A DNA stretch of 64,000 bases from Nocardioides sp. InS609-2 (GTDB lineage Bacteria; Actinomycetota; Actinomycetes; Propionibacteriales; Nocardioidaceae): NCBI RefSeq assembly GCF_023208195.1, contig NZ_CP060034.1:1054001-1118000 (forward strand), written 5' to 3'. Below the pieces are notes generated by a model that was not told where the DNA came from, did not search any database, and saw only the letters and a list, made by a program, of their open reading frames with translations. Below are positions 1-64,000 of this stretch, in pieces; within the stretch, counting starts at the first letter, position 1, and the number at the start of each line of letters is the position of its first letter. Both the position numbers and the translations under genes were made by a program.

Positions 1-2
1 GT

Positions 3-215
3 GCGTACGCCGCGGTCTCGTTCACCGCAATGCACGTGCGCCACCTCCTCGACCAGCTGGGAGTGCGGGGGGACATCGCGATGCTCGCCACTGCGCTCAT
101 CGCGCCGCTGGAGATGACGATCCTGACCCAGCAGACCGAGATCGAGCACGTCCCGGTCGAGCGGATCCAGGCCGGTTGGGACGACCTCGTACGACGCGTG
201 GTCGGGCATGCCTGA
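3..215 (+). CDS. TetR-family-like regulator, C-terminal fragment (5' end outside window)
   Basis: An open frame enters from the left edge and stops at 213-215, giving about 70 residues of a C-terminus. The visible part is amphipathic and helical (HVRHLLDQLGVRGDIAMLA, then IQAGWDDLVRRVV), as in the ligand/dimerisation domain of TetR-type repressors. The DNA-binding domain would lie outside the window, so the family call is inferred from helical character and length only. Its stop overlaps the start of the next gene (208) by 8 bp, so the two are probably co-transcribed. Confidence 0.45.
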   Translation, partial: AYAAVSFTAMHVRHLLDQLGVRGDIAMLATALIAPLEMTILTQQTEIEHVPVERIQAGWDDLVRRVVGHA

Positions 216-1290
216 CCGCTCGGTGAGCCGCGACGACGTCCTCAGATTCCGGGTGCACGCTCAGGCCCTGGACGCGAAGCGAGCTCGCGGGGACTCGCCG
301 ATCCTCGACCTCGGCGTACAGGACACCGGACCCGACGGCTCGGCCTGGGCGCTCGAGCTGCGCCGCTGCTCGCTGCCCGCCGAGGAGCTGTTCCTCGCCT
401 GGACGCTGCGCGGCGCACCCCACGCCTATCGCCGTTCGGAAGCCGCAGCCGTGGCGGCGGCCACCTGGCCGTGGAGCGACGCCGACGCGGGCAAGCGCAT
501 CTTCGACGCGGCCACGCCGCTCCGGAAGGCCGACATCGGCATCCTCGACGCGCTCGACTCGGTGGCCACCGAGATGCGCGACATCGTGCAGTCGCCCACT
601 GTGAAGGGCGACGTGTCGTCAGGCCTGACCAAGCGTCTCGACGCGCCGTACCTGCGCTGGTGCAACCCGTGCCAGGCGACGCACACCTACGAACAGCCGT
701 TCCGGATCGCGGGACTGCACGCCGGCCTGGAGCTCGAGCCCGGCACCTCTCCCCCGGTGCTGCACCGCATCAAGGGCTGGCGCGGCCCGGCGAAGAAGGT
801 GCCCGACCACCTCGACCCGGTGCGCGCCACTCTCCATCTGCTGGGCCCGGCCGCGCCGAAGCTCGTCGCCGGCTACCTCGACACCACCGTCAGCGAGGTC
901 ACCGCGCGCTGGCCCGAAGACGTCGTGCCCGTGACGGTGGAGGGCCAGAGGCTCCAGGTGCTGGCCGCCGACGAGACGGCCCTGCGCAAGGCGCCGAAGG
1001 CAAGCGGTGTGTTGCTGCTCGGTCCGTTCGACCTGTTCCTGCAAGGTCGCGACCGGGAGCTCGTCGTACCCGATGCAGCAGCCCGCAAGGACCTCTGGCG
1101 CACCCTCGGCCGGCCCGGCGCGATCCTCGACGGCCACGAGCTGGTCGGGTCGTGGCGGCCGCGCACGTCCGGCCCGAGGCTCGAGATCGCCGTCGAGATG
1201 TGGTCGGGCGGCGAGCCGACGAAGGGTCTCGACGAGCAGGCGGAACGGCTCGCTGCCTTTCGAGGCAAGACGTACGCCGGCCTGGCCTGA
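208..1290 (+). CDS. Winged-helix DNA-binding domain protein (HTH_42 / AlkZ-YcaQ-like)
   Basis: A 360-residue soluble protein with no signal peptide. Its order of segments resembles the winged-helix DNA-binding family (HTH_42) that includes the AlkZ/YcaQ DNA glycosylases: an N-terminal recognition region with a hydrophobic WTLRGAPHAYRR stretch, a central helical part, and a C-terminal segment LLGPFDLFLQGRDRELV followed by GAILDGHELVGSWRPR. Characterised AlkZ members unhook DNA crosslinks, but most actinobacterial relatives are uncharacterised, so no substrate is claimed. The ATG at 208 overlaps the preceding stop. The last codons lie in the first copy of a 21-bp duplicated sequence. Confidence 0.7.
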   Translation: MPDRSVSRDDVLRFRVHAQALDAKRARGDSPILDLGVQDTGPDGSAWALELRRCSLPAEELFLAWTLRGAPHAYRRSEAAAVAAATWPWSDADAGKRIFDAATPLRKADIGILDALDSVATEMRDIVQSPTVKGDVSSGLTKRLDAPYLRWCNPCQATHTYEQPFRIAGLHAGLELEPGTSPPVLHRIKGWRGPAKKVPDHLDPVRATLHLLGPAAPKLVAGYLDTTVSEVTARWPEDVVPVTVEGQRLQVLAADETALRKAPKASGVLLLGPFDLFLQGRDRELVVPDAAARKDLWRTLGRPGAILDGHELVGSWRPRTSGPRLEIAVEMWSGGEPTKGLDEQAERLAAFRGKTYAGLA

Positions 1291-1385
1291 GGCCGGGCTG
1301 CCGTCAATGGTTGGGTCTCGATACGCCCGCTCGTTCCTCGCCGGCACTTGACCACCGAAAGATCGCCGGCCTGGCCTGAGGCCGG
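1276..1385. repeat. 21-bp direct duplication flanking a REP-like spacer
   Basis: GCCGGCCTGGCCTGAGGCCGG occurs at 1276-1296, where it forms the stop-codon region of the winged-helix gene, and again at 1365-1385 just before the cimA stop. The 68-bp spacer contains GGTCTCGATACGC and CTTGACCACCGA, the ends of a REP-like motif found elsewhere in the window. The arrangement looks like insertion of a short palindromic element with duplication of flanking sequence. Confidence 0.75.
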
Positions 1386-2972
1386 TCAGCCCTTGGCGTC
1401 CTGACGTCGCAGCCCGAAGGTCAGCCCGTCGACCAGCGCCCCCCACGACGCCTCGATCACGTTGTGGCCGACGCCGACGGTGACCCACGTGGACTCGCCG
1501 TCCGAGGTCTCGATGAGCACCCGGGTGATCGCGTCGGTTCCGTGACCCTGGTCGAGGATGCGTACCTTGTAGTCGATCAGCTCGAACTTCGCGACGCCCG
1601 GGAACGCCTGCCCGATCGCCTCGCGCAGCGCCGCGTCGAGGGCGTTGACCGGTCCGTTGCCCTCGCCGGTGACGACGTAGCGCACGCCCGCGGCCTTCAG
1701 CTTGACCGTCGCCTCCGACACCGCCTCGTCGCCGGGCCGGGTCTCGGTGATCACGCGCCAGGACTCGACGTCGAAGTACGACGGCCGGGCACCCTCGACC
1801 TCCTCGACGAGCAGCAGCTCGAACGACGCGTCGGCGGCCTCGAACGTGAAGCCCTTCTGCTCGAGCTGCTTGACGCGGTCGGTCACGCGCTGCACGAGCT
1901 CGCGATCGCCGGACAGGTCGAAGCCCAGCTCCCTGCCCTTGAGCTCGATCGACGCCCGGCCCGCCATGTCGGACACCAGCAGCCTCATGTCGTTGCCGAC
2001 CCCGACCGGGTCCATGTGCTGGTAGAGGTTCGGGTCGATCTTGATGGCACTCGCGTGCAGCCCGGCCTTGTGGGTGAACGCCGAGGTGCCGACGTACGGC
2101 TGGCGCGAGGCCGGCGGGAAGTTCGTCACCTCGGCGACGGCGTGCGCGATGCGGGTGGCGTCCCGCAGCAGCCCGTCGGGCAGCACCCGTCGGTCGAGCT
2201 TGAGCTCGAGGTTGGCGACGACGCTGACGAGATCGGCGTTGCCGGTGCGCTCGCCGTACCCGTTGATCGTGCCCTGCACGTGGGTCGCGCCGGCATCGAC
2301 CGCGGCGAGGGTGTTGGCCACCGCGCAGCCGGTGTCGTTGTGACAGTGGATGCCGACCCGCACCCCCGTGGTCTCGATGACATCGTGGACAACACTGCCC
2401 ACCCAGCCCGGCAGCATGCCGCCGTTCGTGTCGCACAGGGCGATGACCTCGGCGCCCGCGTCGTACGCCGTCCGCAGCACCTCGAGCGCGTAGTCGCGGT
2501 TGTCGCGGTAGCCGTCGAAGAAGTGCTCGGCGTCGAGGAAGACCGTCTGCCCCTCCGCGCGCAGGTGGCTGACGGTGTCGCGCACCATCGCGAGGTTCTC
2601 CTCCAGCGTGGTCCGCAGCGCGAGCTCGACGTGGCGGTCGTGCGACTTCGCGACGAGCGTGACGACACTCGCGCCACTGTCGCGCAGGGCTGCGATGCCG
2701 GGGTCGTCGGCGGCCTTCACTCCCGCGCGGCGGGTGGCGCCGAAGGCCGCGAGGCGGGCGTGGCCGAGGTCGAGCTCGGTGCGCGCACGCCGGAAGAACT
2801 CGGTGTCCTTCGGGTTCGCGCCCGGCCAGCCGCCCTCGATGTAGCCGACCCCCAGCCCGTCGAGGTGGCGCGCGATCGCGAGCTTGTCGGCGACGGAGAG
2901 GTTGAGCCCCTCCTGCTGTGCGCCGTCGCGAAGCGTCGTGTCGTAGACGTGGAAGTCACCCTGGAGGTCCAT
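1386..2972 (-). CDS. cimA: Citramalate synthase
   Basis: A 528-residue enzyme of the isopropylmalate/homocitrate synthase superfamily. CimA condenses pyruvate and acetyl-CoA to (R)-citramalate, the first step of the threonine-independent route to 2-ketobutyrate and isoleucine. The N-terminus has the HMGL-like TIM-barrel signature [16 protein letters not shown] with metal and substrate residues, followed by [32 protein letters not shown] and [16 protein letters not shown]. The C-terminal 150 residues match the LeuA dimerisation/allosteric domain. The ATG at 2972 was chosen because the DTTLRDG motif follows about 10 residues later and GAGA lies upstream. An Ile-rich leader and attenuator precede it, which supports an isoleucine role over leuA. 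Confidence 0.93.
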
Positions 2973-3011
2973 GGTCGTTCTCTCGTGTCCGGCGGATGTT
3001 GTCTGACAAAC

Positions 3012-3037
3012 AAAAAACCTCCCGTGGGGACGAGAGG
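3012..3037 (-). terminator. Attenuator terminator of cimA
   Basis: On the minus strand the RNA forms CCUCUCGU-CCCC-ACGGGAGG (8 pairs including one U-G) followed directly by six U residues. It lies between the isoleucine-rich leader peptide (3064-3111) and the cimA start at 2972, the position of an attenuator. The adjoining sequence upstream could form a competing antiterminator when ribosomes stall on the Ile codons. Confidence 0.85.
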
Positions 3038-3063
3038 TCAGCGCGGCGGGGTGTCCCGTCGCG

Positions 3064-3111
3064 CTAGCGAATGATGATGCTGGTGGTGAAGAGGTGGTGC
3101 ATGTCGCCCAT
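3064..3111 (-). CDS. cimA leader peptide (attenuation)
   Basis: A 15-codon frame reads MGDMHHLFTTSIIIR and stops with TAG, ending 26 bp before the terminator hairpin upstream of cimA. Three consecutive isoleucine codons (ATC ATC ATT) sit four codons before the stop, as expected for ribosome stalling when charged tRNA-Ile is scarce. A second ATG at 3102 would give a 12-residue peptide. Neither start has a strong ribosome-binding site. The arrangement of leader, Ile run and rho-independent terminator is seen directly; the regulatory mechanism follows from the known logic of ilv attenuators. Confidence 0.8.
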   Translation of the reverse strand: MGDMHHLFTTSIIIR

Positions 3112-3156
3112 GCTGCCACGGACCGGGCGAATGTCGGACGAGGTCTCGTGATCCGG

Positions 3157-4761
3157 TCAGCGCAGGAACGAGAACGGTGCACCCGACGCCGGCGCCCAGG
3201 AGATGCCTTGGCTGGTCGCCAGTGACGCCAGTCCGGCAGCGACCGCGAGCACGACGGCCGTCACGACGAGCCACGTCAGCGGCTCCGCCGCCAGCGGGTG
3301 TACGACGCGGCGCAACGGCCGGCGTACGCGTGAACCACCCGGCCCGAACCACAAGCCACAGGCGAGCGCGGCTCCGCAGAGCCCCAGGGCGAGCACCGGT
3401 CCCGTGGCAGCGGCGAAGCACAACAGACCGACTGCAGCAGCGATGCCACCGGCCCACAACGCGAGCAAGAGCGTGCCGGGGATGCCCGCCAGCACGTGCC
3501 AGGGCGTGGCCAGCAGCGTCTGCGGGCCGTCGTACCACTTGGCACCGCGGGCGCGGCGTCGGTCGCCGGCCGCCGACGCGGACATCGACCCACTGCGCAG
3601 CAGCCAGGTGAGGACGAGCAGACCGGCCACGGAGAGGTACGGCGCGAACGCAACAGCGCCACCACCGACGGAGGCCAGTGACAACAGGGACACGAAGCGG
3701 CGCAGGCGTTCGGCGACCGGGGGCCGGCCCTGCACCGACACCGGGCCGTCGGCGAGCCAGGCGGTGTCACCCTCCGAGGGCAGCACCGAGGTCGAACCCG
3801 TGCGATGAGGGACGACTGACGGCGCGGCAGGTTCGTGCGCGGTCAGGTTCTCGGCACGGGCGGACGCTGCGACGGCCAGCGGCAACGTGAAGAGGTCGGG
3901 CTCGGGCTCCCGCATGGGCTGCGGGATCGGCTCAATGACGTCGCGGGCTCGCGGGTTCTCGAGCCACGACACCAGCGCGGGCAGCGTCGGGCGACGGCTC
4001 GGGTCGGGGTCGAGGGCCGCGATGAGCACGTCGCGCATCGGGTCGTCGAGCTCGGCCAGGTCGTGCTCGCCGCGGCGGACGCGGTCCATGATCGCCATCG
4101 ACGGCCCGCGCCCGAAGGGCGCCCGACCGAGCGCGGCGAACCCGACTGTGGCCGCCAACGAGTGCACGTCGGACGCGGTGGTCGCGTCGTCGCCGTACAG
4201 GATCTCGGGCGCGAGGTAGCCCGGTGTGCCGAGCAGCCATCCGGTGTGGGTGATCCGCGGGTCGTCGGCGACCCGGGCGAGGCCGAAGTCGATGAGGATC
4301 GGCGTGCGGCCCTCCATCAGCACGTTGGAGGGCTTGATGTCGCGATGCAGCACGCCCACCGAGTGGACCGCCGTGAGCGCCTCCGCCAGACAACGACCCA
4401 GCCAGGTGAGGTCCACACCGAGGATCGGCCCGTTCTCCTGGATCTCGTCGTGCAGCGACAGGCCGGGCACGTAGCGGGTCGCGACATACGGAACGTCGCC
4501 CCACGGGTCCGCGTCCACGATCTCGGCGACGCGCCTGCTCCTGATGCGAGAGAGCGACCCGACCTCGCGGGCCAGCCGCGCGCGGGACTCGTCGTCGCCG
4601 ATGATGTGCGGCCGCAGCACCTTGAGCGCCACCCGGTCACCACCGGGCCGCTGGGCCAGGTGGACGACTCCCATTCCGCCCTCGCCGAGGCGCGTCAGGA
4701 GCGCGTAGCCGCCGACGGTCAGGCCGGACGGTGGCGTCTGTGGACGCGGGGAAGTCGTCAC
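3157..4761 (-). CDS. Membrane-associated serine/threonine protein kinase (PknB-type)
   Basis: A 534-residue Hanks-type kinase starting at GTG 4761. The kinase domain spans roughly residues 15-270: glycine loop LGEGGMGVVHLA, VAIK-like lysine in RVALKVL, catalytic loop HRDIKPSNVLM, DFGLARV, and GTPGYLAPE in the activation segment. A Pro/Glu-rich linker follows, then several hydrophobic segments from about residue 360 to 530, so the protein has a multi-pass membrane C-terminus rather than PASTA repeats. This suggests cytoplasmic signalling tied to a membrane sensor of unknown ligand. It lies upstream of the cimA leader, but the attenuator is expected to have its own promoter. Confidence 0.9.
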   Translation of the reverse strand: MTTSPRPQTPPSGLTVGGYALLTRLGEGGMGVVHLAQRPGGDRVALKVLRPHIIGDDESRARLAREVGSLSRIRSRRVAEIVDADPWGDVPYVATRYVPGLSLHDEIQENGPILGVDLTWLGRCLAEALTAVHSVGVLHRDIKPSNVLMEGRTPILIDFGLARVADDPRITHTGWLLGTPGYLAPEILYGDDATTASDVHSLAATVGFAALGRAPFGRGPSMAIMDRVRRGEHDLAELDDPMRDVLIAALDPDPSRRPTLPALVSWLENPRARDVIEPIPQPMREPEPDLFTLPLAVAASARAENLTAHEPAAPSVVPHRTGSTSVLPSEGDTAWLADGPVSVQGRPPVAERLRRFVSLLSLASVGGGAVAFAPYLSVAGLLVLTWLLRSGSMSASAAGDRRRARGAKWYDGPQTLLATPWHVLAGIPGTLLLALWAGGIAAAVGLLCFAAATGPVLALGLCGAALACGLWFGPGGSRVRRPLRRVVHPLAAEPLTWLVVTAVVLAVAAGLASLATSQGISWAPASGAPFSFLR

Positions 4762-4830
4762 GAGCCGAGATTACCTGCGCAGGAGCGGATCGGCCCGCCG
4801 CCCGGACCCCATGTCGCACTGCCGGTCGAG

Positions 4831-4849
4831 TTTGGTTAGCCTTGCCTAA
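4831..4849 (+). promoter_or_regulatory. IdeR/DtxR-type iron box upstream of siderophore importer
   Basis: TTTGGTTAGCCTTGCCTAA matches the DtxR/IdeR consensus TTAGGTTAGSCTAACCTAA at 16 of 19 positions and lies 22 bp before the first permease ATG. A second perfect palindrome, GCCTAAGTTAGGC (4844-4856), overlaps its right half, so two regulator dimers might bind. Iron-dependent repression is inferred. Confidence 0.85.
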
Positions 4850-4871
4850 GTTAGGCGATAGGAGGAGTCCC

Positions 4872-5918
4872 ATGACCGCCACCGCCATTGCGCGCGCGGC
4901 CCGACCACGCGAGGACCTGCGCCGTCCGCGCCGGGGTTCGACGTTCGGCATCCTGCTGCTCACCCTTGCTGTGGTGCTCTCGGGGCTCCTCAGCCTGGCC
5001 GTCGGCAGCCGCAGCATCGCGCCGGGCACCGTGCTCGACGTCCTCTTCAACCCCGACGGTTCCGAGATCTCGACGATCGTCCACGGCCTCCGGGTGCCGC
5101 GAACCGTGCTCGGCCTGGCCGTCGGCACGGCGCTCGGCATCGCCGGCGCGCTGATGCAGGGCCACACCCGCAACCCGCTGGCCGAGCCCGGTCTCCTCGG
5201 CGTCTCGTCGGGCGCAGCGTTCGCCGTGGTCGTCGGCATCTTCTGCTTCGGCGTCTCCGAGACGTCCGGCTACGCGTGGTTCGCCCTCGTAGGTGCCGGG
5301 GCCGCGTCCGTCGCCGTCTTCGCGATCGGCTCGACCCGAGGCGGGCCCGACCCGGTCTCGCTCGTGCTGGCCGGCGCGGCGATCACCGCCCTGCTCGCGG
5401 CGCTCACCCAGGCGATCGTGCTGCGCGACATCGAGGTGCTCGACTCCTACCGCTTCTGGGTCGTCGGCTCCACCGCCGGCCGCGACCTCGACGTGTTCTG
5501 GCAGGTCGCCCCGTTCGTCGCCGCAGGTCTACTGCTGGCGGCGATCAGCGCACCCGGCCTCAACCTGCTCCAGCTCGGCGACGACGTCGCCCGCTCGCTC
5601 GGCATGCACCCGATGCGGCACAAGGTCATCGGCGTCACCGCCGTGATGCTGCTGGCCGGCGGCGCCACCGCCGCGTGCGGCCCCATCGCCTTCCTCGGCC
5701 TCGTCGTGCCGCACATCGCGCGCTTCCTGGCCGGCGTCGACTACCGCTGGGTCGTGCCGTACGCCGGCCTGCTCGGCGCGCTGCTGCTCGTGCTGACCGA
5801 CACGCTGGGCCGCGTCATCGCCCGCCCGGGCGAGGTGCAGGTCGGCATCGTCATGGCACTGGTGGGTGGCCCGGTCTTCGTGTTCCTCGTGCGCCGGACC
5901 CGGATGGTGAAGCTGTGA
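4872..5918 (+). CDS. Iron-siderophore ABC transporter permease (FecCD family, first subunit)
   Basis: A 348-residue polytopic membrane protein of the BtuC/FecCD family. Together with the next permease it would form the channel for imported ferric siderophore. The family hallmark MQGHTRNPLAEPGLLGVSSGA lies near residue 95, and the conserved ACGPIAFLGLVVPHIAR near residue 270 contributes to ATPase docking. The ATG at 4872 follows an excellent ribosome-binding site (GGAGGAG) and the iron box. It overlaps the second permease by 4 bp (GTGA), opening a translationally coupled four-gene operon. Confidence 0.93.
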   Translation: MTATAIARAARPREDLRRPRRGSTFGILLLTLAVVLSGLLSLAVGSRSIAPGTVLDVLFNPDGSEISTIVHGLRVPRTVLGLAVGTALGIAGALMQGHTRNPLAEPGLLGVSSGAAFAVVVGIFCFGVSETSGYAWFALVGAGAASVAVFAIGSTRGGPDPVSLVLAGAAITALLAALTQAIVLRDIEVLDSYRFWVVGSTAGRDLDVFWQVAPFVAAGLLLAAISAPGLNLLQLGDDVARSLGMHPMRHKVIGVTAVMLLAGGATAACGPIAFLGLVVPHIARFLAGVDYRWVVPYAGLLGALLLVLTDTLGRVIARPGEVQVGIVMALVGGPVFVFLVRRTRMVKL

Positions 5919-6985
5919 CGACCCTCTCCGCTCCCCTTCGCGTCGGTGCCACCTCGTGGCTGGTGCCGCTCCGCGCGGTCGGCGCGACCGGGTCCGGCGT
6001 CGCGCTGCTCGCCGTCCTCGTCGCCCTCGACCTGGCCCTCGGCGACTTCCCGATCCCGGTGCGCGAGGTCGTCGCGACACTCCTCGGCCGCGGTGACGCC
6101 GGCCAGGAGTTCATCGTCTTCGACCTGCGGCTGCCCCAGACGATGGTCGCCCTGCTCGCGGGCGCCGCGCTGGGCCTCGCGGGCGCGCTGACTCAGACGT
6201 TCGCCCGCAACCCGCTGGCCTCCCCCGACATCCTCGGCGTGACCGAGGGTGCGGCCGCCGGCGCAGTGGCCGTGATCGTGCTCAGCGGCGGCGCGGGCTA
6301 CTCCGGCGGCCTTGTCAGTGGCGTCCTCCAGTCGATCGGCCTCCCGATCGCGGCGTTCCTCGGCGCCCTGACCACCGCAACGCTCCTCTACGTCCTGTCG
6401 TGGCGGCGCGGCATCGACGGCAAGCGGCTGGTGCTCATCGGCATCGGCATCGGCGCCTGCCTCACCGCGCTGACGTCGTGGCTGTTGGTGCGTGCACGCA
6501 TCCAGGACGCCGCCAGCGCGCAGGTCTGGCTCAACGGCTCGCTCAGCGGTCGCGGCTGGGACCAGGGCACCCCGCTGATCTGGACCCTGGTCGTCCTGGC
6601 GCCCCTCTCACTGCTGCTGGTGCGCAACCTCAACGCCCTCCAGCTCGGCGACGAGTCCGCCCGGGGGCTGGGCGTCAAACTCCAGACCACCCAGCTGCTC
6701 ACCCTGCTCGCGGCGGTCGGCCTGTCCGCTGTCGCCGTCAGCGCGGTCGGACCCCTCGAGTTCGTCGCGTTCGTCGTACCCCAGGTCGCGCTGCGCCTCG
6801 TCGGTGGCTCGCGACCGCCGATGGTCGCCTCGATGGTGTACGGCGGCTGCCTGGTCGTCGGCGCCGACCTGCTCACCCGCGTGGTGATCCCGGTCGCGAT
6901 GCCTGCTGGCCTCGTCACGGCGGCCATCGGCGCCCCGTACCTCATCTGGCTGCTCCTCCGAGCGAACAAGAAGGTGACCGCATGA
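5915..6985 (+). CDS. Iron-siderophore ABC transporter permease (FecCD family, second subunit)
   Basis: A 356-residue FecCD-type permease starting at GTG 5915 inside the stop of the previous gene. It has the same family landmarks as its partner: LTQTFARNPLASPDILGVTEG near residue 90 and SAVGPLEFVAFVVPQVALRLV near residue 270. Two different FecCD subunits side by side are the FepD/FepG arrangement of ferric-siderophore importers. Its stop overlaps the ATPase start by 4 bp (ATGA). Confidence 0.92.
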   Translation: MTTLSAPLRVGATSWLVPLRAVGATGSGVALLAVLVALDLALGDFPIPVREVVATLLGRGDAGQEFIVFDLRLPQTMVALLAGAALGLAGALTQTFARNPLASPDILGVTEGAAAGAVAVIVLSGGAGYSGGLVSGVLQSIGLPIAAFLGALTTATLLYVLSWRRGIDGKRLVLIGIGIGACLTALTSWLLVRARIQDAASAQVWLNGSLSGRGWDQGTPLIWTLVVLAPLSLLLVRNLNALQLGDESARGLGVKLQTTQLLTLLAAVGLSAVAVSAVGPLEFVAFVVPQVALRLVGGSRPPMVASMVYGGCLVVGADLLTRVVIPVAMPAGLVTAAIGAPYLIWLLLRANKKVTA

Positions 6986-7809
6986 CCGTCACAACCACCG
7001 GCCGGCTCAGGGCCGACCGCGTCACCGTCGGGTACGGCGCCGAGCCGGTCGTCCGCGACCTGAGCCTGGCCATCCCCGACGGGAAGGTCACGACGATCGT
7101 CGGTCCCAACGGCTGCGGGAAGTCGACGTTGCTGCGCACCCTTGCGCGGCTGCTCTCGCCCACCTCGGGCACCGTTCTGCTCGACGACCAGCCGATCGGC
7201 TCGATCTCCACCCACGAGATCGCCACCCGAATGGCGCTGCTGCCGCAGGCGCCAGTCGCCCCGGAGGGCCTGCTCGTCCGCGATCTGGTCGGCCGGGGGC
7301 GCCACCCGCACCAACGCTGGTTCAGCCAGTGGTCGCGGCAGGACGAGGACATCGTCGACGCGGCGCTCGTCATGACCGACACCCTCGACCTGCGTGACCG
7401 CCCGCTCAAACAGCTCTCCGGTGGCCAGCGCCAGCGGGCCTGGATCGCGATGACGCTGGCCCAGGACACCGACCTGATGTTGCTCGACGAGCCGACGACG
7501 TACCTCGACCTGGCCCACCAGGTCGAGGTGCTCGACCTGGTCACCCGGCTCAACCGCGAACGCGGCCGCACCGTCGCGATGGTGCTGCACGACCTCAACC
7601 TGGCCGCGCGCTACAGCGACGTCATCGTCGTCATGAAGGCCGGCGTCATCGTCGAGCAGGGCACTCCCAGCGCGGTGTTCACCCCAGCGATGCTCAGCGC
7701 CGTCTTCGGCCTCGACGCCCGCGTGCTCACCGATCCCCACACCGGGCTGCCGATCGTGGTGCCCACCTCGTCCGCCGCACACCCCGTCCCCCAAGGAGCC
7801 GCTTCATGA
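6982..7809 (+). CDS. Iron-siderophore ABC transporter ATP-binding protein
   Basis: A 275-residue ABC ATPase that would drive siderophore import through the two upstream permeases. All nucleotide-binding motifs are present: Walker A GPNGCGKST (about residue 43), Q-loop MALLPQAP, signature LSGGQRQRAWIAM, Walker B LMLLDEPTTYLDL and the switch histidine in VLHDLNLAARY. The TTYLDLAHQ sequence is typical of FepC/FhuC-type ATPases. Both ends overlap neighbours by 4 bp, so expression should be tightly coupled. Confidence 0.94.
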   Translation: MTVTTTGRLRADRVTVGYGAEPVVRDLSLAIPDGKVTTIVGPNGCGKSTLLRTLARLLSPTSGTVLLDDQPIGSISTHEIATRMALLPQAPVAPEGLLVRDLVGRGRHPHQRWFSQWSRQDEDIVDAALVMTDTLDLRDRPLKQLSGGQRQRAWIAMTLAQDTDLMLLDEPTTYLDLAHQVEVLDLVTRLNRERGRTVAMVLHDLNLAARYSDVIVVMKAGVIVEQGTPSAVFTPAMLSAVFGLDARVLTDPHTGLPIVVPTSSAAHPVPQGAAS

Positions 7810-8822
7810 ACCCCCGTCCCCTGCTCTCCCGTCGTCGCCTGCTCGGCGGCGGAGTCGCCGTCCTCGCCGTGGCCGGCCTCACCGCCTGTGGCGCCGACGA
7901 CTCCCCCACCGATGTCCCGGCCGCCGGCGCACCGGAGGCACCCGACGGACCGTGGACCTGGACCGACGACCTCGGCCAGGAGATCGAGCTCGAGAAGTCG
8001 CCCGTCCGCATCGCGGCGTACGGCGACGCAGCTGCGGCGCTGATGAACTTCGGCATCACGCCGGTGGCGCTCTTCCACTACATCCCGCCGTCCGAGGACG
8101 CGACGTTCGAGTCGCTCGACCTGTCGGACGTCGAGATCGTGGGTGAGGTGATCGGCGAGATCAACCTCGAGCAGCTCGCCGCTGCGGCGCCCGACCTGAT
8201 CATCACGACGTCCTACGAGGGCGAGAAGCCCGAGCTGATGTACGGCTTCAAGGACGAGTCGCAGATGGAGAAGGTGCGCGCCATCGCACCGGTCATCGGC
8301 GTCATGCAGAGCGGCTCGGCCCTCGACGTCATCAAGACCAACGAGAAGCTGGTCGTCGCCCTCGGCATCGACATCGAGAGCGGCACGGTCGCCGACCAGC
8401 GCACCGCCTTCGAGGCCGCGTCGGCCGAGCTCACCGAGGCAGCGAGGAGCGGTCTCAGCCTGGTCCCCCTGTACGCCGAGGAGGCGGCCGGCATCTACTA
8501 CGCCAAGGCTCCCGACGACCCGGCGCTGGCCTTCTACCAGTCGCTGGGCGTGCAGTTCACCGAGGTCGGCGGCAAGGACTACTACTGGCACCAGGTCAGC
8601 TGGGAGAACGCCGACGCCTACACCTCCGACATCGTGCTCTACTCGCTGCGCGGGTCGCTCACGCCGGAACAGCTGCAGGACCAGCCGACGTTCGCCACGC
8701 TGCCCGCGGCCAAGGCCGAACAGCTGCACCCCTGGAAGTTCAAGTCGATGGACTACCCCTCGCAGACGTCGTACATGAAGGAGCTCGCCGGCTGGCTGAC
8801 GACTGACACGAAGGTCACCTGA
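7806..8822 (+). CDS. Siderophore-binding lipoprotein of ABC importer
   Basis: A 338-residue solute-binding protein. The N-terminus has a twin-arginine-like SRRRLLGG followed by a hydrophobic core and the lipobox LTAC, so it is probably a membrane-anchored lipoprotein. The mature part follows the FepB/FhuD (helical backbone) layout, beginning with a WTDDLGQEIELEKSPVRIAAYG strand and later NLEQLAAAAPDLIITT. It would deliver ferric siderophore to the permease pair upstream. The ATGA overlap with the ATPase makes it the last gene of the operon. The exact siderophore cannot be deduced. Confidence 0.9.
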   Translation: MNPRPLLSRRRLLGGGVAVLAVAGLTACGADDSPTDVPAAGAPEAPDGPWTWTDDLGQEIELEKSPVRIAAYGDAAAALMNFGITPVALFHYIPPSEDATFESLDLSDVEIVGEVIGEINLEQLAAAAPDLIITTSYEGEKPELMYGFKDESQMEKVRAIAPVIGVMQSGSALDVIKTNEKLVVALGIDIESGTVADQRTAFEAASAELTEAARSGLSLVPLYAEEAAGIYYAKAPDDPALAFYQSLGVQFTEVGGKDYYWHQVSWENADAYTSDIVLYSLRGSLTPEQLQDQPTFATLPAAKAEQLHPWKFKSMDYPSQTSYMKELAGWLTTDTKVT

Positions 8823-9169
8823 GCTTCCACCGGCGGCAGTCCACGAGGGTGGGTCGAATTGGTCGCTGCCGTCTCAACATCCGGCTCTCCCCGACCGTGA
8901 GGGCATCTGGTCTGGTCCTGGACAGGCCCTGCGAGGGTGACCGCTTCTCCCAAGAGTTCCGGTTCAACCTCTTGAAAGAGGCACCATGCCTCAACGGCCC
9001 AAGCGGCTTCCAGGAGACTGCAACTCGGCGACGCACGGCGATCAAGGCTCGCGGCAGCAGCTGACCTCGTGGTCCGACGTGTGAACCCCGGATCGTCCAC
9101 GTCAGGACGGTCCGGTTCCCCTTGTCGGGGGGCCTTGGCTGCGAGGAGCACACGATCAAAGCAGCGTCG
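8823..9169. other. 347-bp gap without a supported gene
   Basis: This stretch between two convergent genes has no frame with convincing protein character. It contains a short hairpin CCTCTTGAAAGAGG near 8970. No U-rich terminator, transposon end or RNA motif was recognised. Base composition looks less codon-biased than the flanking genes, compatible with decayed sequence. Confidence 0.4.
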
Positions 9170-10621
9170 TCACATCGGGCGATGACGTGGAGCCACGTGG
9201 ACGCGTTGGGTCGCGCGCACGGACGGCGCGACCCGATCGCGGTAGACGACGCGGAGCCTGGTGGTCCCGGCATGGCGGAGGCGGAGCGAGAGTCGCACCG
9301 TCCCGTGGTCGCTCCTGTGCAGCTTGGTGGTCACCAGCTTCCGGTGGCCAGTCACATCACGCACGATCACCTTGCCGTGTGGCCGCGAACCGTCGGAGAG
9401 CCTGACCGCGACCCTGAGGCGGACCTTGTCGCCGGCGTGTACCCGGTGTGGGTGAAGCCTGACGCGCAGCTTCGCTCGTGCGCCGGTCTGGGTGCCGACC
9501 GGCGGGCCCGTCGGGGCACCCAACGTGCCACGGGTCTGGAGCATCTCGGCGTACGCCGCTTGCCCCAACCGGTTGGGGTGGTACCAGACCTCGCTCGCGT
9601 CCCCGTCCCCCACCTGGTTGACCCAGCGGTCCGGGTTTCCCAGCGGAGTCGTCGCGTCGGGCTCGTGTCCCGAGAACTTCTCCGGCACACCCGCGACGAA
9701 CGTCAGTTGTCCCGGGTGGCCGACGTTGGCGACGGGGACGTTCGCCGCGATGGCGGCGTTGCCCTCGGAGACCAGGGCACGGACCTGGTCGCCAGCGGCG
9801 TAGCCGGGCGGGTCGGGCAGGGTGAAGTCGTTGTCCACCTGGAGCCAGGGATAGCCGAGCTGCACCAGCTTGGCGTCGTCGCGCAATCCGTGGGCCCGGA
9901 TCGCGGCGACGTCGGCCAGCAGACGCTCCCGGATCTGCGGCAGCAGCGCCCGGGCGCCGTCGACCTTGCCCTGGCATCCGCTTGAGCTGCGGAGCCCGGG
10001 CACGAAGCAGTTCTGCACGATCGAGCTGAAGCCGGCGTCGTTGCCGCCCATGGTGAAAAGCACGAGGTCGACGTTGCTGCTCACGAAGTCGGCCTGCGGC
10101 CGGAGGTTGCGGGTGCAGTCGTAGGCGACGACCACCGGGCTCACGGCCGTGGCGCGATAGGTCCAGAACTCCTCCCCGGGGAACGCGTGGGTGTTGCACG
10201 GGTCGCTCTGCGCCAGGCTGGCGTCGGCTTCGGCCGCGGTCGTCACGCCGGCAGGTGTGGGCTCGACCTTGCTCGCGGTGTCCATCGCCCGGGGCGAGGT
10301 GATGTCTGCGGTCACGCCACCGCTGCAGGCGTGGTTGACCAGCAGCACCGGCTGGCCGATCGCGCGCAGGGCCGCGGCGTACTTCTCGCTCCAGTTCACC
10401 GTGCTCCGGCGGCACCCGTCGGGACCGTAGCCATGCACGGCGCCCTGTTCATCGGTGGCGCCGTTCCCAGCGGAGTAGGAGTCACCCAGCACCAGGATGT
10501 CGATCGTGTTGTCGCCGCTGGGGACCGCCCCCGCGGCGTTCGCGGTCGGCGCGATCAGCAGACCAGCGACCAAGGCGCTCGCAGTCAGGATAAGCGCCAG
10601 TCGAGCCGGGCGAAGTGGCAT
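9170..10621 (-). CDS. Secreted SGNH/GDSL-family hydrolase with C-terminal Ig-like domain
   Basis: A 483-residue exported protein. The ATG at 10621 was chosen because it follows GAAAGG and begins a classical signal peptide (MPLRPARLALILTASALVAG to PTANAA). The SGNH fold is shown by block I GDSYSAGNG (nucleophile Ser), the oxyanion block GGNDAGFSS, and a C-terminal HPNRLG with the catalytic His. Six or more cysteines suggest disulfides, as in actinobacterial extracellular lipases/esterases. The last 110 residues are beta-rich (LRVRLHPHRVHAGDKVRLRV) and probably an Ig-like repeat domain. The substrate (lipid, polysaccharide ester) is unknown. Confidence 0.85.
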   Translation of the reverse strand: MPLRPARLALILTASALVAGLLIAPTANAAGAVPSGDNTIDILVLGDSYSAGNGATDEQGAVHGYGPDGCRRSTVNWSEKYAAALRAIGQPVLLVNHACSGGVTADITSPRAMDTASKVEPTPAGVTTAAEADASLAQSDPCNTHAFPGEEFWTYRATAVSPVVVAYDCTRNLRPQADFVSSNVDLVLFTMGGNDAGFSSIVQNCFVPGLRSSSGCQGKVDGARALLPQIRERLLADVAAIRAHGLRDDAKLVQLGYPWLQVDNDFTLPDPPGYAAGDQVRALVSEGNAAIAANVPVANVGHPGQLTFVAGVPEKFSGHEPDATTPLGNPDRWVNQVGDGDASEVWYHPNRLGQAAYAEMLQTRGTLGAPTGPPVGTQTGARAKLRVRLHPHRVHAGDKVRLRVAVRLSDGSRPHGKVIVRDVTGHRKLVTTKLHRSDHGTVRLSLRLRHAGTTRLRVVYRDRVAPSVRATQRVHVAPRHRPM

Positions 10622-10810
10622 GTGTGGTGCCTTTCGAAGCGTCGTGGCGGTGTCGGTCACAACGAGCCGGCAAGCAGGACGTTATCCCCACGACCTCTGG
10701 TCGGCTTGGCTGCGCGTCGTGGCGCCCACCCGCCTTCTTGGTGACGTACGACGCCGGCCGCCGCGTGTGACGACGCCTCGAAATCGGATCGTGTGCACTC
10801 CACGCACTAC

Positions 10811-10847
10811 GAAGGGCCCGTCTCTCCCCCGGGGAGACGGGCCCTTC
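10811..10847 (-). terminator. Strong hairpin terminator downstream of siderophore-binding gene
   Basis: Arms GAAGGGCCCGTCTC (10811-10824) and GAGACGGGCCCTTC (10834-10847) pair perfectly over 14 bp. It lies 13 bp past the stop of the minus-strand gene at 10860, the expected position for its terminator. The U tract is short and imperfect. Confidence 0.8.
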
Positions 10848-10859
10848 AGCTTGTGTGGC

Positions 10860-11909
10860 TCAGTCCTTGACGACCTGGACCTCGGTCTTCGGGTCACCGT
10901 CGACGGCCGCGGCCAGCTGCGGCACATAGCGCTCGAGGACGTATGGGATGCTCAGCGGCGTCACCATGCTCTGCGCGACATAGTAGGCACCGCCGTTGGC
11001 GTCGCTGATGTCGAACCAGCGGCCCTGTCGATGCGCAGGCGTGCTCTCGAACAGCTTCTTCATGCCCGCGTCGGCGGCCTCGTAGTCGAGCCAGACGACC
11101 GCGTCGAGGTCAGCGAGGTCGGAGGTGCGCTCGGCACTGAGCGACCAGCCGAACGCGTCGGTCTCCGGGTCGACCAGCGCCCCGGGGAACTCGAAGCCGA
11201 GCTCGTCGAGCATCTGGCCGCGCGAGTCCTCCTCGCCGTAGACGAAGAGCCCCTCGTACGGCGTGACCACCGCGGCCTGGGCGTCCTCGAACTCGGGGTG
11301 CTCCGCGGCCGCTGCCTCGAGCTGGCCCTCGACGTCGTCGATCAGCTGCTCCGCCTCCGCCGGCTTGCCCACCGCGGTGCCGACCAGCTCGGTGATGTCC
11401 TGCCACGAGGAGGTGTAGTCGACCTCGTCGGCAGACGCCACCGTGGGCGCGACCTTGGAGAGCAGTGCGTACTCCTGCTCGGTCATCCCGGAGTTGATGG
11501 CGATGATGAGGTCCGGGTCGAGCGCGGCGACCTTCTCGACCTCGATGCCGTTGGTGGAGTCGAGCACCTCCGGGAGCTCACCCCCGGCAGCCGCCAGGGC
11601 GTCGGTGGCCCACGGGAAGATCGCGCCCTCGGCCTCACCGAACCACCTGGTCACGCCGACCGGCACGACACCCAGTGCCAGAAGGGCGTCCTGCTCGGTC
11701 AGGCCCACCGTGACGACGCGCTTCGGCGCCGAGGTGACCTCGGTGCTGCCGAACTTGTGCTCGATCGTGGCGGGGAAGGCGCCCGTCTCGGCAGCCGGAG
11801 CGGCGACCGCGCCGGCGTCCGCGGCGGTCGTCGAGGCCGGGTCTACGCCACACGCGGTCAGTCCGAAGGAGGTGGCAAGGGCGAGAGCGAGCAGCGGCGG
11901 GGAGCGCAT
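10860..11909 (-). CDS. Orphan iron-siderophore-binding lipoprotein
   Basis: A 349-residue periplasmic-binding-protein-like lipoprotein with signal sequence and lipobox LTAC at about residue 20. The mature chain resembles FepB/FecB-type binders: FGSTEVTSAPKRVVTVGLTEQDALLALGVVPVGV and EKVAALDPDLIIAINSG. No permease or ATPase is adjacent, so it may share the transporter at 4872-7809 or another one elsewhere. An iron box lies 17 bp upstream of the start and a hairpin terminator follows the stop, so this is a single-gene iron-regulated unit. Confidence 0.9.
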   Translation of the reverse strand: MRSPPLLALALATSFGLTACGVDPASTTAADAGAVAAPAAETGAFPATIEHKFGSTEVTSAPKRVVTVGLTEQDALLALGVVPVGVTRWFGEAEGAIFPWATDALAAAGGELPEVLDSTNGIEVEKVAALDPDLIIAINSGMTEQEYALLSKVAPTVASADEVDYTSSWQDITELVGTAVGKPAEAEQLIDDVEGQLEAAAAEHPEFEDAQAAVVTPYEGLFVYGEEDSRGQMLDELGFEFPGALVDPETDAFGWSLSAERTSDLADLDAVVWLDYEAADAGMKKLFESTPAHRQGRWFDISDANGGAYYVAQSMVTPLSIPYVLERYVPQLAAAVDGDPKTEVQVVKD

Positions 11910-11925
11910 CGGCGAGCCTTTCAGA

Positions 11926-11944
11926 TCAGGTAAGGCTTACCTTA
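11926..11944 (-). promoter_or_regulatory. IdeR/DtxR-type iron box upstream of orphan binding protein
   Basis: TCAGGTAAGGCTTACCTTA matches the DtxR/IdeR consensus at 15 of 19 positions and is itself nearly palindromic (AAGGCTT centre). It sits 17-35 bp before the minus-strand gene start at 11909. Confidence 0.82.
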
Positions 11945-11987
11945 CTCAACCTGGGCTTTGGTCGCGCTGCTTACCCCCGGGGAGCGG

Positions 11988-13061
11988 TCAGACCACGCGG
12001 TGCATCCAACCGAAAGTGTCCTCGGCGCGGCCGAACTGCACGTCGACGAGGTTCTGCCGGATCTGCATCGTGATGTCGGTCGCGGCCGGCGCGGGCACGT
12101 CGCCCTCGTCCGACCGAAGGGTGCCGACCGGGGTCACGACAGCAGCAGTGCCGCAGGCGAAGATCTCGGTGATCGCGCCGCTCGTCACGCCGTCGCGCCA
12201 CTCGTCGATGGAGAACTTGCGCTCCTCGACCTGGTGGCCGAGCTTCCCCGCCAGCTCGATGATCGAGGCACGGGTGATGCCCTCGAGGATGGTGCCGGTC
12301 GCGGGGGTGACGATGCGGCCGTCGTCGAAGACGAAGTACATGTTCATGCCGCCGAGCTCCTCGACGTACTTGCCCTCCTGCCCGTCGAGGAAGACGACCT
12401 GGTCGCAACCGTGCTGGGTCGCCTCCTGCTGGGCGACGAGCGAGCTGGCGTAGTTGCCGCCTGTCTTGGCCGCGCCCATGCCGCCGCGGCCGGCGCGGGT
12501 GTAGTCGTTGGTGAGCCACAGCGACACCGGCTTGACGCCGCCCTTGAAGTAGGCGCCGGCAGGCGAGGCGATCACCATGAACGTGACGTGCTTTGCCGGG
12601 CGCACGCCGAGGAAGACCTCGGAGGCGAACATGAACGGCCGCAGGTAGAGGCTCTTCTCTCCCCCGCTCTCAGGCACCCAGCGCTCGTCGACCTGGACGA
12701 GGGCGTCGACGGCCTTGACGAAGTCGTCGACCGGCAGCACCGGGAACGCCAGCCGGCCACTGCTCCGGCCCATCCGCTTGGCGTTCTCCTCGGGACGGAA
12801 CGTCCACACCGAGTCGTCGGCATGGCGATAGGCCTTCATGCCCTCGAAGGTCTCCTGCGCGTAGTGCAGCACCGCGGTGGCAGGGTCGAGCGAGAGCGGC
12901 CCGTACGGCGTGACACGAGCCGCGTGCCAGCCGTCGTCGGGAGTCCACTCGACCGTGACCATGTGGTCGGTGAAGTACTGGCCGAAGCCGGGGTCGGCCA
13001 GGATCTCGGCGAGCCGGGAGTCGTCGACCGGTGACGTGGCGAGGGTCGTGCTGATGTCCAT
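11988..13061 (-). CDS. ilvE: Branched-chain amino-acid aminotransferase
   Basis: A 357-residue class IV PLP aminotransferase that transaminates 2-keto acids to Ile, Leu and Val. Typical segments include GVTPYGPLSLDPATAVLHYAQETFEGMKAYRH, RPEENAKRMGRSSGRLAFP, the PLP-lysine region KTGGNYASSLVAQQEA, and LDGQEGKYVEELGGMNMYFVF. ATG 13061 is preferred; an in-frame GTG lies two codons upstream. It is transcribed alone, convergent with nothing close, and belongs to the co-oriented set of Ile/Leu/Val genes spread through the window. Confidence 0.95.
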   Translation of the reverse strand: MDISTTLATSPVDDSRLAEILADPGFGQYFTDHMVTVEWTPDDGWHAARVTPYGPLSLDPATAVLHYAQETFEGMKAYRHADDSVWTFRPEENAKRMGRSSGRLAFPVLPVDDFVKAVDALVQVDERWVPESGGEKSLYLRPFMFASEVFLGVRPAKHVTFMVIASPAGAYFKGGVKPVSLWLTNDYTRAGRGGMGAAKTGGNYASSLVAQQEATQHGCDQVVFLDGQEGKYVEELGGMNMYFVFDDGRIVTPATGTILEGITRASIIELAGKLGHQVEERKFSIDEWRDGVTSGAITEIFACGTAAVVTPVGTLRSDEGDVPAPAATDITMQIRQNLVDVQFGRAEDTFGWMHRVV

Positions 13062-13120
13062 GGCCACACGGTATCCAACGGTCTGGGCCAGTGACCTGTA
13101 GGTCCCGATAAGATTCGCGG

Positions 13121-13140
13121 TATCACCCCTTGAGGTGATA
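13121..13140 (+). promoter_or_regulatory. Palindrome upstream of coiled-coil gene
   Basis: TATCACCCCTTGAGGTGATA has perfect 7-bp arms (TATCACC/GGTGATA) around a 6-bp centre. It lies 28 bp before the ATG at 13169 and between divergent genes (ilvE on the minus strand), so it is a candidate operator. The regulator is unknown. Confidence 0.55.
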
Positions 13141-13168
13141 ACAAAGGCCTCACATCGGGAGGGGCGGC

Positions 13169-13573
13169 ATGAACGGTTTGACGGAGCAGTCGACCACGTC
13201 GGACGTAGTTGTCCTGCAAGCGGAGGTCGAGCGTCTGCGGCGGGAGAACGCCGAGCTCCAGTCCCGTCTCTCGCACGGTGACCGGCAGGCAGCCCTGCTG
13301 ATGTCCCAGGCCCAGGAAGTCGCCGACAGCCTCATCGAGGAGTCGGTGCACCGGGTCGAGCGGATGATCAAGGCGGCCCGCGCCACTGCGCCGTACGCCG
13401 GGATCGCCGAGATCCTGCAGCTCAGCAAGCAGGCGCACGAGCAGCTGTCGGGCGCGACCTCGACGCTGGCCCGGCTGATCGACAAGATCGAGCAGCCGAT
13501 CAACTACAAGGAGCCGGCGCCGGACCCGCTGAGCGACCGGGTGCCGAAGCCGCGGTTCCGCACCTCCCGCTGA
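13169..13573 (+). CDS. Coiled-coil protein, DivIVA-like character, unknown function
   Basis: A 134-residue soluble protein. Residues 13-45 form a heptad-rich segment (VVVLQAEVERLRRENAELQSRL), followed by AALLMSQAQEVADSLIEESVHRVERMIKAARATA, which resembles the second coiled coil of DivIVA/Wag31-like proteins. It lacks the N-terminal DivIVA membrane-binding motif, so it is not a full DivIVA. A good ribosome-binding site (GGGAGGGG) precedes ATG 13169 and a palindrome lies upstream. Polar growth or cell-envelope scaffolding is possible but unproven. Confidence 0.65.
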   Translation: MNGLTEQSTTSDVVVLQAEVERLRRENAELQSRLSHGDRQAALLMSQAQEVADSLIEESVHRVERMIKAARATAPYAGIAEILQLSKQAHEQLSGATSTLARLIDKIEQPINYKEPAPDPLSDRVPKPRFRTSR

Positions 13574-13590
13574 CGCAGCTCGATCAGCAG

Positions 13591-14655
13591 TCAGCCGAGG
13601 CGAGCCACGATCGCGTCGCCCACGGCGCCCGTCGTCCGGGTCTCCCCCGGCAGGCGGGCGGCGAGGTCGGCGATCACGGCCGCCTCGACCGCAGCCGCGG
13701 TGTCGGCGTACGAGAGGTGCTCGAGCAGCAGCGCCACGGACAGGATCGCCGCGGTGGGGTCGGCCTTCTGCTGGCCGGCGATGTCAGGCGCCGACCCGTG
13801 CACCGGCTCGAACATCGAGGGTGCGGTGCGGTCGGGGTTGATGTTCCCCGACGCAGCCAGCCCGATGCCCCCTGTGATGGCGGCGGCGAGGTCGGTGATG
13901 ATGTCGCCGAAGAGGTTGTCGGTGACGATCACGTCGAAGCGGGCCGGGTCGGTCGTCATGAAGATCATCGCCGCGTCGATATGCATGTAGTCGACGGTGA
14001 CCTCCGGGAAGTCGCGAGCGACCTCCTGGGTCAGCCGCCACCACAACGACCCGGCGTGCACGAGCACGTTCGTCTTGTGAACCACGGTGAGCTTCTTGCG
14101 CGGCCGGTGGGCGGCGCGGGTGAACGCGTCACGCAGGACGCGCTCCACGCCGTACGCCGTGTTGACGCTGACCTCCGTGGCGACCTCGGCGGGCGTGCCC
14201 ACGCGCAGGGCGCCACCGTTGCCGGTGTACGGGCCCTCGGTGCCCTCGCGGACCACCACGAAGTCGACGTTGCCGGGCGCGGCCAGGGGCGACGTGACGC
14301 CCGGGAAGATCCGGCTGGGGCGCAGGTTGACGTAGTGGTCGAGCTCGAAGCGCAGCCGCAGCAGCAGCCCGCGCTCGAGGAGTCCGGGCGGGAGGTTCGG
14401 GTCGTTCGGCTTTCCGCCCACCGCACCGAGCAGGATGGCGTCGTGCTCGCGGATCTCGCTGAGCACGGCGTCGGGCAGCACCTCACCGGTGGCGAGGTAG
14501 CGCTCGGCGCCCAGGTCGTAGCGGGTGGCCTCGACCTTGACCGGCGCGACCGCCTCCAACACCTTGAGGGCCTCGGTGGTGACCTCTGGCCCGATGCCGT
14601 CGCCGGCGATGACGGCGAGTCGGATGCTGGATGCGGCGTTCTGCAAAGAGCTCAT
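13591..14655 (-). CDS. leuB: 3-isopropylmalate dehydrogenase
   Basis: A 354-residue isocitrate/isopropylmalate dehydrogenase family enzyme that oxidatively decarboxylates 3-isopropylmalate in leucine synthesis; with CimA it can also process methylmalate toward isoleucine. Seen motifs: [20 protein letters not shown] at the N-terminus, [18 protein letters not shown], the active-site Tyr/Lys region, [20 protein letters not shown] with the metal-binding Asp residues, and [19 protein letters not shown] with the NAD-binding loop. ATG 14655 follows an 11-bp gap after a tiny gene and is probably translated from the same mRNA. Confidence 0.96.
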
Positions 14656-14666
14656 GGAGGGCGAGG

Positions 14667-14804
14667 CTAGTTGTCGTCGGGCGTCTGGCCGCCGTTGTCT
14701 CGCAGGTCAAGAGAAGCCTGGACTGCGCGGGCGGCTGCCTCGGCGCTGTGCGGGTTCTCGGGGCTGTGGCTGGCGGGTCCCCATTCGGGGTACATGTCGT
14801 ACAT
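14667..14804 (-). CDS. Small protein of unknown function upstream of leuB
   Basis: A 45-residue frame starting [20 protein letters not shown], preceded by an excellent ribosome-binding site (GAGGAACCGCC, then ATG) and ending 11 bp before leuB. It is acidic, with no signal or membrane segment, and ends in a hydrophilic [13 protein letters not shown] tail. The strong Shine-Dalgarno, high-GC codon use and tight spacing argue that it is translated. A role in leuB expression or a short protein partner is possible. I do not recognise a family. Confidence 0.65.
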
Positions 14805-14868
14805 GGCGGTTCCTCGGGTTCGCGTGGCGGGAGTCTGACCAAAGCTCCGGGACCGCACGTCGAACACA

Positions 14869-14921
14869 CCGCGGCGAGTAGGCCCCGGTGGACAGTTCAG
14901 ATCTGTCAGGCCTCGCCGCGG
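14869..14921 (-). promoter_or_regulatory. Large stem-loop between leader candidate and leuB operon
   Basis: Ten-base arms CCGCGGCGAG and CTCGCCGCGG enclose a nested hairpin GACAG-TTCAGAT-CTGTC (14891-14907) with an extra GGCC/GGCC pairing. On the minus-strand RNA it follows the candidate leader peptide and precedes the small gene at 14804. It could be a translation-sensitive structure; there is no terminal U run. Confidence 0.5.
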
Positions 14922-14950
14922 CAGCCGATGAGTACGAACACGCTCCGCAT
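14906..14950 (-). CDS. Candidate branched-chain leader peptide upstream of leuB
   Basis: A 14-codon frame, MRSVFVLIGCRGEA, carries Val-Phe-Val-Leu-Ile in its middle, the amino acids made by this pathway. Its last codons overlap the right arm of a long inverted repeat (CCGCGGCGAG at 14869-14878 with CTCGCCGCGG at 14912-14921). No strong ribosome-binding site and no U tract are visible, so this is weaker than the cimA and ilvB leaders. Confidence 0.4.
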   Translation of the reverse strand: MRSVFVLIGCRGEA

Positions 14951-15049
14951 AGTAAGAGGAACGGTACGCCCACCCCGCGGGGCCGTGCACCACGATTCTC
15001 GAACTGGCCACATGTCGAGACATCTGGTCCAGGATGAAAGACTCGCCCC

Positions 15050-15616
15050 ATGAGTGCTCCTCCCGACCTGCCCGACATCGTCGCCCGCGCGTTCGACGTC
15101 TGCCGCAAGGCGGGCTACGTGGCGTTCTGCCGCAACGAGACCGGACGACTGCTGGCCACCCTGGCCGCGACCCGGGGCGGCACCATGGCGGAGTTCGGCA
15201 CCGGGTGCGGCGTCGGCACGGCGTGGCTGCGCTCGGGAGTGCGCACCGACGTACGCATCGTGACCGCCGAGCTCAACCCCAAGCTGGCGACCGCCGCCGC
15301 CGAGATCTTCGAGGACGACCCGTCGGTCGACGTGCTCGCCGCCGACTGGTCGACGCTGACCGACCAGGGTCCGTTCTCGCTGCTGTTCCTCGACTCCGGT
15401 GAGCCCGACAGCGTGCGGGTCGACGCGGTCGCCGACCTCGTGGAGCCCGGCGGGCTCGTCGTACTCGACGACTTCACCCCGTGCGAGGTCTGGCCGCCGA
15501 TCCATCGGGGCCGGGTCGACACCCTGCGCGAGGAGTGGCTGACCGACGAGCGGTTCACCGCAGTCGAGGTGATGATCGCCTCGGACGCGTCTGCGGTCAT
15601 CGCCACCCGCCGCTGA
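15050..15616 (+). CDS. Class I SAM-dependent methyltransferase (O-methyltransferase-like)
   Basis: A 188-residue soluble protein with a Rossmann methyltransferase pattern: motif I MAEFGTGCGVGTAWL (about residue 46), acidic motif II TAELNPKLATAA, then DVLAADW and LLFLDSGEPDS, and a post-motif strand GGLVVLDDFTP. This order resembles small O-methyltransferases related to catechol/caffeoyl-CoA type enzymes. No substrate can be assigned from context. ATG 15050 is preceded by a modest purine-rich site. A REP-like repeat follows the stop. Confidence 0.85.
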   Translation: MSAPPDLPDIVARAFDVCRKAGYVAFCRNETGRLLATLAATRGGTMAEFGTGCGVGTAWLRSGVRTDVRIVTAELNPKLATAAAEIFEDDPSVDVLAADWSTLTDQGPFSLLFLDSGEPDSVRVDAVADLVEPGGLVVLDDFTPCEVWPPIHRGRVDTLREEWLTDERFTAVEVMIASDASAVIATRR

Positions 15617-15679
15617 TATCGGTGGTCGAGTAGCGAGCGCCAGCGATATCGGAGGTCGAGTGGCGAGCGTATCGAGACC
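15617..15679. repeat. REP-like intergenic palindromic element
   Basis: The gap holds two partial copies of a motif of the form ATATCGG(T/A)GGTCGAGT(A/G)GCGAGCG followed by TATCGAGACC. This is the same family seen at 1314-1365, 17870-17993 and 28915-28950. Here it separates convergent genes. Confidence 0.65.
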
Positions 15680-16363
15680 CTAGCTGGCGATCGGCCGGTC
15701 GACCTCGGGGTCGAGCACCGGCTCCTCGGCTCCGACGTCGACCGTGCACCACGGCAGCATCGTGTGCACCAGCGGCCCGATCGCGAGCGCGTAGACGACC
15801 GTGCCGAGGCCCACCGCGCCGCCGAGCAGCCAGCCGACCGCGAGCACGATCACCTCGAGTGAGGTGCGCACCAGCCGGACCGAGAGTCCGGTACGACGCA
15901 CCAGGCCGGTCATCAGCCCGTCACGCGGCCCGGGGCCGAGCTGCGAGCCGATGTAGAGCGCGCCGGCCAGGCCGTTGAGCACCACACCGCTGAGCAACAT
16001 CGCCAGCCGCAGGGTGAGTGCGTCGGGCGGCGTGATGAGCGCGAGTGAGATGTCGGAGACGACGCCGATCACGATGGCGTTGGCGACAGTGCCGAGGCCG
16101 GGCATCTGCCGCAGCGGGATCCAGAGCAGCAGCACCCCGAAGCCGACGACGATGACGATCGTGCCGAAGCTCAGGCCGGTCTGCTCGGCCAGGCCGGCGT
16201 GCAGCACGTCCCACGGGTCGAGGCCCAGGCTGGCCTCGATCATCATCCCCATCGAGAACCCGTACAGCACCAGGCCGAGCGTCAGCTGCACGAGTCGGCG
16301 CGGCAGGCGCGGGGCGCGGAGCTGCTCGAGGGGGGTCAGGTGGGCCAGCGGCGTACGAGTCAC
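15680..16363 (-). CDS. YczE/YitT-like integral membrane protein
   Basis: A 227-residue membrane protein with about five hydrophobic segments. The sequence LGLVLYGFSMGMMIEASLGLDPWDVLHAGLAEQTGLSFGT and later GLAGALYIGSQLGPGPRDGLMTGL are characteristic of the YczE/YitT-like family. GTG 16363 was chosen over an upstream TTG. The gene is divergent from a MocR-type regulator across a 62-bp region holding an inverted repeat. This pairing is a recognised association: one MocR subgroup is linked to yczE-type membrane genes. Transported substrate, if any, is unknown. Confidence 0.85.
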   Translation of the reverse strand: MTRTPLAHLTPLEQLRAPRLPRRLVQLTLGLVLYGFSMGMMIEASLGLDPWDVLHAGLAEQTGLSFGTIVIVVGFGVLLLWIPLRQMPGLGTVANAIVIGVVSDISLALITPPDALTLRLAMLLSGVVLNGLAGALYIGSQLGPGPRDGLMTGLVRRTGLSVRLVRTSLEVIVLAVGWLLGGAVGLGTVVYALAIGPLVHTMLPWCTVDVGAEEPVLDPEVDRPIAS

Positions 16364-16380
16364 GATCAATATTCTGACGT

Positions 16381-16409
16381 CGATTGGACTTGGAATGAAT
16401 AGCCAATCG
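16381..16409. promoter_or_regulatory. Inverted repeat between yczE-like and MocR genes
   Basis: CGATTGG (16381-16387) and CCAATCG (16403-16409) are 7-bp arms separated by 15 bp, centred between the divergent starts at 16363 and 16426. The spacing suits a dimeric GntR/MocR regulator contacting one face of DNA. Autoregulation is inferred. Confidence 0.65.
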
Positions 16410-16425
16410 TGGAAGAGTGGCCTGC

Positions 16426-17865
16426 ATGGCCGCCTCGATCAGCCCACAACGCGTTGCCACTCTCGTCGGTGACTTCGACCGCTCCCCCGCGTACGCCGGT
16501 CTGGCCGAGTCACTGCGCCTGCTCATCGGCGACGGCCGGATCGCGCTCGGCACCCGGCTGCCGAGCGAGCGCGAGCTGACCGCCACGCTCTCGGTCTCCC
16601 GCACCACGGTGACCCGGGCGTACGCCGCCCTGCGTGAGGTGGGGTACGCCGAGGCCCGGGTCGGCGCCGGCACGTTCACGCGCGTCCCGAGCGGTCGCAC
16701 CCGAGCCCTCGACCGGGCCCTGCTCCCCCGGCCCGGCGACGCCGACGCCATCGACCTCAGCTGCGCGGCCACCTCCGCACCGGCGGGGGTCGGCACGGCC
16801 TTCGCCGCCGCGGCGACCGAGCTGCCGGCGTACCTCTCTGGGCCGGGCTACTTCGTGGCTGGCGTGCCCGAGCTCCAGCAGGCCATCGCCGCGACGTACG
16901 ACGAACGCGGGCTGCCGACCGAGCCCGACCAGATCCTCGTGACGCCGGGGGCGCTGTCGGCCGCGTCGATCGTCGCTCAGGCGTTCACCGGGCCCGGCGA
17001 CCGGGCGTTGGTGGAGTCGCCGTGCTACCCGAATGCGGTTGCTGCCATCCGGCACAGCGGGGCGCGCATCGTGCCGTCGCCGGTCGACCCCGACGGCTGG
17101 GACCTCGACGCGACCCGGGCCGTACTCCGGCAGACGTCGCCGAAGCTGGCCTACCTGATCCCCGACTTCCAGAACCCGACCGGGCACCTGATGACCGACG
17201 ACCAGCGGGTCACGCTGGCCCGGCACCTGGCCGGCACGCGCACGATCGCCGTCATCGACGAGGCCCACGAGGCGCTCGCCCTGGAGGGACAGGAGATGCC
17301 CTTGCCGTTCGCGCACCACTCGCCCGGCGCCATCACCATCGGGAGCTCGAGCAAGACGTTCTGGGGTGGCCTGCGACTGGGTTGGCTGCGCGCCCCGCAC
17401 GAGCACGTCGAGCGGCTCATCAATGCCCGACTGGGCCTCGACCTGGGCTCGCCGGTGCTGGAGCAGCTCGTGCTGAGCCGGCTGCTGGCCGATCGCGCCA
17501 CCATCGTCTCCGCGCACCGCGTCCAGCTGCGCACCCAGCGCGATGCCCTCGTCGACGCGCTACGCCGCGAGCTGCCGTCGTGGACGTTCCACGTGCCCAC
17601 CGGCGGACTGGCGCTGTGGTGTCAGCTGCCTCGCGCCGCTGGCACCGATCTCGCCGTCGAGGCCGAGCGGCACGGCGTGATCGTGGCGCCGGGGCCGGTG
17701 TTCGCCGCCGAGGGCGGCCTCGACCGGTTCGTCCGGATCCCGTGGACGCGTCCCGTCGACGAGCTCGAGGAGGCCGCCCGACGGTTGGCCGTCGCCTGGG
17801 ACATCGTCATCTCCGACGCCGGCAGCGAGCCGGGCTCGCGCCGGGGGCGGGTGATGGTGGCCTGA
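16426..17865 (+). CDS. MocR-family PLP-dependent transcriptional regulator
   Basis: A 479-residue fusion. Residues 1-85 hold a GntR winged helix (SLRLLIGDGRIALGTRLPSERELTATLSVSRTTVTRAYAAL), followed by an aminotransferase class I/II domain with QILVTPGALSAASIVAQ, LIPDFQNPTGHLM, VIDEAHEALAL and the PLP-lysine region GSSSKTFWGGLRLGWL. This is the MocR architecture, in which PLP or an amino-compound ligand modulates DNA binding. ATG 16426 follows GGAAGAG at a 9-nt spacing; an in-frame GTG three codons upstream is less likely. It is the likely regulator of the divergent YczE-like gene. Confidence 0.93.
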   Translation: MAASISPQRVATLVGDFDRSPAYAGLAESLRLLIGDGRIALGTRLPSERELTATLSVSRTTVTRAYAALREVGYAEARVGAGTFTRVPSGRTRALDRALLPRPGDADAIDLSCAATSAPAGVGTAFAAAATELPAYLSGPGYFVAGVPELQQAIAATYDERGLPTEPDQILVTPGALSAASIVAQAFTGPGDRALVESPCYPNAVAAIRHSGARIVPSPVDPDGWDLDATRAVLRQTSPKLAYLIPDFQNPTGHLMTDDQRVTLARHLAGTRTIAVIDEAHEALALEGQEMPLPFAHHSPGAITIGSSSKTFWGGLRLGWLRAPHEHVERLINARLGLDLGSPVLEQLVLSRLLADRATIVSAHRVQLRTQRDALVDALRRELPSWTFHVPTGGLALWCQLPRAAGTDLAVEAERHGVIVAPGPVFAAEGGLDRFVRIPWTRPVDELEEAARRLAVAWDIVISDAGSEPGSRRGRVMVA

Positions 17866-17869
17866 TTGT

Positions 17870-17993
17870 CCGGCCCTCGTTGGTCGAGTAGGGCGATGCG
17901 AAGCGAGCCCATATCGAGACCTCACCCCGGTCTCGATACACCCGGGTCGATACACCCGCACGTCCCTCGCGGGCACTCGACCACCGAGGACGG
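17870..17993. repeat. REP-like intergenic palindromic elements (two copies, inverted)
   Basis: Between convergent genes lie TTGGTCGAGTAGGGCGATGC...ATATCGAGACC and then GGTCTCGATACACCC...GGGCACTCGACCACCGA. The copies face each other and could fold into a large hairpin, so the unit may also end transcription from both sides. Confidence 0.7.
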
Positions 17994-19583
17994 TCAGGAC
18001 AGGTTGACCGCGCGTACCGACGTGGCGTCGATGGCGCCCTGGATCTCGGCCAGCGTCTCGGCCGGGATGGCAGAGTCGACCGACAGCGCCACCAGCGCGG
18101 AGCCGCCCTTGGCGTCCCGGGCGACCTGCATGCCGGCGATGTTGACGCCGGCGTCGCCGAGGATGCCACCGACGGTGCCGACCATGCCCGGGCGGTCCTC
18201 GTAGCTGAAGAACGCCAGGTGGTCGGTGGGCTCGATGTCGACGTCGAACCCGTTGACCTCGACGAGCCGCTCGCGCTGCCCGAGGCCGACCAGCGTGCCG
18301 CTGACCGAGATCTGGGACCCGTCGGCCAGGGTGCCGCGGATGGTGATCAGGTTGCGGTGGTCGGGGCTCTCGGGGTCGGCGACCAGCCGGACCGCCGTAC
18401 CGCGCTCGGCGGCGAGCAGGGGGGCGTTGACGTAGGAGACCTGGTCCTCGACGACGTCGGTGAAGACGCCCTTGAGGGCGGCGAGCTCGAGCACCTTGAC
18501 GTCGTACTCGGTGATCTCGCCACGGACCTCGACGTCGATCTGCTGGGCGACCTCGCCGGCCAGGGCGCTGAAGACGCGGCCGAGCTTCTCGGTGAGCGGG
18601 ATGCCGGGTCGGACCTCCTCGGCGATGACGCCACCCTGGACGTTGACCGCGTCGGGCACGAGCTCACCGGAGAGGGCGAGGACGACGGAGCGGGCGACGG
18701 CGATGCCGGCCTTCTCCTGCGCCTCGTCGGTCGATGCGCCGAGGTGCGGCGTGGCGACGACGTTCTCGAGCTCGAAGAGCGGGCTGTCGGTGCACGGCTC
18801 CTTGGCGAAGACATCAAGGCCGGCGGCTGCGATGCGGCCGGTCTTGAGGGCGTCGTAGAGCGCGGCCTCGTCGACGATGCCACCACGCGCGGCGTTGACG
18901 AGCACCAGCTGCGGCTTGGCCCTGCCGAGCTCGTCGGCACCGATGAGGCCGACAGTCTCTGGGGTCTTCGGAAGGTGGACGCTCATGAAGTCGGCCTCGG
19001 CGAGCAGGGTGTCGAGGTCGACGAGGCGGACGCCCATCTGCGCGGCGCGGCCGGCCTGCACGTAGGGGTCATAAGCGATGACCTTCATGCCGAAGGCGCT
19101 GAGCCGCTGCGCGACGAGTACGCCGATGCGGCCGAGGCCGACGATGCCGACGGTCTTCTCGTAGAGCTCGATGCCGGTGTAGCGCGACCGCTTCCACTCG
19201 CCGTTCTTGAGGGCGGCGTGCGCGGGGCTCACGTGGCGGGCGGCGGCCAGCATCAGCGCGACGGCCAGCTCGGCGGCCGAGACGATGTTGGACGTCGGCG
19301 CGTTGACGACCATCACGCCGGCCTGGGTGGCGGCCTTCACGTCGACGTTGTCGAGGCCGACACCGGCGCGGGCGACGACCTTGAGACGCTTCGCGGCGGC
19401 GAGTGCTTCGGCGTCGACCTTGGTGGCGGAACGCACCAGGATCGCGTCGGCGTCGACGATCGCGGACAGCAGCTCGGCGCGGTCGGCACCGTTGCAGTTG
19501 CGGATCTCGAAGTCGGGGCCGAGCGCGTCCACGGTGGCGGGGCTGAGCTCTTCGGCGATGAGTACGACGGGCTTGTCAGTCAC
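17994..19583 (-). CDS. serA: D-3-phosphoglycerate dehydrogenase
   Basis: A 529-residue enzyme catalysing the first step of serine synthesis. The catalytic and NAD domains are clear: VRSATKVDAEALAAAKRLKVVARAGVGLDNVD, Rossmann loop TVGIVGLGRIGVLVAQRL, LPKTPETVGLIG, ARGGIVDEAAL, and the catalytic His in ATPHLGASTDEAQ. The long C-terminus (about 200 residues) has the intervening ASB domain plus an ACT domain ending FSYEDRPGMVGTVGGILGDAGVNIAGM, the actinobacterial long-form SerA that is feedback-inhibited by serine. Start is GTG 19583 with TGAGGAC upstream; a 6-residue frame MFHDLS (19593-19613) overlaps that site. Confidence 0.96.
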   Translation of the reverse strand: MTDKPVVLIAEELSPATVDALGPDFEIRNCNGADRAELLSAIVDADAILVRSATKVDAEALAAAKRLKVVARAGVGLDNVDVKAATQAGVMVVNAPTSNIVSAAELAVALMLAAARHVSPAHAALKNGEWKRSRYTGIELYEKTVGIVGLGRIGVLVAQRLSAFGMKVIAYDPYVQAGRAAQMGVRLVDLDTLLAEADFMSVHLPKTPETVGLIGADELGRAKPQLVLVNAARGGIVDEAALYDALKTGRIAAAGLDVFAKEPCTDSPLFELENVVATPHLGASTDEAQEKAGIAVARSVVLALSGELVPDAVNVQGGVIAEEVRPGIPLTEKLGRVFSALAGEVAQQIDVEVRGEITEYDVKVLELAALKGVFTDVVEDQVSYVNAPLLAAERGTAVRLVADPESPDHRNLITIRGTLADGSQISVSGTLVGLGQRERLVEVNGFDVDIEPTDHLAFFSYEDRPGMVGTVGGILGDAGVNIAGMQVARDAKGGSALVALSVDSAIPAETLAEIQGAIDATSVRAVNLS

Positions 19584-19697
19584 AGCGGGTCCTCAAGACA
19601 GATCATGGAACATGGTCGAGGTGCACGACGCTGTGCGTGGCCCAGCCTACCTCGCGTCGCGGACCCGGCCCGATCCGGTCTCAGTCCGGACCCCCGC

Positions 19698-20153
19698 TCA
19701 GTTCGGTCGGTCGTCGAGCCCGCCCGTGTGCCTGGCCGACTCGCCGAGACCGGTGTTGGCCACGCTCGCCAGGCTCGGGAAGTGCCCCCCGCCGACCGCC
19801 GCACCCTCCTTGACCGCCTTCTCGATCGCGTTGAAGTCGTAGTCGCTGCTGTCGACCGTCTTGATCTTCGACCCCGCGGTGCCGAGGGCGCCGAAGATGT
19901 CATCGAGCACCTCGCCGAGCTTGCCCATCGAGCTGATGAGGTTCTTGAGGAAGGTGCCGATCTTCGCGGTCCACTCCGTGACCTTGGCGCAGATCTCCCC
20001 GATGGCCTTGGGCGCGAGCACCAGGCTCAGCAGCTGGGCCAGCTTGGAGAGTCCGTAGCCCACCAGCTGCGAGAAGCCGTCGCGCACGAGGGCGCGGACC
20101 CCGGCCACGAGCGCACCGGCCACCTCGACACCTGCCGCCACCCCGTTGACCAC
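19698..20153 (-). pseudogene. Alanine/glycine-rich helical protein, probably 5'-truncated
   Basis: A 151-residue frame from GTG 20153 with hydrophobic helices (VAAGVEVAGALVAGVRALV, LSKLAQLLSLVLAPKAI) and a GSKIKTVDSSDYDFNAIEKAVKEG tail. The character resembles the C-terminal part of actinobacterial WXG100/ESX-associated proteins. No ribosome-binding site precedes the GTG. Protein-like sequence continues upstream in the same frame (AAATSEIIDGFGT) and apparently in a second frame (RSGAAIDARVSPSAARSGLADTAG, starting 20265), before the 3' end of the NCS1 permease gene cuts it off. I read this as a remnant with a frameshift, but a short intact gene cannot be excluded. Confidence 0.5.
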
Positions 20154-20299
20154 GGTGCCGAAGCCGTCGATGATCTCCGAGGTTGCTGCAGCCGGCGGTA
20201 TCGGCCAATCCCGACCTCGCGGCGGACGGGCTCACCCGCGCGTCGATCGCAGCCCCCGACCGCATCAGCGCCCGCAGGGGACTCTGATCCGGCTCGACC

Positions 20300-21754
20300 T
20301 CACGCCTCCTGGCGCGCCACCGTTCCGCGCCGGGCGACGTACGTCACGACGAAGCCGATCAGCAGGGCGAAGAGCACGCCGAGGTTCGCGAACGCCCACG
20401 CGCCGTCCTTGCCGCCGAAGCCGAGGCCGAGGAGGTAGCCCTGCCAGTTGTTCCACGAGGCGTCGTCGGAGAACGTGTTGATGACGAACCCCCAGCCGAC
20501 GAGCGATGCCACCACGAGGGTGCCGATCGAGACCCAGTCGAACGCGCCGTACCGACCGTTGGGGTCGAACAGGTCGACGTCGTCGTAGTCGCGTTTGCGG
20601 AGCGCGATGTCGGCGATCATCACGCCGGCCCAGGCCGCGAGCGGGACCCCGAGGGTGATCAGGAAGCTCTGGAAGGGGTTGATGAAGTTGTCGGCGAAGA
20701 AGACGACATAGATGGTGCCGATCGTGAGGAGTACGCCGTCGACGAAGGCCGCGTGCGGCCGGGCCAGGCGTACACCCAGGGAGAGGAGTGTCAGTCCCGA
20801 GGAGTAGATGCCGAGCACCGCGCCGCTGACCAGGGCCAGGATCGCCGCGAGCAGGAACGGTACGAGGAACCAGGTGGGCAGCAGGGTGGCGAGCGTGCCG
20901 ATCGGGTCAGCGGCCACGCCGTCGAGGATCTCCGGCGACGAGCCGGCCAGCGCCAGCCCGAACACCACCAAGATGGTGGGCGCGAGCGCGCCACCGAAGG
21001 TGTTCCAGCCGACGATGGCGGCGTTGGACGCACCGCGGGACTGGTAGCGCGACCAGTCGGCGGCGATGTTGATCCAGCCCAGTCCGAAGCCGGTCATCAC
21101 CATCACCAGCGCGCCGATCACCGCCTGGTTGGAGCCCGACGGGATCGCCTGCACGGCCGACCAGTCGATGTCGTCGATGGTGAGCACCATGTAGAGCACC
21201 GAGACGATGCCGGTGATCCAGGTCAGCCACGACTGCATCCGCATGATGACGTGGTAACCCGCGACGCTGGCGCTGACGATCAGTGCCGCAACCACGGCCG
21301 CGGCGACGATCTTGGTGCCGGTGCCGCCGCCCCAGCCGAGGCGGTCGAAGATGGTGGAGGTGGCGAGCACGGCCAGGATCGCGAGGAACGTCTCCCAGCC
21401 GATCGAGACCAGCCATGAGATGACGCCGGGGACCTTCTGGCCGGTGACGCCGAACGCCGCCCGGCTGAGGATCATCGTCGGCGCGGAGCCGCGCTTGCCA
21501 GCGATCGCGATGACTCCGCAGAGCGCGAACGACACGACGACGCCGACGACCGCGACCAGCACGCCCTGCCAGAACGAGATGCCGAAGTAGAGGATGAACG
21601 CCGCATAACTGAGGCCGAAGACGCTGACGTTGGCCGCGAACCACGGCCAGAACAGGTCGACGGGTCGCGCCGTGCGGTCGGCCTCGTCGATGATCTCGAT
21701 GCCCGTCGTCTCGACACCGAGGCGGCGGGTCGCGTCCAGCGTGTGCTCGCTCAT
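20300..21754 (-). CDS. NCS1-family nucleobase/cation symporter permease
   Basis: A 484-residue polytopic membrane protein with about twelve hydrophobic segments. The N-terminus (RPVDLFWPWFAANVSVFGLSYAAFIL) and RGSAPTMILSRAAFGVTGQKVPGVISWL match the nucleobase:cation symporter-1 family (cytosine, uracil, allantoin, hydantoin transporters). The C-terminus faces the cytoplasm (YVARRGTVARQEA). ATG 21754 was chosen; a GTG six codons upstream is possible. No catabolic genes lie nearby to name the substrate. Confidence 0.87.
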   Translation of the reverse strand: MSEHTLDATRRLGVETTGIEIIDEADRTARPVDLFWPWFAANVSVFGLSYAAFILYFGISFWQGVLVAVVGVVVSFALCGVIAIAGKRGSAPTMILSRAAFGVTGQKVPGVISWLVSIGWETFLAILAVLATSTIFDRLGWGGGTGTKIVAAAVVAALIVSASVAGYHVIMRMQSWLTWITGIVSVLYMVLTIDDIDWSAVQAIPSGSNQAVIGALVMVMTGFGLGWINIAADWSRYQSRGASNAAIVGWNTFGGALAPTILVVFGLALAGSSPEILDGVAADPIGTLATLLPTWFLVPFLLAAILALVSGAVLGIYSSGLTLLSLGVRLARPHAAFVDGVLLTIGTIYVVFFADNFINPFQSFLITLGVPLAAWAGVMIADIALRKRDYDDVDLFDPNGRYGAFDWVSIGTLVVASLVGWGFVINTFSDDASWNNWQGYLLGLGFGGKDGAWAFANLGVLFALLIGFVVTYVARRGTVARQEA

Positions 21755-21896
21755 GGGTTCATCGTCGCGCACTCCGACATCGCCCGGTAGTCCAGTCGGA
21801 ACTTGTCGTCTCGCGGGCCGTCGTACGACGAATTGCGACTGGACTATCCCGGCATCCGGGCGACGCTGATGGTCGCGCACGTTCGCGCGTCCCCGC

Positions 21897-22238
21897 ATGA
21901 CGATGCACCTCGACGCCGCGCAGGGCGAGGTGCTCGACACGCTCTCCAGCGCCCTGGACCTCGCCGGCTTCCGGACCAAGGACCGCGATGCCAGCGGCTT
22001 CCGGGCACGGCGCATCCCGTGGTTCGGCTGGCTGAGCTCCGCGGCCGTCTCACCCTGCGTGCTCCGGGTCAGCCTCACCGGCGGTGGTGTGGAAGTAGTC
22101 GTCGAGAACACCGGCGCCACCCCGGCGCCGCGGCGGGCAGCCGAAGGGCTGAGTGGGGCCATCGACGGCTTCCGCAGCCGCGGCGTCGCCGTAGACTGGA
22201 GCCAGTGGGAACCCGCTCTTCCCCCGCCCAATAGCTGA
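21897..22238 (+). CDS. Small soluble protein of unknown function
   Basis: A 113-residue protein, MTMHLDAAQGEVLDTLSSALDLAG at the start, then alternating strand-like segments (CVLRVSLTGGGVEVVVENTG) and a helix (RRAAEGLSGAIDGFRSRG) before DWSQWEPALPPPN. Codon bias (GC at third positions) supports translation. It is divergent from the NCS1 permease and 80 bp upstream of a flavodoxin-like gene. I do not recognise a family. Confidence 0.55.
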   Translation: MTMHLDAAQGEVLDTLSSALDLAGFRTKDRDASGFRARRIPWFGWLSSAAVSPCVLRVSLTGGGVEVVVENTGATPAPRRAAEGLSGAIDGFRSRGVAVDWSQWEPALPPPNS

Positions 22239-22318
22239 CCCGCGAGCGGCCGACGGACGTTCGGGATCCGTCACATCTGGCCGGTCCCCGGCGCCGTACG
22301 CGCCGCTACTGTCGAGCC

Positions 22319-23041
22319 ATGGCTGACAACGAGTGGGACTTCACGGGCCTCGAGGCCCTGTTCATCAACACCACCCTCAAGCGCTCCCCCGAGCTCTCAA
22401 ACACGCAGGGGCTCGTCGACATCAGCGCGGCGATCATGGAGAAGCACGGCGTGAGCGTCGACCAGTTCCGGGCGGTCGACCACGACATCGCCACGGGTGT
22501 CTATCCCGACATGACCGAGCACGGGTGGGCGACCGACGAGTGGCCGCAGCTGTGGCCGCGCGTGGAGGCGGCCCACATCCTCGTCGTTGCCGGCCCGATC
22601 TGGCTCGGTGACAACTCGAGCATCACCAAGCAGGTCATCGAGCGGCTCTACGCCCACTCCGGCGAGACCAACGAGCACGGGCAGTACGCGTTCTACGGCC
22701 GGGTCGGCGGCGCGCTGATCACCGGCAACGAGGACGGCGTGAAGCACTGCACGTCCAACATCCTCTACAGCCTCCAGCACATCGGCTACACGATTCCGCC
22801 GCAGGCCGACGCCGGCTGGATCGGCGAGGTGGGGCCGGGGCCGTCCTACCTCGACGGGGGTTCGGGTGGGCCGGAGAACGACTTCACCAACCGCAACACC
22901 ACGTTCATGACGTGGAACCTCATGCACTTCGCGCAGCTGCTGAAGACGGCCGGCGGCGTCCCCGCGCACGGCAACCAGCGCAGCGCCTGGGACGACGGCG
23001 AGAGGTTCGACTTCGAGCAGCCGAACCCGGAGTACCGCTAG
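22319..23041 (+). CDS. Flavodoxin-like NAD(P)H-dependent oxidoreductase family protein
   Basis: A 240-residue soluble protein of the flavodoxin-like fold. FINTTLKRSPELSNTQGLVD corresponds to the phosphate-binding strand-loop-helix, and VVAGPIWLGDNSSITKQVIERLY to the second FMN loop (the usual P.W.G..S...K..IER pattern). ALITGNEDGVKHCTSNILYSLQHIGYTIPPQ completes the core. Relatives are annotated as flavodoxin family or NADPH-dependent FMN reductases. It ends 3 bp before the stop of the convergent efeB gene. The physiological substrate is unknown. Confidence 0.85.
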   Translation: MADNEWDFTGLEALFINTTLKRSPELSNTQGLVDISAAIMEKHGVSVDQFRAVDHDIATGVYPDMTEHGWATDEWPQLWPRVEAAHILVVAGPIWLGDNSSITKQVIERLYAHSGETNEHGQYAFYGRVGGALITGNEDGVKHCTSNILYSLQHIGYTIPPQADAGWIGEVGPGPSYLDGGSGGPENDFTNRNTTFMTWNLMHFAQLLKTAGGVPAHGNQRSAWDDGERFDFEQPNPEYR

Positions 23042-23044
23042 CAA

Positions 23045-24325
23045 TCAGGCGAACACCGACTGGCCGACATACTCCCCCGCGCGCACGCCGGGCGGTACGG
23101 CGAAGATCGCGGACGAGGTGAACTTGAGGTACTCCATCAGCGCGTCCTGGCGCGACATCGCCAGCTGCATCGGGATGAACTGGGTGCGCGGGTCGCGCAC
23201 GTAGGCGATGAAGAAGAGCCCGGCGTCCAGGCCGCCAAGTGGGTCGCTGCCGTCGACGAAGTTGTAGCCGCGGCGCAGCATCCGGACCCCGTTGTTGGCG
23301 TCGGGGTGCACGACCCGCACGTGCGCGTCGGTGGGAATGATCGGCTCGTTGTTGCTGCCCCCCATGTCGAAGTCGGGCTCGGTGAACTCCTTGCCGCCCG
23401 ACAGCGGCGCGCCCTCGCCCTTGCTGCGGCCGACGAACATCTCCTGGTCGCCGAGCGGCTGGCGGTCCCAGGTCTCGATGCGCATGTTGATGCGTCGCGC
23501 CACGAGGTAGGAGCCGCCCGCGAGCCAGGCCTGGTCGTCGGAGCCGTCGACCCACACGTGCTCGTCGAGGGCGTCGGCCTCCTCGGCTTTGACGTTGGCG
23601 GTGCCGTCCTTGAAGCCGAAGAGGTTGCGCGGCGTCGACTGCGACGTGGAGGTCGTCGACGTACGCCCGAAACCGAGCTGCGACCACCGCACACTGACGG
23701 TGCCGAAGCCGATGCGCGCCAGGTTGCGGATCGCGTGTACGGCGACCTGCGGGTCGTCGGCGCAGGCCTGGATGCAGAGCGCGCCACCCGACCGGCCCGC
23801 GTCGATCACGTCGGCCGGGAAGTGTGGGAGCTCCTCCAAGGCCTCGGGCCGGCGGTCGGCGAGCCCGAAGCGGTCCTTGCCGTCGGCGTCACGGAAGAGC
23901 GACGGACCGAAGCCGAACGTGATCGTCAGGCCGCTCGCCGGCAGGCCGATCGCCTCGCCCGTGTCGTCGGGTGGCAGGTTGGTCGCACCCTCCACCGGGC
24001 CGATCTCGCCGGCCGGCTCACCGCGCGTCATCCGCTCTGCGGCGGCGGTCCAGGCCTTCAGCAGCTCGACCAGGTCGTCACGGTCGGCGGTAGCGAGCAC
24101 GTCGAAGGCGGCGAAGTGCAGCCGGTCCTGCGCCGGGGTGGTGATGCCCGACTGGTGGTCGCCACGGAACGCGTACGACGCCGGGCGCGAGGCCGCTCCC
24201 GCAGGATCGCTCTCGGTCAGCCGACCTGCCGCGAAGGCCCCGGCCCCGGCGACGATGCCGGCAGCGGCGACGCCGCCGCCGAGCAGTCGGCGCCGGGAGA
24301 CGGGGTGTGCGGTGGGCTCAGTCAT
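23045..24325 (-). CDS. efeB: Dyp-type peroxidase / deferrochelatase EfeB
   Basis: A 426-residue Tat-exported haem peroxidase, third gene of an EfeUOB iron-uptake operon. The N-terminus carries the twin-arginine motif SRRRLLGGGVAAAG. The DyP signature GFKDGTAN (GxxDG, catalytic Asp) lies near residue 215, and the C-terminal MLRRGYNFVDG is the haem-pocket arginine region. EfeB oxidises ferrous iron and/or releases iron from haem for EfeO and EfeU. It follows efeO by 14 bp. ATG 24325 is used; a GTG immediately precedes it in frame. Confidence 0.94.
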   Translation of the reverse strand: MTEPTAHPVSRRRLLGGGVAAAGIVAGAGAFAAGRLTESDPAGAASRPASYAFRGDHQSGITTPAQDRLHFAAFDVLATADRDDLVELLKAWTAAAERMTRGEPAGEIGPVEGATNLPPDDTGEAIGLPASGLTITFGFGPSLFRDADGKDRFGLADRRPEALEELPHFPADVIDAGRSGGALCIQACADDPQVAVHAIRNLARIGFGTVSVRWSQLGFGRTSTTSTSQSTPRNLFGFKDGTANVKAEEADALDEHVWVDGSDDQAWLAGGSYLVARRINMRIETWDRQPLGDQEMFVGRSKGEGAPLSGGKEFTEPDFDMGGSNNEPIIPTDAHVRVVHPDANNGVRMLRRGYNFVDGSDPLGGLDAGLFFIAYVRDPRTQFIPMQLAMSRQDALMEYLKFTSSAIFAVPPGVRAGEYVGQSVFA

Positions 24326-24339
24326 CACGAACGACCTGG

Positions 24340-25509
24340 TCAGGCCAGCACGGCCGCGGTCAGCCGCGAGAGCGGCTCGGACAGGGCGTTGACAGCGTCG
24401 GACAGGGCCTTGATCTCGTCCTGCTCGATCTCGTCGTACAGCGTGAAGCCGCCGCCGGCCCGCTGGGCGTCGAGCAGCACCTCCAGCTCGTCGAAGCGCG
24501 CCTGCAGCTGCTCGGCGAGGTCGGGGTCCTTCTGCTCCAGGATCGGCTTGACGCCCTCGAAGCCCACCTTGGCGCCGTCGACGTTGGCCTGGAAGTCGTA
24601 GAGGTCTGTGCGCGACCAGTACTCCTCCTCGCCCGTCACCTTGCCGCTCGCGACCTCTTCGAGCAGGCCACGCGAGCCGTTGGCGATCTCGTCGATCGTG
24701 TAGGTGAGCTCCTGGATGCGGCCGTCGAGCGTCTCGGTGTTGGCAAGCAGGTCATCGGCGTACGTCGCCCGCTGCTTGTCCGTCAGGGCCTGGTAGCCCT
24801 CGGCACGCGCGGGCCAGAGGTCCTTCTCGATGAGGTGCCAGCCGGTCCACTTCTCACCGGGCGCCAGGTCGGCCTCGCGGGCGTCCATCTTGGGGTCGAG
24901 GTCACCGAACGACTCGGCGACGGTCTCGATGCGCTCCCAGTGGGTGCGGGCGTCGGCGTACAGCGTGCGAGCTGCGTCGTCGTCACCGGACTTGTAGAGG
25001 TCGACGAACTCGCCGGTCTTCACGAGCAGCTGCGCGGACTGGTCCTCGACGTACGCCGCGTAGTTGTCCTGCGCCTGGTCGATGAGCTCCTGGTCGTCGG
25101 CGGTGACGTCGGCGGCGTCGGACTCGGTCACGACGAAGTCGGCGCGGATGCCCTCGCCCTTCATGCCGGGCTTGCAGGCGGTGACGTAGTTTCCGGCCGG
25201 CACCTGGGTGGTGAGCGGCTTGGTGCTCTGCGGGCCGACGTTCTCGACCTCGGCGACGATCTGCAATCCGTCCTCGGCGAGCAGGTAGAACTCGGTGACC
25301 TCGCTGCCGGAGTTGGCGACGTTGAACGTCAGCGTGCCGGCCGGGGCCTCGGTGCCCGACAGGCCACAGGCGTCGTCGGACGACTCGACCGCAACCCTCC
25401 GGGCGTCGGCGGCGTCGCCATCGCCGGCGGACTGCTTGGTGCTCTCGGTGCCGCAGGCGGCCAGGACCGGGAGGGCGACGAGCAACGTCGCGACGAGGGT
25501 GCGCTTCAC
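24340..25509 (-). CDS. efeO: Iron uptake system lipoprotein EfeO (cupredoxin + M75 imelysin-like)
   Basis: A 389-residue lipoprotein with signal peptide and lipobox LAAC at about residue 19. Residues 50-140 form a cupredoxin-like domain (GTLTFNVANSGSEVTEFYLL), and the rest is a four-helix M75/imelysin domain with the metal-site motif GWHLIEKDLWPA (HxxE). This two-domain form is the classical EfeO, which captures iron and passes it to the EfeU channel. It sits between efeU (25-bp gap) and efeB (14-bp gap), so the three are one operon. Confidence 0.94.
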   Translation of the reverse strand: MKRTLVATLLVALPVLAACGTESTKQSAGDGDAADARRVAVESSDDACGLSGTEAPAGTLTFNVANSGSEVTEFYLLAEDGLQIVAEVENVGPQSTKPLTTQVPAGNYVTACKPGMKGEGIRADFVVTESDAADVTADDQELIDQAQDNYAAYVEDQSAQLLVKTGEFVDLYKSGDDDAARTLYADARTHWERIETVAESFGDLDPKMDAREADLAPGEKWTGWHLIEKDLWPARAEGYQALTDKQRATYADDLLANTETLDGRIQELTYTIDEIANGSRGLLEEVASGKVTGEEEYWSRTDLYDFQANVDGAKVGFEGVKPILEQKDPDLAEQLQARFDELEVLLDAQRAGGGFTLYDEIEQDEIKALSDAVNALSEPLSRLTAAVLA

Positions 25510-25534
25510 GGGTGTCCTTCGGGGTGAGTCGGGT

Positions 25535-26401
25535 TCAGGAGGAGACGGGCTGGGGAGCAGGCTTCGGAGCCGCGGAGCGGCGGTGGATGACCCACAGGAA
25601 CAGGGCCATCACTGGTACGACGTAGAGCACCCACGTCAGCCCCTCCAGCACGCTCGGCGACGGCGTGAAGTTGAAGAGCCCGGCCAGCAGAGAGCCGTAC
25701 CAGGAGCTGGCGTTGAGGTACGCCGAGATGTCGAAGAGCGTGCGGCCGGCACCGGGCAGCACGCCGGCTTCCTGCAGGTCCTTCACGCCGTACGACAGCA
25801 CGCCGGCGGCGACCACGATCAGCACCGCGCCAGTCCAGGTGAAGAAGCGGGTGAGGTTGATCGTGAGAGCGCCCCGGTAGATGAACCACCCCAGCACCAT
25901 GGCGACGAGGATGCCGACGATCGCTGCGATCAGCGGGCCGGAGTTGGTCTCGAAGCCGTCGGGCATGTCACGTCCGGTGGCGTTGCGGGTGTTGGTCCAC
26001 AGGATGCCGGCGGTCTCCATGCCCTCGCGGCCGACCGCGAGGAAGGCGATGACGACCAGCGAGAGCGGGCTGTCGGCGGCGTCGTCGATGCGGCCGCGCA
26101 GGTTGCGGGCGATGCCTTTGGCGGCCCTGGCCATCCAGAAGACCATCCAGGTCACGAAGGCGGCGGCGAGCAGCGACATCGTGCCGCCGAGGATCTCCTG
26201 GGAGCGGAAGTCGAGCTGGCGCGACTGGAAGCCGAGGTAGAGCGTGAAGCCGACGCTCAGCGCCACCGCGGAGACCACGCCGAGCCAGATCCACTTCAGG
26301 AGGTGGCGTCGGTCGGACTTGACGAGATAGGCGACGAGGATGCTGATGACCAGCGATGCCTCGAGGCCCTCACGCAGGCCGATCAGGAAGTTCGCGAACA
26401 C
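25535..26401 (-). CDS. efeU: Iron permease EfeU (FTR1 family)
   Basis: A 288-residue polytopic permease of the oxidase-dependent iron transporter family. The two REGxE iron-binding motifs are present: LREGLEASLVIS in the first membrane segment and GREGMETAGILW in the fourth. About seven hydrophobic segments are visible. It is the promoter-proximal gene of efeUOB; a near-perfect iron box lies 25 bp upstream, so iron-repressed expression is expected. Confidence 0.95.
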   Translation of the reverse strand: MFANFLIGLREGLEASLVISILVAYLVKSDRRHLLKWIWLGVVSAVALSVGFTLYLGFQSRQLDFRSQEILGGTMSLLAAAFVTWMVFWMARAAKGIARNLRGRIDDAADSPLSLVVIAFLAVGREGMETAGILWTNTRNATGRDMPDGFETNSGPLIAAIVGILVAMVLGWFIYRGALTINLTRFFTWTGAVLIVVAAGVLSYGVKDLQEAGVLPGAGRTLFDISAYLNASSWYGSLLAGLFNFTPSPSVLEGLTWVLYVVPVMALFLWVIHRRSAAPKPAPQPVSS

Positions 26402-26425
26402 GAAATGGGATGTTACGCCCGACCG

Positions 26426-26444
26426 TTAGGTTTGCCTAACCTAT
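26426..26444 (-). promoter_or_regulatory. IdeR/DtxR-type iron box upstream of efeUOB
   Basis: TTAGGTTTGCCTAACCTAT matches the DtxR/IdeR consensus at 17 of 19 positions, the best of the three boxes in the window. It lies 25-43 bp before the efeU start at 26401, on the expected operator side. Confidence 0.9.
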
Positions 26445-26471
26445 GTCTGTCGTGGTCTTGCCACAGTGGCG

Positions 26472-27167
26472 TCAGATCGCGCAGCCGTCCGGTCCGCAGG
26501 CCTCGGAGTCCCCGCCCGCGAGCACGCTGAGCTGCGGGTGACCCGCGGCCCAGGCCTGGTCGAGAGCCTGGGCGAACACTTCGGCCGGCTGGGCGCCGGA
26601 GATGGCGAACTTCTCGTCGACGACGAAGAAGGGCACGCCGGTCGCGCCGTACGCCGCGGCCTGGCGGATGTCTGCCTCGACCTCGTCGGCGTGCACGTCA
26701 CCGGCCAGGACGGCGGCCACGCGCTCGGCGTCGAGTCCGACCGACGTGGCGATCTCGGTGAGGACCGCGTGGTCGGCGACGTTGCGGGCGTCGACGAAGT
26801 AGGCCTCCAACAGCGCTTCCTTGAGCGCGCCGCGCCGCTCCCCCGCTGCGTGCAACAAGCGGTGGGCGTCCATGGTGCCGACGCGCTGAGCCTGGCCCAG
26901 ACGGAAGAGCAGGCCCTCCTCGGCGGCCACGGCTTCGACCCGGTCGACCATCTGCTGGCCCGCGGCCTGGCCGCCGCCGTACTTGCTACCCAGGTGCTCG
27001 GCGACGGTCTCGACCGGGCTCGTCGGTGCCGACGGGTCGAGCTGGAACGAGCGCCAGACCAGCTCGACGTCGTCACGGTGCTCGAAGCCGGCCAGTGCGG
27101 TCTCGAGGCGGCGCTTGCCGATGTAGCACCACGGGCAGACGACGTCGGACCAGATCTCGATACGCAT
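26472..27167 (-). CDS. DsbA-family oxidoreductase (FrnE-like)
   Basis: A 231-residue cytoplasmic thioredoxin-fold protein. IEIWSDVVCPWCYIGKRRLETAL carries the CPWC active site, and the fold closes with GATGVPFFVVDEKFAISGAQPAEVFAQAL containing the cis-proline VPFF. This is the DsbA/FrnE branch (2-hydroxychromene-2-carboxylate isomerase-like). An extra C-terminal CGPDGC adds a second cysteine pair, a feature known in FrnE of radiation-resistant bacteria. It is convergent with nothing and lies just upstream of ilvC, with a separate function. Confidence 0.88.
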   Translation of the reverse strand: MRIEIWSDVVCPWCYIGKRRLETALAGFEHRDDVELVWRSFQLDPSAPTSPVETVAEHLGSKYGGGQAAGQQMVDRVEAVAAEEGLLFRLGQAQRVGTMDAHRLLHAAGERRGALKEALLEAYFVDARNVADHAVLTEIATSVGLDAERVAAVLAGDVHADEVEADIRQAAAYGATGVPFFVVDEKFAISGAQPAEVFAQALDQAWAAGHPQLSVLAGGDSEACGPDGCAI

Positions 27168-27208
27168 GACCGGCCCAACGCCGTCGCCGCCCGTTTGCTT
27201 CCCGCTGC

Positions 27209-28348
<1,140 letters not shown>

Positions 28349-28894
28349 TCATGACGCGACACCGGCTCGGGCGGGCGCGACCGGCACGGGTCGGACGGTG
28401 CGTTCGGTGATGGAGCGGCTGCCGCGACCGATCGCGACCATGCCGGACTGCACGAGCTCGCGGATGCCGAACGGCTGCAGTACGGCGAGGCACGCGGCCA
28501 GTTTGTCGCTGGTGCCCGTGACCTCGATGGTGACGGCGTCGAGGGTGACGTCGACGGCCTTGGCCTCGAAGAGCTGGACGGCGTCGAGCACCTGGCCGCG
28601 GGTGTCGGCGTTGGCCTTCACCTTCACCAGCAGCAGCTCGCGGTTGACCGATGCGGTGCCGTCGAGCTCGACGATCTTGAGGACCTCGATCAGCTTGTTG
28701 AGCTGCTTGGTCACCTGCTCGAGCGGGGAGTCGTCGACCGCGACGACGATGGTCATGCGCGAGACCTCGGGATCCTCGGTCGGGCCGACCGCGAGGCTGT
28801 CGATGTTGTAGCCACGGCGGCTGAAGAGGCCGGCGATGCGGGCCAGGACGCCGGGCTTGTTCTCCACCAGCACGGAGAGGGTGTGCTTGGTCAT
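28349..28894 (-). CDS. ilvN: Acetolactate synthase small (regulatory) subunit
   Basis: A 181-residue regulatory subunit that binds valine and activates IlvB. The N-terminal ACT domain reads HTLSVLVENKPGVLARIAGLFSRRGYNIDSLAVGPTEDP, and the second half carries RELLLVKVKAN and the typical EVTGTSDKLAACLAVLQPFGIRELVQSGMVAIGRGSRSI. It lies 64 bp downstream of ilvB; that gap holds a REP-like remnant (28915-28950). Length and both domains are normal for the family. Confidence 0.97.
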   Translation of the reverse strand: MTKHTLSVLVENKPGVLARIAGLFSRRGYNIDSLAVGPTEDPEVSRMTIVVAVDDSPLEQVTKQLNKLIEVLKIVELDGTASVNRELLLVKVKANADTRGQVLDAVQLFEAKAVDVTLDAVTIEVTGTSDKLAACLAVLQPFGIRELVQSGMVAIGRGSRSITERTVRPVPVAPARAGVAS

Positions 28895-28958
28895 GGGGTG
28901 ACCTCCTGGGTCTGGATAGGCTCGCTGCGCTCGCTACTCGACGCACGAACGGCGCACA

Positions 28959-30722
28959 TCACAGGGCGTCCTCCTCGAACTCGGGAGCCAGGTCGCGGGC
29001 GTACAGGATCGCGTCGTTGCTCGTGCCGGCGGCCACCATCGGCCACACCATCGCGTCGCGGTGGACCCGGAAGTCGACGACGACGGGCTGGTCGTCGATC
29101 GCCATCGCCTTCTCGATAGTCGCGTCGACGTCGGCCGGGTCGTCACACGCCAGGCCCACGCAGCCATAGGCGTCGGCGAGCTTGACGAAGTCGGGGATCC
29201 GCTTCGAGTGCAGGTCGGTGTTGCTGTAGCGCTCGTTGTAGAAGAGCGTCTGCCACTGCCGGACCATCCCGAGCGACTCGTTGTTGATGATCGCCACCTT
29301 GATCGGGATGCCCTCGATGGCGCAGGTGGCGAGCTCCTGGTTGGTCATCTGGAAGCAGCCGTCGCCGTCGATCGACCACACCGTGGCGTCGGGACGGCCG
29401 ACCTTCGCGCCCATGGCCGCCGGCACCGAGAAGCCCATCGTGCCGAGGCCACCGGAGTTGATCCAGGTGCGGGGGTTCTCGTAACCGACGAAGTGCGCCG
29501 CCCACATCTGGTGCTGGCCCACGCCCGAGCAGTAGATCGCCTCGGGGCCGGCGATCGCGCCGAGCCGCTCGATGACGTACTGGGGCGAGAGGCTGCCGTC
29601 GGCAGGCGTGTCGTAGCCGAGCGGGTACGTCTTCTTGATGCCGGCGACGAAATCGACCCACTGCTCGTAGTCGCCGGTGTTGCCGGCCTCGACCTCGGCA
29701 CGCAGGGCCACGACCAGGTCGGCGATGACCTCGCGGCAGTCGCCAACGATCGGGACGTCGGCGTGCCGGTTCTTGCCGATCTCGGCCGGGTCGATGTCGG
29801 CGTGGATGACCTTGGCGAGTGGCGCGAACGAGTCGAGGTTGCCGGTGACGCGGTCGTCGAAGCGCGCGCCCAGGCTGATGATCAGGTCGCTGCGCTGCAG
29901 TCCGGCCACCGCGGCGACGGTGCCGTGCATGCCGGGCATGCCGAGGTGCTGCGCGTGGCTGTCGGGGAACGCGCCGCGAGCCATCAGCGTGGTGACCACG
30001 GGGATGCCGGTCAGCTCGGCCAGCTCACGCAGCTCGCGGGACGCGGCCGCGCGGATGAGGCCGCCGCCGACGTAGAGCACGGGCCGCTGCGACTCGAGGA
30101 TCAGCCGGGTCGCCTCACGGATCTGCTTGCTGTGCGGTCGGGTCACGGGGCGGTAGCCCGGCAGCGACAGCTCGGTCGGCCAGGCGAACGACGTCATTGC
30201 CTGGAGCGCCGACTTGGCGACGTCGACCAGCACCGGGCCGGGGCGGCCGGTCGAGGCGATGTGGAACGCCTCGGCGACGGTGCGCGGAATGTCGGCCGGG
30301 TCGGTGACCAGGAAGTTGTGCTTGGTGATCGGCATCGTGATGCCGCAGATGTCGGCTTCCTGGAAGGCGTCGGTGCCGATGAAGTTGGCGCCGACCTGGC
30401 CGGTGATGGCGACCAGCGGCACGGAGTCCATGTGGGCGTCGGCCAGCGGCGTGACGAGGTTGGTGGCACCGGGACCGGAGGTGGCCATGCAGACCCCTAC
30501 GCGACCGGTTGCCACGGCGTACCCCTGGGCGGCGTGACCCGCGCCCTGCTCGTGGCGGACCAGGATGTGCCGGATCTGGGTCGAGTCCATCAACGGGTCG
30601 TACGCCGGCAGGATCGCTCCGCCGGGGATGCCGAAGATCGTCTCCGTGCCCGCGTGCTCCAGCGATCGGATCAGGCTCTGTGCACCGGTGAGCTGTTCAC
30701 CGGTCGCGCCCTGCTCACTCAT
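28959..30722 (-). CDS. ilvB: Acetolactate synthase large (catalytic) subunit
   Basis: A 587-residue ThDP enzyme making acetolactate or acetohydroxybutyrate. The N-terminal catalytic Glu region is [18 protein letters not shown] with [14 protein letters not shown], then the FAD-binding middle domain ([14 protein letters not shown] [11 protein letters not shown]), and the C-terminal ThDP motif [29 protein letters not shown]. The C-terminus [16 protein letters not shown] is standard. Expression is controlled by a leader peptide and attenuator 35-140 bp upstream. It is followed by ilvN and ilvC. Confidence 0.97.
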
Positions 30723-30756
30723 CTCGTCGGTTCCTCATCGTCGTTGCTCGGCCAAC

Positions 30757-30789
30757 AAAAAACCCCTCGGCCCGGCGGGCGGCGAGGGG
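30757..30789 (-). terminator. Attenuator terminator of ilvB
   Basis: On the minus-strand RNA CCCCUCG pairs with CGAGGGG across a GC-rich loop, followed by six U residues. It sits between the ILV leader peptide and the ilvB start and ends 35 bp before the gene, the classic attenuator position. Confidence 0.9.
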
Positions 30790-30817
30790 TGACGCGTGTG
30801 CAGCGAGGCTTGGGGCC

Positions 30818-30859
30818 TCAGCTCACGCGTCGCGTGCGTACAAGAATGTCAGTGCGCAT
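30818..30859 (-). CDS. ilvB leader peptide (attenuation)
   Basis: A 13-residue peptide MRTDILVRTRRVS contains consecutive Ile, Leu and Val codons (ATT CTT GTA), one for each end product. Its stop is 28 bp before the terminator stem. ATT, CTT and GTA are rare in this high-GC genome, which would sharpen sensitivity to uncharged tRNAs. A TTGACG hexamer lies about 35 nt upstream of the ATG. The order of leader, attenuator and ilvB follows the known actinobacterial ilvBNC pattern. Confidence 0.85.
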   Translation of the reverse strand: MRTDILVRTRRVS

Positions 30860-30901
30860 GCGCTTACGTTGCTCGCCGTCGCGTTCCGTCGTCAAGCCAG
30901 T

Positions 30902-30944
30902 GTGTCACGCGTCCCACATGCTGGAACGCGTGTCCCATCATGTG
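30902..30944. promoter_or_regulatory. Repeated GTCACGCGTCCC-type boxes upstream of ilvB leader promoter
   Basis: Within 43 bp there are GTCACGCGTCCC and GGAACGCGTGTCCC, together with the inverted pair CACATG / CATGTG. They lie about 45-85 bp upstream of the leader ATG, where a transcription factor would bind. The factor is unidentified. Confidence 0.45.
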
Positions 30945-30957
30945 ATCGCGCGGCGCG

Positions 30958-31626
30958 TTACCTGCTGAGCGGCGTGCAGATGCACGAGCGGTTGCCGTCG
31001 GCGTCCGCGACGACCCAGAACGCCGGCGCCTCCGCATCGCTGACCAGCGAGCCGCCGGCATCGAGCACGGCTTGCAGGCGTTGCTCGGCCTGGTCGTGAG
31101 GCACCCAGACGTCGAGATGGAAACGCTGCTCGACCTCTCCCTCGGCCCGCTCGTGGTCGAGGTCGATGCCCTGGAACCAGATCGTCGGCACCTGGCCGGT
31201 CGGGTCGAGGGCCTCGCCCTGCTTGGCCTCGGCACCGGTCAACGCCGCCCAGAACGGCACGAGCCGCTCACCGTCGGCGGCGTCGAGCCCCAGCTCGACA
31301 CGGGTCAGCGACGCCGGGTCGGACTGCACACCTGCCTCGGCGGCGTAGGAGCTGATCAGTCGCGCGAGGTCGATGTCGCGCGAGGTGAGGCCTCCGACGT
31401 CATGGCTGGAGAGGGTGACGGCGACCGACGGATAGGTGAGCGTGATGTCGGGATGGTGGCCGGCCTCCTCGGCGGCAGCGCCGATGCGGTCGACCAGTGC
31501 CAGGCCCGTGGCGAAGTCACCCGTCAGGAACCGCGCAGCGAGCGAGTTGAGGATCTTCCTCCAGTCGTCGAGGCCGGCGGCGAGCACGTCGTCGTGGCTC
31601 AGCTTCTGCTTTGGGTCGTCACTCAT
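30958..31626 (-). CDS. Pterin-4a-carbinolamine dehydratase domain fused to VOC domain
   Basis: A 222-residue two-domain protein. Residues 10-100 match pterin-4a-carbinolamine dehydratases (DWRKILNSLAARFLTGDFATGLALVDRIGAAAEEAGHHPDITLTYPSVAVTLSSHDVGGLTSRDIDLA, with the active-site HHPD). Residues 105-222 are a vicinal-oxygen-chelate fold (VELGLDAADGERLVPFWAALTG). PCD enzymes recycle hydroxylated tetrahydropterin; no aromatic hydroxylase is nearby, so the fused protein may have a different role. It overlaps the upstream VOC gene by ATGA. Confidence 0.88.
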   Translation of the reverse strand: MSDDPKQKLSHDDVLAAGLDDWRKILNSLAARFLTGDFATGLALVDRIGAAAEEAGHHPDITLTYPSVAVTLSSHDVGGLTSRDIDLARLISSYAAEAGVQSDPASLTRVELGLDAADGERLVPFWAALTGAEAKQGEALDPTGQVPTIWFQGIDLDHERAEGEVEQRFHLDVWVPHDQAEQRLQAVLDAGGSLVSDAEAPAFWVVADADGNRSCICTPLSR

Positions 31627-32042
31627 GGCAGCACTTCCTGTCCGATGGGGCCGGGGTTGTGGGCGACTTCCCAGCGGAAGCCGTCGGGGTCGGCGAAGTA
31701 GCCGGAGTAGCCACCCCACTCGCGCTCTGCACCTGTCTGCACCGGGTCGGCGCCGGCCTCGCGGGCCGACTCGAGGACCTGGTCGACGCCGTCGGTGGTC
31801 GCGCAGTTGTGGGACAGCGTGATCGGCGCGACGCCTCCGCCCCGGTTGATCGGCTGGCCGACCTCGGCCTCGAAGGCCGTCTCGTCCCACAGGGAGAGCA
31901 CGACCTTGTCGGCGACCTTGAACATCAGCACCTCGCCGGGCACGTCGACCGCGGACTCCCAGCCCAGGCCGTCGACGTAGAACCTGCGTGACGCCGGGAG
32001 GTCGCGCACGGCGAGGGTGATGAAGCTGATGCGTTGGTCCAT
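31623..32042 (-). CDS. VOC family (glyoxalase/bleomycin-resistance-like) protein
   Basis: A 139-residue single-domain vicinal-oxygen-chelate protein. ISFITLAVRDLPASRRFYVDGLGWESAVDVPGEVLMFKVADKVVLSLWD and the second half EREWGGYSGYFADPDGFRWEVAHNP show the paired beta-alpha-beta-beta-beta units; GYFADPDGFRWEV is the family's most conserved stretch. ATG 32042 has GTGAGG upstream. Its stop overlaps the PCD-VOC gene start, so the two form a pair. Substrate unknown. Confidence 0.85.
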   Translation of the reverse strand: MDQRISFITLAVRDLPASRRFYVDGLGWESAVDVPGEVLMFKVADKVVLSLWDETAFEAEVGQPINRGGGVAPITLSHNCATTDGVDQVLESAREAGADPVQTGAEREWGGYSGYFADPDGFRWEVAHNPGPIGQEVLP

Positions 32043-32116
32043 GAACCTCACCCTCCCACGGCTCACCGACAGTCGCCACGAGCCGGCGGCTCGTGACGCA
32101 GTGCCAGACTTCCGGC

Positions 32117-32563
32117 ATGTCTCTCGGCAACGCGATCCGTGCCGCCACCAGCGGAGTCCCCCGTCTGTACGCCGCGGCGCGAGGCAGCGGCGCCAGCCAC
32201 CGCGACGCCCTCGGCATGGTCGCCGCGTCGGCGGCCGCCCTCGTCATCGCGGCCCGGCGACACCCCAGCGAGTGGCGCGAGCAGAATGCCGTGCGCCACT
32301 TCTCCTGGCAGGCATTCTTGACCGCCCGCTACGGCCGCGAAGCGGCGAGCGCGCTGGCGCTGGCCCACGAGCAGCGCTCGTCGGACGCCGCCGACTCGGC
32401 GGTCGACCGGGCCAACAACACAGCCGGTCAGGAGTACGCCGCGGCGCACTCCGCCGACCTCCAGCACGGGGCCGTGTGGGCGACCGTCACCAGCCTTGCC
32501 GAGGTGGCCGAGGGCGAGTGGGCAGCCGGCCGGCTCAGCGGGCGACGTCCGCCCGACGCGTGA
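32117..32563 (+). CDS. Small helical protein of unknown function (DUF6973-like motif)
   Basis: A 148-residue protein with two hydrophobic helices near the N-terminus (ALGMVAASAAALVIAARR) and the segment EQNAVRHFSWQAFLTARYGREAASALALAHEQ. The N-A-x-R-H-x-x-W and H-E spacing resembles a small uncharacterised family (DUF6973-like), which I state tentatively. It is convergent with the GNAT gene and overlaps it by 29 bp. No catalytic role is assigned. Confidence 0.55.
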   Translation: MSLGNAIRAATSGVPRLYAAARGSGASHRDALGMVAASAAALVIAARRHPSEWREQNAVRHFSWQAFLTARYGREAASALALAHEQRSSDAADSAVDRANNTAGQEYAAAHSADLQHGAVWATVTSLAEVAEGEWAAGRLSGRRPPDA

Positions 32564-33245
32564 GGTCGGACAGCGCCAGGCGCTGACGACCGTCGGCGTC
32601 GAAGTTGGCGTCGTCGAGCCACGTGTCGTAGGCCGCGGCGAGCGCCGGCCACTCGCCGTCGGTGATCGAGAACCAGTCGGTGTCGCGGTTGCGCCCCTTG
32701 TAGACGAGTGCGTTGCGGAACCGGCCCTCCCACACGAAGCCCAGGCGCAGCGCGGCCCGGCGCGACGGCCCGTTGAGGCTGTCGCACTTCCACTCGTAGC
32801 GGCGGTAGCCGAGGTCCTCGAAGACGTGCCGCGCGAACAGCATCATCGACTCTGTGGCCGCTCGCGTCTGCTGGAGCGGCGTGCCCAGGATGATCCGGCC
32901 GATCTCGACCGACCCGTTGTCGGCGTCGATGCGCATCAGGGACGCCATGCCCGCTGGGCCGGCGTCGGTGAGGATCGTGAAGGTCACCCAACCGGATCGG
33001 GCAACGAGACCGTCGATCCGCTCCCCCATCGCCTCGACTGAGGTGGGTTGCTCCTCGCTGATGTAGGTCCACACCGCGGCGTCGTCGGGCCCGCACAGGA
33101 CGTCGTACAAACCGTCGCGGTGGGCCTGCGACGTCGGCTCGATGCGCACGTGCTTGCCGGTCAGGGTCACCGGAACGGGCCGCTCTCGTGGCGACCAGTC
33201 GACGGCATCGCCGATCTGCTGGCCGTCGGCGTTGGTGCGGCTCAC
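32535..33245 (-). CDS. GNAT-family N-acetyltransferase (RimJ/RimL-like)
   Basis: A 236-residue acetyltransferase starting at GTG 33245. Segments VTLTGKHVRIEPTSQAHRDGLYDVL, VTFTILTDAGPAGMASLMRIDADNGSVEIGRIILGTPLQQTRAATESMMLFARHVFEDLGYRRYEWKCDSLNGPSRRAALRLGFVWEGRFRNAL follow the RimJ/RimL-type pattern, including the acetyl-CoA region and N-x-x-S-R-x-A-x-x-x-G-F. Relatives acetylate protein N-termini or small amines. It overlaps the upstream S66 peptidase by 4 bp (GTGA) and is translationally coupled to it. Confidence 0.88.
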   Translation of the reverse strand: MSRTNADGQQIGDAVDWSPRERPVPVTLTGKHVRIEPTSQAHRDGLYDVLCGPDDAAVWTYISEEQPTSVEAMGERIDGLVARSGWVTFTILTDAGPAGMASLMRIDADNGSVEIGRIILGTPLQQTRAATESMMLFARHVFEDLGYRRYEWKCDSLNGPSRRAALRLGFVWEGRFRNALVYKGRNRDTDWFSITDGEWPALAAAYDTWLDDANFDADGRQRLALSDLTRRADVAR

Positions 33246-34258
33246 GCGAGCTCTTGGGTGATCTCGCGGGTCGTGCCGGCCACGGTGACGTGGGCGAGGG
33301 CGCCGTTGACGAGCGGCAGGTGCGGCGGCACGTGGCCGCACTCGATGTCGAAGACGATCGGTAGGTCGAGCATGCCGAGGGCGTCGACCACCGCGTCCCG
33401 CTGGCTGAACTCGCCCGAGTCCGGGGCGCTGGTGCGTCCGATCAGGATGGCATCGGCGTCATCGAACCAGCCAGCCAGCCGCAGTCCGTGCAGCTTGCGG
33501 CAGATCTCCAGGGCTGGATCGTCGGAGGCCTCGAGGTAGACGATCAGCCCTTCGTCGGCGTGCTCGCGGCCGAACCCGGCGACATCGCCGTACTGCGTCC
33601 CGGTGAGGTTGCTGACCGTCTCGATGCAGCCACCGATCAGCCGGCCGGTGACGTCGAGCCCTCCCCCACCGTGCACCTCCCAGGTGCCCTGCTCGTCGAG
33701 GTTGTAGGTGTCGTCGGTGGGGTCGGTCTCCCAGTCGCCGTAGCCGTTGCGGCCGAAGACGCCGGTGGCCCGCTGGGTGACCGGCTCGGTGGCGGCCGCG
33801 AGGTCGGTCCAGTGCACGAGGCCGTCGGCGGCGGCGTACGGCGTGTCCATCAGGTTGGTGCCGTGCATCGTGGCCCAGCCCAGACGCAGGGTCAGCGGGA
33901 GCATCCAGGTTGTGGTGTCGGAGAACCCGAGCACCCACGTCGGCTCGAGGTGCTGGAGCGCGTCGTACTCGATCCGGTCGACGAGGTCGATCGCGGTCTC
34001 ACCACCCCACGGGGGCACGATCGCCTTGATGGTGTGATCGAGCAGCATCCGGTTGAGCTCGGCGGCGCGCTGCTCGACCGGCGCGCTGACGTGGCTGGGC
34101 TGGCCCATGCACTCGCCCACCTCGACCTCGTAGCCACGCTCGCGCAGCCAGCCGACCGCGAAGTCGAGGCGGGGTCTGAGGGAGTCGGGCACCCCGCTCG
34201 ACGGGCTTGTGACGCCGATGCGGTCACCCGGGCGCAGTGGTGGTGGGAAGCGGATCAT
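33242..34258 (-). CDS. S66-family peptidase (LD-carboxypeptidase / MccF-like)
   Basis: A 338-residue serine peptidase of family S66. RPGDRIGVTSPSSGVP opens the N-terminal domain, RAAELNRMLLDHTIKAIVPPWGGETAIDLVDRID-like follows, and GFSDTTTWMLPLTLRLGWATMHGTNLM holds the nucleophile Ser. The C-terminal part (GGCIETVSNLTGT, DIECGHVPPHLPLVNGA) carries the Glu and His of the triad. Family members cleave L,D-peptide bonds in murein or inactivate microcin C-like antibiotics; MccF-type members lack signal peptides, as here. It is coupled to a GNAT gene downstream. Confidence 0.88.
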   Translation of the reverse strand: MIRFPPPLRPGDRIGVTSPSSGVPDSLRPRLDFAVGWLRERGYEVEVGECMGQPSHVSAPVEQRAAELNRMLLDHTIKAIVPPWGGETAIDLVDRIEYDALQHLEPTWVLGFSDTTTWMLPLTLRLGWATMHGTNLMDTPYAAADGLVHWTDLAAATEPVTQRATGVFGRNGYGDWETDPTDDTYNLDEQGTWEVHGGGGLDVTGRLIGGCIETVSNLTGTQYGDVAGFGREHADEGLIVYLEASDDPALEICRKLHGLRLAGWFDDADAILIGRTSAPDSGEFSQRDAVVDALGMLDLPIVFDIECGHVPPHLPLVNGALAHVTVAGTTREITQELA

Positions 34259-34289
34259 GGCGCCATCCTCGCATCGGCGCCACGATCGC

Positions 34290-35552
34290 TCACCCGCTTA
34301 TCGGGCCGCTGTGGGACAGCAGGGCGCGCACCTGCGCCAAGCCCTCGTGCACCTCGTCGAACGATGTCGAGAGCGGAGACAGCCCAATGCGCATGCCGCC
34401 GGGCTCGCGGTAGTCGGGGATCACGCCGAGCTTCCAGAGTGCCTTGACGACTTCGCGTGAGCGGGGGTGCCCGAGGGTGACGTGGCCCCCACGCTGTGCA
34501 CCGTCGCGGGGCGACAGGACGGTGACACCGAGGGGGGTGAGCCAGGCGTCGGACAGCTCCAGCGTGTACGACGTCAGGGCGAGCGACTTGGCCCGCACCG
34601 CGTCGATGCCGGCCTCCTCGATCAGGTCGAGCATGTCCTGCATGGCGAGCATGCCGACGATCGCGGGCGTGCCGGAGATGAAGCCGCGGATGCCGGCTGC
34701 CGGTTCGTAGCGCGGACCCATGGCGAACGGGTCGCGGGCGCCCATCCAACCCTGGATCGGCTGCGTCAGCTTGCCGTGCAGCCGCGCGGCGACGTAGCCG
34801 AACGCGGGTGAGCCCGGGCCGCCGTTGAGGTACTTGTAGGTGCAGCCCACCGCGAGGTCGGCGTCCCAGCCGTCGAGGTCGACAGGCACCGAGCCCGCCG
34901 AGTGGCACAGGTCCCACAGCACGAGCGCGCCGGCGTCGTGGGCAATACGAGTGAGTGCGGGCCCGTCGGCGAGGAAGGCCGACTTGTAGGCGACGTGGCA
35001 CAGCACCACCAGTGCGGTGGCCTCGCCGACTGCTGCCGACAGGAGCTCGGGCGTGACGCCGCCAGTGGAGTCGGGCTCGATCCAGCGCAGGGTCAGGCCG
35101 CGCTCGGCGGCGATGCCCTCGGCGAGGTACCGGTCGGTCGGGAAGTTGTCGGTGTCGATGACGATCTCGGTGCGCGCGGAGTCGGTGCGCTGCTGGTGGT
35201 CGACCGCGGCGCGCATCAGCTTGTAGAGCCACACAGTCGTCGAGTCGCCGATGGCGGTCTGGCCGCCGGCGGCGCCCAGGAGCACGCTGCCGAGCCGGTC
35301 GCCGAGCGAGGTCGGCAGGTCCATCCACCGCTCGTCCCAGCCGCGGATCAGCCGGTCGCCCCACTCGTCGGTGACGAACTTGCTCAGCCGCTGGGCAGTA
35401 GCGACCAGCGGCCGGCCCAGGGAGTTGCCGTCGAAGTAGACGATCGGGCTGCTGGCGCCCACGAACCGGGCGCGGTGGCCCGCGAGCTCGTCGACGGCGT
35501 CGAGCTCAGCGGGATCGGTGATCGGCTTCGCACCTGCCTCGGTGGTCGTCAC
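34290..35552 (-). CDS. kynU: Kynureninase
   Basis: A 420-residue PLP enzyme hydrolysing kynurenine to anthranilate and alanine. The family signature IVYFDGNSLGRPLVAT opens the fold; DFNFPTD-like DTDNFPTDRYL, HVAYKSAFL, WDLCHSAGSVPVDLDGWDADLAVGCTYKYLNGGPGSPAF (PLP lysine in YKYLNGG) and RGFISGTP are all conserved. GTG 35552 overlaps the upstream secreted-protein stop by 4 bp. No kynA or kynB is in the window, so either the pathway is dispersed or this serves anthranilate/NAD needs. Confidence 0.93.
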   Translation of the reverse strand: MTTTEAGAKPITDPAELDAVDELAGHRARFVGASSPIVYFDGNSLGRPLVATAQRLSKFVTDEWGDRLIRGWDERWMDLPTSLGDRLGSVLLGAAGGQTAIGDSTTVWLYKLMRAAVDHQQRTDSARTEIVIDTDNFPTDRYLAEGIAAERGLTLRWIEPDSTGGVTPELLSAAVGEATALVVLCHVAYKSAFLADGPALTRIAHDAGALVLWDLCHSAGSVPVDLDGWDADLAVGCTYKYLNGGPGSPAFGYVAARLHGKLTQPIQGWMGARDPFAMGPRYEPAAGIRGFISGTPAIVGMLAMQDMLDLIEEAGIDAVRAKSLALTSYTLELSDAWLTPLGVTVLSPRDGAQRGGHVTLGHPRSREVVKALWKLGVIPDYREPGGMRIGLSPLSTSFDEVHEGLAQVRALLSHSGPISG

Positions 35553-36493
35553 TGGAAGCTCACGAAGGACACGCCAGGCTTGATCTTGCGGACGGCCCTG
35601 GCCTTCATGCGGGGCTCGTCCTCGTCGTAGAAGAGCTTGAACCCCATCGAGAACTTCTTCGGCTTCGCCAGCGAGGAGTACGTCGCGAGCTTCTGCGCCG
35701 GGGACCCGAACCCGTCGATGTGCAGCACCTCGGCGAGGTCGCCGCGCTTCTTGATCGCGTTGACGCCGCCGATCATGCCGGACTGGAACTGGTGCACCAT
35801 GAACACCTTCTCGGGCAGCTCGTTGCTCTTCGTCAGGGTGTTGAGCCAGCCTGAGACCTCGTTGATCTCAGCGGCGCTGACCTGGCCGATCGTCTGCCCA
35901 GGCACCTCATCGGAGCCCATCCGCCACTCTGGGTCAAGGGCCAGCCCCACCCACGGGTCCTCGAGCGCCCACTGCCACCGCTTCGCGACGGTGAGGAAGT
36001 CGGACCGGCCGGGCTGGATGTCGAGCAGCAGCAGGGCGTTGTGGGCGTGCGCGGCGTCGATGTAGCGCTGCACGAGACTGTGCAGGATGTCGTGGCTGTA
36101 GTCGCCGTCGGTGCCCGGCACCGTGGGGCCGTCGGCCACGGTGACGATCAGCTCGTAGACGGGCTGGATGCGCTCACCCTTCTTCTTGAAGGGCTTGGCG
36201 GCGCTGGTCAACCGCGCATGCATGGTGTCGGGGTCGGTCTCGCCGAGCACGCCGAGGCTGCCGGTGTTGGCGGTGCCGTAGTAGGCCACGAGGAAGCCGT
36301 GATGACCGAAGACCTCACGGCCGCCACCCGGCAGCGCGGGCACCTTCTGCCGGGCAGCCGCCGCGGCGTACGTCGGGGTCACCGCCCGGACCTCGGCCGC
36401 AGCAGTGCTCGACATCGCGGCCAGGCCGGCGACGGTGGTGAGAGTCAGACAGGTCAACGATGCGAGTGCAGCCTCGCGAATCCCCCGGATCAT
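35549..36493 (-). CDS. Secreted protein of unknown function (possible TIM-barrel)
   Basis: A 314-residue exported protein with a signal peptide (ALASLTCLTLTTVAGLAAMSSTAAA). The mature part alternates strands and helices: FLVAYYGTANTGSLGVLGE, YELIVTVADG, NALLLLDIQPGRSDFLTVAKRW, VGLALDPEWRMGSDEVPGQTIGQVSAAEINEV, KVFMVHQFQSGMI, LHIDGFG, FSMGFKLFYDEDE. This pattern and the acidic residues at strand ends (LDIQPG, ALDPEW) recall a glycosidase-like TIM barrel. I do not recognise a named family. ATG 36493 was used. It overlaps kynU by 4 bp, an odd partner for an exported protein. Confidence 0.7.
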   Translation of the reverse strand: MIRGIREAALASLTCLTLTTVAGLAAMSSTAAAEVRAVTPTYAAAAARQKVPALPGGGREVFGHHGFLVAYYGTANTGSLGVLGETDPDTMHARLTSAAKPFKKKGERIQPVYELIVTVADGPTVPGTDGDYSHDILHSLVQRYIDAAHAHNALLLLDIQPGRSDFLTVAKRWQWALEDPWVGLALDPEWRMGSDEVPGQTIGQVSAAEINEVSGWLNTLTKSNELPEKVFMVHQFQSGMIGGVNAIKKRGDLAEVLHIDGFGSPAQKLATYSSLAKPKKFSMGFKLFYDEDEPRMKARAVRKIKPGVSFVSFQ

Positions 36494-36541
36494 GGCCGTA
36501 CTGTAGTCGCCGCGGCCCACGCTCCCGCGCCGATATCATGC

Positions 36542-38218
36542 TCAGCCGCAGACGGCTCCGTGCGCCGCGCTCTGCACGACCTTGGCGTACTTCCCGAGCA
36601 CGCCCCGGGTGTACTTCGGCGGGTTCGGCTGCCAGCCTTCCTTCCGCTCTTCGAGGTCGTCGATCTGTACGTCGAGGGTGCGGCCGGACACGTCGAGGGT
36701 GATCTGGTCGCCGTCGCGCACGAACGCGATCGGGCCGCCGTCGGCGGCCTCGGGAGCGATGTGGCCGACGCAGAGTCCGGTGGTGCCTCCGGAGAAGCGT
36801 CCGTCGGTGATGAGCAGGACGTCCTTGCCGAGGCCGGCGCCCTTGATCGCGCCGGTGATGGCGAGCATCTCGCGCATGCCGGGTCCACCCTTGGGGCCTT
36901 CGTAGCGGATCACCACGACGTCGCCGGCGACGATCTCACCCTCGGTGAGTGCGTCCAGGGCAGCGCGTTCGCCGTCGAAGACCCGCGCAGTGCCGGTGAA
37001 CGTGGAGTCGTCGAAGCCGGCACTCTTGACCACGGCGCCCTCGGGAGCCAGCGAGCCCTTGAGGATGGTCAGGCCGCCGCTCTTGTGGATCGGCTTGTCG
37101 AGCGAGCGGAAGACCTCGCCGTCGAGACCCTTCGGCGCCAGCTCCTCGAGGTTCTCCGCGAGCGTCTTGCCGGTGACCGTCAGCGCGTCGCCGTGCATCA
37201 GGCCCGCGTCGAGCAGTGCCTTCATCACCACCGGGATGCCGCCGACGCGGTCAAGGTCGACCCACACGAAGCGGCCGAACGGCTTGAGGTCGCCGAGGTG
37301 CGGAACCTTGTCGCCGATGCGCGTGAAGTCGTCGAGTGTCAGGTCGACTTCGGCCTCGCGGGCGATCGCGAGCAGGTGCAGCACGGCGTTGGTCGAGCCA
37401 CCGAGGGCCATGGCCACGGCGATGGCGTTCTCGAAGGCCTCACGCGTGAGGATCTGGCGCGCGGTGATGCCCTGGCGCAGCATCTCGACCACGGCCTCAC
37501 CGGACCGGTGCGCGAAGCCGTCACGCCGGCGGTCGACCGCCGGCGGGGCAGCCGAGCCGGGCAGGCTCATGCCGAGCGCCTCACCGATCGAGGCCATCGT
37601 GTTGGCCGTGTAGGCGCCACCGCAGGCGCCCTCGCCCGGGCAGATCGCGCGTTCGATCCGGTCGACCTCGTCACGGCTGATCTTGCCGGCCAGACAGGCG
37701 CCGACCGCTTCGAAGGCATCGATGATCGTGACGTCCTTGCCATCGACACTGCCGGGCAGGGTCGAGCCGCCGTAGAGGAAGACACTCGCGAGGTCGAGCC
37801 GGGCCGCGGCCATCAACATGCCGGGCAGCGACTTGTCGCAACCGGCAAGCAGCACCGAGCCGTCGAGGCGCTCGGCCATCATCACGGTCTCGACCGAGTC
37901 GGCGATGACCTCGCGGGAGACCAGCGAGAAGTGCATGCCCTCGTGGCCCATCGAGATGCCGTCGGAGACCGAGATCGTGCCGAACTCCAGCGGGTAGCCA
38001 CCAGCCGCGTGCACGCCGTTCTTCACCGCCTTGGCGAGCCGGTCGAGCGAGAGGTTGCAGGGGGTGATCTCGTTCCAGCTCGACGCCACCCCGATCTGCG
38101 GCTTGACCCAGTCGTCGTCACCCATGCCTACGGCACGCAGCATCCCCCGCGCCGCTGCCTTCTCGAGGCCGTCGGTGACGTCGCGCGAACGGGGCTTGAT
38201 GTCGGGAGCGTTCGTCAT
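36542..38218 (-). CDS. ilvD: Dihydroxy-acid dehydratase
   Basis: A 558-residue Fe-S dehydratase that converts dihydroxy-isovalerate and dihydroxy-methylvalerate to 2-keto acids. Conserved cysteines for the cluster occur in [33 protein letters not shown] and [54 protein letters not shown] and [29 protein letters not shown] complete the family pattern. ATG 38218 is chosen; a GTG two codons upstream is possible. No leader peptide was found, unlike cimA and ilvB. Confidence 0.97.
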
Positions 38219-38395
38219 GCCCACGAGCGTAGTCGCGCCTGGCGACGCTTCTGCCTCGCGTCTCAGCCGCGCCCGTCGGCTGGATAGTCCGGGGCAAATT
38301 GCACCTCGTCGGGCGGCTGGCGGTGCGGATTGCTACGGACTACCCGCGAATCGGTCAGGGGATCGCGAAGCCACCGTCTCACCAGTCCGCCTCGT

Positions 38396-39009
38396 TCAGA
38401 CCCGAAGCCAGGTCAGCACCGCGCGCACCCGGCGGTGGTCGTCGGTGTCGAGCGGAAGGTCGAGCTTCGTGAAGATGCCGTTGATGTGCTTGGCGACGGC
38501 CTTCTCGGTGACGAACAGCTCGACCGCGATCGCGGCGTTCGAGCGACCCTGTGCCATCAGCGCGAGCACCTCGCGCTCGCGGGCGCTGAGCCGGTCGACG
38601 GGTTCCTGCTGGCGGCGGGCCATGATCGTGGCGACCACCTCGGGGTCGAGCACCGTGCCGCCAGCGATGACCCGTCGGAGACCCGGTTCTTGAGCAGGTA
38701 GCCGATCGCGCCCTCGCCGCTGGCCAGGAGCTCGCGGGCGTAGAGGTGCTCGACGTACTGCGAGAGCACCATCACCGGGAACCCCGGTCGCACGGCGCGG
38801 ACGGCGATCGCCGAGCGCAGGCCCTCGTCGGTCTGCGTAGGAGGCAGGCGTACGTCGACCACGGCGGCCTCGGCCTCGGGATCCTGGAGGGCGTCCTCGA
38901 GGTCGGCCTCGTTGGCGACGGAGGCAATGACCGTGAAGCCGTGGGTCTCGAGCAGCTGGGTCAGGCCGGCTCTGAGCAGGGCGTGGTCCTCGGCGAGGAC
39001 AAGTCGCAC
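38396..39009 (-). pseudogene. LuxR/NarL-type response regulator, frameshifted
   Basis: The receiver domain (LVLAEDHALLRAGLTQLLETHGFTVIASVANE, phosphoacceptor in VVDVRLPP) and the LuxR helix-turn-helix (LSAREREVLALMAQGRSNAAIAVELFVTEKAVAKHI) are both intact but lie in different frames. The receiver reads to YLLKNRVSDG and then loses frame; the HTH frame resumes with VIAGGTVLDPEVVATIM. Full-length relatives have about 10 extra residues here, so a deletion of roughly 30 nt not divisible by three at about 38665-38680 is the best explanation. GTG 39009 overlaps the kinase stop by 49 bp. A sequencing or assembly error must be excluded. Confidence 0.8.
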
Positions 39010-40118
39010 GGGACCTCCAGGGTGACGAGGGTCGGCCCGCCGACCGGGCTCGAGACCATCATCGTCCCGTCAAACGCCCCGAGCCGCCGCATCACCCCCC
39101 GCATGCCCGTGCCCGTGTCGGGGTCCGCACCGCCCGAGCCGTCGTCGCCGATCTCGGCGAGCAGCACGTCGCGGTCGTACGACACTCGGATCCAGGCGTT
39201 CTCGGCGCCCGCGTGCTTGCCGATGTTGGCCAGGCACTCCGCGACCGCGAAGTAGACCGCCGACTCGACCGACGCCGACGGACGTCCGGCAAGGGAGGCC
39301 TCGATCGACACCGGCACCGCCATGTCCAGCGCGAGTGCCTGCACGGCGCCGACCAGTCCGCGGTCGGCGAGCACAGGCGGGTGGATTCCGCGTACGACGG
39401 AGCGCAGCTCGCCCAGCGCCGCGTCGCTCGTCTGCCGGGCGTCGTTGACCAGCTTGCGCGCGGCGTCGGGGTCGGAGGCGAACACCGCGTCGGCCATGCC
39501 GAGGCTCAGCGACAGCGCGACCAGCCGGGCCTGGGCGCCGTCGTGGAGGTCTCGCTCGAGGCGGCGCAGCTCGGCAGCCGAGTCGTCCACCACGTCGGCG
39601 CGTGTCTCGGTCAGCACCTCGACCCGGCGCTCCAGGCGGTCGGTGGTGCCCGGCGAGAGGAAGGCCCGGTCGATCGTGGAGCGCAGGCGCATCAGCGGCT
39701 CGACCGCGAAGTACCAGATCCACCCGCTCACGACCCCCAGCAGCAGTACGACAGTGACCAGCGAGATCGCGAAACCGACCGTCATCGCAGCGAGCATCCA
39801 GCCGAGGTCCCGCCAGGTCATCGGGTCGGTGGCGACGATCCGGAGCCTGGCCAACAGCTTGCGGCCTTCCGTCGGCACGTACGGCGTCGGCACCGGGCTG
39901 CTCAGCACCCGTGACGCCATCCGGCGGTGGGCGTTCGCCAGCCCCCGCGTCACCGGGATGACTGCCGTGAGCAGCAGCGCACCCACCCAGATCACCATCA
40001 GCACACCGCCGGCGACCCAGAGCACGAAGAGGACCACCAGCGGCACGACGGAGGCCACCTGCAGGGCGGCGTACCCGGTGAGCTGAAGGCGGCTCGGCGG
40101 TGGGTCAGTGTCGGGCAT
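38961..40118 (-). CDS. Sensor histidine kinase (NarL/DesK type)
   Basis: A 385-residue membrane kinase. Two hydrophobic pairs span residues 10-60 and 100-150; RLERDLHDGAQARLVALSLSLGMA is the HisKA_3 phosphoacceptor region (His in DLHDG), followed by an HATPase part: FAVAECLANIGKHAGAENAWIRV, AEIGDDGSGGADPDTGTGMRGVMRRL. It would phosphorylate the adjacent response regulator, but that gene is frameshifted. ATG 40118 is divergent from an MMPL transporter, a common pairing in which the kinase responds to envelope stress or peptides. Confidence 0.9.
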   Translation of the reverse strand: MPDTDPPPSRLQLTGYAALQVASVVPLVVLFVLWVAGGVLMVIWVGALLLTAVIPVTRGLANAHRRMASRVLSSPVPTPYVPTEGRKLLARLRIVATDPMTWRDLGWMLAAMTVGFAISLVTVVLLLGVVSGWIWYFAVEPLMRLRSTIDRAFLSPGTTDRLERRVEVLTETRADVVDDSAAELRRLERDLHDGAQARLVALSLSLGMADAVFASDPDAARKLVNDARQTSDAALGELRSVVRGIHPPVLADRGLVGAVQALALDMAVPVSIEASLAGRPSASVESAVYFAVAECLANIGKHAGAENAWIRVSYDRDVLLAEIGDDGSGGADPDTGTGMRGVMRRLGAFDGTMMVSSPVGGPTLVTLEVPCDLSSPRTTPCSEPA

Positions 40119-40254
40119 GACTGCATCATTCCCGACCGCGGCGCCCGGCGCGGTGGTGCTGGCACCACCTCGGTTCGGGGTGCTGAGGCCCCTGATCATC
40201 GGGCCGCGGGTCGCGAGGCTGAGGACGTCCCAAAGACCACGACAGGAGAACCTG

Positions 40255-42446
40255 ATGTCCGCCGGAAACCCCCTGACCGCAGTGTCCATGAAGGCCGCCC
40301 GCTGGAGCGCGGCCCACCCCTGGCGCGCCATCCTCGGCTGGCTCGCCCTCGTCGTCGTCGCGGTCGGCCTCGCCACCGCGATCCCGACCGTGGAGACCTC
40401 CGACGCCGACTACCGGATGGGCGAGTCCGGCCGGGCCGACCAGCTCGTGGCCGAGGCCGGCCTCGACGGCCTGCCCTCGGAGAACGTGCTGATCACCGGG
40501 AAGGACGGCGTCGCTCCCCACCGCGCCGTCGCCCAGCAGGCGGCCGCGGCCGTCGCGGACGCCGTACGTCCTCTCGAGGGTGTGGCCGAGGTCGTCGAGC
40601 CCCAGTGGAGCCCGGACAGTACGGCGCTGCTCGTCGCGGTCCAGCTCGCCAAGGAGCACGACGAAGCAGGCCGATCGTCGCGGCCGTCGACGAGGTCCAG
40701 TCGCAGTTCCCGGGCCTGGAGCTCAGCCAGACCGGCGACCTGACGCTCGACACCGCCATCGACGACCAGGTCGCCGAGGACCTCTCGGTGGCGGAGACGA
40801 TCAGCCTGCCGATCACGCTGGTCCTCATGCTGCTGGCGTTCGGCGCTCTCATCGCCGCCGGCATCCCGGTGCTGCTGGCCGCGACCAGTGTGGCCGCGAC
40901 CATCGGCATCAGTGCGCCGGTCTCGCACCTCGTGCACGCCGACGCGACCGTGACCAGCATGATCGTGCTGATCGGCATGGCCGTGGGTGTCGACTACTCA
41001 CTCTTCTACCTCAAGCGCGAGCGCGAGGAACGCGAACGGGGTCACACCACGCTCGACGCCGTCGAGATCGCCGCGCAGACCTCCGGACACTCGATCCTCG
41101 TCTCGGGAGGAGCCGTCATCGCATCGATGGCCGGCCTGTTCCTCATGCAGGACACGACGTTCAACAGCCTCGCCGTCGGCGCGATCCTGGTGGTGGCGAT
41201 CGCGGTGCTCGGGTCGATCACCGTGCTGCCTGCCCTGCTCGCCAAGCTCGGTCGCTGGGTCGACCGCCCGCGGGTGCCGCTGCTGTGGCGCGTCAACCGA
41301 CGGATCGGACGCGGCGGCATCAGCAGCCGCCTGCTCGGACCGATCCTGCGCCACCCGGTCGCGTCCGTGCTCGTGGGAGGTCTGATCGTGGCCGCCCTGG
41401 CCGCACCGGCACTCGGGATGAAGACCCACTCGTCCAATCTCGAGACGCTGCCCGACTCCATCCCGCAGGTGCAGACGATGATCGAGATCGCCGACCGGTT
41501 CCCATCCCAGGGACCCGGCGCCGAGGTGGTCGTCCACACCTCCGCCGACAACCGCGAAGAAGTGGGCACGGCTCTCGACGTACTCGCAGGGGACGCGGCA
41601 GCGACCGGTCTCTTCACCGACAGCGCACCGCCCGTGGAGGTCTCGACGGACGGGCGGACGTCCGTCCTGCACCTGACGATGCCGTTCGAGGAGTCCGACG
41701 ATCGCGTCGACGAGGCGCTCCGTCTGCTCCGGAGCGACCTGGCGCCCTCCGTGCTGGACGTGCCCGCCGAGGTCGTGGTCGGCGGCGACGCGGCCGATTC
41801 GCTCGACTTCGTCGAACGCCAGCAGAGCCGGCTCCCGCTCGTGATCGGATTCGTCTTGCTGCTCACCTTCTTGATGATGGCCTTCGCGTTCCGCAGCGTG
41901 CCGATCGCGCTGCTCTCGACCGCGCTCAACCTGGGCTCGGTCGGGGTGGCGTTCGGCCTGATCACGCTGGTGTTCCAGCACGGCTGGGGCGAGTCGCTGC
42001 TCGACTTCAGCAGCCCCGGCTTCGTGATCGAGTGGATTCCGCTGTTCGTGCTGGTGGTGCTCGTCGGGCTCTCGATGGACTACCACGTCTTCGTCGTCAG
42101 CCGGATCCGCGAGTACGTCGAGGCGGGTCAGTCCACCAGGGACGCGGTGCGGCGCGGGGTCTCCGAGACCGCGGGCGTGATCACCAGCGCCGCGTCCGTG
42201 ATGGTGTCGGTGTTCGCGATCTTCGCGACGCTGAGCATGCTCGAGATGAAGATGCTGGGCGTCGGCCTGTCCGCGGCGATCCTGCTCGATGCCACGCTGA
42301 TCCGGCTGGTGATCCTGCCGGCAGCACTAGTCCTGCTGGGTGAGCGCGCATGGTGGTGGCCCCTCACCCCCGCACGCGTGCGGGTGAGCCGGCACCTGCC
42401 TGCTGAGCCGGTGCCGGTGCGGGCCAGGGACGAGTCCCGGGTCTAG
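40255..42446 (+). pseudogene. MMPL-family RND transporter, frameshifted
   Basis: From ATG 40255 (AGGAGA upstream) the frame reads MSAGNPLTAVSMKAARWSA, a first membrane segment, then a periplasmic loop to VQLAKEHDEA. At about 40663-40673 the frame is lost, and the remaining 590 residues continue in another frame from PIVAAVDEVQSQFPGLELSQTG to the stop at 42446. That part has the normal two MMPL membrane blocks (SMIVLIGMAVGVDYSLFYLKREREE; LVVLVGLSMDYHVFVVSRIRE). Family members are 700-750 residues and export lipids or drugs. A small deletion or sequencing error is likely. Confidence 0.82.
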
Positions 42447-42457
42447 AGGTGGCGAAC

Positions 42458-42485
42458 CCCCTGGGGGCCGGCAGGCCCTCAGGGG
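42458..42485. terminator. Bidirectional hairpin between convergent MMPL and phosphotransferase genes
   Basis: CCCCTGGGGGCC pairs with GGCCCTCAGGGG over 12 bp with one G-T wobble and a GGCA loop. It begins 11 bp after the MMPL stop and its right arm overlaps the last codons of the minus-strand gene. No U run is present. Confidence 0.65.
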
Positions 42486-43573
42486 ATCGCGATGTCGTCG
42501 TCTCGCCAGGCAGGTGCGAGGACGAGCGCCGGATCGCCCCAGCGCCGCACGAGGGCTCGGTGCAGCGCCCGTGCGTACGAGGTCAGCTCGGGGTCCGCGG
42601 GCAGCTGACCGGCCAGCCAGAGCCGGTGCAGCATCTTCGGGCGGGTGCTGGGCGCATCCTCGTCGCCGCCCTGGAACGTGTCCTCGTCGAGCGCCGGCGG
42701 GATCCACCAGGAGGCGGACATCAGACACCAGCCCACCGTCGCCACGTCGAGGTCGTGCAGGAAGTCGTCGGTGGCGACGTACGGGATGCGGGGCGCGAGG
42801 CGCTCGCGGTAGCGCGCGACCCCCCTGGCCGCCACCGCGTCGGGCAGCCGCCACGCGCACCAGCACGTCGGCCACGGCACCCGCAGGTAGGCGACGTCCC
42901 AAGCGACGTGCCTGATCTCGGCGAACTCGAAGTCGTAGAGCACTGCCCGATCGCCCATCAGCGCGTTGTTGTCGGGACAGCAGTCGCCCGCGGTCAGCAC
43001 GACCTCGTTACGACGGAAGCGGTCGGGCAGGGCGAGCAGCTCATCGGCGAAACCCGCGGGCACCGGCAGGTCGATGGCGGCCGCGAGCTCGTCGTACTTG
43101 CCGACGGACCACTCGAGGGCACCGGGCACGCCGTGGGTGGCCCGGTGCGGCGCCATCGAGGCGAGGTGGGTGGCAAAACTGTCGAGGACACCTTCGTCCG
43201 TGGTGGCGTGCATGTCGGCGATCGCGTCGGTCCAGGCATCGACTGCCCGGTCGGCGACGCCGGGGTCGCGACCGAGCACGGCGTCGGCGACGTTCGGGTG
43301 CTCGCCGAGGTCGCGCACCACGATCAGCGGCGGGTCGGCGGAGGTCCCCACCAGGTCGGACACCACGTCCAGGCCATCGAGGGCACGCAGCGCCGCGGTC
43401 TCGCGAGCCCTGGTGTCGCCCTCGTCGGTGAGGTAGCCCTTGACGATGTACGACGCGTCGCCGGCGCGCACCCGCAGCACCCGGCTGCGGTCGCCGTGCA
43501 GGATCTCGCTGACGTCGTCGAACGCGTCCAGGCCGATCGCCGCGGCCGCGGCGGCGATGAGCGGGTCGCTCAT
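42479..43573 (-). CDS. Phosphotransferase family protein (APH / choline-kinase fold)
   Basis: A 364-residue soluble protein of the aminoglycoside-phosphotransferase fold. SYIVKGYL carries the ATP-binding Lys region, LTAGDCCPDNNAL corresponds to the catalytic HGDxxxxN loop (with Ala-Gly-Asp replacing His-Gly-Asp), and LYDFEFAEIRHVAWDVAYLRVPWP is the metal-binding DFE-like motif. Most such actinobacterial proteins have unknown small-molecule substrates. It overlaps the SRPBCC gene by 4 bp (ATGA). Confidence 0.82.
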   Translation of the reverse strand: MSDPLIAAAAAAIGLDAFDDVSEILHGDRSRVLRVRAGDASYIVKGYLTDEGDTRARETAALRALDGLDVVSDLVGTSADPPLIVVRDLGEHPNVADAVLGRDPGVADRAVDAWTDAIADMHATTDEGVLDSFATHLASMAPHRATHGVPGALEWSVGKYDELAAAIDLPVPAGFADELLALPDRFRRNEVVLTAGDCCPDNNALMGDRAVLYDFEFAEIRHVAWDVAYLRVPWPTCWCAWRLPDAVAARGVARYRERLAPRIPYVATDDFLHDLDVATVGWCLMSASWWIPPALDEDTFQGGDEDAPSTRPKMLHRLWLAGQLPADPELTSYARALHRALVRRWGDPALVLAPAWRDDDIAIP

Positions 43574-44022
43574 GCCTCTGCCGTGGCCTTGAGTCGGGCC
43601 AGGCCCTTCTCGAAGTCCTTGCCGATCGCCTTGTCGAAGAACAGCCTGCCCATCAGGGACATCAGCAGGCTGCGCTGGCCCGTCATGGTCCAGGTGACGT
43701 CGGTGCGCGAGCCGCTTGGCACGAGGTCGAACGACGTCACGTTGGTGGCCCTGAAGGGCTTGAGGAACTCCAGGTCGATGGCCACCCGCGTCGGTGTCGA
43801 CTCGGTAATCTCCATGGTCCCCTCACCCGCCTTCGAGTTGCCCTTCCAGTGGTAGTGCGAGCCCACGCCGGTCGCTGGGCCGGTGAAGGTGCGCTGCAGG
43901 TCGGGGTCGAGACCTTCCCAGGGCGACCAGGACTGCCACGCGCGGAAGTCGTCGAGCTGTCCGTGCACGACCCCCGGGGGCGCGTCGATGGTGGTGGACC
44001 GGCTCATGCTGAAGGCGCTCAC
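43570..44022 (-). CDS. SRPBCC family protein (polyketide cyclase/START-like)
   Basis: A 150-residue protein with the helix-grip pattern of SRPBCC proteins: MSRSTTIDAPPGVVHGQLDDFRAWQSWSPWEGLDPDLQRTFTG at the N-terminus, then SHYHWKGNSKAGEGTMEITESTPTRVAIDLEFL and a long C-terminal helix (FFDKAIGKDFEKGLARLKATAEA). The family binds hydrophobic ligands; no ligand is evident. GTG 44022 is used, with an ATG five codons inside as alternative. It is coupled to the phosphotransferase downstream. Confidence 0.87.
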   Translation of the reverse strand: MSAFSMSRSTTIDAPPGVVHGQLDDFRAWQSWSPWEGLDPDLQRTFTGPATGVGSHYHWKGNSKAGEGTMEITESTPTRVAIDLEFLKPFRATNVTSFDLVPSGSRTDVTWTMTGQRSLLMSLMGRLFFDKAIGKDFEKGLARLKATAEA

Positions 44023-44034
44023 GAGAGGATCCTG

Positions 44035-45126
44035 TCAGTCGAGGACGGCGGCGCGCACCACCATCACGTCGGGCAGGTCGGCGTTGATCTGCTGCCACGA
44101 GCCGCCTTCGTCGGCCGACGCCCACACCCCGCCGTTGCGGCCACCGAAGTAGAGCCCGATCTGCTCGTGGTCATCGGCGCACATCGCGTCGCGCATCACC
44201 GCAGCGTAGTAGTTGTCGGGCAGCGAACCCTCACCCATCGGCGCCCACGAGGACCCGGCGTCGGTGGTGCGGTAGACCCTCGCCTTGCCGTCGACCGGCC
44301 AGCGGGCCCCTGCGTCGGTGATGGGGAAGTTGTACGCCGTGTCGGGCTGGTGCGGGTGCGCGACCATGGCGAAGCCGAACTCGGTGGGCAGGCCGGGTGC
44401 GATGTCGTCCCAGGAGTCGCCGCCGTTGTCGGAGTGGTAGACGCCGCCGTGGTTCTGGAGGAAGAGCTTGTCGGGCGAGCCGGAGTCGCGGGCGACCTTG
44501 TGCACGCACTGGCCGAACTCGGGGTAGAAACGCTCCCCCGGCATGAACTCGGCCTTGACGCCCTTGTTGGCCGGCTCCCAGGTCTCGCCGCCGTCGCTGG
44601 TGCGGTAGACGCCGCCGGTCGAGATGGCAGCGAGCACGGAGCCACCGTCGGTGGGGTGCGGCAGAATCGTGTGGAAGGCCTGCCCGCCGTACCCCTCGTT
44701 CCACTCCTTGCGGTGCGGGTGGTCCCAGAGGCCGCGCACCAAGTCGAAGCGCTCGCCCCCGTCGACCGACTTGAAGATCGCGCCCGGCTCGGTGCCGGCC
44801 CACACGACGCCGTCCTCCACCCCGGGCACCAGCTGCCAGACCCGGGCGAGCGTGGCGCCGGAGTCCTCGGGGAACCGGATCGCGCCGTTGGGGGTCTCGT
44901 CCCACTTCTCGCCGAGGTCGTCGGAGCGCCAGACCTGCGGTCCGAGCCAGCTCGACGCCGCCCCCGCCAGCAGCCGTGGCTTGTCGCCGCGCTGGTCGAC
45001 CATGACGGAGTAGACCTCCTCCATCGGGAAGTGCGGGCCTGTCCACGACCAGTCCTGCCTGGCCTCGTCGGAAGTGCCGATCCAGAGTCCCTTGCGCGTA
45101 CCCACCATCAACATCGTCGTGCTCAT
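44035..45126 (-). CDS. BNR/Asp-box beta-propeller protein (sialidase-like fold)
   Basis: A 363-residue protein with several Asp-box repeats (SxDxGxTW-type): SDDLGEKWDET, SVDGGERFDLV, TSDGGETWEPA, SDNGGDSWDDI, TTDAGSSWAPM, SADEGGSWQQI. About six blades give a beta-propeller similar to exo-sialidases and Vps10-like proteins. No signal peptide is seen, so it is probably cytoplasmic and not a classical sialidase. It lies 12 bp upstream of the SRPBCC gene (same strand) and is divergent from a PadR regulator. Confidence 0.87.
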   Translation of the reverse strand: MSTTMLMVGTRKGLWIGTSDEARQDWSWTGPHFPMEEVYSVMVDQRGDKPRLLAGAASSWLGPQVWRSDDLGEKWDETPNGAIRFPEDSGATLARVWQLVPGVEDGVVWAGTEPGAIFKSVDGGERFDLVRGLWDHPHRKEWNEGYGGQAFHTILPHPTDGGSVLAAISTGGVYRTSDGGETWEPANKGVKAEFMPGERFYPEFGQCVHKVARDSGSPDKLFLQNHGGVYHSDNGGDSWDDIAPGLPTEFGFAMVAHPHQPDTAYNFPITDAGARWPVDGKARVYRTTDAGSSWAPMGEGSLPDNYYAAVMRDAMCADDHEQIGLYFGGRNGGVWASADEGGSWQQINADLPDVMVVRAAVLD

Positions 45127-45164
45127 CAGTCAGTCCCTCTCCGGACGTGAGATCGACCCCTCTA

Positions 45165-45190
45165 TTCCTAAAAGGAACAGTAGTCTGACT
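45165..45190. promoter_or_regulatory. Palindromes in the divergent PadR / propeller promoter region
   Basis: TTCCTAAAAGGAA (45165-45177) is a 13-bp palindrome with 5-bp arms, followed by AGTCTGACT (45182-45190). They lie just before the PadR start (GTG 45193) and upstream of the divergent gene (45126). PadR proteins bind dyads and often autoregulate, so these are candidate operators. Confidence 0.6.
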
Positions 45191-45192
45191 GG

Positions 45193-45741
45193 GTGCCACG
45201 TCAAGACCTTCCGATCACGTCATACGCCCTGCTGGGGCTGCTGACGTTCGGCGACGAGCTGACCGGCTACGAGCTCAAGCAGCGCGCCGACATGACGCTG
45301 CGCTTCTACTGGGTCTCCCCCGCGATGAGCCAGGTCTACAGCGAGCTGGCCCGGTTGACCGAGGCCGGACTGGTGCACAAGCTGGGCGAAGGACGCGGCA
45401 CGACGTACCGCATCACCGCCCATGGGCGGCGCGACCTGGCGGCCTGGATGCGCGAGACGCCGGCCGGCTTCCAGGTGCTCAAGCACCCGGTCGCGCTGCG
45501 GCTGCTGCTCGGCCACCTGGTCGACACCGACGACACCCTGGCGATGCTGCGGTCCCACCTCACCGCCCTCGAGGAGGAGCTGTCCGCGCTGAGGGAGGTG
45601 CGCGAGTCACTGCGCGGCGCCGACCATGATGGGGAGGTGTTCCGTCATCCCGCACTCGTCGCCGACTGGGGCCTCGACTACCTCGGCGCCGAGCGCGAGA
45701 TCGTCGCCCGTCTGGTGAAGCGCGTCGAGGCCGGCGAGTGA
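45193..45741 (+). CDS. PadR-family transcriptional regulator
   Basis: A 182-residue regulator. The N-terminal winged helix is typical: LPITSYALLGLLTFGDELTGYELKQRADMTLRFYWVSPAMSQVYSELARLTEAGLVHKLGEGRGTTYRITAHGRRDLAAWM, with the LLL..G..GYEL and P...YP-like blocks. The C-terminal half is the helical dimerisation tail (ALEEELSALREVRESL). GTG 45193 is the only in-frame start with proper length. It likely controls itself and the divergent operon ending with the phosphotransferase. Efflux or stress genes are frequent PadR targets. Confidence 0.9.
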   Translation: MPRQDLPITSYALLGLLTFGDELTGYELKQRADMTLRFYWVSPAMSQVYSELARLTEAGLVHKLGEGRGTTYRITAHGRRDLAAWMRETPAGFQVLKHPVALRLLLGHLVDTDDTLAMLRSHLTALEEELSALREVRESLRGADHDGEVFRHPALVADWGLDYLGAEREIVARLVKRVEAGE

Positions 45742-45750
45742 GCTCCCAGA

Positions 45751-46599
45751 GTGAGTAGGGCGGTCTGGCTGGTCCTCGTCGGCATCGCCTCGGTGCAGCT
45801 GGGGGCGGCGTTCGCCAAGGACCTGTTCGGCACGATCTCGCCCACGGCGCTGGTGTGGCTGCGGCTCGCGGCCAGCGCGCTCATTCTCGTGGCCATCGCT
45901 CGACCGCGGCTGCGCGGCCGCACTCCCCGCGACTGGCAGGTCGTGGTCGGGTTCGCGCTCTCGTTGGGCCTGATGAACTTCGCGATCTACCAGTCGTTCG
46001 CGCGCATCCCGCTCGGCATTGCGGTCACCTTGGAGTTCATCGGCCCGCTGACCCTCGCGGTCGTCGGCTCGCGCCGCGCACGCGACCTCGCCTGGGTCGG
46101 CCTGGCCGGTGTCGGCGTGATGCTGCTCGGTGTCGAACGCACCGACCTGGACCTGGTCGGAGTGCTCTTCGCGCTGCTCGCGGGCGCCGCGTGGTCGGCG
46201 TACATCCTGCTCAGCGCGAGCACCGGCAGCCGCTGGCAGGGCCTCGACGGCCTCGCTGTGGCGTCGGTGATCGCCGCAGTGGTGCTGATGCCGATGGCCC
46301 TCGTCGCCGGGGGTACGACGCTGCTCGAGCCTCGGGTGCTGCTGATCGGCGCGGCAATCGGCGTGCTCAGCTCGGTCATCCCCTACAGCTGCGAGCTTGT
46401 CGCGCTGCGCACGCTGCGCCCCTCGGTCTTCGGGATCCTGATGAGCCTCGAGCCGGCCGCCGCCGCGCTGGCGGCGGCGGCCGTCCTCGGTGAGCTGCTG
46501 TCGGTCTGGCAGTGGCTCGCGATCGTCTGCGTCGTGGTCGCGAGCATCGGCGCGACGCGCACCGGCCGCGCGGTGCAAACCGAACCCGTGCCCAACTGA
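45751..46599 (+). CDS. EamA-family (DMT superfamily) transporter
   Basis: A 282-residue membrane protein with about ten segments and two EamA halves. LVWLRLAASALILVAIARPRLRG, FAIYQSFARIPLGIAVTLEFIGPLTLAVVGSRR and the repeat LRTLRPSVFGILMSLEPAAAALAAAAVLGELLSVWQWLAIVCVVVAS are characteristic; the RIPLGIAVTLEFIGPL stretch resembles RhtA-type homoserine/threonine exporters. GTG 45751 lies 9 bp after the PadR stop, so it is co-transcribed with PadR. Confidence 0.88.
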   Translation: MSRAVWLVLVGIASVQLGAAFAKDLFGTISPTALVWLRLAASALILVAIARPRLRGRTPRDWQVVVGFALSLGLMNFAIYQSFARIPLGIAVTLEFIGPLTLAVVGSRRARDLAWVGLAGVGVMLLGVERTDLDLVGVLFALLAGAAWSAYILLSASTGSRWQGLDGLAVASVIAAVVLMPMALVAGGTTLLEPRVLLIGAAIGVLSSVIPYSCELVALRTLRPSVFGILMSLEPAAAALAAAAVLGELLSVWQWLAIVCVVVASIGATRTGRAVQTEPVPN

Positions 46600-46605
46600 C
46601 CCCTT

Positions 46606-46702
46606 CGTTGAGTTGCGCCTCTGTTCCCGTTCAGTTGCGCCTCGGTTCCGCTTTGATGATGCGGGAGCCGCAACTCAACGGTGCGGGAGGCGCAACTCAA
46701 CG
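46606..46702. repeat. Four-copy inverted repeat GTTGAGTTGCGCCTC
   Basis: Two direct copies (CGTTGAGTTGCGCCTC at 46606-46621; CGTTCAGTTGCGCCTCG at 46629-46645) and two inverted copies (GAGCCGCAACTCAACG at 46665-46680; GAGGCGCAACTCAACG at 46687-46702) fill the gap between the EamA and convergent PhoD genes. The array could fold into one long hairpin. It does not resemble the GGTCTCGATACGC family. Confidence 0.75.
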
Positions 46703-46703
46703 A

Positions 46704-48368
46704 TCAGTGACCCGTTTCGGCCTCGATCGTGTCGGCGATGATCTGCTCGTCGCTGCGCGGCGCCCGACGGGTGAGCGTCGTGGGCAGCGGGTTGTCGGCC
46801 ACCTTGCGCATCCCCCGCACGCCGCTGTCGATCACGAACGTCGCCCGCGTGAACGCGGCCGCCTCCCCCGACCGGACCTCGGGGATGCAGCGGAAGTCGG
46901 CGGTGAACGACTCCGGCGTGATCGTGGTGTTCACGTAGCCGCGCAGGTTGGTCCAGAACGTCAGGTTCGGGTTCTGCGCCGCCCAGGGGTGCCTGCCGGT
47001 CGGCTGGTCGTAGCCGTTGCCGCCCGACGTGATCGACGAGCAGACGAACTCCTCGCCCAGCACCGGTGACGCGGCGTCGTTCCAGTCGGTGAGCACGTTG
47101 GAGCCCCAGTGGGCGTGTACGTCGCCGGTCAGCACGATCGGGTTGCGCACCCCGGCGTCGACCCAGGACCGGACGACCCGGTCGCGCGCGGCCGGGTAGC
47201 CGTCCCAGGAGTCCATCGAGACGGTGTTGTCGGGCGTGATCGTGCTGTCACGTCGGCCGAAGAAGACCTGCTGGCCGAGCACGTCCCAGGTCTGCGTCGA
47301 GGAGCGGAAGCCGTCGGCGAGCCACTGCTCCTGCGCCGCGCCGGGCAGGGAGCGCTCGGGCGCCGCGGCCTCGGGGCAGTCGTCGTACCCGTCGCCACAG
47401 GCCTGGTCGTCGCGGTACTGCCGGGTGTCGAGCATGTGGAAGTTGGCCAACGAGCCCCACTGGAGCCGGCGGTAGACCTGGATGTCCGGCCCGTTCGGCA
47501 ACGAGGTACGACGCAGCGGCATGTTCTCGTAGTAGGCACGGAACGCCGCGGCTCGGCGGTCCATGAAGCCGGGCACGGACGCAGCGTTCTCGGGGATCTC
47601 GTCGGCCCAGTTGTTGTCGACCTCGTGGTCGTCGAACACGACCAGCCACGGGGCGACCGCATGCGCCGCCTGCAGGTCGGGGTCGGTCTTGTACTGAGCC
47701 AGCCGCTGGCGGTAGCCCGCGAGGCTGACTGTCTCGGGACCCTCGTGGTCGCGCACGTTGCCGCCGGGCGCGACGTAGGACCCCTTCCGGTACTCGTACT
47801 GGTAGTCCCCGAGGTGGAGCACAAGGTCGGGCTGGTCCTCGGCGAGGCGGCGGTAGGCGGTGAAGAGGCCGTGCTCGAACTGCGAGCACGAGGCGAAGGC
47901 CATCGAGAGCGCCGCCGGGGTGCTGTGCAGCGCGGGCGCCGTACGAGTGCGACCGCTGGTAGAGAGATGGCGGCCGAGCCGGAACCGGAAGAAGTACTCC
48001 GTGCCCGACGCCAGGCCGGCGACCTCGACATGGACGGCATGGCCGAGCTCGGGCCCGGTGCGGGCCGCCCCGGCACGTACGACGCGGCGGAAGCGCTCGT
48101 CTGTCGCCACCTGCCACGAGACGATCTGGCGGGCCGACGGCATACCGCCCAGGCCGTCCTCCGCGAGCGGCTCGGGGGCCAGCCGGGTCCAGATCACGAA
48201 GCCGTCGGGCAAGGGGTCGCCGCTCGCGACACCGAGGGTGAAGGGGTTGGTCCTCGGCGTCGACGCCGCCGCCGAGGGGCGCTGGTCGAGGATGGTGCCT
48301 GCGCCGACGAGGGCGACGCCGCTGGTCATGATGCCGGTCTTGATGATGCTTCGACGAGTTGTGTCCAT
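46704..48368 (-). CDS. phoD: Alkaline phosphatase D
   Basis: A 554-residue secreted phosphodiesterase/phosphatase of the PhoD family. It has a Tat signal (MDTTRRSIIKTGIMTSG), an N-terminal domain (NPFTLGVASGDPLPDGFVIWTRLAPEPL) and a calcineurin-like metal centre: HLGDYQYEYR, FDDHEVDNNW, PIVLTGDVHAHWG. This set ligates Fe/Ca. It releases phosphate from phosphodiesters and is typically Pho-regulated; no Pho box was recognised. Its 5' end is divergent from the DUF402 gene at 48474. Confidence 0.95.
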   Translation of the reverse strand: MDTTRRSIIKTGIMTSGVALVGAGTILDQRPSAAASTPRTNPFTLGVASGDPLPDGFVIWTRLAPEPLAEDGLGGMPSARQIVSWQVATDERFRRVVRAGAARTGPELGHAVHVEVAGLASGTEYFFRFRLGRHLSTSGRTRTAPALHSTPAALSMAFASCSQFEHGLFTAYRRLAEDQPDLVLHLGDYQYEYRKGSYVAPGGNVRDHEGPETVSLAGYRQRLAQYKTDPDLQAAHAVAPWLVVFDDHEVDNNWADEIPENAASVPGFMDRRAAAFRAYYENMPLRRTSLPNGPDIQVYRRLQWGSLANFHMLDTRQYRDDQACGDGYDDCPEAAAPERSLPGAAQEQWLADGFRSSTQTWDVLGQQVFFGRRDSTITPDNTVSMDSWDGYPAARDRVVRSWVDAGVRNPIVLTGDVHAHWGSNVLTDWNDAASPVLGEEFVCSSITSGGNGYDQPTGRHPWAAQNPNLTFWTNLRGYVNTTITPESFTADFRCIPEVRSGEAAAFTRATFVIDSGVRGMRKVADNPLPTTLTRRAPRSDEQIIADTIEAETGH

Positions 48369-48473
48369 GGGCCACTGTCATCAGCCGCGGACAACGCCCG
48401 GCCGACTCCTCGCCAACCGCCCGGTGACGTGCGGGTGACCACCCCGCGACATACGTGACTAACCTCGTCGCCT

Positions 48474-49013
48474 ATGCAGCCGCGCTACCAGCCAGGGACC
48501 ACGATCCGCCGCTGTGAGGTCCTGCACGGCCAACTCTGGATGGAGCACCCCGTCACGGTCGTGGCCGATGACGGCGACGTGCTCGCCGTACTCCTCGAGC
48601 CGGGGTCGACGTTCGTCTTCCCTGGGCATCCGTTCGGGCCGCACCCTTGGGGCGCGCACGAGCAGTGGGGCGCCTCGATCGTGCTGCAGCTGTTGCGGGC
48701 GGGCGACAAGTACGGCGTGTGGAAGTTCTACGAGACCGATGGCACGTTCCGTCACTGGTACGTCAACTTCGAGGCGCCGATCGTGCGCCACGACGACGGC
48801 TTCGACACCGACGACTACGGCCTCGACCTGATCGTGCACCCCGACGGCCGTCGGGAGTGGAAGGACGTCGAGCACCTCAACGCCCAGATGACGCAGGGCC
48901 GCATCACGCTCGAGACGGTCGGTGAGGTCCTCGCGGCCGCCGAGGACGTGATCGGCCTGCTCGACGAAGATGAACGCTGGTGGGCGCCCTGGGACGACTG
49001 GACGCCAGCCTGA
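48474..49013 (+). CDS. DUF402 domain protein
   Basis: A 179-residue protein of the DUF402/FomD-like fold. RRCEVLHGQLWMEHPVTVVADDGDVLAVLLEPGSTFVFP starts the beta-barrel; WKFYETDGTFRHWYVNFEAPIVRHDDGFDTDDYGLDLIVHPDGRREWKDV carries the most conserved motif (YVN...D..LD....PDG). Some relatives are nucleoside-phosphate phosphatases, but this one has no context for that. It starts 105 bp from the divergent phoD. Confidence 0.88.
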   Translation: MQPRYQPGTTIRRCEVLHGQLWMEHPVTVVADDGDVLAVLLEPGSTFVFPGHPFGPHPWGAHEQWGASIVLQLLRAGDKYGVWKFYETDGTFRHWYVNFEAPIVRHDDGFDTDDYGLDLIVHPDGRREWKDVEHLNAQMTQGRITLETVGEVLAAAEDVIGLLDEDERWWAPWDDWTPA

Positions 49014-49048
49014 CCGAATCCATGCGGGTGCTCGGGCACAATCGAGGC

Positions 49049-49978
49049 ATGTCTGCACCTGTCACCGACGACTCCGTCACGACCGACGCCTCCCTCGGCT
49101 TCGAGGAGGTCCGGGCCGACGACGGCACCCACCTGCGCGCCTGGACCAACGACCCGGAGGGGGTGATCAGTGCCGCCGGGGGCCCGACGGTGCTGCTGTG
49201 CAACGGGCTGGGCACCAACCCGTGGGCCTGGCCGGCGCTGCTCGACCCGAACTGCGGCGTACGCGTCGTGTCGTGGAACCACCGCGGCACCGGCGGTTCC
49301 GACCGTCCGGCCGACCCGCAGCGCGTGGGCATCGAGGACTTCGTGAGCGACGCGCTGTCGGTGCTCGACCACTTCGGTCTCGACCGGGTGGTGGTCCTGG
49401 GCTGGTCGATGGGTGTCAACACGGCGTTCGAGCTGGCGCTGCGCAACCCGGAGCGCGTCGCGGGCATCTTCGCCGTCGCGGGCGTGCCGGGCGACACGTT
49501 TGCCACGATGCTCGGCCCGCTGCGCCTGCCCGGCCGGCTTGCCCACCACCTCGCTGTCGGCATCGCGAGGACCGTGCGTCCGGCGGGGTGGGCGCTCACC
49601 CCGATCACCTCGCGGCTGCCCATCGGAGCCAACGTCATCCGCGTGCTCTCGCACACCGGCTTCATGCTGCCGGTGGCTGACATCGAGGTAACCGCGCGGG
49701 CGGTGCGCGAGTTTCTCACCACCCCCGTCGGTTGGTACCTCCACCTCGCCCTGCGCACCTCCGAGCACGCCCGCGTCTCGCTCTCGAAGATCGACGTGCC
49801 GGCGTTCTTCGTCGCCGGCCGCTGGGACGTCCTGGCCGGTTCCCGCGACATGGCCAGCGCGGCCGAGCGGCTGAAGGAGTCGACGTACGTCGAGCTCAGG
49901 GGCAGCCACTTCCTGTCGCTCGAGCAGCCAGAAGTGGTCCACGGACTGCTGCTGGAGTTCCTCGAGCGAGTCGGCTGA
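49049..49978 (+). CDS. Alpha/beta hydrolase
   Basis: A 309-residue alpha/beta-hydrolase. LLCNGLGTNPWAWPALLD gives the oxyanion HG-like region, VVVLGWSMGVNTAFELAL the nucleophile elbow (GWSMG), and the C-terminal DVPAFFVAGRWDVLAG / ELRGSHFLSLEQPEVV the acid and His. No signal peptide. ATG 49049 was chosen; an in-frame ATG at 49022 is an alternative. Its stop overlaps the next start by TGATG, so it is coupled to the sugar dehydrogenase lipoprotein. Substrate unknown. Confidence 0.87.
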   Translation: MSAPVTDDSVTTDASLGFEEVRADDGTHLRAWTNDPEGVISAAGGPTVLLCNGLGTNPWAWPALLDPNCGVRVVSWNHRGTGGSDRPADPQRVGIEDFVSDALSVLDHFGLDRVVVLGWSMGVNTAFELALRNPERVAGIFAVAGVPGDTFATMLGPLRLPGRLAHHLAVGIARTVRPAGWALTPITSRLPIGANVIRVLSHTGFMLPVADIEVTARAVREFLTTPVGWYLHLALRTSEHARVSLSKIDVPAFFVAGRWDVLAGSRDMASAAERLKESTYVELRGSHFLSLEQPEVVHGLLLEFLERVG

Positions 49979-51120
49979 TGCGCCGACGCGGCGTCGTACT
50001 CCTTGCGGGTCTCGTGAGTACGACGCTGCTGGCGTCGTCCTGCTCCGGCGAGCCCAACACGGGCGACCCCACCGTCACCGCCAGCCCGGGTGCATCCGAG
50101 GCGCCGGCGGCCCCAGCTGCTTCGGATTCGCCCGCACCCACACCTGCATCGGGACCTCCGAAGGTCACGGGCACCATCGCGGAGGGCCTGGCGGTGCCGT
50201 GGGGCATCGCGTTCCTGCCCGACGGCACGGCGCTCGTGACCGAACGGGACACCGAGCGCGTGCTGCTCGTGCCCGGCGACGGCACCGTCGAGGAGGTCGG
50301 CACCATCGAGTCCGCGGCTCCCGAAGGCGAGGGCGGCCTGATGGGCGTCGCGGTCTCGCCCGACTTCGCGACCGACCAGACCGTCTTCTTCTACCTCACG
50401 ACCGCCGACGACAACCGCATCGTGCGCGCGACGTACGACGGCACCGCGCTCTTTGACGTCGAGCCGATCTTCACCGGCATCCCGAAGGGGTTCATCCACG
50501 ACGGCGGCCGGCTGGCGTTCGGGCCCGACGGGTTCCTCTATGCGTCCACCGGCGAGACCGGCGACGGCGATCTCGCCCAGGACCGCGACTCGCTGGGCGG
50601 CAAGATCCTGCGGCTCACGCCGTCCGGGGATCCCGCGCCGGGCAACCCCGATGGCTCGGCGATCTGGAGCCTCGGGCACCGCAACGTGCAGGGGCTGGCG
50701 TTCGACGACGGCGACCGCTTGTGGGCGAGCGAGTTCGGCGACTCGACGTGGGACGAGCTCAACCTGATCGAGAAGGACGCCAACTACGGCTGGCCCGAGG
50801 TCGAGGGCCGCGCCGACAACGGCGGCACCGGCTTCGTCGACCCGCAGGTGGTGTGGCATACGAGCGAGGCGTCACCCTCGGGGCTGGCCTGGCTCGACGG
50901 CTCGCTGTGGCTCGGCGCCTTGCGCGGCGCGCGGCTATGGAAGGTGCCCGTCGACGGCGAGCGGGCCGGGACGCCGCGCGACTTCTTCGTAGGCGACTAC
51001 GGCCGGCTGCGCACCGTCGTCGCCGCCCCCGACGGCACGCTGTGGGTGACCACGTCGAACAAGGACGGGCGGGGGAATCCGGCTCCTGAGGACGACCGGA
51101 TCCTGCAGGTCACGCCGTAG
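49978..51120 (+). CDS. PQQ-dependent sugar dehydrogenase-like (GSDH) lipoprotein
   Basis: A 380-residue exported beta-propeller. A signal peptide leads to a lipobox-like LASSC near residue 23, followed by a low-complexity Ala/Pro/Ser linker (about 30 residues). The propeller has family landmarks: LAVPWGIAFLPDGTALVTERDTERV, GEGGLMGVAVSPDFATDQTVFFYLTT, HDGGRLAFGPDGFLYASTGETGD, LGGKILRLTPSGDPAPGNP, GHRNVQGLAFD, SEFGDSTWDELNLIEKDANYGWPEVEG. These match the glucose/sorbosone dehydrogenase family. No PQQ synthesis genes are in the window. Confidence 0.9.
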   Translation: MRRRGVVLLAGLVSTTLLASSCSGEPNTGDPTVTASPGASEAPAAPAASDSPAPTPASGPPKVTGTIAEGLAVPWGIAFLPDGTALVTERDTERVLLVPGDGTVEEVGTIESAAPEGEGGLMGVAVSPDFATDQTVFFYLTTADDNRIVRATYDGTALFDVEPIFTGIPKGFIHDGGRLAFGPDGFLYASTGETGDGDLAQDRDSLGGKILRLTPSGDPAPGNPDGSAIWSLGHRNVQGLAFDDGDRLWASEFGDSTWDELNLIEKDANYGWPEVEGRADNGGTGFVDPQVVWHTSEASPSGLAWLDGSLWLGALRGARLWKVPVDGERAGTPRDFFVGDYGRLRTVVAAPDGTLWVTTSNKDGRGNPAPEDDRILQVTP

Positions 51121-51227
51121 GTGGTCCCGCAGCGATACCCGGCTGACCGGGTGTCCCGTCGCCTCGGCGTCGTTGCAACGCACACACAGCGTCGGGAACG
51201 ACGCCAGAGCCCGGGTACGACGAGCCC

Positions 51228-52037
51228 TCAGCGCTGCTCCACGACCACCCGCCGCGACGCCCGCCGCAGGGTGCTGAGGATCGCCGGGCCGAGCACGATC
51301 AGCATCAGCGCGGTGGTGACCGCCCGGCCGGTGTCCCAGCTGCCGGTGGACGTCAGCAGCGTGTAGACACCGAAGCGTTGCAGGTTCTCCACCAGTGGCG
51401 CGCCGGCGACGAACGACAGCCCGCCCTCGTGCCCGGGCACGACGATGCCGAGGGTGAAGGGCCAGCTGGAAAGGTTCATCAGCAGGCCGAACGCGTACGC
51501 CGACACGACGCCGTACACGACCAGCACCGCGATCTCGGCGCGACCGGTGAAGCGACGCGGCAGGAACCCGGCACCCATGCCGATCCACGCCGACACCAGC
51601 ATCTGGAACGGCAGCCACGGGCCGACGCCGGCGGTCATCAGGGCGCTCGCGAAGAGCGACGTACAGCCCAGCGCGAAGCCGAACCCCGGCCCGAACACCC
51701 GACCGGCCAGGATCAGCAGGAAGAACACCAGCTCGATGCCGGCGGTGCCCGCGCCGAGCCCGCGCAGGATCGCGTTCACGGCGCTCAGCACGCCGAGGAT
51801 CGCCAGCACGCGCGCGTCCATGCCGCCCTCGGAGAACTCCGCGAGCACCACCACGATCACCAGGGGCAGCAGCGCCAGGAAGATGAACGGGGGGTCGATC
51901 CGCGCGTTCTCGGGCACCCGCACCAGCAGTGGCCAGGCCAGCATCATCAGGCCGGCGACGGAGGCGACGGAGAGTACGACGACCGACCGGGCCCGCAGCG
52001 GCACGGCCCGGAGCGCGAGCTGCCCGGACTCACCCAT
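51228..52037 (-). CDS. ECF transporter S component, candidate cobalamin-binding membrane subunit
   Basis: A 269-residue membrane protein with about seven hydrophobic segments; the N-terminal hydrophobic region is followed by ILGVLSAVNAILRGLGAGTAGIELVFFLLILAGRVFGPGFGFALGCTSLFASALMTAGVGPWLPFQMLVSAWIGMGAGFLP, the substrate-specific S-component pattern. It is the last gene of the operon and overlaps the fused ATPase by 8 bp. The cobalamin riboswitch at the operon head makes B12 or a B12 precursor the probable ligand. The ligand is inferred, not read from the sequence. Confidence 0.82.
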   Translation of the reverse strand: MGESGQLALRAVPLRARSVVVLSVASVAGLMMLAWPLLVRVPENARIDPPFIFLALLPLVIVVVLAEFSEGGMDARVLAILGVLSAVNAILRGLGAGTAGIELVFFLLILAGRVFGPGFGFALGCTSLFASALMTAGVGPWLPFQMLVSAWIGMGAGFLPRRFTGRAEIAVLVVYGVVSAYAFGLLMNLSSWPFTLGIVVPGHEGGLSFVAGAPLVENLQRFGVYTLLTSTGSWDTGRAVTTALMLIVLGPAILSTLRRASRRVVVEQR

Positions 52038-53634
52038 CGGTCACCGACAGGGCCTCGGCGACCTCGTCGACGCGCAGCCACGGCGCGCCCAGGATCTTGG
52101 TGACCTGCGGGGCGAACGCCGGCGACTGTGCCAGCACGGTGCGCGCCGGACCGGCCGAGACGACCTCGCCCGAGGCCATCACGATCACCTCGTCGGCGAC
52201 CCGGGCCGCGAACTCGACGTCGTGGGTGGACACGAGCACGGCGTGGGCGGCATCGGCGAGGTCGCGCAGGATCGCGGCCAGCGTCTCTTTGGCCGGGTAG
52301 TCGAGGCCACGCGTCGGCTCGTCGAGCAGCAGCACCCGCGGCCGGGCGGTGAGCACGATCGCCAGCACCACCGCCAGCCGCTGACCCTCCGAGAGGTCGC
52401 GCGGATGCGCGGCGCGGTCGATCCCGGGCACCAGCCGGTCGAGCAGGTCGCTGCACGTGCCCGCCTCGGCACCGGTGTCGGCGGCCGCGCACTCCTCACG
52501 GACCGACTCGAGGTAGAGCAGGTCGGCGGCTGTCTGCGGCACCAGGCCGACCTGGGCCCGCCGGGCGGGCGCGTCGAGCTTCGCCGGGTCGAGCCCGCCG
52601 GCCTCGACGCTGCCCGCAGTGCGTCGCCCGGATCCCTGGAGCGCCCACAGCAGCGACGACTTGCCCGCGCCGTTGCGGCCCATCAGCGCGGTGACGCCTC
52701 CGGCGTGCAGGTCGAGGTCAACGCCCGCGACCGCGCGGGTGCGGCCGTGCGTGACGCTCACCCCGCGGGCGGTCAGCAGCACGTCGCTGCCCACGCGCCC
52801 GTCGTACGGCGTCGCGCCAGCAAGCCGGGAGGAGAGTGAGGCAGCGCGCCGGCGGGCATCGCGCACGCTGAGCGGCAAGGGGTCCCAGCCGGCGAGCCGG
52901 CCGAGCTCGACGATCGGGGGAACCACCGGCGAGGAAGCCAGCACGGTCGCCGGCTCGTCGACGAGCAGCCGGCCGTCGCCGGTGAGCAGCGCCATCCGGT
53001 CGGCGAACGGCACCACGCGCTCGAGTCGGTGCTCGGCGAGCAGCACGGTCAGCCCGAGGTCGTGCACCAGCCGGGTGAGCGTGGCCAGCACCTCCTCGGC
53101 CGCGGTCGGGTCGAGGGCGGACGTGGGTTCGTCGAGCACCAGCAGCCGCGGATGCGTGGTGAGCACCGACCCGATCGCCACCCGCTGCTGCTGGCCTCCG
53201 GAGAGCGTGCGCAGGTCACGCTCGCGCAGGTCGGCCAGTCCCAGCAGGTCGAGCGTCTCCTCGACGCGACGTCGCATCGTGTCGCCGGGCAGGCCGAGCT
53301 GCTCCATGCCGTAGGCGAGCTCCTCCTCGACCGTGTCGGTGACGAACCCGGCCAGCGGGTCCTGGCCGGCGAAGCCGATCACATGCGCCCGTTCGCGCGG
53401 TGGCTGGTGCAGGATGCTCCGCCCGTCGAGAAGTACGTCGCCGGTCAGCCGGCCGCCGCTGAACCGTGGCACCAGGCCGGTCAGCACCCCGAGGAGCGTG
53501 GACTTGCCGACACCCGTACGTCCGGAGACCAGCACCAGCTCGCCGGGCTCGAGGGCGAGGTCGACGTGGTCGAGCACCGCCGGTGACTCGTCGTCGGCGG
53601 AGTAGGAGAAGACGATGTCGCGCAGCTCGATCAT
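52030..53634 (-). CDS. ECF transporter fused ATP-binding protein (EcfA-EcfA')
   Basis: A 534-residue tandem ABC ATPase. The first half has Walker A SGRTGVGKSTLL (about residue 40), signature LSGGQQQRVAIGS and Walker B LLVLDEPTSALDP. The second half has GRNGAGKSSLL, the variant signature LSEGQRLAVVLA and VLLLDEPTRGLDY. Both halves have Q-loops and switch His residues (LLAEHRLE; VSTHDVEF), so the fused chain supplies the complete energising module. It overlaps the T component by ATGA and the S component by 8 bp. Confidence 0.93.
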   Translation of the reverse strand: MIELRDIVFSYSADDESPAVLDHVDLALEPGELVLVSGRTGVGKSTLLGVLTGLVPRFSGGRLTGDVLLDGRSILHQPPRERAHVIGFAGQDPLAGFVTDTVEEELAYGMEQLGLPGDTMRRRVEETLDLLGLADLRERDLRTLSGGQQQRVAIGSVLTTHPRLLVLDEPTSALDPTAAEEVLATLTRLVHDLGLTVLLAEHRLERVVPFADRMALLTGDGRLLVDEPATVLASSPVVPPIVELGRLAGWDPLPLSVRDARRRAASLSSRLAGATPYDGRVGSDVLLTARGVSVTHGRTRAVAGVDLDLHAGGVTALMGRNGAGKSSLLWALQGSGRRTAGSVEAGGLDPAKLDAPARRAQVGLVPQTAADLLYLESVREECAAADTGAEAGTCSDLLDRLVPGIDRAAHPRDLSEGQRLAVVLAIVLTARPRVLLLDEPTRGLDYPAKETLAAILRDLADAAHAVLVSTHDVEFAARVADEVIVMASGEVVSAGPARTVLAQSPAFAPQVTKILGAPWLRVDEVAEALSVTDG

Positions 53635-54704
53635 CCGACCACCCGCGGCGGTGGCGCGAGCACGCCCGCCAGGGCACCCACGAGGATGCCGACCAGGGCG
53701 AGCACGCTGACGACGGGCCAGTCGACGACGCCGGGATGGGCGACCAGCGGCTGCTGCTGGCCAAGGGACCACCCGACGTACCCGGTGAGGAAGCCGGTGA
53801 CGGCGACGAGGATGTCGGGCCACAGCCACGCGTCCGGCCGGTAGCGGGTGCGCTCGACGCGGCGGCCCGCCGACTCCAGACCGGCGACGGCGGCGACGGC
53901 TCCCCCGACCAGCATCGGCACGGCCAGCGCCCGCGGGGCGGTGCGGTCGAGGACGGCGTAGACACCGACGCAGATGCCGCACAGCCCCACGAGTAGGAGG
54001 GTGCCGGTGGTCCAGCGCTGGCGACGGGAGAGCCCGGGAGCACGGCCGTAGCCGCGCAGGTCCATGCCGGCAGCCAGTGTCAGCGAGCGCTCGAGCGCGT
54101 CCTCGAGCACCGGCACCAGGAAGCGGCGCAAACGTCCGACTCGGCCCGTGCTGCCGCCACGCAGGGCCTGCGCCGCACGCACCCGCCGGGCACTGTCGGC
54201 CAGCTGCGGGAAGATCGTCACCGCGACGACCAGCGACGTACCGATCTCGTAGAGAGCGGGCGGCACCGACTTCAGTAGCCGCTTGGGGTTGGCCAGCGCG
54301 TTGGCCGCGCCGACACACACCACGATCGCCGCCAGTCGCAGCCCGTCGTACAGGCCGGCGAGCAGCCCCTCGCTGGTCAGTGGTCCGAGCAGCCGCACGC
54401 CGGTCACCCAGCCGGGCAGCGGGACAGCGGGCAGGTCGAGCAGCACATGACCGCCCTCGACGCCCCCGAAGACAATGCGGAACAGCACCCGGATCACCAC
54501 GATCGCGACGCCGAGCCACAGGTACAGCCGGAACGACCGCGACCACGGGTGGTCACCGCGACGCAGGGCCACGACCAGCGCGGCGACGGCCACGAGCAGG
54601 AGCAGGATCAGCGGGTTGGTGGTGAATGACGCAGCAGCGGCCAGCCCGATCGCCCACAGCCACCACGCCATCGGGTGGAGATCACGGGCGATCCGCGAGC
54701 TCAT
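53631..54704 (-). CDS. ECF transporter T component (EcfT)
   Basis: A 357-residue membrane protein that scaffolds the S component and ATPases. Four or more membrane segments flank the long cytoplasmic region with the two coupling helices: VRAAQALRGGSTGRV and AAGMDLRGYGRAPG, the Ala-Arg-Gly signature motifs of EcfT. It follows the DUF4430 gene with a 4-bp overlap and precedes the fused ATPase with another. It appears intact. Confidence 0.92.
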   Translation of the reverse strand: MSSRIARDLHPMAWWLWAIGLAAAASFTTNPLILLLLVAVAALVVALRRGDHPWSRSFRLYLWLGVAIVVIRVLFRIVFGGVEGGHVLLDLPAVPLPGWVTGVRLLGPLTSEGLLAGLYDGLRLAAIVVCVGAANALANPKRLLKSVPPALYEIGTSLVVAVTIFPQLADSARRVRAAQALRGGSTGRVGRLRRFLVPVLEDALERSLTLAAGMDLRGYGRAPGLSRRQRWTTGTLLLVGLCGICVGVYAVLDRTAPRALAVPMLVGGAVAAVAGLESAGRRVERTRYRPDAWLWPDILVAVTGFLTGYVGWSLGQQQPLVAHPGVVDWPVVSVLALVGILVGALAGVLAPPPRVVG

Positions 54705-55552
54705 CGAGGCGACCCCCGCCGTCGTACGACGATCGCAGCGCCGCCGCCGACCAGCAGCGCGGCCAGCACGGCCAGCACCAGCCAGGTCGGCACGGCCGAC
54801 GCGGCGGCCGAGTCGTCGCCCGCATCAGAGTCGGGCGCCGAGACGGGCGAGGGCGACTCGGCAGACGACGGGGCGACCGAGGAGGGGACAGCAGACGAGG
54901 GCAGGGCCGTCGGCTTCTTGGTCGGCTTCTTCTTCGGCGGTGACTTCGACGGAGTGGCCGACGGCGTGGGGGTGGCAGTCGCTGACGGCGTGGGCGCCGA
55001 AGTCGGGGTGGGCGTCGGCTTCTTCGTCGGGGACGGAGTGGGCGTCGGCTTCGGAGTGGGCGTCGGCTTGGGCGACGGCCGCACGCTCGCGGGCACCCCG
55101 GGGACCCGGCGGTCGGCGGAGGACTGCCAGGCGAGGCCGACGTAGCCGCCGGAGGGCACGCGCAGCCCGCCTGCGGCGATGCTGGAGTAGACCCACGAGC
55201 CGTTCTTGCCGTCGGACCAGAACAGGCCCCAGTAGGCATCACCGGGCGGGGTGTTGACGCACGGGTCGTCGGCGGGGACGCCGTTGATCCGGCAGATGAA
55301 GCCCGGGAACCGCTGCACGTAGGTCAGCGAGTAGCCGGCGGCGCCGAGCATCGCCGCGGCGTTCTTGCTCGCTCCCCCGGCATCGCACGAGGTCTGTACG
55401 CCGCCGCCCAGCGTGCCGAAGTCGACCACGACGCTGACGCCGGACGACGTCGCGCAGGTCGCCGCACCTGCGGGGGGAACAGGGACGCTGACGCCCGTCG
55501 CCGCGGCCAGGATGACCGCGGCGACGAAGCGTGCAGCGAGGCGAAGCGTCAC
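54701..55552 (-). CDS. Membrane-anchored DUF4430 domain protein with Pro-rich stalk (split transcobalamin beta-domain-like)
   Basis: A 283-residue exported protein. A signal peptide (about residues 1-31) is followed by a DUF4430-like domain, residues 32-145, with SVVVDFGTLGGGVQTSCDAGGASKNAAAMLGAAGYSLTYVQRFPGFICRINGVPADDPC and YWGLFWSDGKNGSWVYSSIAAGGLRVPSGGYVGLAWQ, with four cysteines for two disulfides. A Pro/Thr/Ser/Lys-repeat stalk of about 100 residues then leads to a single membrane helix (VPTWLVLAVLAALLVGGGAAIVV) and an RRR stop. DUF4430 is the C-terminal domain type of eukaryotic transcobalamin and intrinsic factor. GTG 55552 is 6 bp after the upstream stop, so translation is coupled. 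Confidence 0.85.
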   Translation of the reverse strand: MTLRLAARFVAAVILAAATGVSVPVPPAGAATCATSSGVSVVVDFGTLGGGVQTSCDAGGASKNAAAMLGAAGYSLTYVQRFPGFICRINGVPADDPCVNTPPGDAYWGLFWSDGKNGSWVYSSIAAGGLRVPSGGYVGLAWQSSADRRVPGVPASVRPSPKPTPTPKPTPTPSPTKKPTPTPTSAPTPSATATPTPSATPSKSPPKKKPTKKPTALPSSAVPSSVAPSSAESPSPVSAPDSDAGDDSAAASAVPTWLVLAVLAALLVGGGAAIVVRRRGSPR

Positions 55553-55557
55553 GAGTG

Positions 55558-56916
55558 TCAGTTGCGGACGAGGACGTTCGTCTTGGCGACGGAGTCGGCC
55601 GTCTTGACCTTCACCGTGCGCTTGGCGTTGCCGGTGGGCATCGTCAGCTTGGCCGCGACCTTGGCCCCGCTCGCCTTGCCGACGATCCGCTTGAAGTCGC
55701 CCTTGACGGAGATGCAGGCGCGCTCGCCACCGGACAGGCCGAAGGTCTTGAAGCGCACCTTCGTGCCGGCTGCGGCACGCGCGGTATTGCCCCTGACCGA
55801 CAGCTTGTCGGTCGACGCGGGCGCCCACTGCAGGACCGGCAGGGCCTGGGCGGTCGCCCGGCGCCACTGGTCGGTGGTCTCGTCGGTGATGCCGGCCGTG
55901 CGGGCCGCCTTGACCGCCGAGTCGTCGTACGCGACGGCACCGAGGCTCTTCGAGAGGGCGCTGCGGCAGCGGCTCTTGTCGATCGGCTGACGCTTGCGCA
56001 CCCAGACGGCCGCACTGGCAGCGGCGTCCTTGTTGTTCAACGAGCCCAGTGCCCAGCCGGCCAGGCCGGTGCTGTTGGTGTTGGCCTTGCCGGTGGCACC
56101 GACCGTGCCGAAGGCGCCGCTGGCGGCCTGCTGCGCGGCCAGCCACGTGCCGGCCTTGTCCAGCGCGGCCTTGACCTCGGGCGAGTTGTCACCCGACGCG
56201 GCCAGGTTGACGACGGCCAGCGAGGTGGCGTCGAGGTCGGCGGCGCTGTCGGCCGCCCCGTCGACACAGCCCTGCGCGCCGGTCAGGCTCTTACTGAAGT
56301 TCAGCCGGAACCAGCCACCCGCGCACTGCTGCGCGAGGAGGAACTTCACCGCGTCGGCCGCGCGGGCCGACTTGGCCTCGGTGAGCGCCCGGGCAGCGAA
56401 CGACTGGCCGACGACGTTGGCGAAGTCGCCGTACTTGGACTTGTCGGAGATGCGACCGGTGACCGGTGCGGCGGTGGCCACCCGGCCCTCGAGGCGGGTG
56501 ACCAGGTTGACCCCGCCGTACGACGTCGGGTTGCCGCCGGCGACGCGCGCGAGCGTGGCGGCCTTGGCCGTTGCGCCGGCGTAGGTGCTGTCGGGGTCGT
56601 CGGTGCCGCCGGAGATGTAGGACTGGATCTTCGAGCCGACTGCGCCGCTGATGGTCTTCACCGCCGAGTCGTTGCCGGTCTCGTCGAGGCCGAGCGCGAC
56701 GTCGATGCTCAGCCCGTAGTCGGGACCGAACTCGCCGACGACGAGGCCGTCCTTGAGCTGGGCCTTGATCCAGTTGGACGCCAGCGTGGCGGCCGAGCCG
56801 TCGAGCTTCCCGGGAGCGGCCTTGGGGGCTGCCTGGGCGGGGGTGCCCGTCAGGGTGGTGAGAGTGAGTGCCGCCGAGGCCACGAGGACTCCGGCGGTGC
56901 GCAGGGTGTGCGCCAT
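55558..56916 (-). CDS. Secreted alpha/alpha-barrel protein (prenyltransferase/transcobalamin-fold), candidate B12-binding subunit
   Basis: A 452-residue exported protein. ATG 56916 follows AAGGA and starts a signal peptide cleaved near Ala29. Residues 35-360 contain repeated helix-pair motifs with Gly and aromatic or polar residues at turns (EFGPDYGLSIDVALGLDETG, TSYGGVNLVTRLEG, DLDATSLAVVNLAASG, NTNSTGLAGWALGSL), typical of the terpene cyclase/prenyltransferase toroid that is also the alpha domain of transcobalamin and intrinsic factor. A beta-rich tail follows (about 370-452). It is first in an operon led by a cobalamin riboswitch, so a B12-capture role is far more likely than prenyl transfer. 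Confidence 0.85.
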   Translation of the reverse strand: MAHTLRTAGVLVASAALTLTTLTGTPAQAAPKAAPGKLDGSAATLASNWIKAQLKDGLVVGEFGPDYGLSIDVALGLDETGNDSAVKTISGAVGSKIQSYISGGTDDPDSTYAGATAKAATLARVAGGNPTSYGGVNLVTRLEGRVATAAPVTGRISDKSKYGDFANVVGQSFAARALTEAKSARAADAVKFLLAQQCAGGWFRLNFSKSLTGAQGCVDGAADSAADLDATSLAVVNLAASGDNSPEVKAALDKAGTWLAAQQAASGAFGTVGATGKANTNSTGLAGWALGSLNNKDAAASAAVWVRKRQPIDKSRCRSALSKSLGAVAYDDSAVKAARTAGITDETTDQWRRATAQALPVLQWAPASTDKLSVRGNTARAAAGTKVRFKTFGLSGGERACISVKGDFKRIVGKASGAKVAAKLTMPTGNAKRTVKVKTADSVAKTNVLVRN

Positions 56917-57009
56917 GATGTTCCTTCCCGCTGCTCGCGGGCTGCCCCGGCGAAATTCGGGGCGAACCCGCCGTTGTTCCACGACAGCGATGTTCGGGAC
57001 GCTCACGGG

Positions 57010-57125
57010 GATGGTCCGGCTCGCCAGGACCAGCCATTTGATGGCCGGTCCGGGCCTACGGTTGCGGGTCAGCGCCGGGTTTCGACCGGCTTCCCTCCGC
57101 GAACGAAGTTTGATGTTGTCTGACG
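57010..57125 (-). ncRNA. Cobalamin (B12) riboswitch
   Basis: On the minus strand the leader contains GAGGGAAGCCGGTCGAAACC then GGCGCTGACCCGCAACCGTA, a full match to the B12-box pattern (GGGAA..GGT..AA.CC..., GC.G.CCCGCAAC.GT) of AdoCbl/cobalamin riboswitches. A stem rich in GGACC/GGTCC and TGGCGAGCC continues 3' of the box. The region begins 94 bp upstream of the ATG at 56916. Termination or blocking of the ribosome-binding site could mediate control; no U-tract terminator was evident, so translational control is plausible. Outer boundaries are approximate. Confidence 0.92.
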
Positions 57126-57146
57126 CCGCAGACTACCTCTAGTCCA

Positions 57147-57177
57147 CCCCACGTCCGACCGCGGTCGGGGCGTGGGA
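57147..57177 (-). terminator. Hairpin after gatB
   Basis: CCCACG (57148-57153) and CGTGGG (57171-57176) flank the inner palindrome CCGACCGCGGTCGG. It lies between the gatB stop (57191) and the start of the riboswitch region, so it probably ends gatCAB transcription and isolates the B12 operon. Confidence 0.7.
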
Positions 57178-57190
57178 CGGACCGGCAGGA

Positions 57191-58684
57191 TCAGGTCAGC
57201 TTCTCGAGGATGAGCTCACGCACGCGGCCGGCGTCGGCCTGCCCGCGCATCTCCTTCATCACCGCGCCGATGAGCGCTCCGGCAGCCGCCACCTTGCCGT
57301 CGCGGATCTTGTCGGCGACGTCGGGGTTGGCGGCGATCGCGTTGTCGACGGCCGTGCCGAGGGCACCGTCGTCGGACACGATGGCCAGCCCACGGGCGGC
57401 CACGATCTCCTCGGGCGTGCCCTCGCCGGCGTACAGGCCCTCGAAGACCTGCCGCGCCAGCTTGTCGTTGATCGAGCCTGCGTCGACGAGCTTCTGTACG
57501 CCGGCCACGTCGGTCGGGGAGACACCGAGATCGGCCAGGTCGACACCGGTGTCGTTGGCCCGCCGGGCCAGTTCGGAGAGCCACCACTTGCGGGCCGTCT
57601 GCGGGCTGGCGCCGGCGGCGATGGTCTCCTCGACGAGCAGGAGCGCACCGGCGCCGACGGTGTCGCGCATCTCGAGATCGGTGAAGCCCCAGTCGGACTG
57701 CAGGCGGGCCCGCCTGTCCTGCGGCGGCTCGGGCAGCTCGGAGCGCAGCTGCTCGACCCACTCGCGACTTGGCGCGACCGGCACCAGGTCGGGCTCGGGG
57801 AAGTAGCGGTAGTCCTCGGCGTCGGACTTCTCGCGACCGCTGGTGGTCACCCCGGTGTCCTCGTGCCAGTGACGCGTCTCCTGGAGGATCGACCCGCCGC
57901 CGTCGAGGATCGCGGCGTGCCGCTGCATCTCGTAGCGGACCGCCCGCTCGACGCTGCGCAGCGAGTTGACGTTCTTGGTCTCGGTGCGGGTCCCGAGCGA
58001 GCCGGTGCCGACCGGCGCCAGCGACAGGTTCACGTCGGCGCGGATCGAGCCCTGGTCCATCCGGGCATCCGAAACGCCGAGCGCGACGATCAGGTCACGC
58101 AGCTGCGAGACATAGGCGCGGGCCACGGCCGGGGCCTTCTCGCGCGCACCCATGATCGGCTTGGTGACGATCTCGATGAGGGGGATGCCGGCTCGGTTGT
58201 AGTCGACCAGCGAGTAGTCGGCGCCGTGGATGCGGCCCGTGGCGCCACCGACGTGCAGCGACTTGCCGGTGTCCTCCTCCATGTGGGCGCGCTCGATCTC
58301 GATCCGGTAGGTCTCGCCGTCCACCTCCACTTCGGTGAAACCCTCGAAGGCGATCGGCTCGTCGTACTGGGAGGTCTGGAAGTTCTTCGGCATGTCCGGG
58401 TAGAAGTAGTTCTTCCGCGCGAACCGGCACCACTCGGCGATCTCGCAGTTGAGCGCGAGGCCGATGCGCATCGCCGACTCGACCGCGACCCGGTTGACGA
58501 CCGGCATCGCGCCGGGGAGGCCGAGGCAGGTCGGGCAGGTCTGCGTGTTGGGCTCGGCGCCGAACCCGGTCGGGCAGCCGCAGAACATCTTCGAGTTGGT
58601 GTTCAGCTCGACGTGGACCTCGAGGCCCATGGCGGGGTCGAACTTCTCGAGCGACTCCTCGAACGTCAGCAGTGCGTCACTCAT
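57191..58684 (-). CDS. gatB: Asp-tRNA(Asn)/Glu-tRNA(Gln) amidotransferase subunit B
   Basis: A 497-residue subunit that phosphorylates Glu/Asp on tRNA and delivers it for amidation. The N-terminal signature [47 protein letters not shown] (zinc-binding cysteines), [23 protein letters not shown] segment, [16 protein letters not shown], and the C-terminal YqeY-like tail ([33 protein letters not shown]) are normal. ATG 58684 overlaps the gatA stop by 4 bp. Confidence 0.97.
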
Positions 58685-60195
58685 CGGGTGGCTCCTTCGA
58701 GGGTGGGCGCCTGGTCGAGCAGCGGGCCGCCCCACTGCTTCTCGAGCAGCGTCTCGACGGCTGCGCCGACCCGGTAGACCCGGTCGTCGGCGAGTGCCGG
58801 GGCCAGGATCTGCAGGCCCGACGGCAGGTTGTCCTCGGCGGCGAGGCCGTTGGGCACCGAGATGCCCGGCACGCCGGAGAGGTTGGCGGGGATGGTGGCG
58901 AGGTCGTTGAGGTACATCGCCAGCGGGTCGTCGATCTTCTCCCCCAGCTTGAACGCCGTCGTGGGCGCCGTGGGCGAGATGAGCACGTCGGCCTTCTCGA
59001 AGGCGGCGTCGAAGTCGCGCGAGATGAGGGTGCGCACCTTCTGGGCCTGGCCGTAGTAGGCGTCGTAGTAGCCGCTCGACAGGGCGTAGGTGCCCAGGAT
59101 GATCCGGCGTTTCACCTCGTCGCCGAAGCCGGCGTCGCGGCTGGCCCGCATGACCTCCTCGGCCGAAGGGTTGCCCTCGGGCAGCACGCGCAGGCCGTAA
59201 CGCATCGCGTCGAACTTCGCGAGGTTGCTCGACGCCTCCGCCGGCAGGATCAGGTAGTACGTCGCGAGCGCGTGCACGAAGTGCGGGCACGACACCTCCA
59301 CGACCTCGGCGCCGGCCGCGACCATCACGTCGACGGACTCCTGGAACCGGGCGAGCACGCCGTCTTGGTAGCCCTCGCCGCCCAGCTCCTTCACCACACC
59401 GATGCGCACGCCGGCGAGGTCACCGGTCGCGCCCTGGCGGGCCGCCTCGACGAGCGATGGCATCGGTTGGTCGATGCTGGTGGAGTCGAGCGGGTCATGG
59501 CCGCCGATGATCTCGTGGAGCAGCGCGGCGTCCATGACGGTGCGGGTCACGGGGCCCGCCTGGTCGAGCGAGTTGGCGAGCGCGACGAGGCCGTAGCGCG
59601 AGACGCCGCCGTAGGTCGGCTTCACGCCGACGGTGCCGGTCACGGCGCCGGGCTGGCGGATCGAGCCGCCGGTGTCGGTGCCGATGGCCAGCGGGGCCTC
59701 GAAGGCGGCCACGGCCGCAGCGGACCCGCCGCCCGAGCCGCCGGGGATGCGGTCGAGGTCCCACGGGTTGTGCGTGGCGCCGTACGCCGAGTGCTCGGTG
59801 GAGGAGCCCATCGCGAACTCGTCCATGTTGGTCTTGCCGAGGATCGGCAGGCCGGCGGCGCGCAGCCGGGCGACCACGGTCGCGTCGTACGGCGGGATCC
59901 AGCCCTCGAGGATCTTCGAGCCGCACGTCGTGGGCAGCCCGCGGGTGGCCATCACGTCCTTGACGGCGATCGGCACGCCGTCGAGGGTGCTGGCGGCGTT
60001 GCCGGCCGCACGGCGCTCGTCGGAGGCTGAGGCCTGGGCCAGAGCGCCCTCGCGGTCGACGTGAAGGAACGCGTGTACGGCGCCGTCGACGGCGTCGATG
60101 CGGTCGAGGTGGGCCTCGGTGAGCTGCACGGAGGTGACGGTGCCCTCGGCAAGGGCCTGGGCCATGTGGGCGGCGGTGCTGCGGGTCTCGGTCAT
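58681..60195 (-). CDS. gatA: Asp-tRNA(Asn)/Glu-tRNA(Gln) amidotransferase subunit A
   Basis: A 504-residue amidase that generates ammonia from Gln for tRNA amidation. The Ser-Ser-Lys triad is seen in [14 protein letters not shown] (Lys), [31 protein letters not shown] (cis-Ser and nucleophile Ser) and [25 protein letters not shown]. Length and motifs are complete. ATG 60195 overlaps gatC's stop by one base and gatB's start by four, so gatCAB is one operon. Confidence 0.97.
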
Positions 60196-60494
60196 CAGGC
60201 TTCCTCGTCCAGGATGCGCGGCACGCTGAAGCGCTGCTGCTCGGAGGCCGGCGCGCCCGACAGGGCCTCCTGGGCGGTCAGGCTCGGAGTCACCACGTCG
60301 TCGCGGAAGACGTTGGTCAGGGGCAGCGCGTGGGAGGTCGGCGGGACGTCTGCGCTGGCCACCTCGTTGATGGAGTTGACCGACTCGAGGATCACCGACA
60401 GCTGCGGTGCGAGGTGGTCGAGCTCGGCGTCGGACAGGTCGATCCGGGCCAGGTTGGCGAGGTGCGCGACCTCGTCCCGGGAGATTTCAGGCAT
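60195..60494 (-). CDS. gatC: Asp-tRNA(Asn)/Glu-tRNA(Gln) amidotransferase subunit C
   Basis: A 99-residue subunit that stabilises GatA-Gat[54 protein letters not shown] followed by NVFRDDVV is the characteristic sequence. ATG 60494 was chosen for MPEISRDEV. It is divergent from the secreted SGNH hydrolase across a 42-bp gap, which must hold both promoters. Confidence 0.95.
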
Positions 60495-60536
60495 GCGCGC
60501 GATCCTATGACCCGGCAGCATGAGAGCGTGAAACGC

Positions 60537-61430
60537 ATGTCCGCGCTGGTCCGACCCCTGGTGATCGCCGCTGCCGTGGCGGCGATCGGTGTCGTCGCGG
60601 TGGCCGCTCCGGTGGCCATGAACGTGCCGGACCTGCCCGACGTTCCGCTCGTGTCTGAGCAGTACGTCGCGCTGGGTGACAGCTACACCGCGGCCCCGCT
60701 CGTCCCGAAGATGTCACTGGCCGGCGGGTGCGTCCGCTCGGAGAGCAACTACCCCTCTCTGGTCGCGGCGGCGAGGCCCGGCACCGAGCTCGTCGACCAG
60801 AGCTGCAGCCAGGCCGACAGCAGCCACCTCACCCAGCCCCAGGACACCGGGTCGTCGGTGGTGCCGCCCCAGCTCGACGCCGTCAACGCCGACACCGACG
60901 TCGTGACCCTCGGCATCGGCGGCAACGACTTCGACCTCTTCGGCAACCTGATGGGCTACTGCACCGCCCTCCGCGACCAGGACCCGAAGGGCAGCCCGTG
61001 CCGCGAAGCCGCGCAGCAGCCGGGCGTGGGCGACGTCTACCTCGACGTACTCCCCCAGATCCGTGACCACGTCGCCCGCGCAGTGCGCGAGATCCGTCGC
61101 CGCGCGCCCGACGCGCAGGTGCTGGTCGTCGGCTACCCGCAGATCGTGCCGGCCGACGGCCGCTGCGCCGCCCTGCCGTTCGCCGAGGGCGACGTGGAAT
61201 ACGCGCGAACGGTCAACCGGCGGCTCGTCACCACGGTCGAGGCGGCCGCCCGCCGTGCGGACGCGACGTACATCGATGTCTGGAAGGCCACCGCCGGCCG
61301 CGACATCTGCGCCGACGACCCGTGGATCAACGGCTCCCAGACCACCTTCGAGAAGGCACTGGCCTATCACCCGTTCGCCGCGGAGCAGGCTGCCGTCGCC
61401 GAGCTCGTGGTCGAGGCGCTGGGCGATTGA
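60537..61430 (+). CDS. Secreted SGNH/GDSL-family hydrolase
   Basis: A 297-residue exported hydrolase. A hydrophobic signal or anchor ([24 protein letters not shown]) precedes block [15 protein letters not shown] with the nucleophile Ser; [16 protein letters not shown] is the oxyanion block and [11 protein letters not shown] carries the catalytic His. Cysteines (GGCVRSE, DQSCSQ, GYCTAL, SPCREA, GRCAAL, DICADD) are compatible with three disulfides as in secreted actinobacterial lipases. ATG 60537 is used; an in-frame GTG (MKRMSAL) lies three codons upstream and would add a basic n-region. Confidence 0.85.
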
Positions 61431-61504
61431 GGCTGCGCTGCTCGTCTTCCACAGGCCCCGAATCGTGGCCCGGAAATGTCGGCGGTCCCTGGTTGGCTTC
61501 TTGT

Positions 61505-62818
61505 ATGGCGATCACGACGAGCGAGCTCCCCGACACCGCATCCGCGGTGCTGGCGTTCGCGCGCTCATCGCGTGTCACGGCCGATCGGGCGGAGGCGGAG
61601 CTGCTGGTCGCCGCGTGCCAGTGGGCTGACCTGCACCCGGCTTCGTCGGCCTCGGATGCGGCGGCGTTCCTGATCCCGGGTGGCTCCGAGCATGAGGAGC
61701 CGGTCGCTGGTCCGGGTGCGCCGTTGGTGGCGGAGTTCTGCATCGCCGAGGCGCTGTCCTGAGGAGGGCCGCTAGGCCCGTCTCGAAGGGTCGGTGCGGT
61801 CTTGGGCATCTCGACGGTGTCTGCGAAGCACCTGATCGGTCAGGCCCTCGAGCTCCGACACCGACTCCCGCGGTTGTGGCGCCGTGTCCAGTCCGGTGAC
61901 CTGCCGGCCTGGCGGGCACGCCGGGTCGCCGAGACCACCATCCACGCCGGCCTGTGCCGAGAAGCCGCGTCGTACGTCGACGCGCAGCTCGCCCCATTCG
62001 CACGCCGCACCTCGGTCAGTGCGGTGGACCGGTTGGTCGATGCCGCGATCGCACGGTTCGACCCCGCCCGCGCCACCGAGGCCGCCCGACAGGCTGCCGA
62101 CGGGCGGCGCGTGACGATCGATGAGGAGCACGTCTCGTTTGCGGGCACCATGCGGGTCACCGCGGAGCTCGACCTGGCCGATGCTCTCGACTTCGGGGCC
62201 GCCGTCACCCAAGGAGCGCAGACGTTGAAGAGCCTCGGGTCCGAGGAGTCCCTCGATGCCCGGCGAGCGTCCGCGGTCGGAGAGCTGGCCCGGTCCCAGC
62301 TCGCCCTCCCGTTGGGTGAGGAGGTTGCGCAGCAACCGTCTCGAAACCAAGGTTCAGCAGCGCGGCAGGTCGTCCTTCACGTGCACATGCGCGGCGGAGA
62401 TCCGGTCGCCCGGCTCGAGCGCGGCAACCTCGCCACCCTCGACCAGATCGAACGCTGGTGCGGCCAGTCCCAGACCCAGGTGGTCGTGAGGCCGGTCATC
62501 GACCTCAACGAACCCATCGTGTGCGACGGATACCAACCCTCGGCGCGGCTGCGCGAGCAGGTCATCCTCCGCGACCGGACCTGTGTGTTCCCCTGGTGCA
62601 CCAGACCAGCGAGGTCCTGCGACCTCGACCACATCGTCCCGTGGCAGGACGGCTGCGAGACCTCGACGGCGAACCTTGCCGCATTGTGTCGACGACATCA
62701 CTGGCTCAAGACCCACAGCGCCTGGCGCTACGAACGCACCGGCCTAGCGAAGTACACCTGGACCAGCCCCCGCGGCAACACCTACCTGCGCGACCCGTCC
62801 GGCACCGAGCCCGGTTGA
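61505..62818 (+). pseudogene. DUF222/HNH endonuclease family protein interrupted by an in-frame stop
   Basis: From ATG 61505 (MAITTSELPDTASAVLAFAR) a DUF222 N-terminus reads to VAEFCIAEALS and stops at 61760-61762. The same frame reopens after about ten codons at LGISTVSAKHLIGQALELRHRLPRLW and runs to 62818, ending with the HNH domain: RDRTCVFPWCTRPARSCDLDHIVPWQDGCETSTANLAALCRRHHWLKTH. Intact relatives join AEF..A to LGIS directly, so an insertion of about 35 nt with a stop is likely. These 13E12-type genes are often multi-copy in actinobacteria; this copy seems inactive. Confidence 0.8.
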
Positions 62819-63053
62819 CCACATCGCCCCACACCCCGTCGATCCGACCGGCGGGGTCCGAGTCGTGCCGCGAGCCGCCCTTGCCATCCGGACGCGCCTG
62901 GCGTCTCACCGTGAGGCGCGACTTGTCCGTTCGCCTCGCCCTGGGGGTGTCACCACCTCCTGATCAGTGAGGCCCCTGAGGAGCTGACGACCTCTCATGC
63001 CGAGACGAGTGTGTTTGGGTGCACGGGTTCCCGGCGCCTGACACCCTGGTGCC

Positions 63054-63545
63054 GTGCGCTCTGATGGGGCAGTGTTGCCCGACCTTGCTGAGACGACGGT
63101 GTTGCACCGATTGCTGCTTGTGCGGTCTGACGAACTCCCAGACCTCGCTGCGCGTTGGCTTGCATCCGACCTTGTGGACACCGAGTCGGTGCGTGTGCTC
63201 GCGGGCTACGACCGGCGCGATGCTTGGGCGCTGGAGCAACTACTCGCTGATTCCGTCTCGGAGGCGAACGTCGATGTTCCCAGCGACACTGGCACCGTGC
63301 AGGGGATCGCTGTCGACTGGGTCGGAAGCGCCTGGCGGCAGACGCAAGACACCCGGTGGGCGGTCACAACCCTGGCGCACCTGGGCGAGACCGATCCAGA
63401 GTTCGACCTCGGGTTGTTCATCGGCCTCGACGACGAGTGGAGTGGCAGCTGGGGAAGGCTGGACGCTGACCTGAAGCAGGCTGCAAAGCAGGAGCTTGCG
63501 CGGTTGCTCCATGGCGATGACCACGGAGCATCGTCAACGCACTGA
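63054..63545 (+). CDS. Acidic protein of unknown function
   Basis: A 163-residue soluble protein starting at GTG 63054. It is acidic and helical at the N-terminus (HRLLLVRSDELPDLAARWLASDLVDTESVRVLAG), then DAWALEQLLADSV and a C-terminal helix (KQAAKQELARLLHGDD). The composition is reminiscent of small immunity-like or contractile-system-adjacent proteins, but I recognise no family. Codon use is slightly less GC-rich than neighbouring genes, and it lies between a broken DUF222 gene and an IS110 element, so it may belong to acquired DNA. Confidence 0.6.
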   Translation: MRSDGAVLPDLAETTVLHRLLLVRSDELPDLAARWLASDLVDTESVRVLAGYDRRDAWALEQLLADSVSEANVDVPSDTGTVQGIAVDWVGSAWRQTQDTRWAVTTLAHLGETDPEFDLGLFIGLDDEWSGSWGRLDADLKQAAKQELARLLHGDDHGASSTH

Positions 63546-63596
63546 CATGCCGCGTTGTGGGCGGCTACGCTCGCCCGGATCTGGCTCCCCTCTGTG

Positions 63597-64000
63597 TCAA
63601 GGCGCTGTTCGAGTGAGGGTCTTCCGACCGGCTGGTGGGCGGCGTAGCGTCGGTTGTGCGGGTCCGGGAAGTGGCTTATCCGAAGTGTCGATTCGCGGGG
63701 GTAGGTCGGCCGCGCTGGATTCTTGAGTCGCCCCGCTGTGCCCTCCCGGATCCGCACCCTTAGCCGTTGCGGCGGCGGCGTTGTCGGCAACGAGTTGGCG
63801 GTAGACGACGTCGGACAGGCGTCGTTTCAGGCACCGCAACGCTTCCATCGGGGTCTTGCCCGCGGCGAGCTTGCGCCGGTAGTAGGCGCGGCCTTCGGTG
63901 TCGTGGCGGATCTGCACGATCGCCGCGACGTGGAGCATGTGGTTCATCCGCCGGTTCCCGGCTCGGGAGAGCCGGTGCCTGTTTTGCTCGCCCGAGGACG
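63597..64000 (-). mobile_element. IS110-family transposase, C-terminal part (5' end outside window)
   Basis: The minus-strand frame enters at the right edge and reads NRHRLSRAGNRRMNHMLHVAAIVQIRHDTEGRAYYRRKLAAGKTPMEALRCLKRRLSDVVYRQL, the Transposase_20 C-terminal domain of IS110/IS116/IS902 transposases (G-N-R-x-x-N-x-x-L-H-x-A-A). A Pro/Ala-rich tail runs to 63597. The DEDD catalytic part would be outside the window. The visible part has no frameshift, so the element may be intact. No terminal inverted repeat was located, as usual for IS110. Confidence 0.88.

Follow-up and report, generated by a model that had tools for sequence, protein, structure and literature searches.

In the 64-kb window, by which we mean the whole stretch of DNA that was analysed, five minus-strand genes follow one another almost without gaps behind a candidate cobalamin riboswitch. 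Two exported proteins, here called alpha and beta, are encoded ahead of the components of an ECF transporter. The features are as follows, in the order of reading.

57026-57145, minus strand: candidate cobalamin riboswitch aptamer, short form, in the 5' leader of the operon (RF00174, 25.8 bits, E 2e-4)
55558-56916, minus strand: alpha (TCa) gene, an ORF starting with the ATG at 56916, 452 aa
55819-56811, minus strand: predicted alpha/alpha barrel (toroid) of alpha, residues about 36-366
55561-55809, minus strand: predicted C-terminal all-beta domain of alpha, residues 370-452 (DSSP of the model)
54701-55552, minus strand: beta (TCb) gene, an ORF of 283 aa with a GTG start
55103-55462, minus strand: predicted transcobalamin-type beta domain of beta, residues 31-150
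54716-54787, minus strand: predicted C-terminal membrane anchor helix of beta, residues 256-279 (helix in the model)
53631-54704, minus strand: EcfT, CbiQ-family transmembrane coupling protein, 357 aa (PF02361)
52030-53634, minus strand: fused EcfA-EcfA' ATPase, 534 aa, with two ABC_tran stretches
51228-52037, minus strand: ECF S component, the last gene of the operon, 269 aa (PF12822)

Coordinates and junctions (from 5' to 3', a 5-bp gap between alpha and beta, then overlaps of 4, 4 and 8 bp) match the layout given in the preliminary description of this DNA. Pfam matches also agree with its reading of the last three genes as EcfT, a fused EcfA-EcfA' and an S component. EcfT matched PF02361 with 46.6 bits (cut-off 25), and the S component matched PF12822 (ECF_trnsprt) with 39.5 bits (cut-off 30.7). 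Both ABC_tran stretches of the ATPase lie within one protein, which scored 255 and 250 bits against TIGR04521 and TIGR04520, respectively, both values being below the cut-offs. The operon thus encodes EcfT, two ABC ATPases and an S component that comes with its own module.

The riboswitch match extends from end to end of RF00174 (model positions 1-189, with internal deletions). No riboswitch within the 64-kb window reached its Rfam gathering score, which is 31.5 for RF00174; the match listed above came from a search by E-value. A degenerate pattern of the riboswitch core had its sole match in the window at 57096 on the minus strand, and the core was found directly 5' of an alpha gene in all 32 same-genus loci of the window's type. 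Searches upstream of the operon gave matches at the gathering score in 5 of 15 genus-level loci, among them the divergent L070; at the class level, RF00174 scored above it in 11 of 13 loci. The core was present in 37 of 40 chosen class loci (it was not found in L133-L135); nor was it found before five of the 14 T-A-S operons at the order level (L084, L085, L088, L089 and L091), and the pattern was missed in 19 of 69 Streptomyces loci. Since the core match is the only one in the window, relatives carry it in the same position and some of them score above gathering, the window riboswitch is credible in spite of its sub-gathering score. The earlier claim of a riboswitch before the operon therefore stands on the conserved upstream position and the core pattern, but not on the Rfam threshold.

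Of the 33 further loci fetched from the genus, 32 had all five genes, and therefore the architecture is not due to chance; five distant same-genus loci of S paralogues (L071-L075) were excluded from the counts. A second or extra alpha gene was present in 11 of the 32 loci, and L100 and L109 have an additional riboswitch-alpha-beta unit. At the class level, the S component was found in 158 of 296 genomes, about half of the sample. For 40 class loci, picked by hand to span families rather than drawn at random, alpha and beta were counted on either strand and regardless of their place in the locus. Of these loci, 39 contained beta and 25 alpha, with alpha missing in 15 and no case of alpha without beta. 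The broadened beta profile used here contains 31 domains taken from these very loci, which makes the finding of beta there partly circular; the earlier profiles, without the broadened one, detected beta in 38 of the 40, and weakly in L137. Neither exported gene was seen in three T-A-S operons (L088, L091 and L136). In Streptomyces every component was present in all 69 loci, and 53 of the 69 passed a strict test of gene order. The 16 misses in the order test may stem from the use of stop-to-stop reading frames. The co-occurrence check proposed earlier for actinobacterial genomes thus came out as expected, in that the exported pair, the ECF genes and a B12 riboswitch show conserved linkage.

The beta protein consists of a signal-like stretch, a globular domain, a linker rich in Pro, Thr and Ser, and a C-terminal membrane helix (AlphaFold2), with a Kyte-Doolittle maximum of 2.75 in the membrane anchor. 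Four cysteines of the beta domain are invariant in an alignment of 34 sequences. An LPxTG sortase signal was looked for and found in 0 of the 34 sequences. The predicted fold of the domain is specifically that of B12 carriers and other corrinoid binders, and it lends support to the earlier view of this second protein as transcobalamin-like. Foldseek at E 0.001 gave no match for beta. Membership in Pfam DUF4430 (PF14478) was rejected, with no match in beta (E 1), in the 34 aligned members (E 0.01) or in the genome (E 1). On the other hand, one relative, P0203, is named DUF4430 in UniRef, and a profile-profile comparison of the broadened beta profile with DUF4430 members gave a probability of 92.6% and an E-value of 4.4e-7. 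A narrow profile built from close relatives alone gave a weak match (13.6%, E 0.002). The DUF4430 assignment of the preliminary description is therefore retained as a relation resting on fold and profile comparison after broadening, and dropped as a Pfam call.

The alpha protein has an N-terminal signal-like stretch and is otherwise without a strongly hydrophobic stretch in its hydropathy profile; the mean pLDDT of its AlphaFold2 model is 85.6. As modelled, the alpha/alpha barrel is real but generic, the fold being common to many enzymes. The nearest solved folds were type II terpene cyclases, with glycoside hydrolases also among them, while transcobalamin (4zrp_A) had Foldseek rank 43. Transcobalamin was not among the 50 structure matches listed for alpha (VIA), a listing that does not argue against a relation, and PDB sequence searches with alpha, beta or their alignments did not retrieve it. 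Hence, of what had been said earlier about the first protein, the barrel is borne out by the model, but a likeness specific to transcobalamin is not. The link of alpha to B12 rests on its position in the operon, on locus L103 and on its partner beta.

We considered two other assignments of alpha. The motif of type II cyclases, DxDD, was lacking in all 35 alpha sequences, and a role as type II terpene cyclase was rejected, although a loose QW-like motif in 11 of the 35 runs counter to this rejection. A thioester protein was also rejected, the thioester motif being absent in all 35 sequences; TED_complement was the commonest weak Pfam match to alpha (15 of 35).

In Streptomyces the alpha and beta genes belong to the families SCO2321 and SCO2322, which are named but carry no stated function. 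The NCBIfam models SCO2321_fam (NF053823) and SCO2322_fam (NF040672) are homologous to alpha and beta and alike in operon position, but the domains of the window proteins are permuted relative to both models. At the curated NCBIfam cut-offs, alpha remained below SCO2321_fam (33.7 bits, cut-off 300) and beta was unmatched by SCO2322_fam. SCO2321_fam matched at E 1e-6 in 120 class genomes, 22 of them without S, and many of these matches were weak. Alpha blocks aligned to SCO2321_fam were in swapped order in 53 ORFs, colinear in none and single in five, and the rotated hhalign score was 145.2 versus 73.9. For beta against SCO2322_fam the blocks were swapped in 30 cases, colinear in none and left unclassified by the script in one. 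Judged from these alignments, alpha and beta each occur in two circularly permuted forms. The form of alpha matched that of beta in all 25 class loci having both, with no mixed pairs.

We consider it likely that the operon is an uptake system for corrinoids (B12 or cobinamide), in which a split transcobalamin-like binder feeds a dedicated ECF importer. The tethered beta domain would bind the corrinoid at the cell surface, and the separately encoded, exported alpha barrel would close over it, the two proteins being the halves of a split transcobalamin. The dedicated S component would then receive the corrinoid, which EcfT with the fused EcfA-EcfA' would import, while high intracellular cobalamin would turn off the entire operon through the riboswitch. 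We infer these steps (corrinoid binding, assembly of the sandwich, hand-over to the S component and B12 repression); the gene order, the place of the riboswitch, the predicted folds of beta and alpha and their conserved linkage in the class are what was observed. Since many operons retain beta without alpha, the transporter probably depends more on beta, with alpha serving as a lid that raises affinity. Counting against the uptake reading are the closer match of the alpha barrel to terpene cyclases than to transcobalamin, the class genomes that have a SCO2321_fam match but lack S, the sub-gathering score of the window riboswitch, the loci in which the core or both exported genes were not found, the missing Foldseek match for beta and the B12 synthesis genes of this genome. 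The genome has many genes of de novo B12 synthesis (CobN, CobF, CobQ, precorrin-6A reductase, CobT, CobBC, cob(I)yrinate adenosyltransferase, BluB and CbiE/T), and therefore corrinoid import in this host would be salvage.

ECF transporters are thought to bind the vitamin directly, and ECF-CbrT is not known to require an exported binder. The S component could then import corrinoids by itself, with beta as a scaffold or assembly factor and alpha as an unrelated, hitch-hiking exported enzyme or wall-binding protein. The enzyme-like nearest folds of alpha, its loose QW-like motif and its absence from 15 of the 40 class loci fit such a reading, as does the transport of B12 by the Lactobacillus ECF-CbrT, described in PMC5997447. 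We regard it as unlikely, since the predicted fold of beta is specific to B12 carriers, alpha always came with beta in the class loci and agreed with it in topology, and DxDD is missing from every alpha sequence.

Import of cobalt or another B12 precursor instead of corrinoids appears still less probable. B12 riboswitches also govern cobalt transporters, EcfT matches the CbiQ family of Pfam, and the relevant passages of PMC2667541 describe presumed cobalt-transporter operons some of which follow B12 riboswitches or adjoin B12 genes. However, the S component is of PF12822, Pfam showed a CbiM or CbiN match for none of the five proteins, the fold predicted for beta is that of corrinoid binders, and in other families an S paralogue lies behind genes read by eye as cobT (L078 and L093) and cobS (L078). 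The pair could also be a cell-surface B12 store or a competitive binder that is adjacent to the transporter incidentally, for which the second alpha genes of the genus and the extra units of L100 and L109 might speak. However, reading frames overlap in the window and beta is repeatedly found directly ahead of EcfT, which points to a single functional unit, and we give this last reading very little credence.

The corrinoid uptake system that we favor can be compared with several known ones. Animal transcobalamin, intrinsic factor and haptocorrin share with it the predicted fold of the beta domain, an alpha/alpha barrel as second part and export. In contrast to that family, the parts here are two separate proteins rather than one polypeptide, beta carries a membrane anchor, alpha ends in an additional all-beta domain, and both parts are circularly permuted in many actinobacteria. 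The preliminary description had inferred a novel type of uptake system for vitamin B12. This cannot be upheld as worded, as Burroughs et al. 2007 (PMC1796856), in the passages on this group, had earlier assigned a putative role in scavenging B12 or its precursors to transcobalamin-like SLBB proteins of the cell surface. According to the same passages, these proteins often carry a fused alpha/alpha toroid and have CbiO- and CbiQ-like genes in their operons; their clade comprises chiefly low-GC Gram-positives and also planctomycetes and some euryarchaea, and the bacteria having them are usually, though not strictly, without key B12 synthesis enzymes. The operon in the window shares with those described there the exported transcobalamin-type beta-grasp domain, the toroid, the CbiO- and CbiQ-like genes and the proposed scavenging. 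It differs in its actinobacterial host, which has B12 synthesis genes, and in the split genes, the riboswitch, the dedicated S component and the permuted forms. Within the open-access literature searched, and as far as that search extended, the split, permuted and riboswitch-controlled actinobacterial form is new.

ECF-CbrT of Lactobacillus delbrueckii transports cobalamin and cobinamide, and for CbrT the consulted part of PMC5997447 cites Rodionov et al. 2009. By the description in that part, to which our comparison is limited, its module is common to several S components, and an exported binder is unmentioned there. The Bacteroides surface lipoprotein BtuG, as described in the relevant part of PMC6143338, likewise captures B12 for a transporter and is controlled by a B12 riboswitch; its partner is the outer-membrane BtuB, and the likeness to the window pair is functional and by description.

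A more specific proposal, which we make tentatively and with less than even confidence, is that alpha and beta form a two-protein B12 receptor, evolved in actinobacteria and assembled at the surface, whose halves are permuted in step and have either the transcobalamin-like or the Streptomyces (SCO2321/SCO2322) order. If true, the ECF transporter would possess an extracellular sandwich receptor of its own, and the two interacting proteins would have switched topology jointly. Matched permutation of interacting partners would offer a natural experiment on protein topology. The uptake system as such, if true, would provide a bacterial two-piece model for the closure of transcobalamin on B12, and it would raise the question of how an ECF transporter takes the vitamin over from an extracellular receptor. 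It would also give a testable function to the SCO2321/SCO2322 operon of Streptomyces and its relatives.

The genome of Nocardioides sp. InS609-2 (G000) is one contig of 4.5 Mb, and the named proteins nearest to those of the window come from Nocardioides. The five genes of the operon form a minus-strand run, with a 5-bp gap followed by overlaps of 4, 4, and 8 bp. The first two code for exported proteins, alpha with an alpha/alpha barrel and beta with a membrane anchor; the next three code, in order, for EcfT, an EcfA-EcfA' fusion ATPase, and the S component. Alpha carries an additional domain:

55561-55809, minus strand: conserved all-beta C-terminal domain of alpha, about 80 residues

Immediately upstream, on the same strand, the ORFs at 57191-60195 look, on inspection by eye, like those of the Asp/Glu-tRNA amidotransferase subunits GatB and GatA. 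A selenocysteine tRNA called by ARAGORN at 59586-59678 on the plus strand, antisense within ORF 58681-60195 (GatA by eye), is probably a false call.

The Streptomyces-type alpha and beta were assigned by NCBIfam families (e.g., SCO2321_fam with 579 bits for alpha of locus L119, SCO2322_fam with 173 bits for beta of locus L084). Both proteins aligned with their window-type counterparts in two blocks of swapped order. Among alpha ORFs, the blocks were swapped in 53 and colinear in none, while 5 showed a single block. The two swapped blocks of alpha scored 73.9 and 57.5 in hhalign; after rotation of the L119-based profile at residue 240 we observed one near-full-length block with a score of 145.2 (15 cut points were used, and cuts from 180 to 260 gave 133-145). 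The repeat-built nature of the alpha/alpha barrel slightly weakens the predicted permutation of alpha, yet the gain on rotation of the sequence profile is clear.

For beta, 30 SCO2322-type ORFs were swapped and none were colinear with respect to a broadened domain profile that contained no SCO2322-type protein. Beta of L120 was left unclassified by the script threshold; its printed blocks were also swapped. With a narrow profile of close relatives of the window beta, the hhalign scores were 31.1 and 25.1 unrotated vs 41.4 rotated. The NCBIfam models themselves produced the same swap, for example, in G111 and in G070, from which L115 comes. In the beta-grasp fold the terminal strands are adjacent and a permuted version is known, as stated in an excerpt of PMC1949818, the only related paper returned by an open-access literature search for circular permutation together with transcobalamin.

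The orders of alpha and beta agreed in all 25 class-level loci with both genes (16 window-like, 9 Streptomyces-like, 0 mixed), and were window-like for both proteins in 32/32 same-genus loci. Such matching could be explained by common descent of whole operons, therefore the agreeing loci are not independent events.

The S component was detected in 54/58 relatives (E 0.001) and in 158/296 class genomes (E 1e-10). We fetched loci from 33 of the 35 other S-positive genomes of the genus (G004 and G031, fragmented, were omitted); 32 of the 33 had window-like alpha and beta, and L070 had a different beta and no alpha. A second alpha gene was located near the operon in 11 of these 32 (L042, L044-L047, L050-L052, L055, L056, L063), in L047 between beta and EcfT.

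The class sample (40 loci from 39 genomes, hand-chosen to span families, 21 family codes) had beta in 39 loci and alpha in 25. Beta without alpha was seen in 14/40, which points to beta as the less dispensable of the two; no case of alpha without beta was found among the 40, and L136 was the sole locus where neither was found. In L105, alpha was downstream of S. L100 and L109 had a tandem second riboswitch-alpha-beta unit. No alpha was found in L130, L131, and L132 (family code f29; small genomes of 1.5-2.2 Mb), which retain riboswitch, beta, EcfT (T), EcfA (A), and S.

Among 20 order-level loci, 12 had SCO2322-type beta without alpha and 8 had neither (13 and 8, respectively, of 21 with L070 added). 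The eight comprised two operons of T, A, and S (L088, L091), five S genes without EcfT (L078, L092, L093, L094, L096), and L097, with no S match. The S paralogues of L078, L092, L093, and L094 were situated ~2.7-2.9 kb downstream of a riboswitch core; cobT (by eye) lay between core and paralogue in L078 and L093, and cobS too in L078.

In Streptomyces, alpha, beta, T, and A preceded S in 69/69 loci (80 were returned; 11 failed the 6-kb rule). SCO2322_fam matched in 124/296 genomes (E 0.001; above cut-off in 102), 120 of the 124 having S. SCO2321_fam matched in 120/296 (E 1e-6; above cut-off in 26), with S in 98 and no S in 22. In the class genome G146 (C1:3656072-3659127, plus strand), a stretch of 3.1 kb held, in order, S, an alpha match, and a match to DUF4430 at Pfam level. 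In G023 alone (C1:1166890-1167655) the S component was in two overlapping pieces, through either decay of that copy or an error in sequencing.

A cobalamin riboswitch match was located at 57026-57145, 109 nt upstream of the alpha ATG, with a score of 25.8 bits, below the 31.5 of Rfam. A degenerate core pattern (3 substitutions permitted) had a single match in the window (57096, minus strand). It was present upstream of EcfT in 32/32 same-genus loci of window type, in 50/69 Streptomyces loci, and 69-395 nt ahead of the first operon gene found in 37/40 class loci; it was not found before the operon in L133, L134, and L135, nor ahead of 5/14 order-level operons of T, A, and S. As controls, mononucleotide-shuffled sequence (1.05 Mb, both strands) gave 1 match, and the loci themselves gave 7 on the opposite strand. 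The Rfam gathering level was reached upstream of the operon in 11/13 class loci searched (except L107 and L118) and in 5/15 genus-level loci searched.

A strong cobalamin riboswitch in L104 (7349-7573, plus strand), divergent from the operon, precedes MetE (B12-independent methionine synthase, by eye). At phylum level, a same-strand core upstream of DUF4430 genes occurred in 5/30 loci (L241, L246, L236, L245, L250) in a scan with 4 substitutions permitted and no shuffle control; the L241 riboswitch (87.9 bits in Rfam) was the sole cobalamin match among 20 DUF4430 loci searched.

The G000 genome had seven RF00174 matches at E 1, four of them above cut-off, and five of the seven fell at 3.64-3.67 Mb. 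There NCBIfam named 9 of 10 proteins scanned: CobN, CobF, CobQ, precorrin-6A reductase, CobT, CobBC, adenosyltransferase, BluB, and CbiE/T. The host cell thus probably both synthesises and salvages B12.

In human transcobalamin B12 is sandwiched between two domains, which, when expressed apart (alpha with the receptor CD320), assemble only upon cobalamin addition; structures of the beta domain alone exist with cyanocobalamin and with cobinamide (PMC5599065, in part). Because the separate human domains assemble with cobalamin and the human beta domain alone was solved with corrinoids, a naturally split transcobalamin is, by analogy, mechanistically plausible. The tethered beta would capture the vitamin, alpha would close over it, and the S component may then take it over. 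In L103, alpha and beta are physically linked, as the chain encoded by the first gene (6021-9662, minus strand; 1214 aa) combines a beta domain of transcobalamin type with an Ig domain and an alpha barrel. A further beta domain lies downstream in a different frame, ahead of the ECF genes.

Systems of this kind are already known. In the text available of Burroughs et al. 2007 (PMC1796856), SLBB proteins of the transcobalamin clade, often with a toroid and encoded alongside CbiO/CbiQ genes, were predicted to scavenge B12 or its precursors, and are described as widespread in low-GC Gram-positives and planctomycetes and rarer in euryarchaea. ECF-CbrT is a proven B12 importer of the ECF type (PMC5997447, in part). 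For SCO2321-SCO2325-type proteins we found no function in the open-access text searched, where the terms occur in one paper, on skin delivery. The general kind of system is thus known; what appears to be new, within the open-access literature searched, is its actinobacterial variant, split and permuted, under riboswitch control, and equipped with a dedicated S component.
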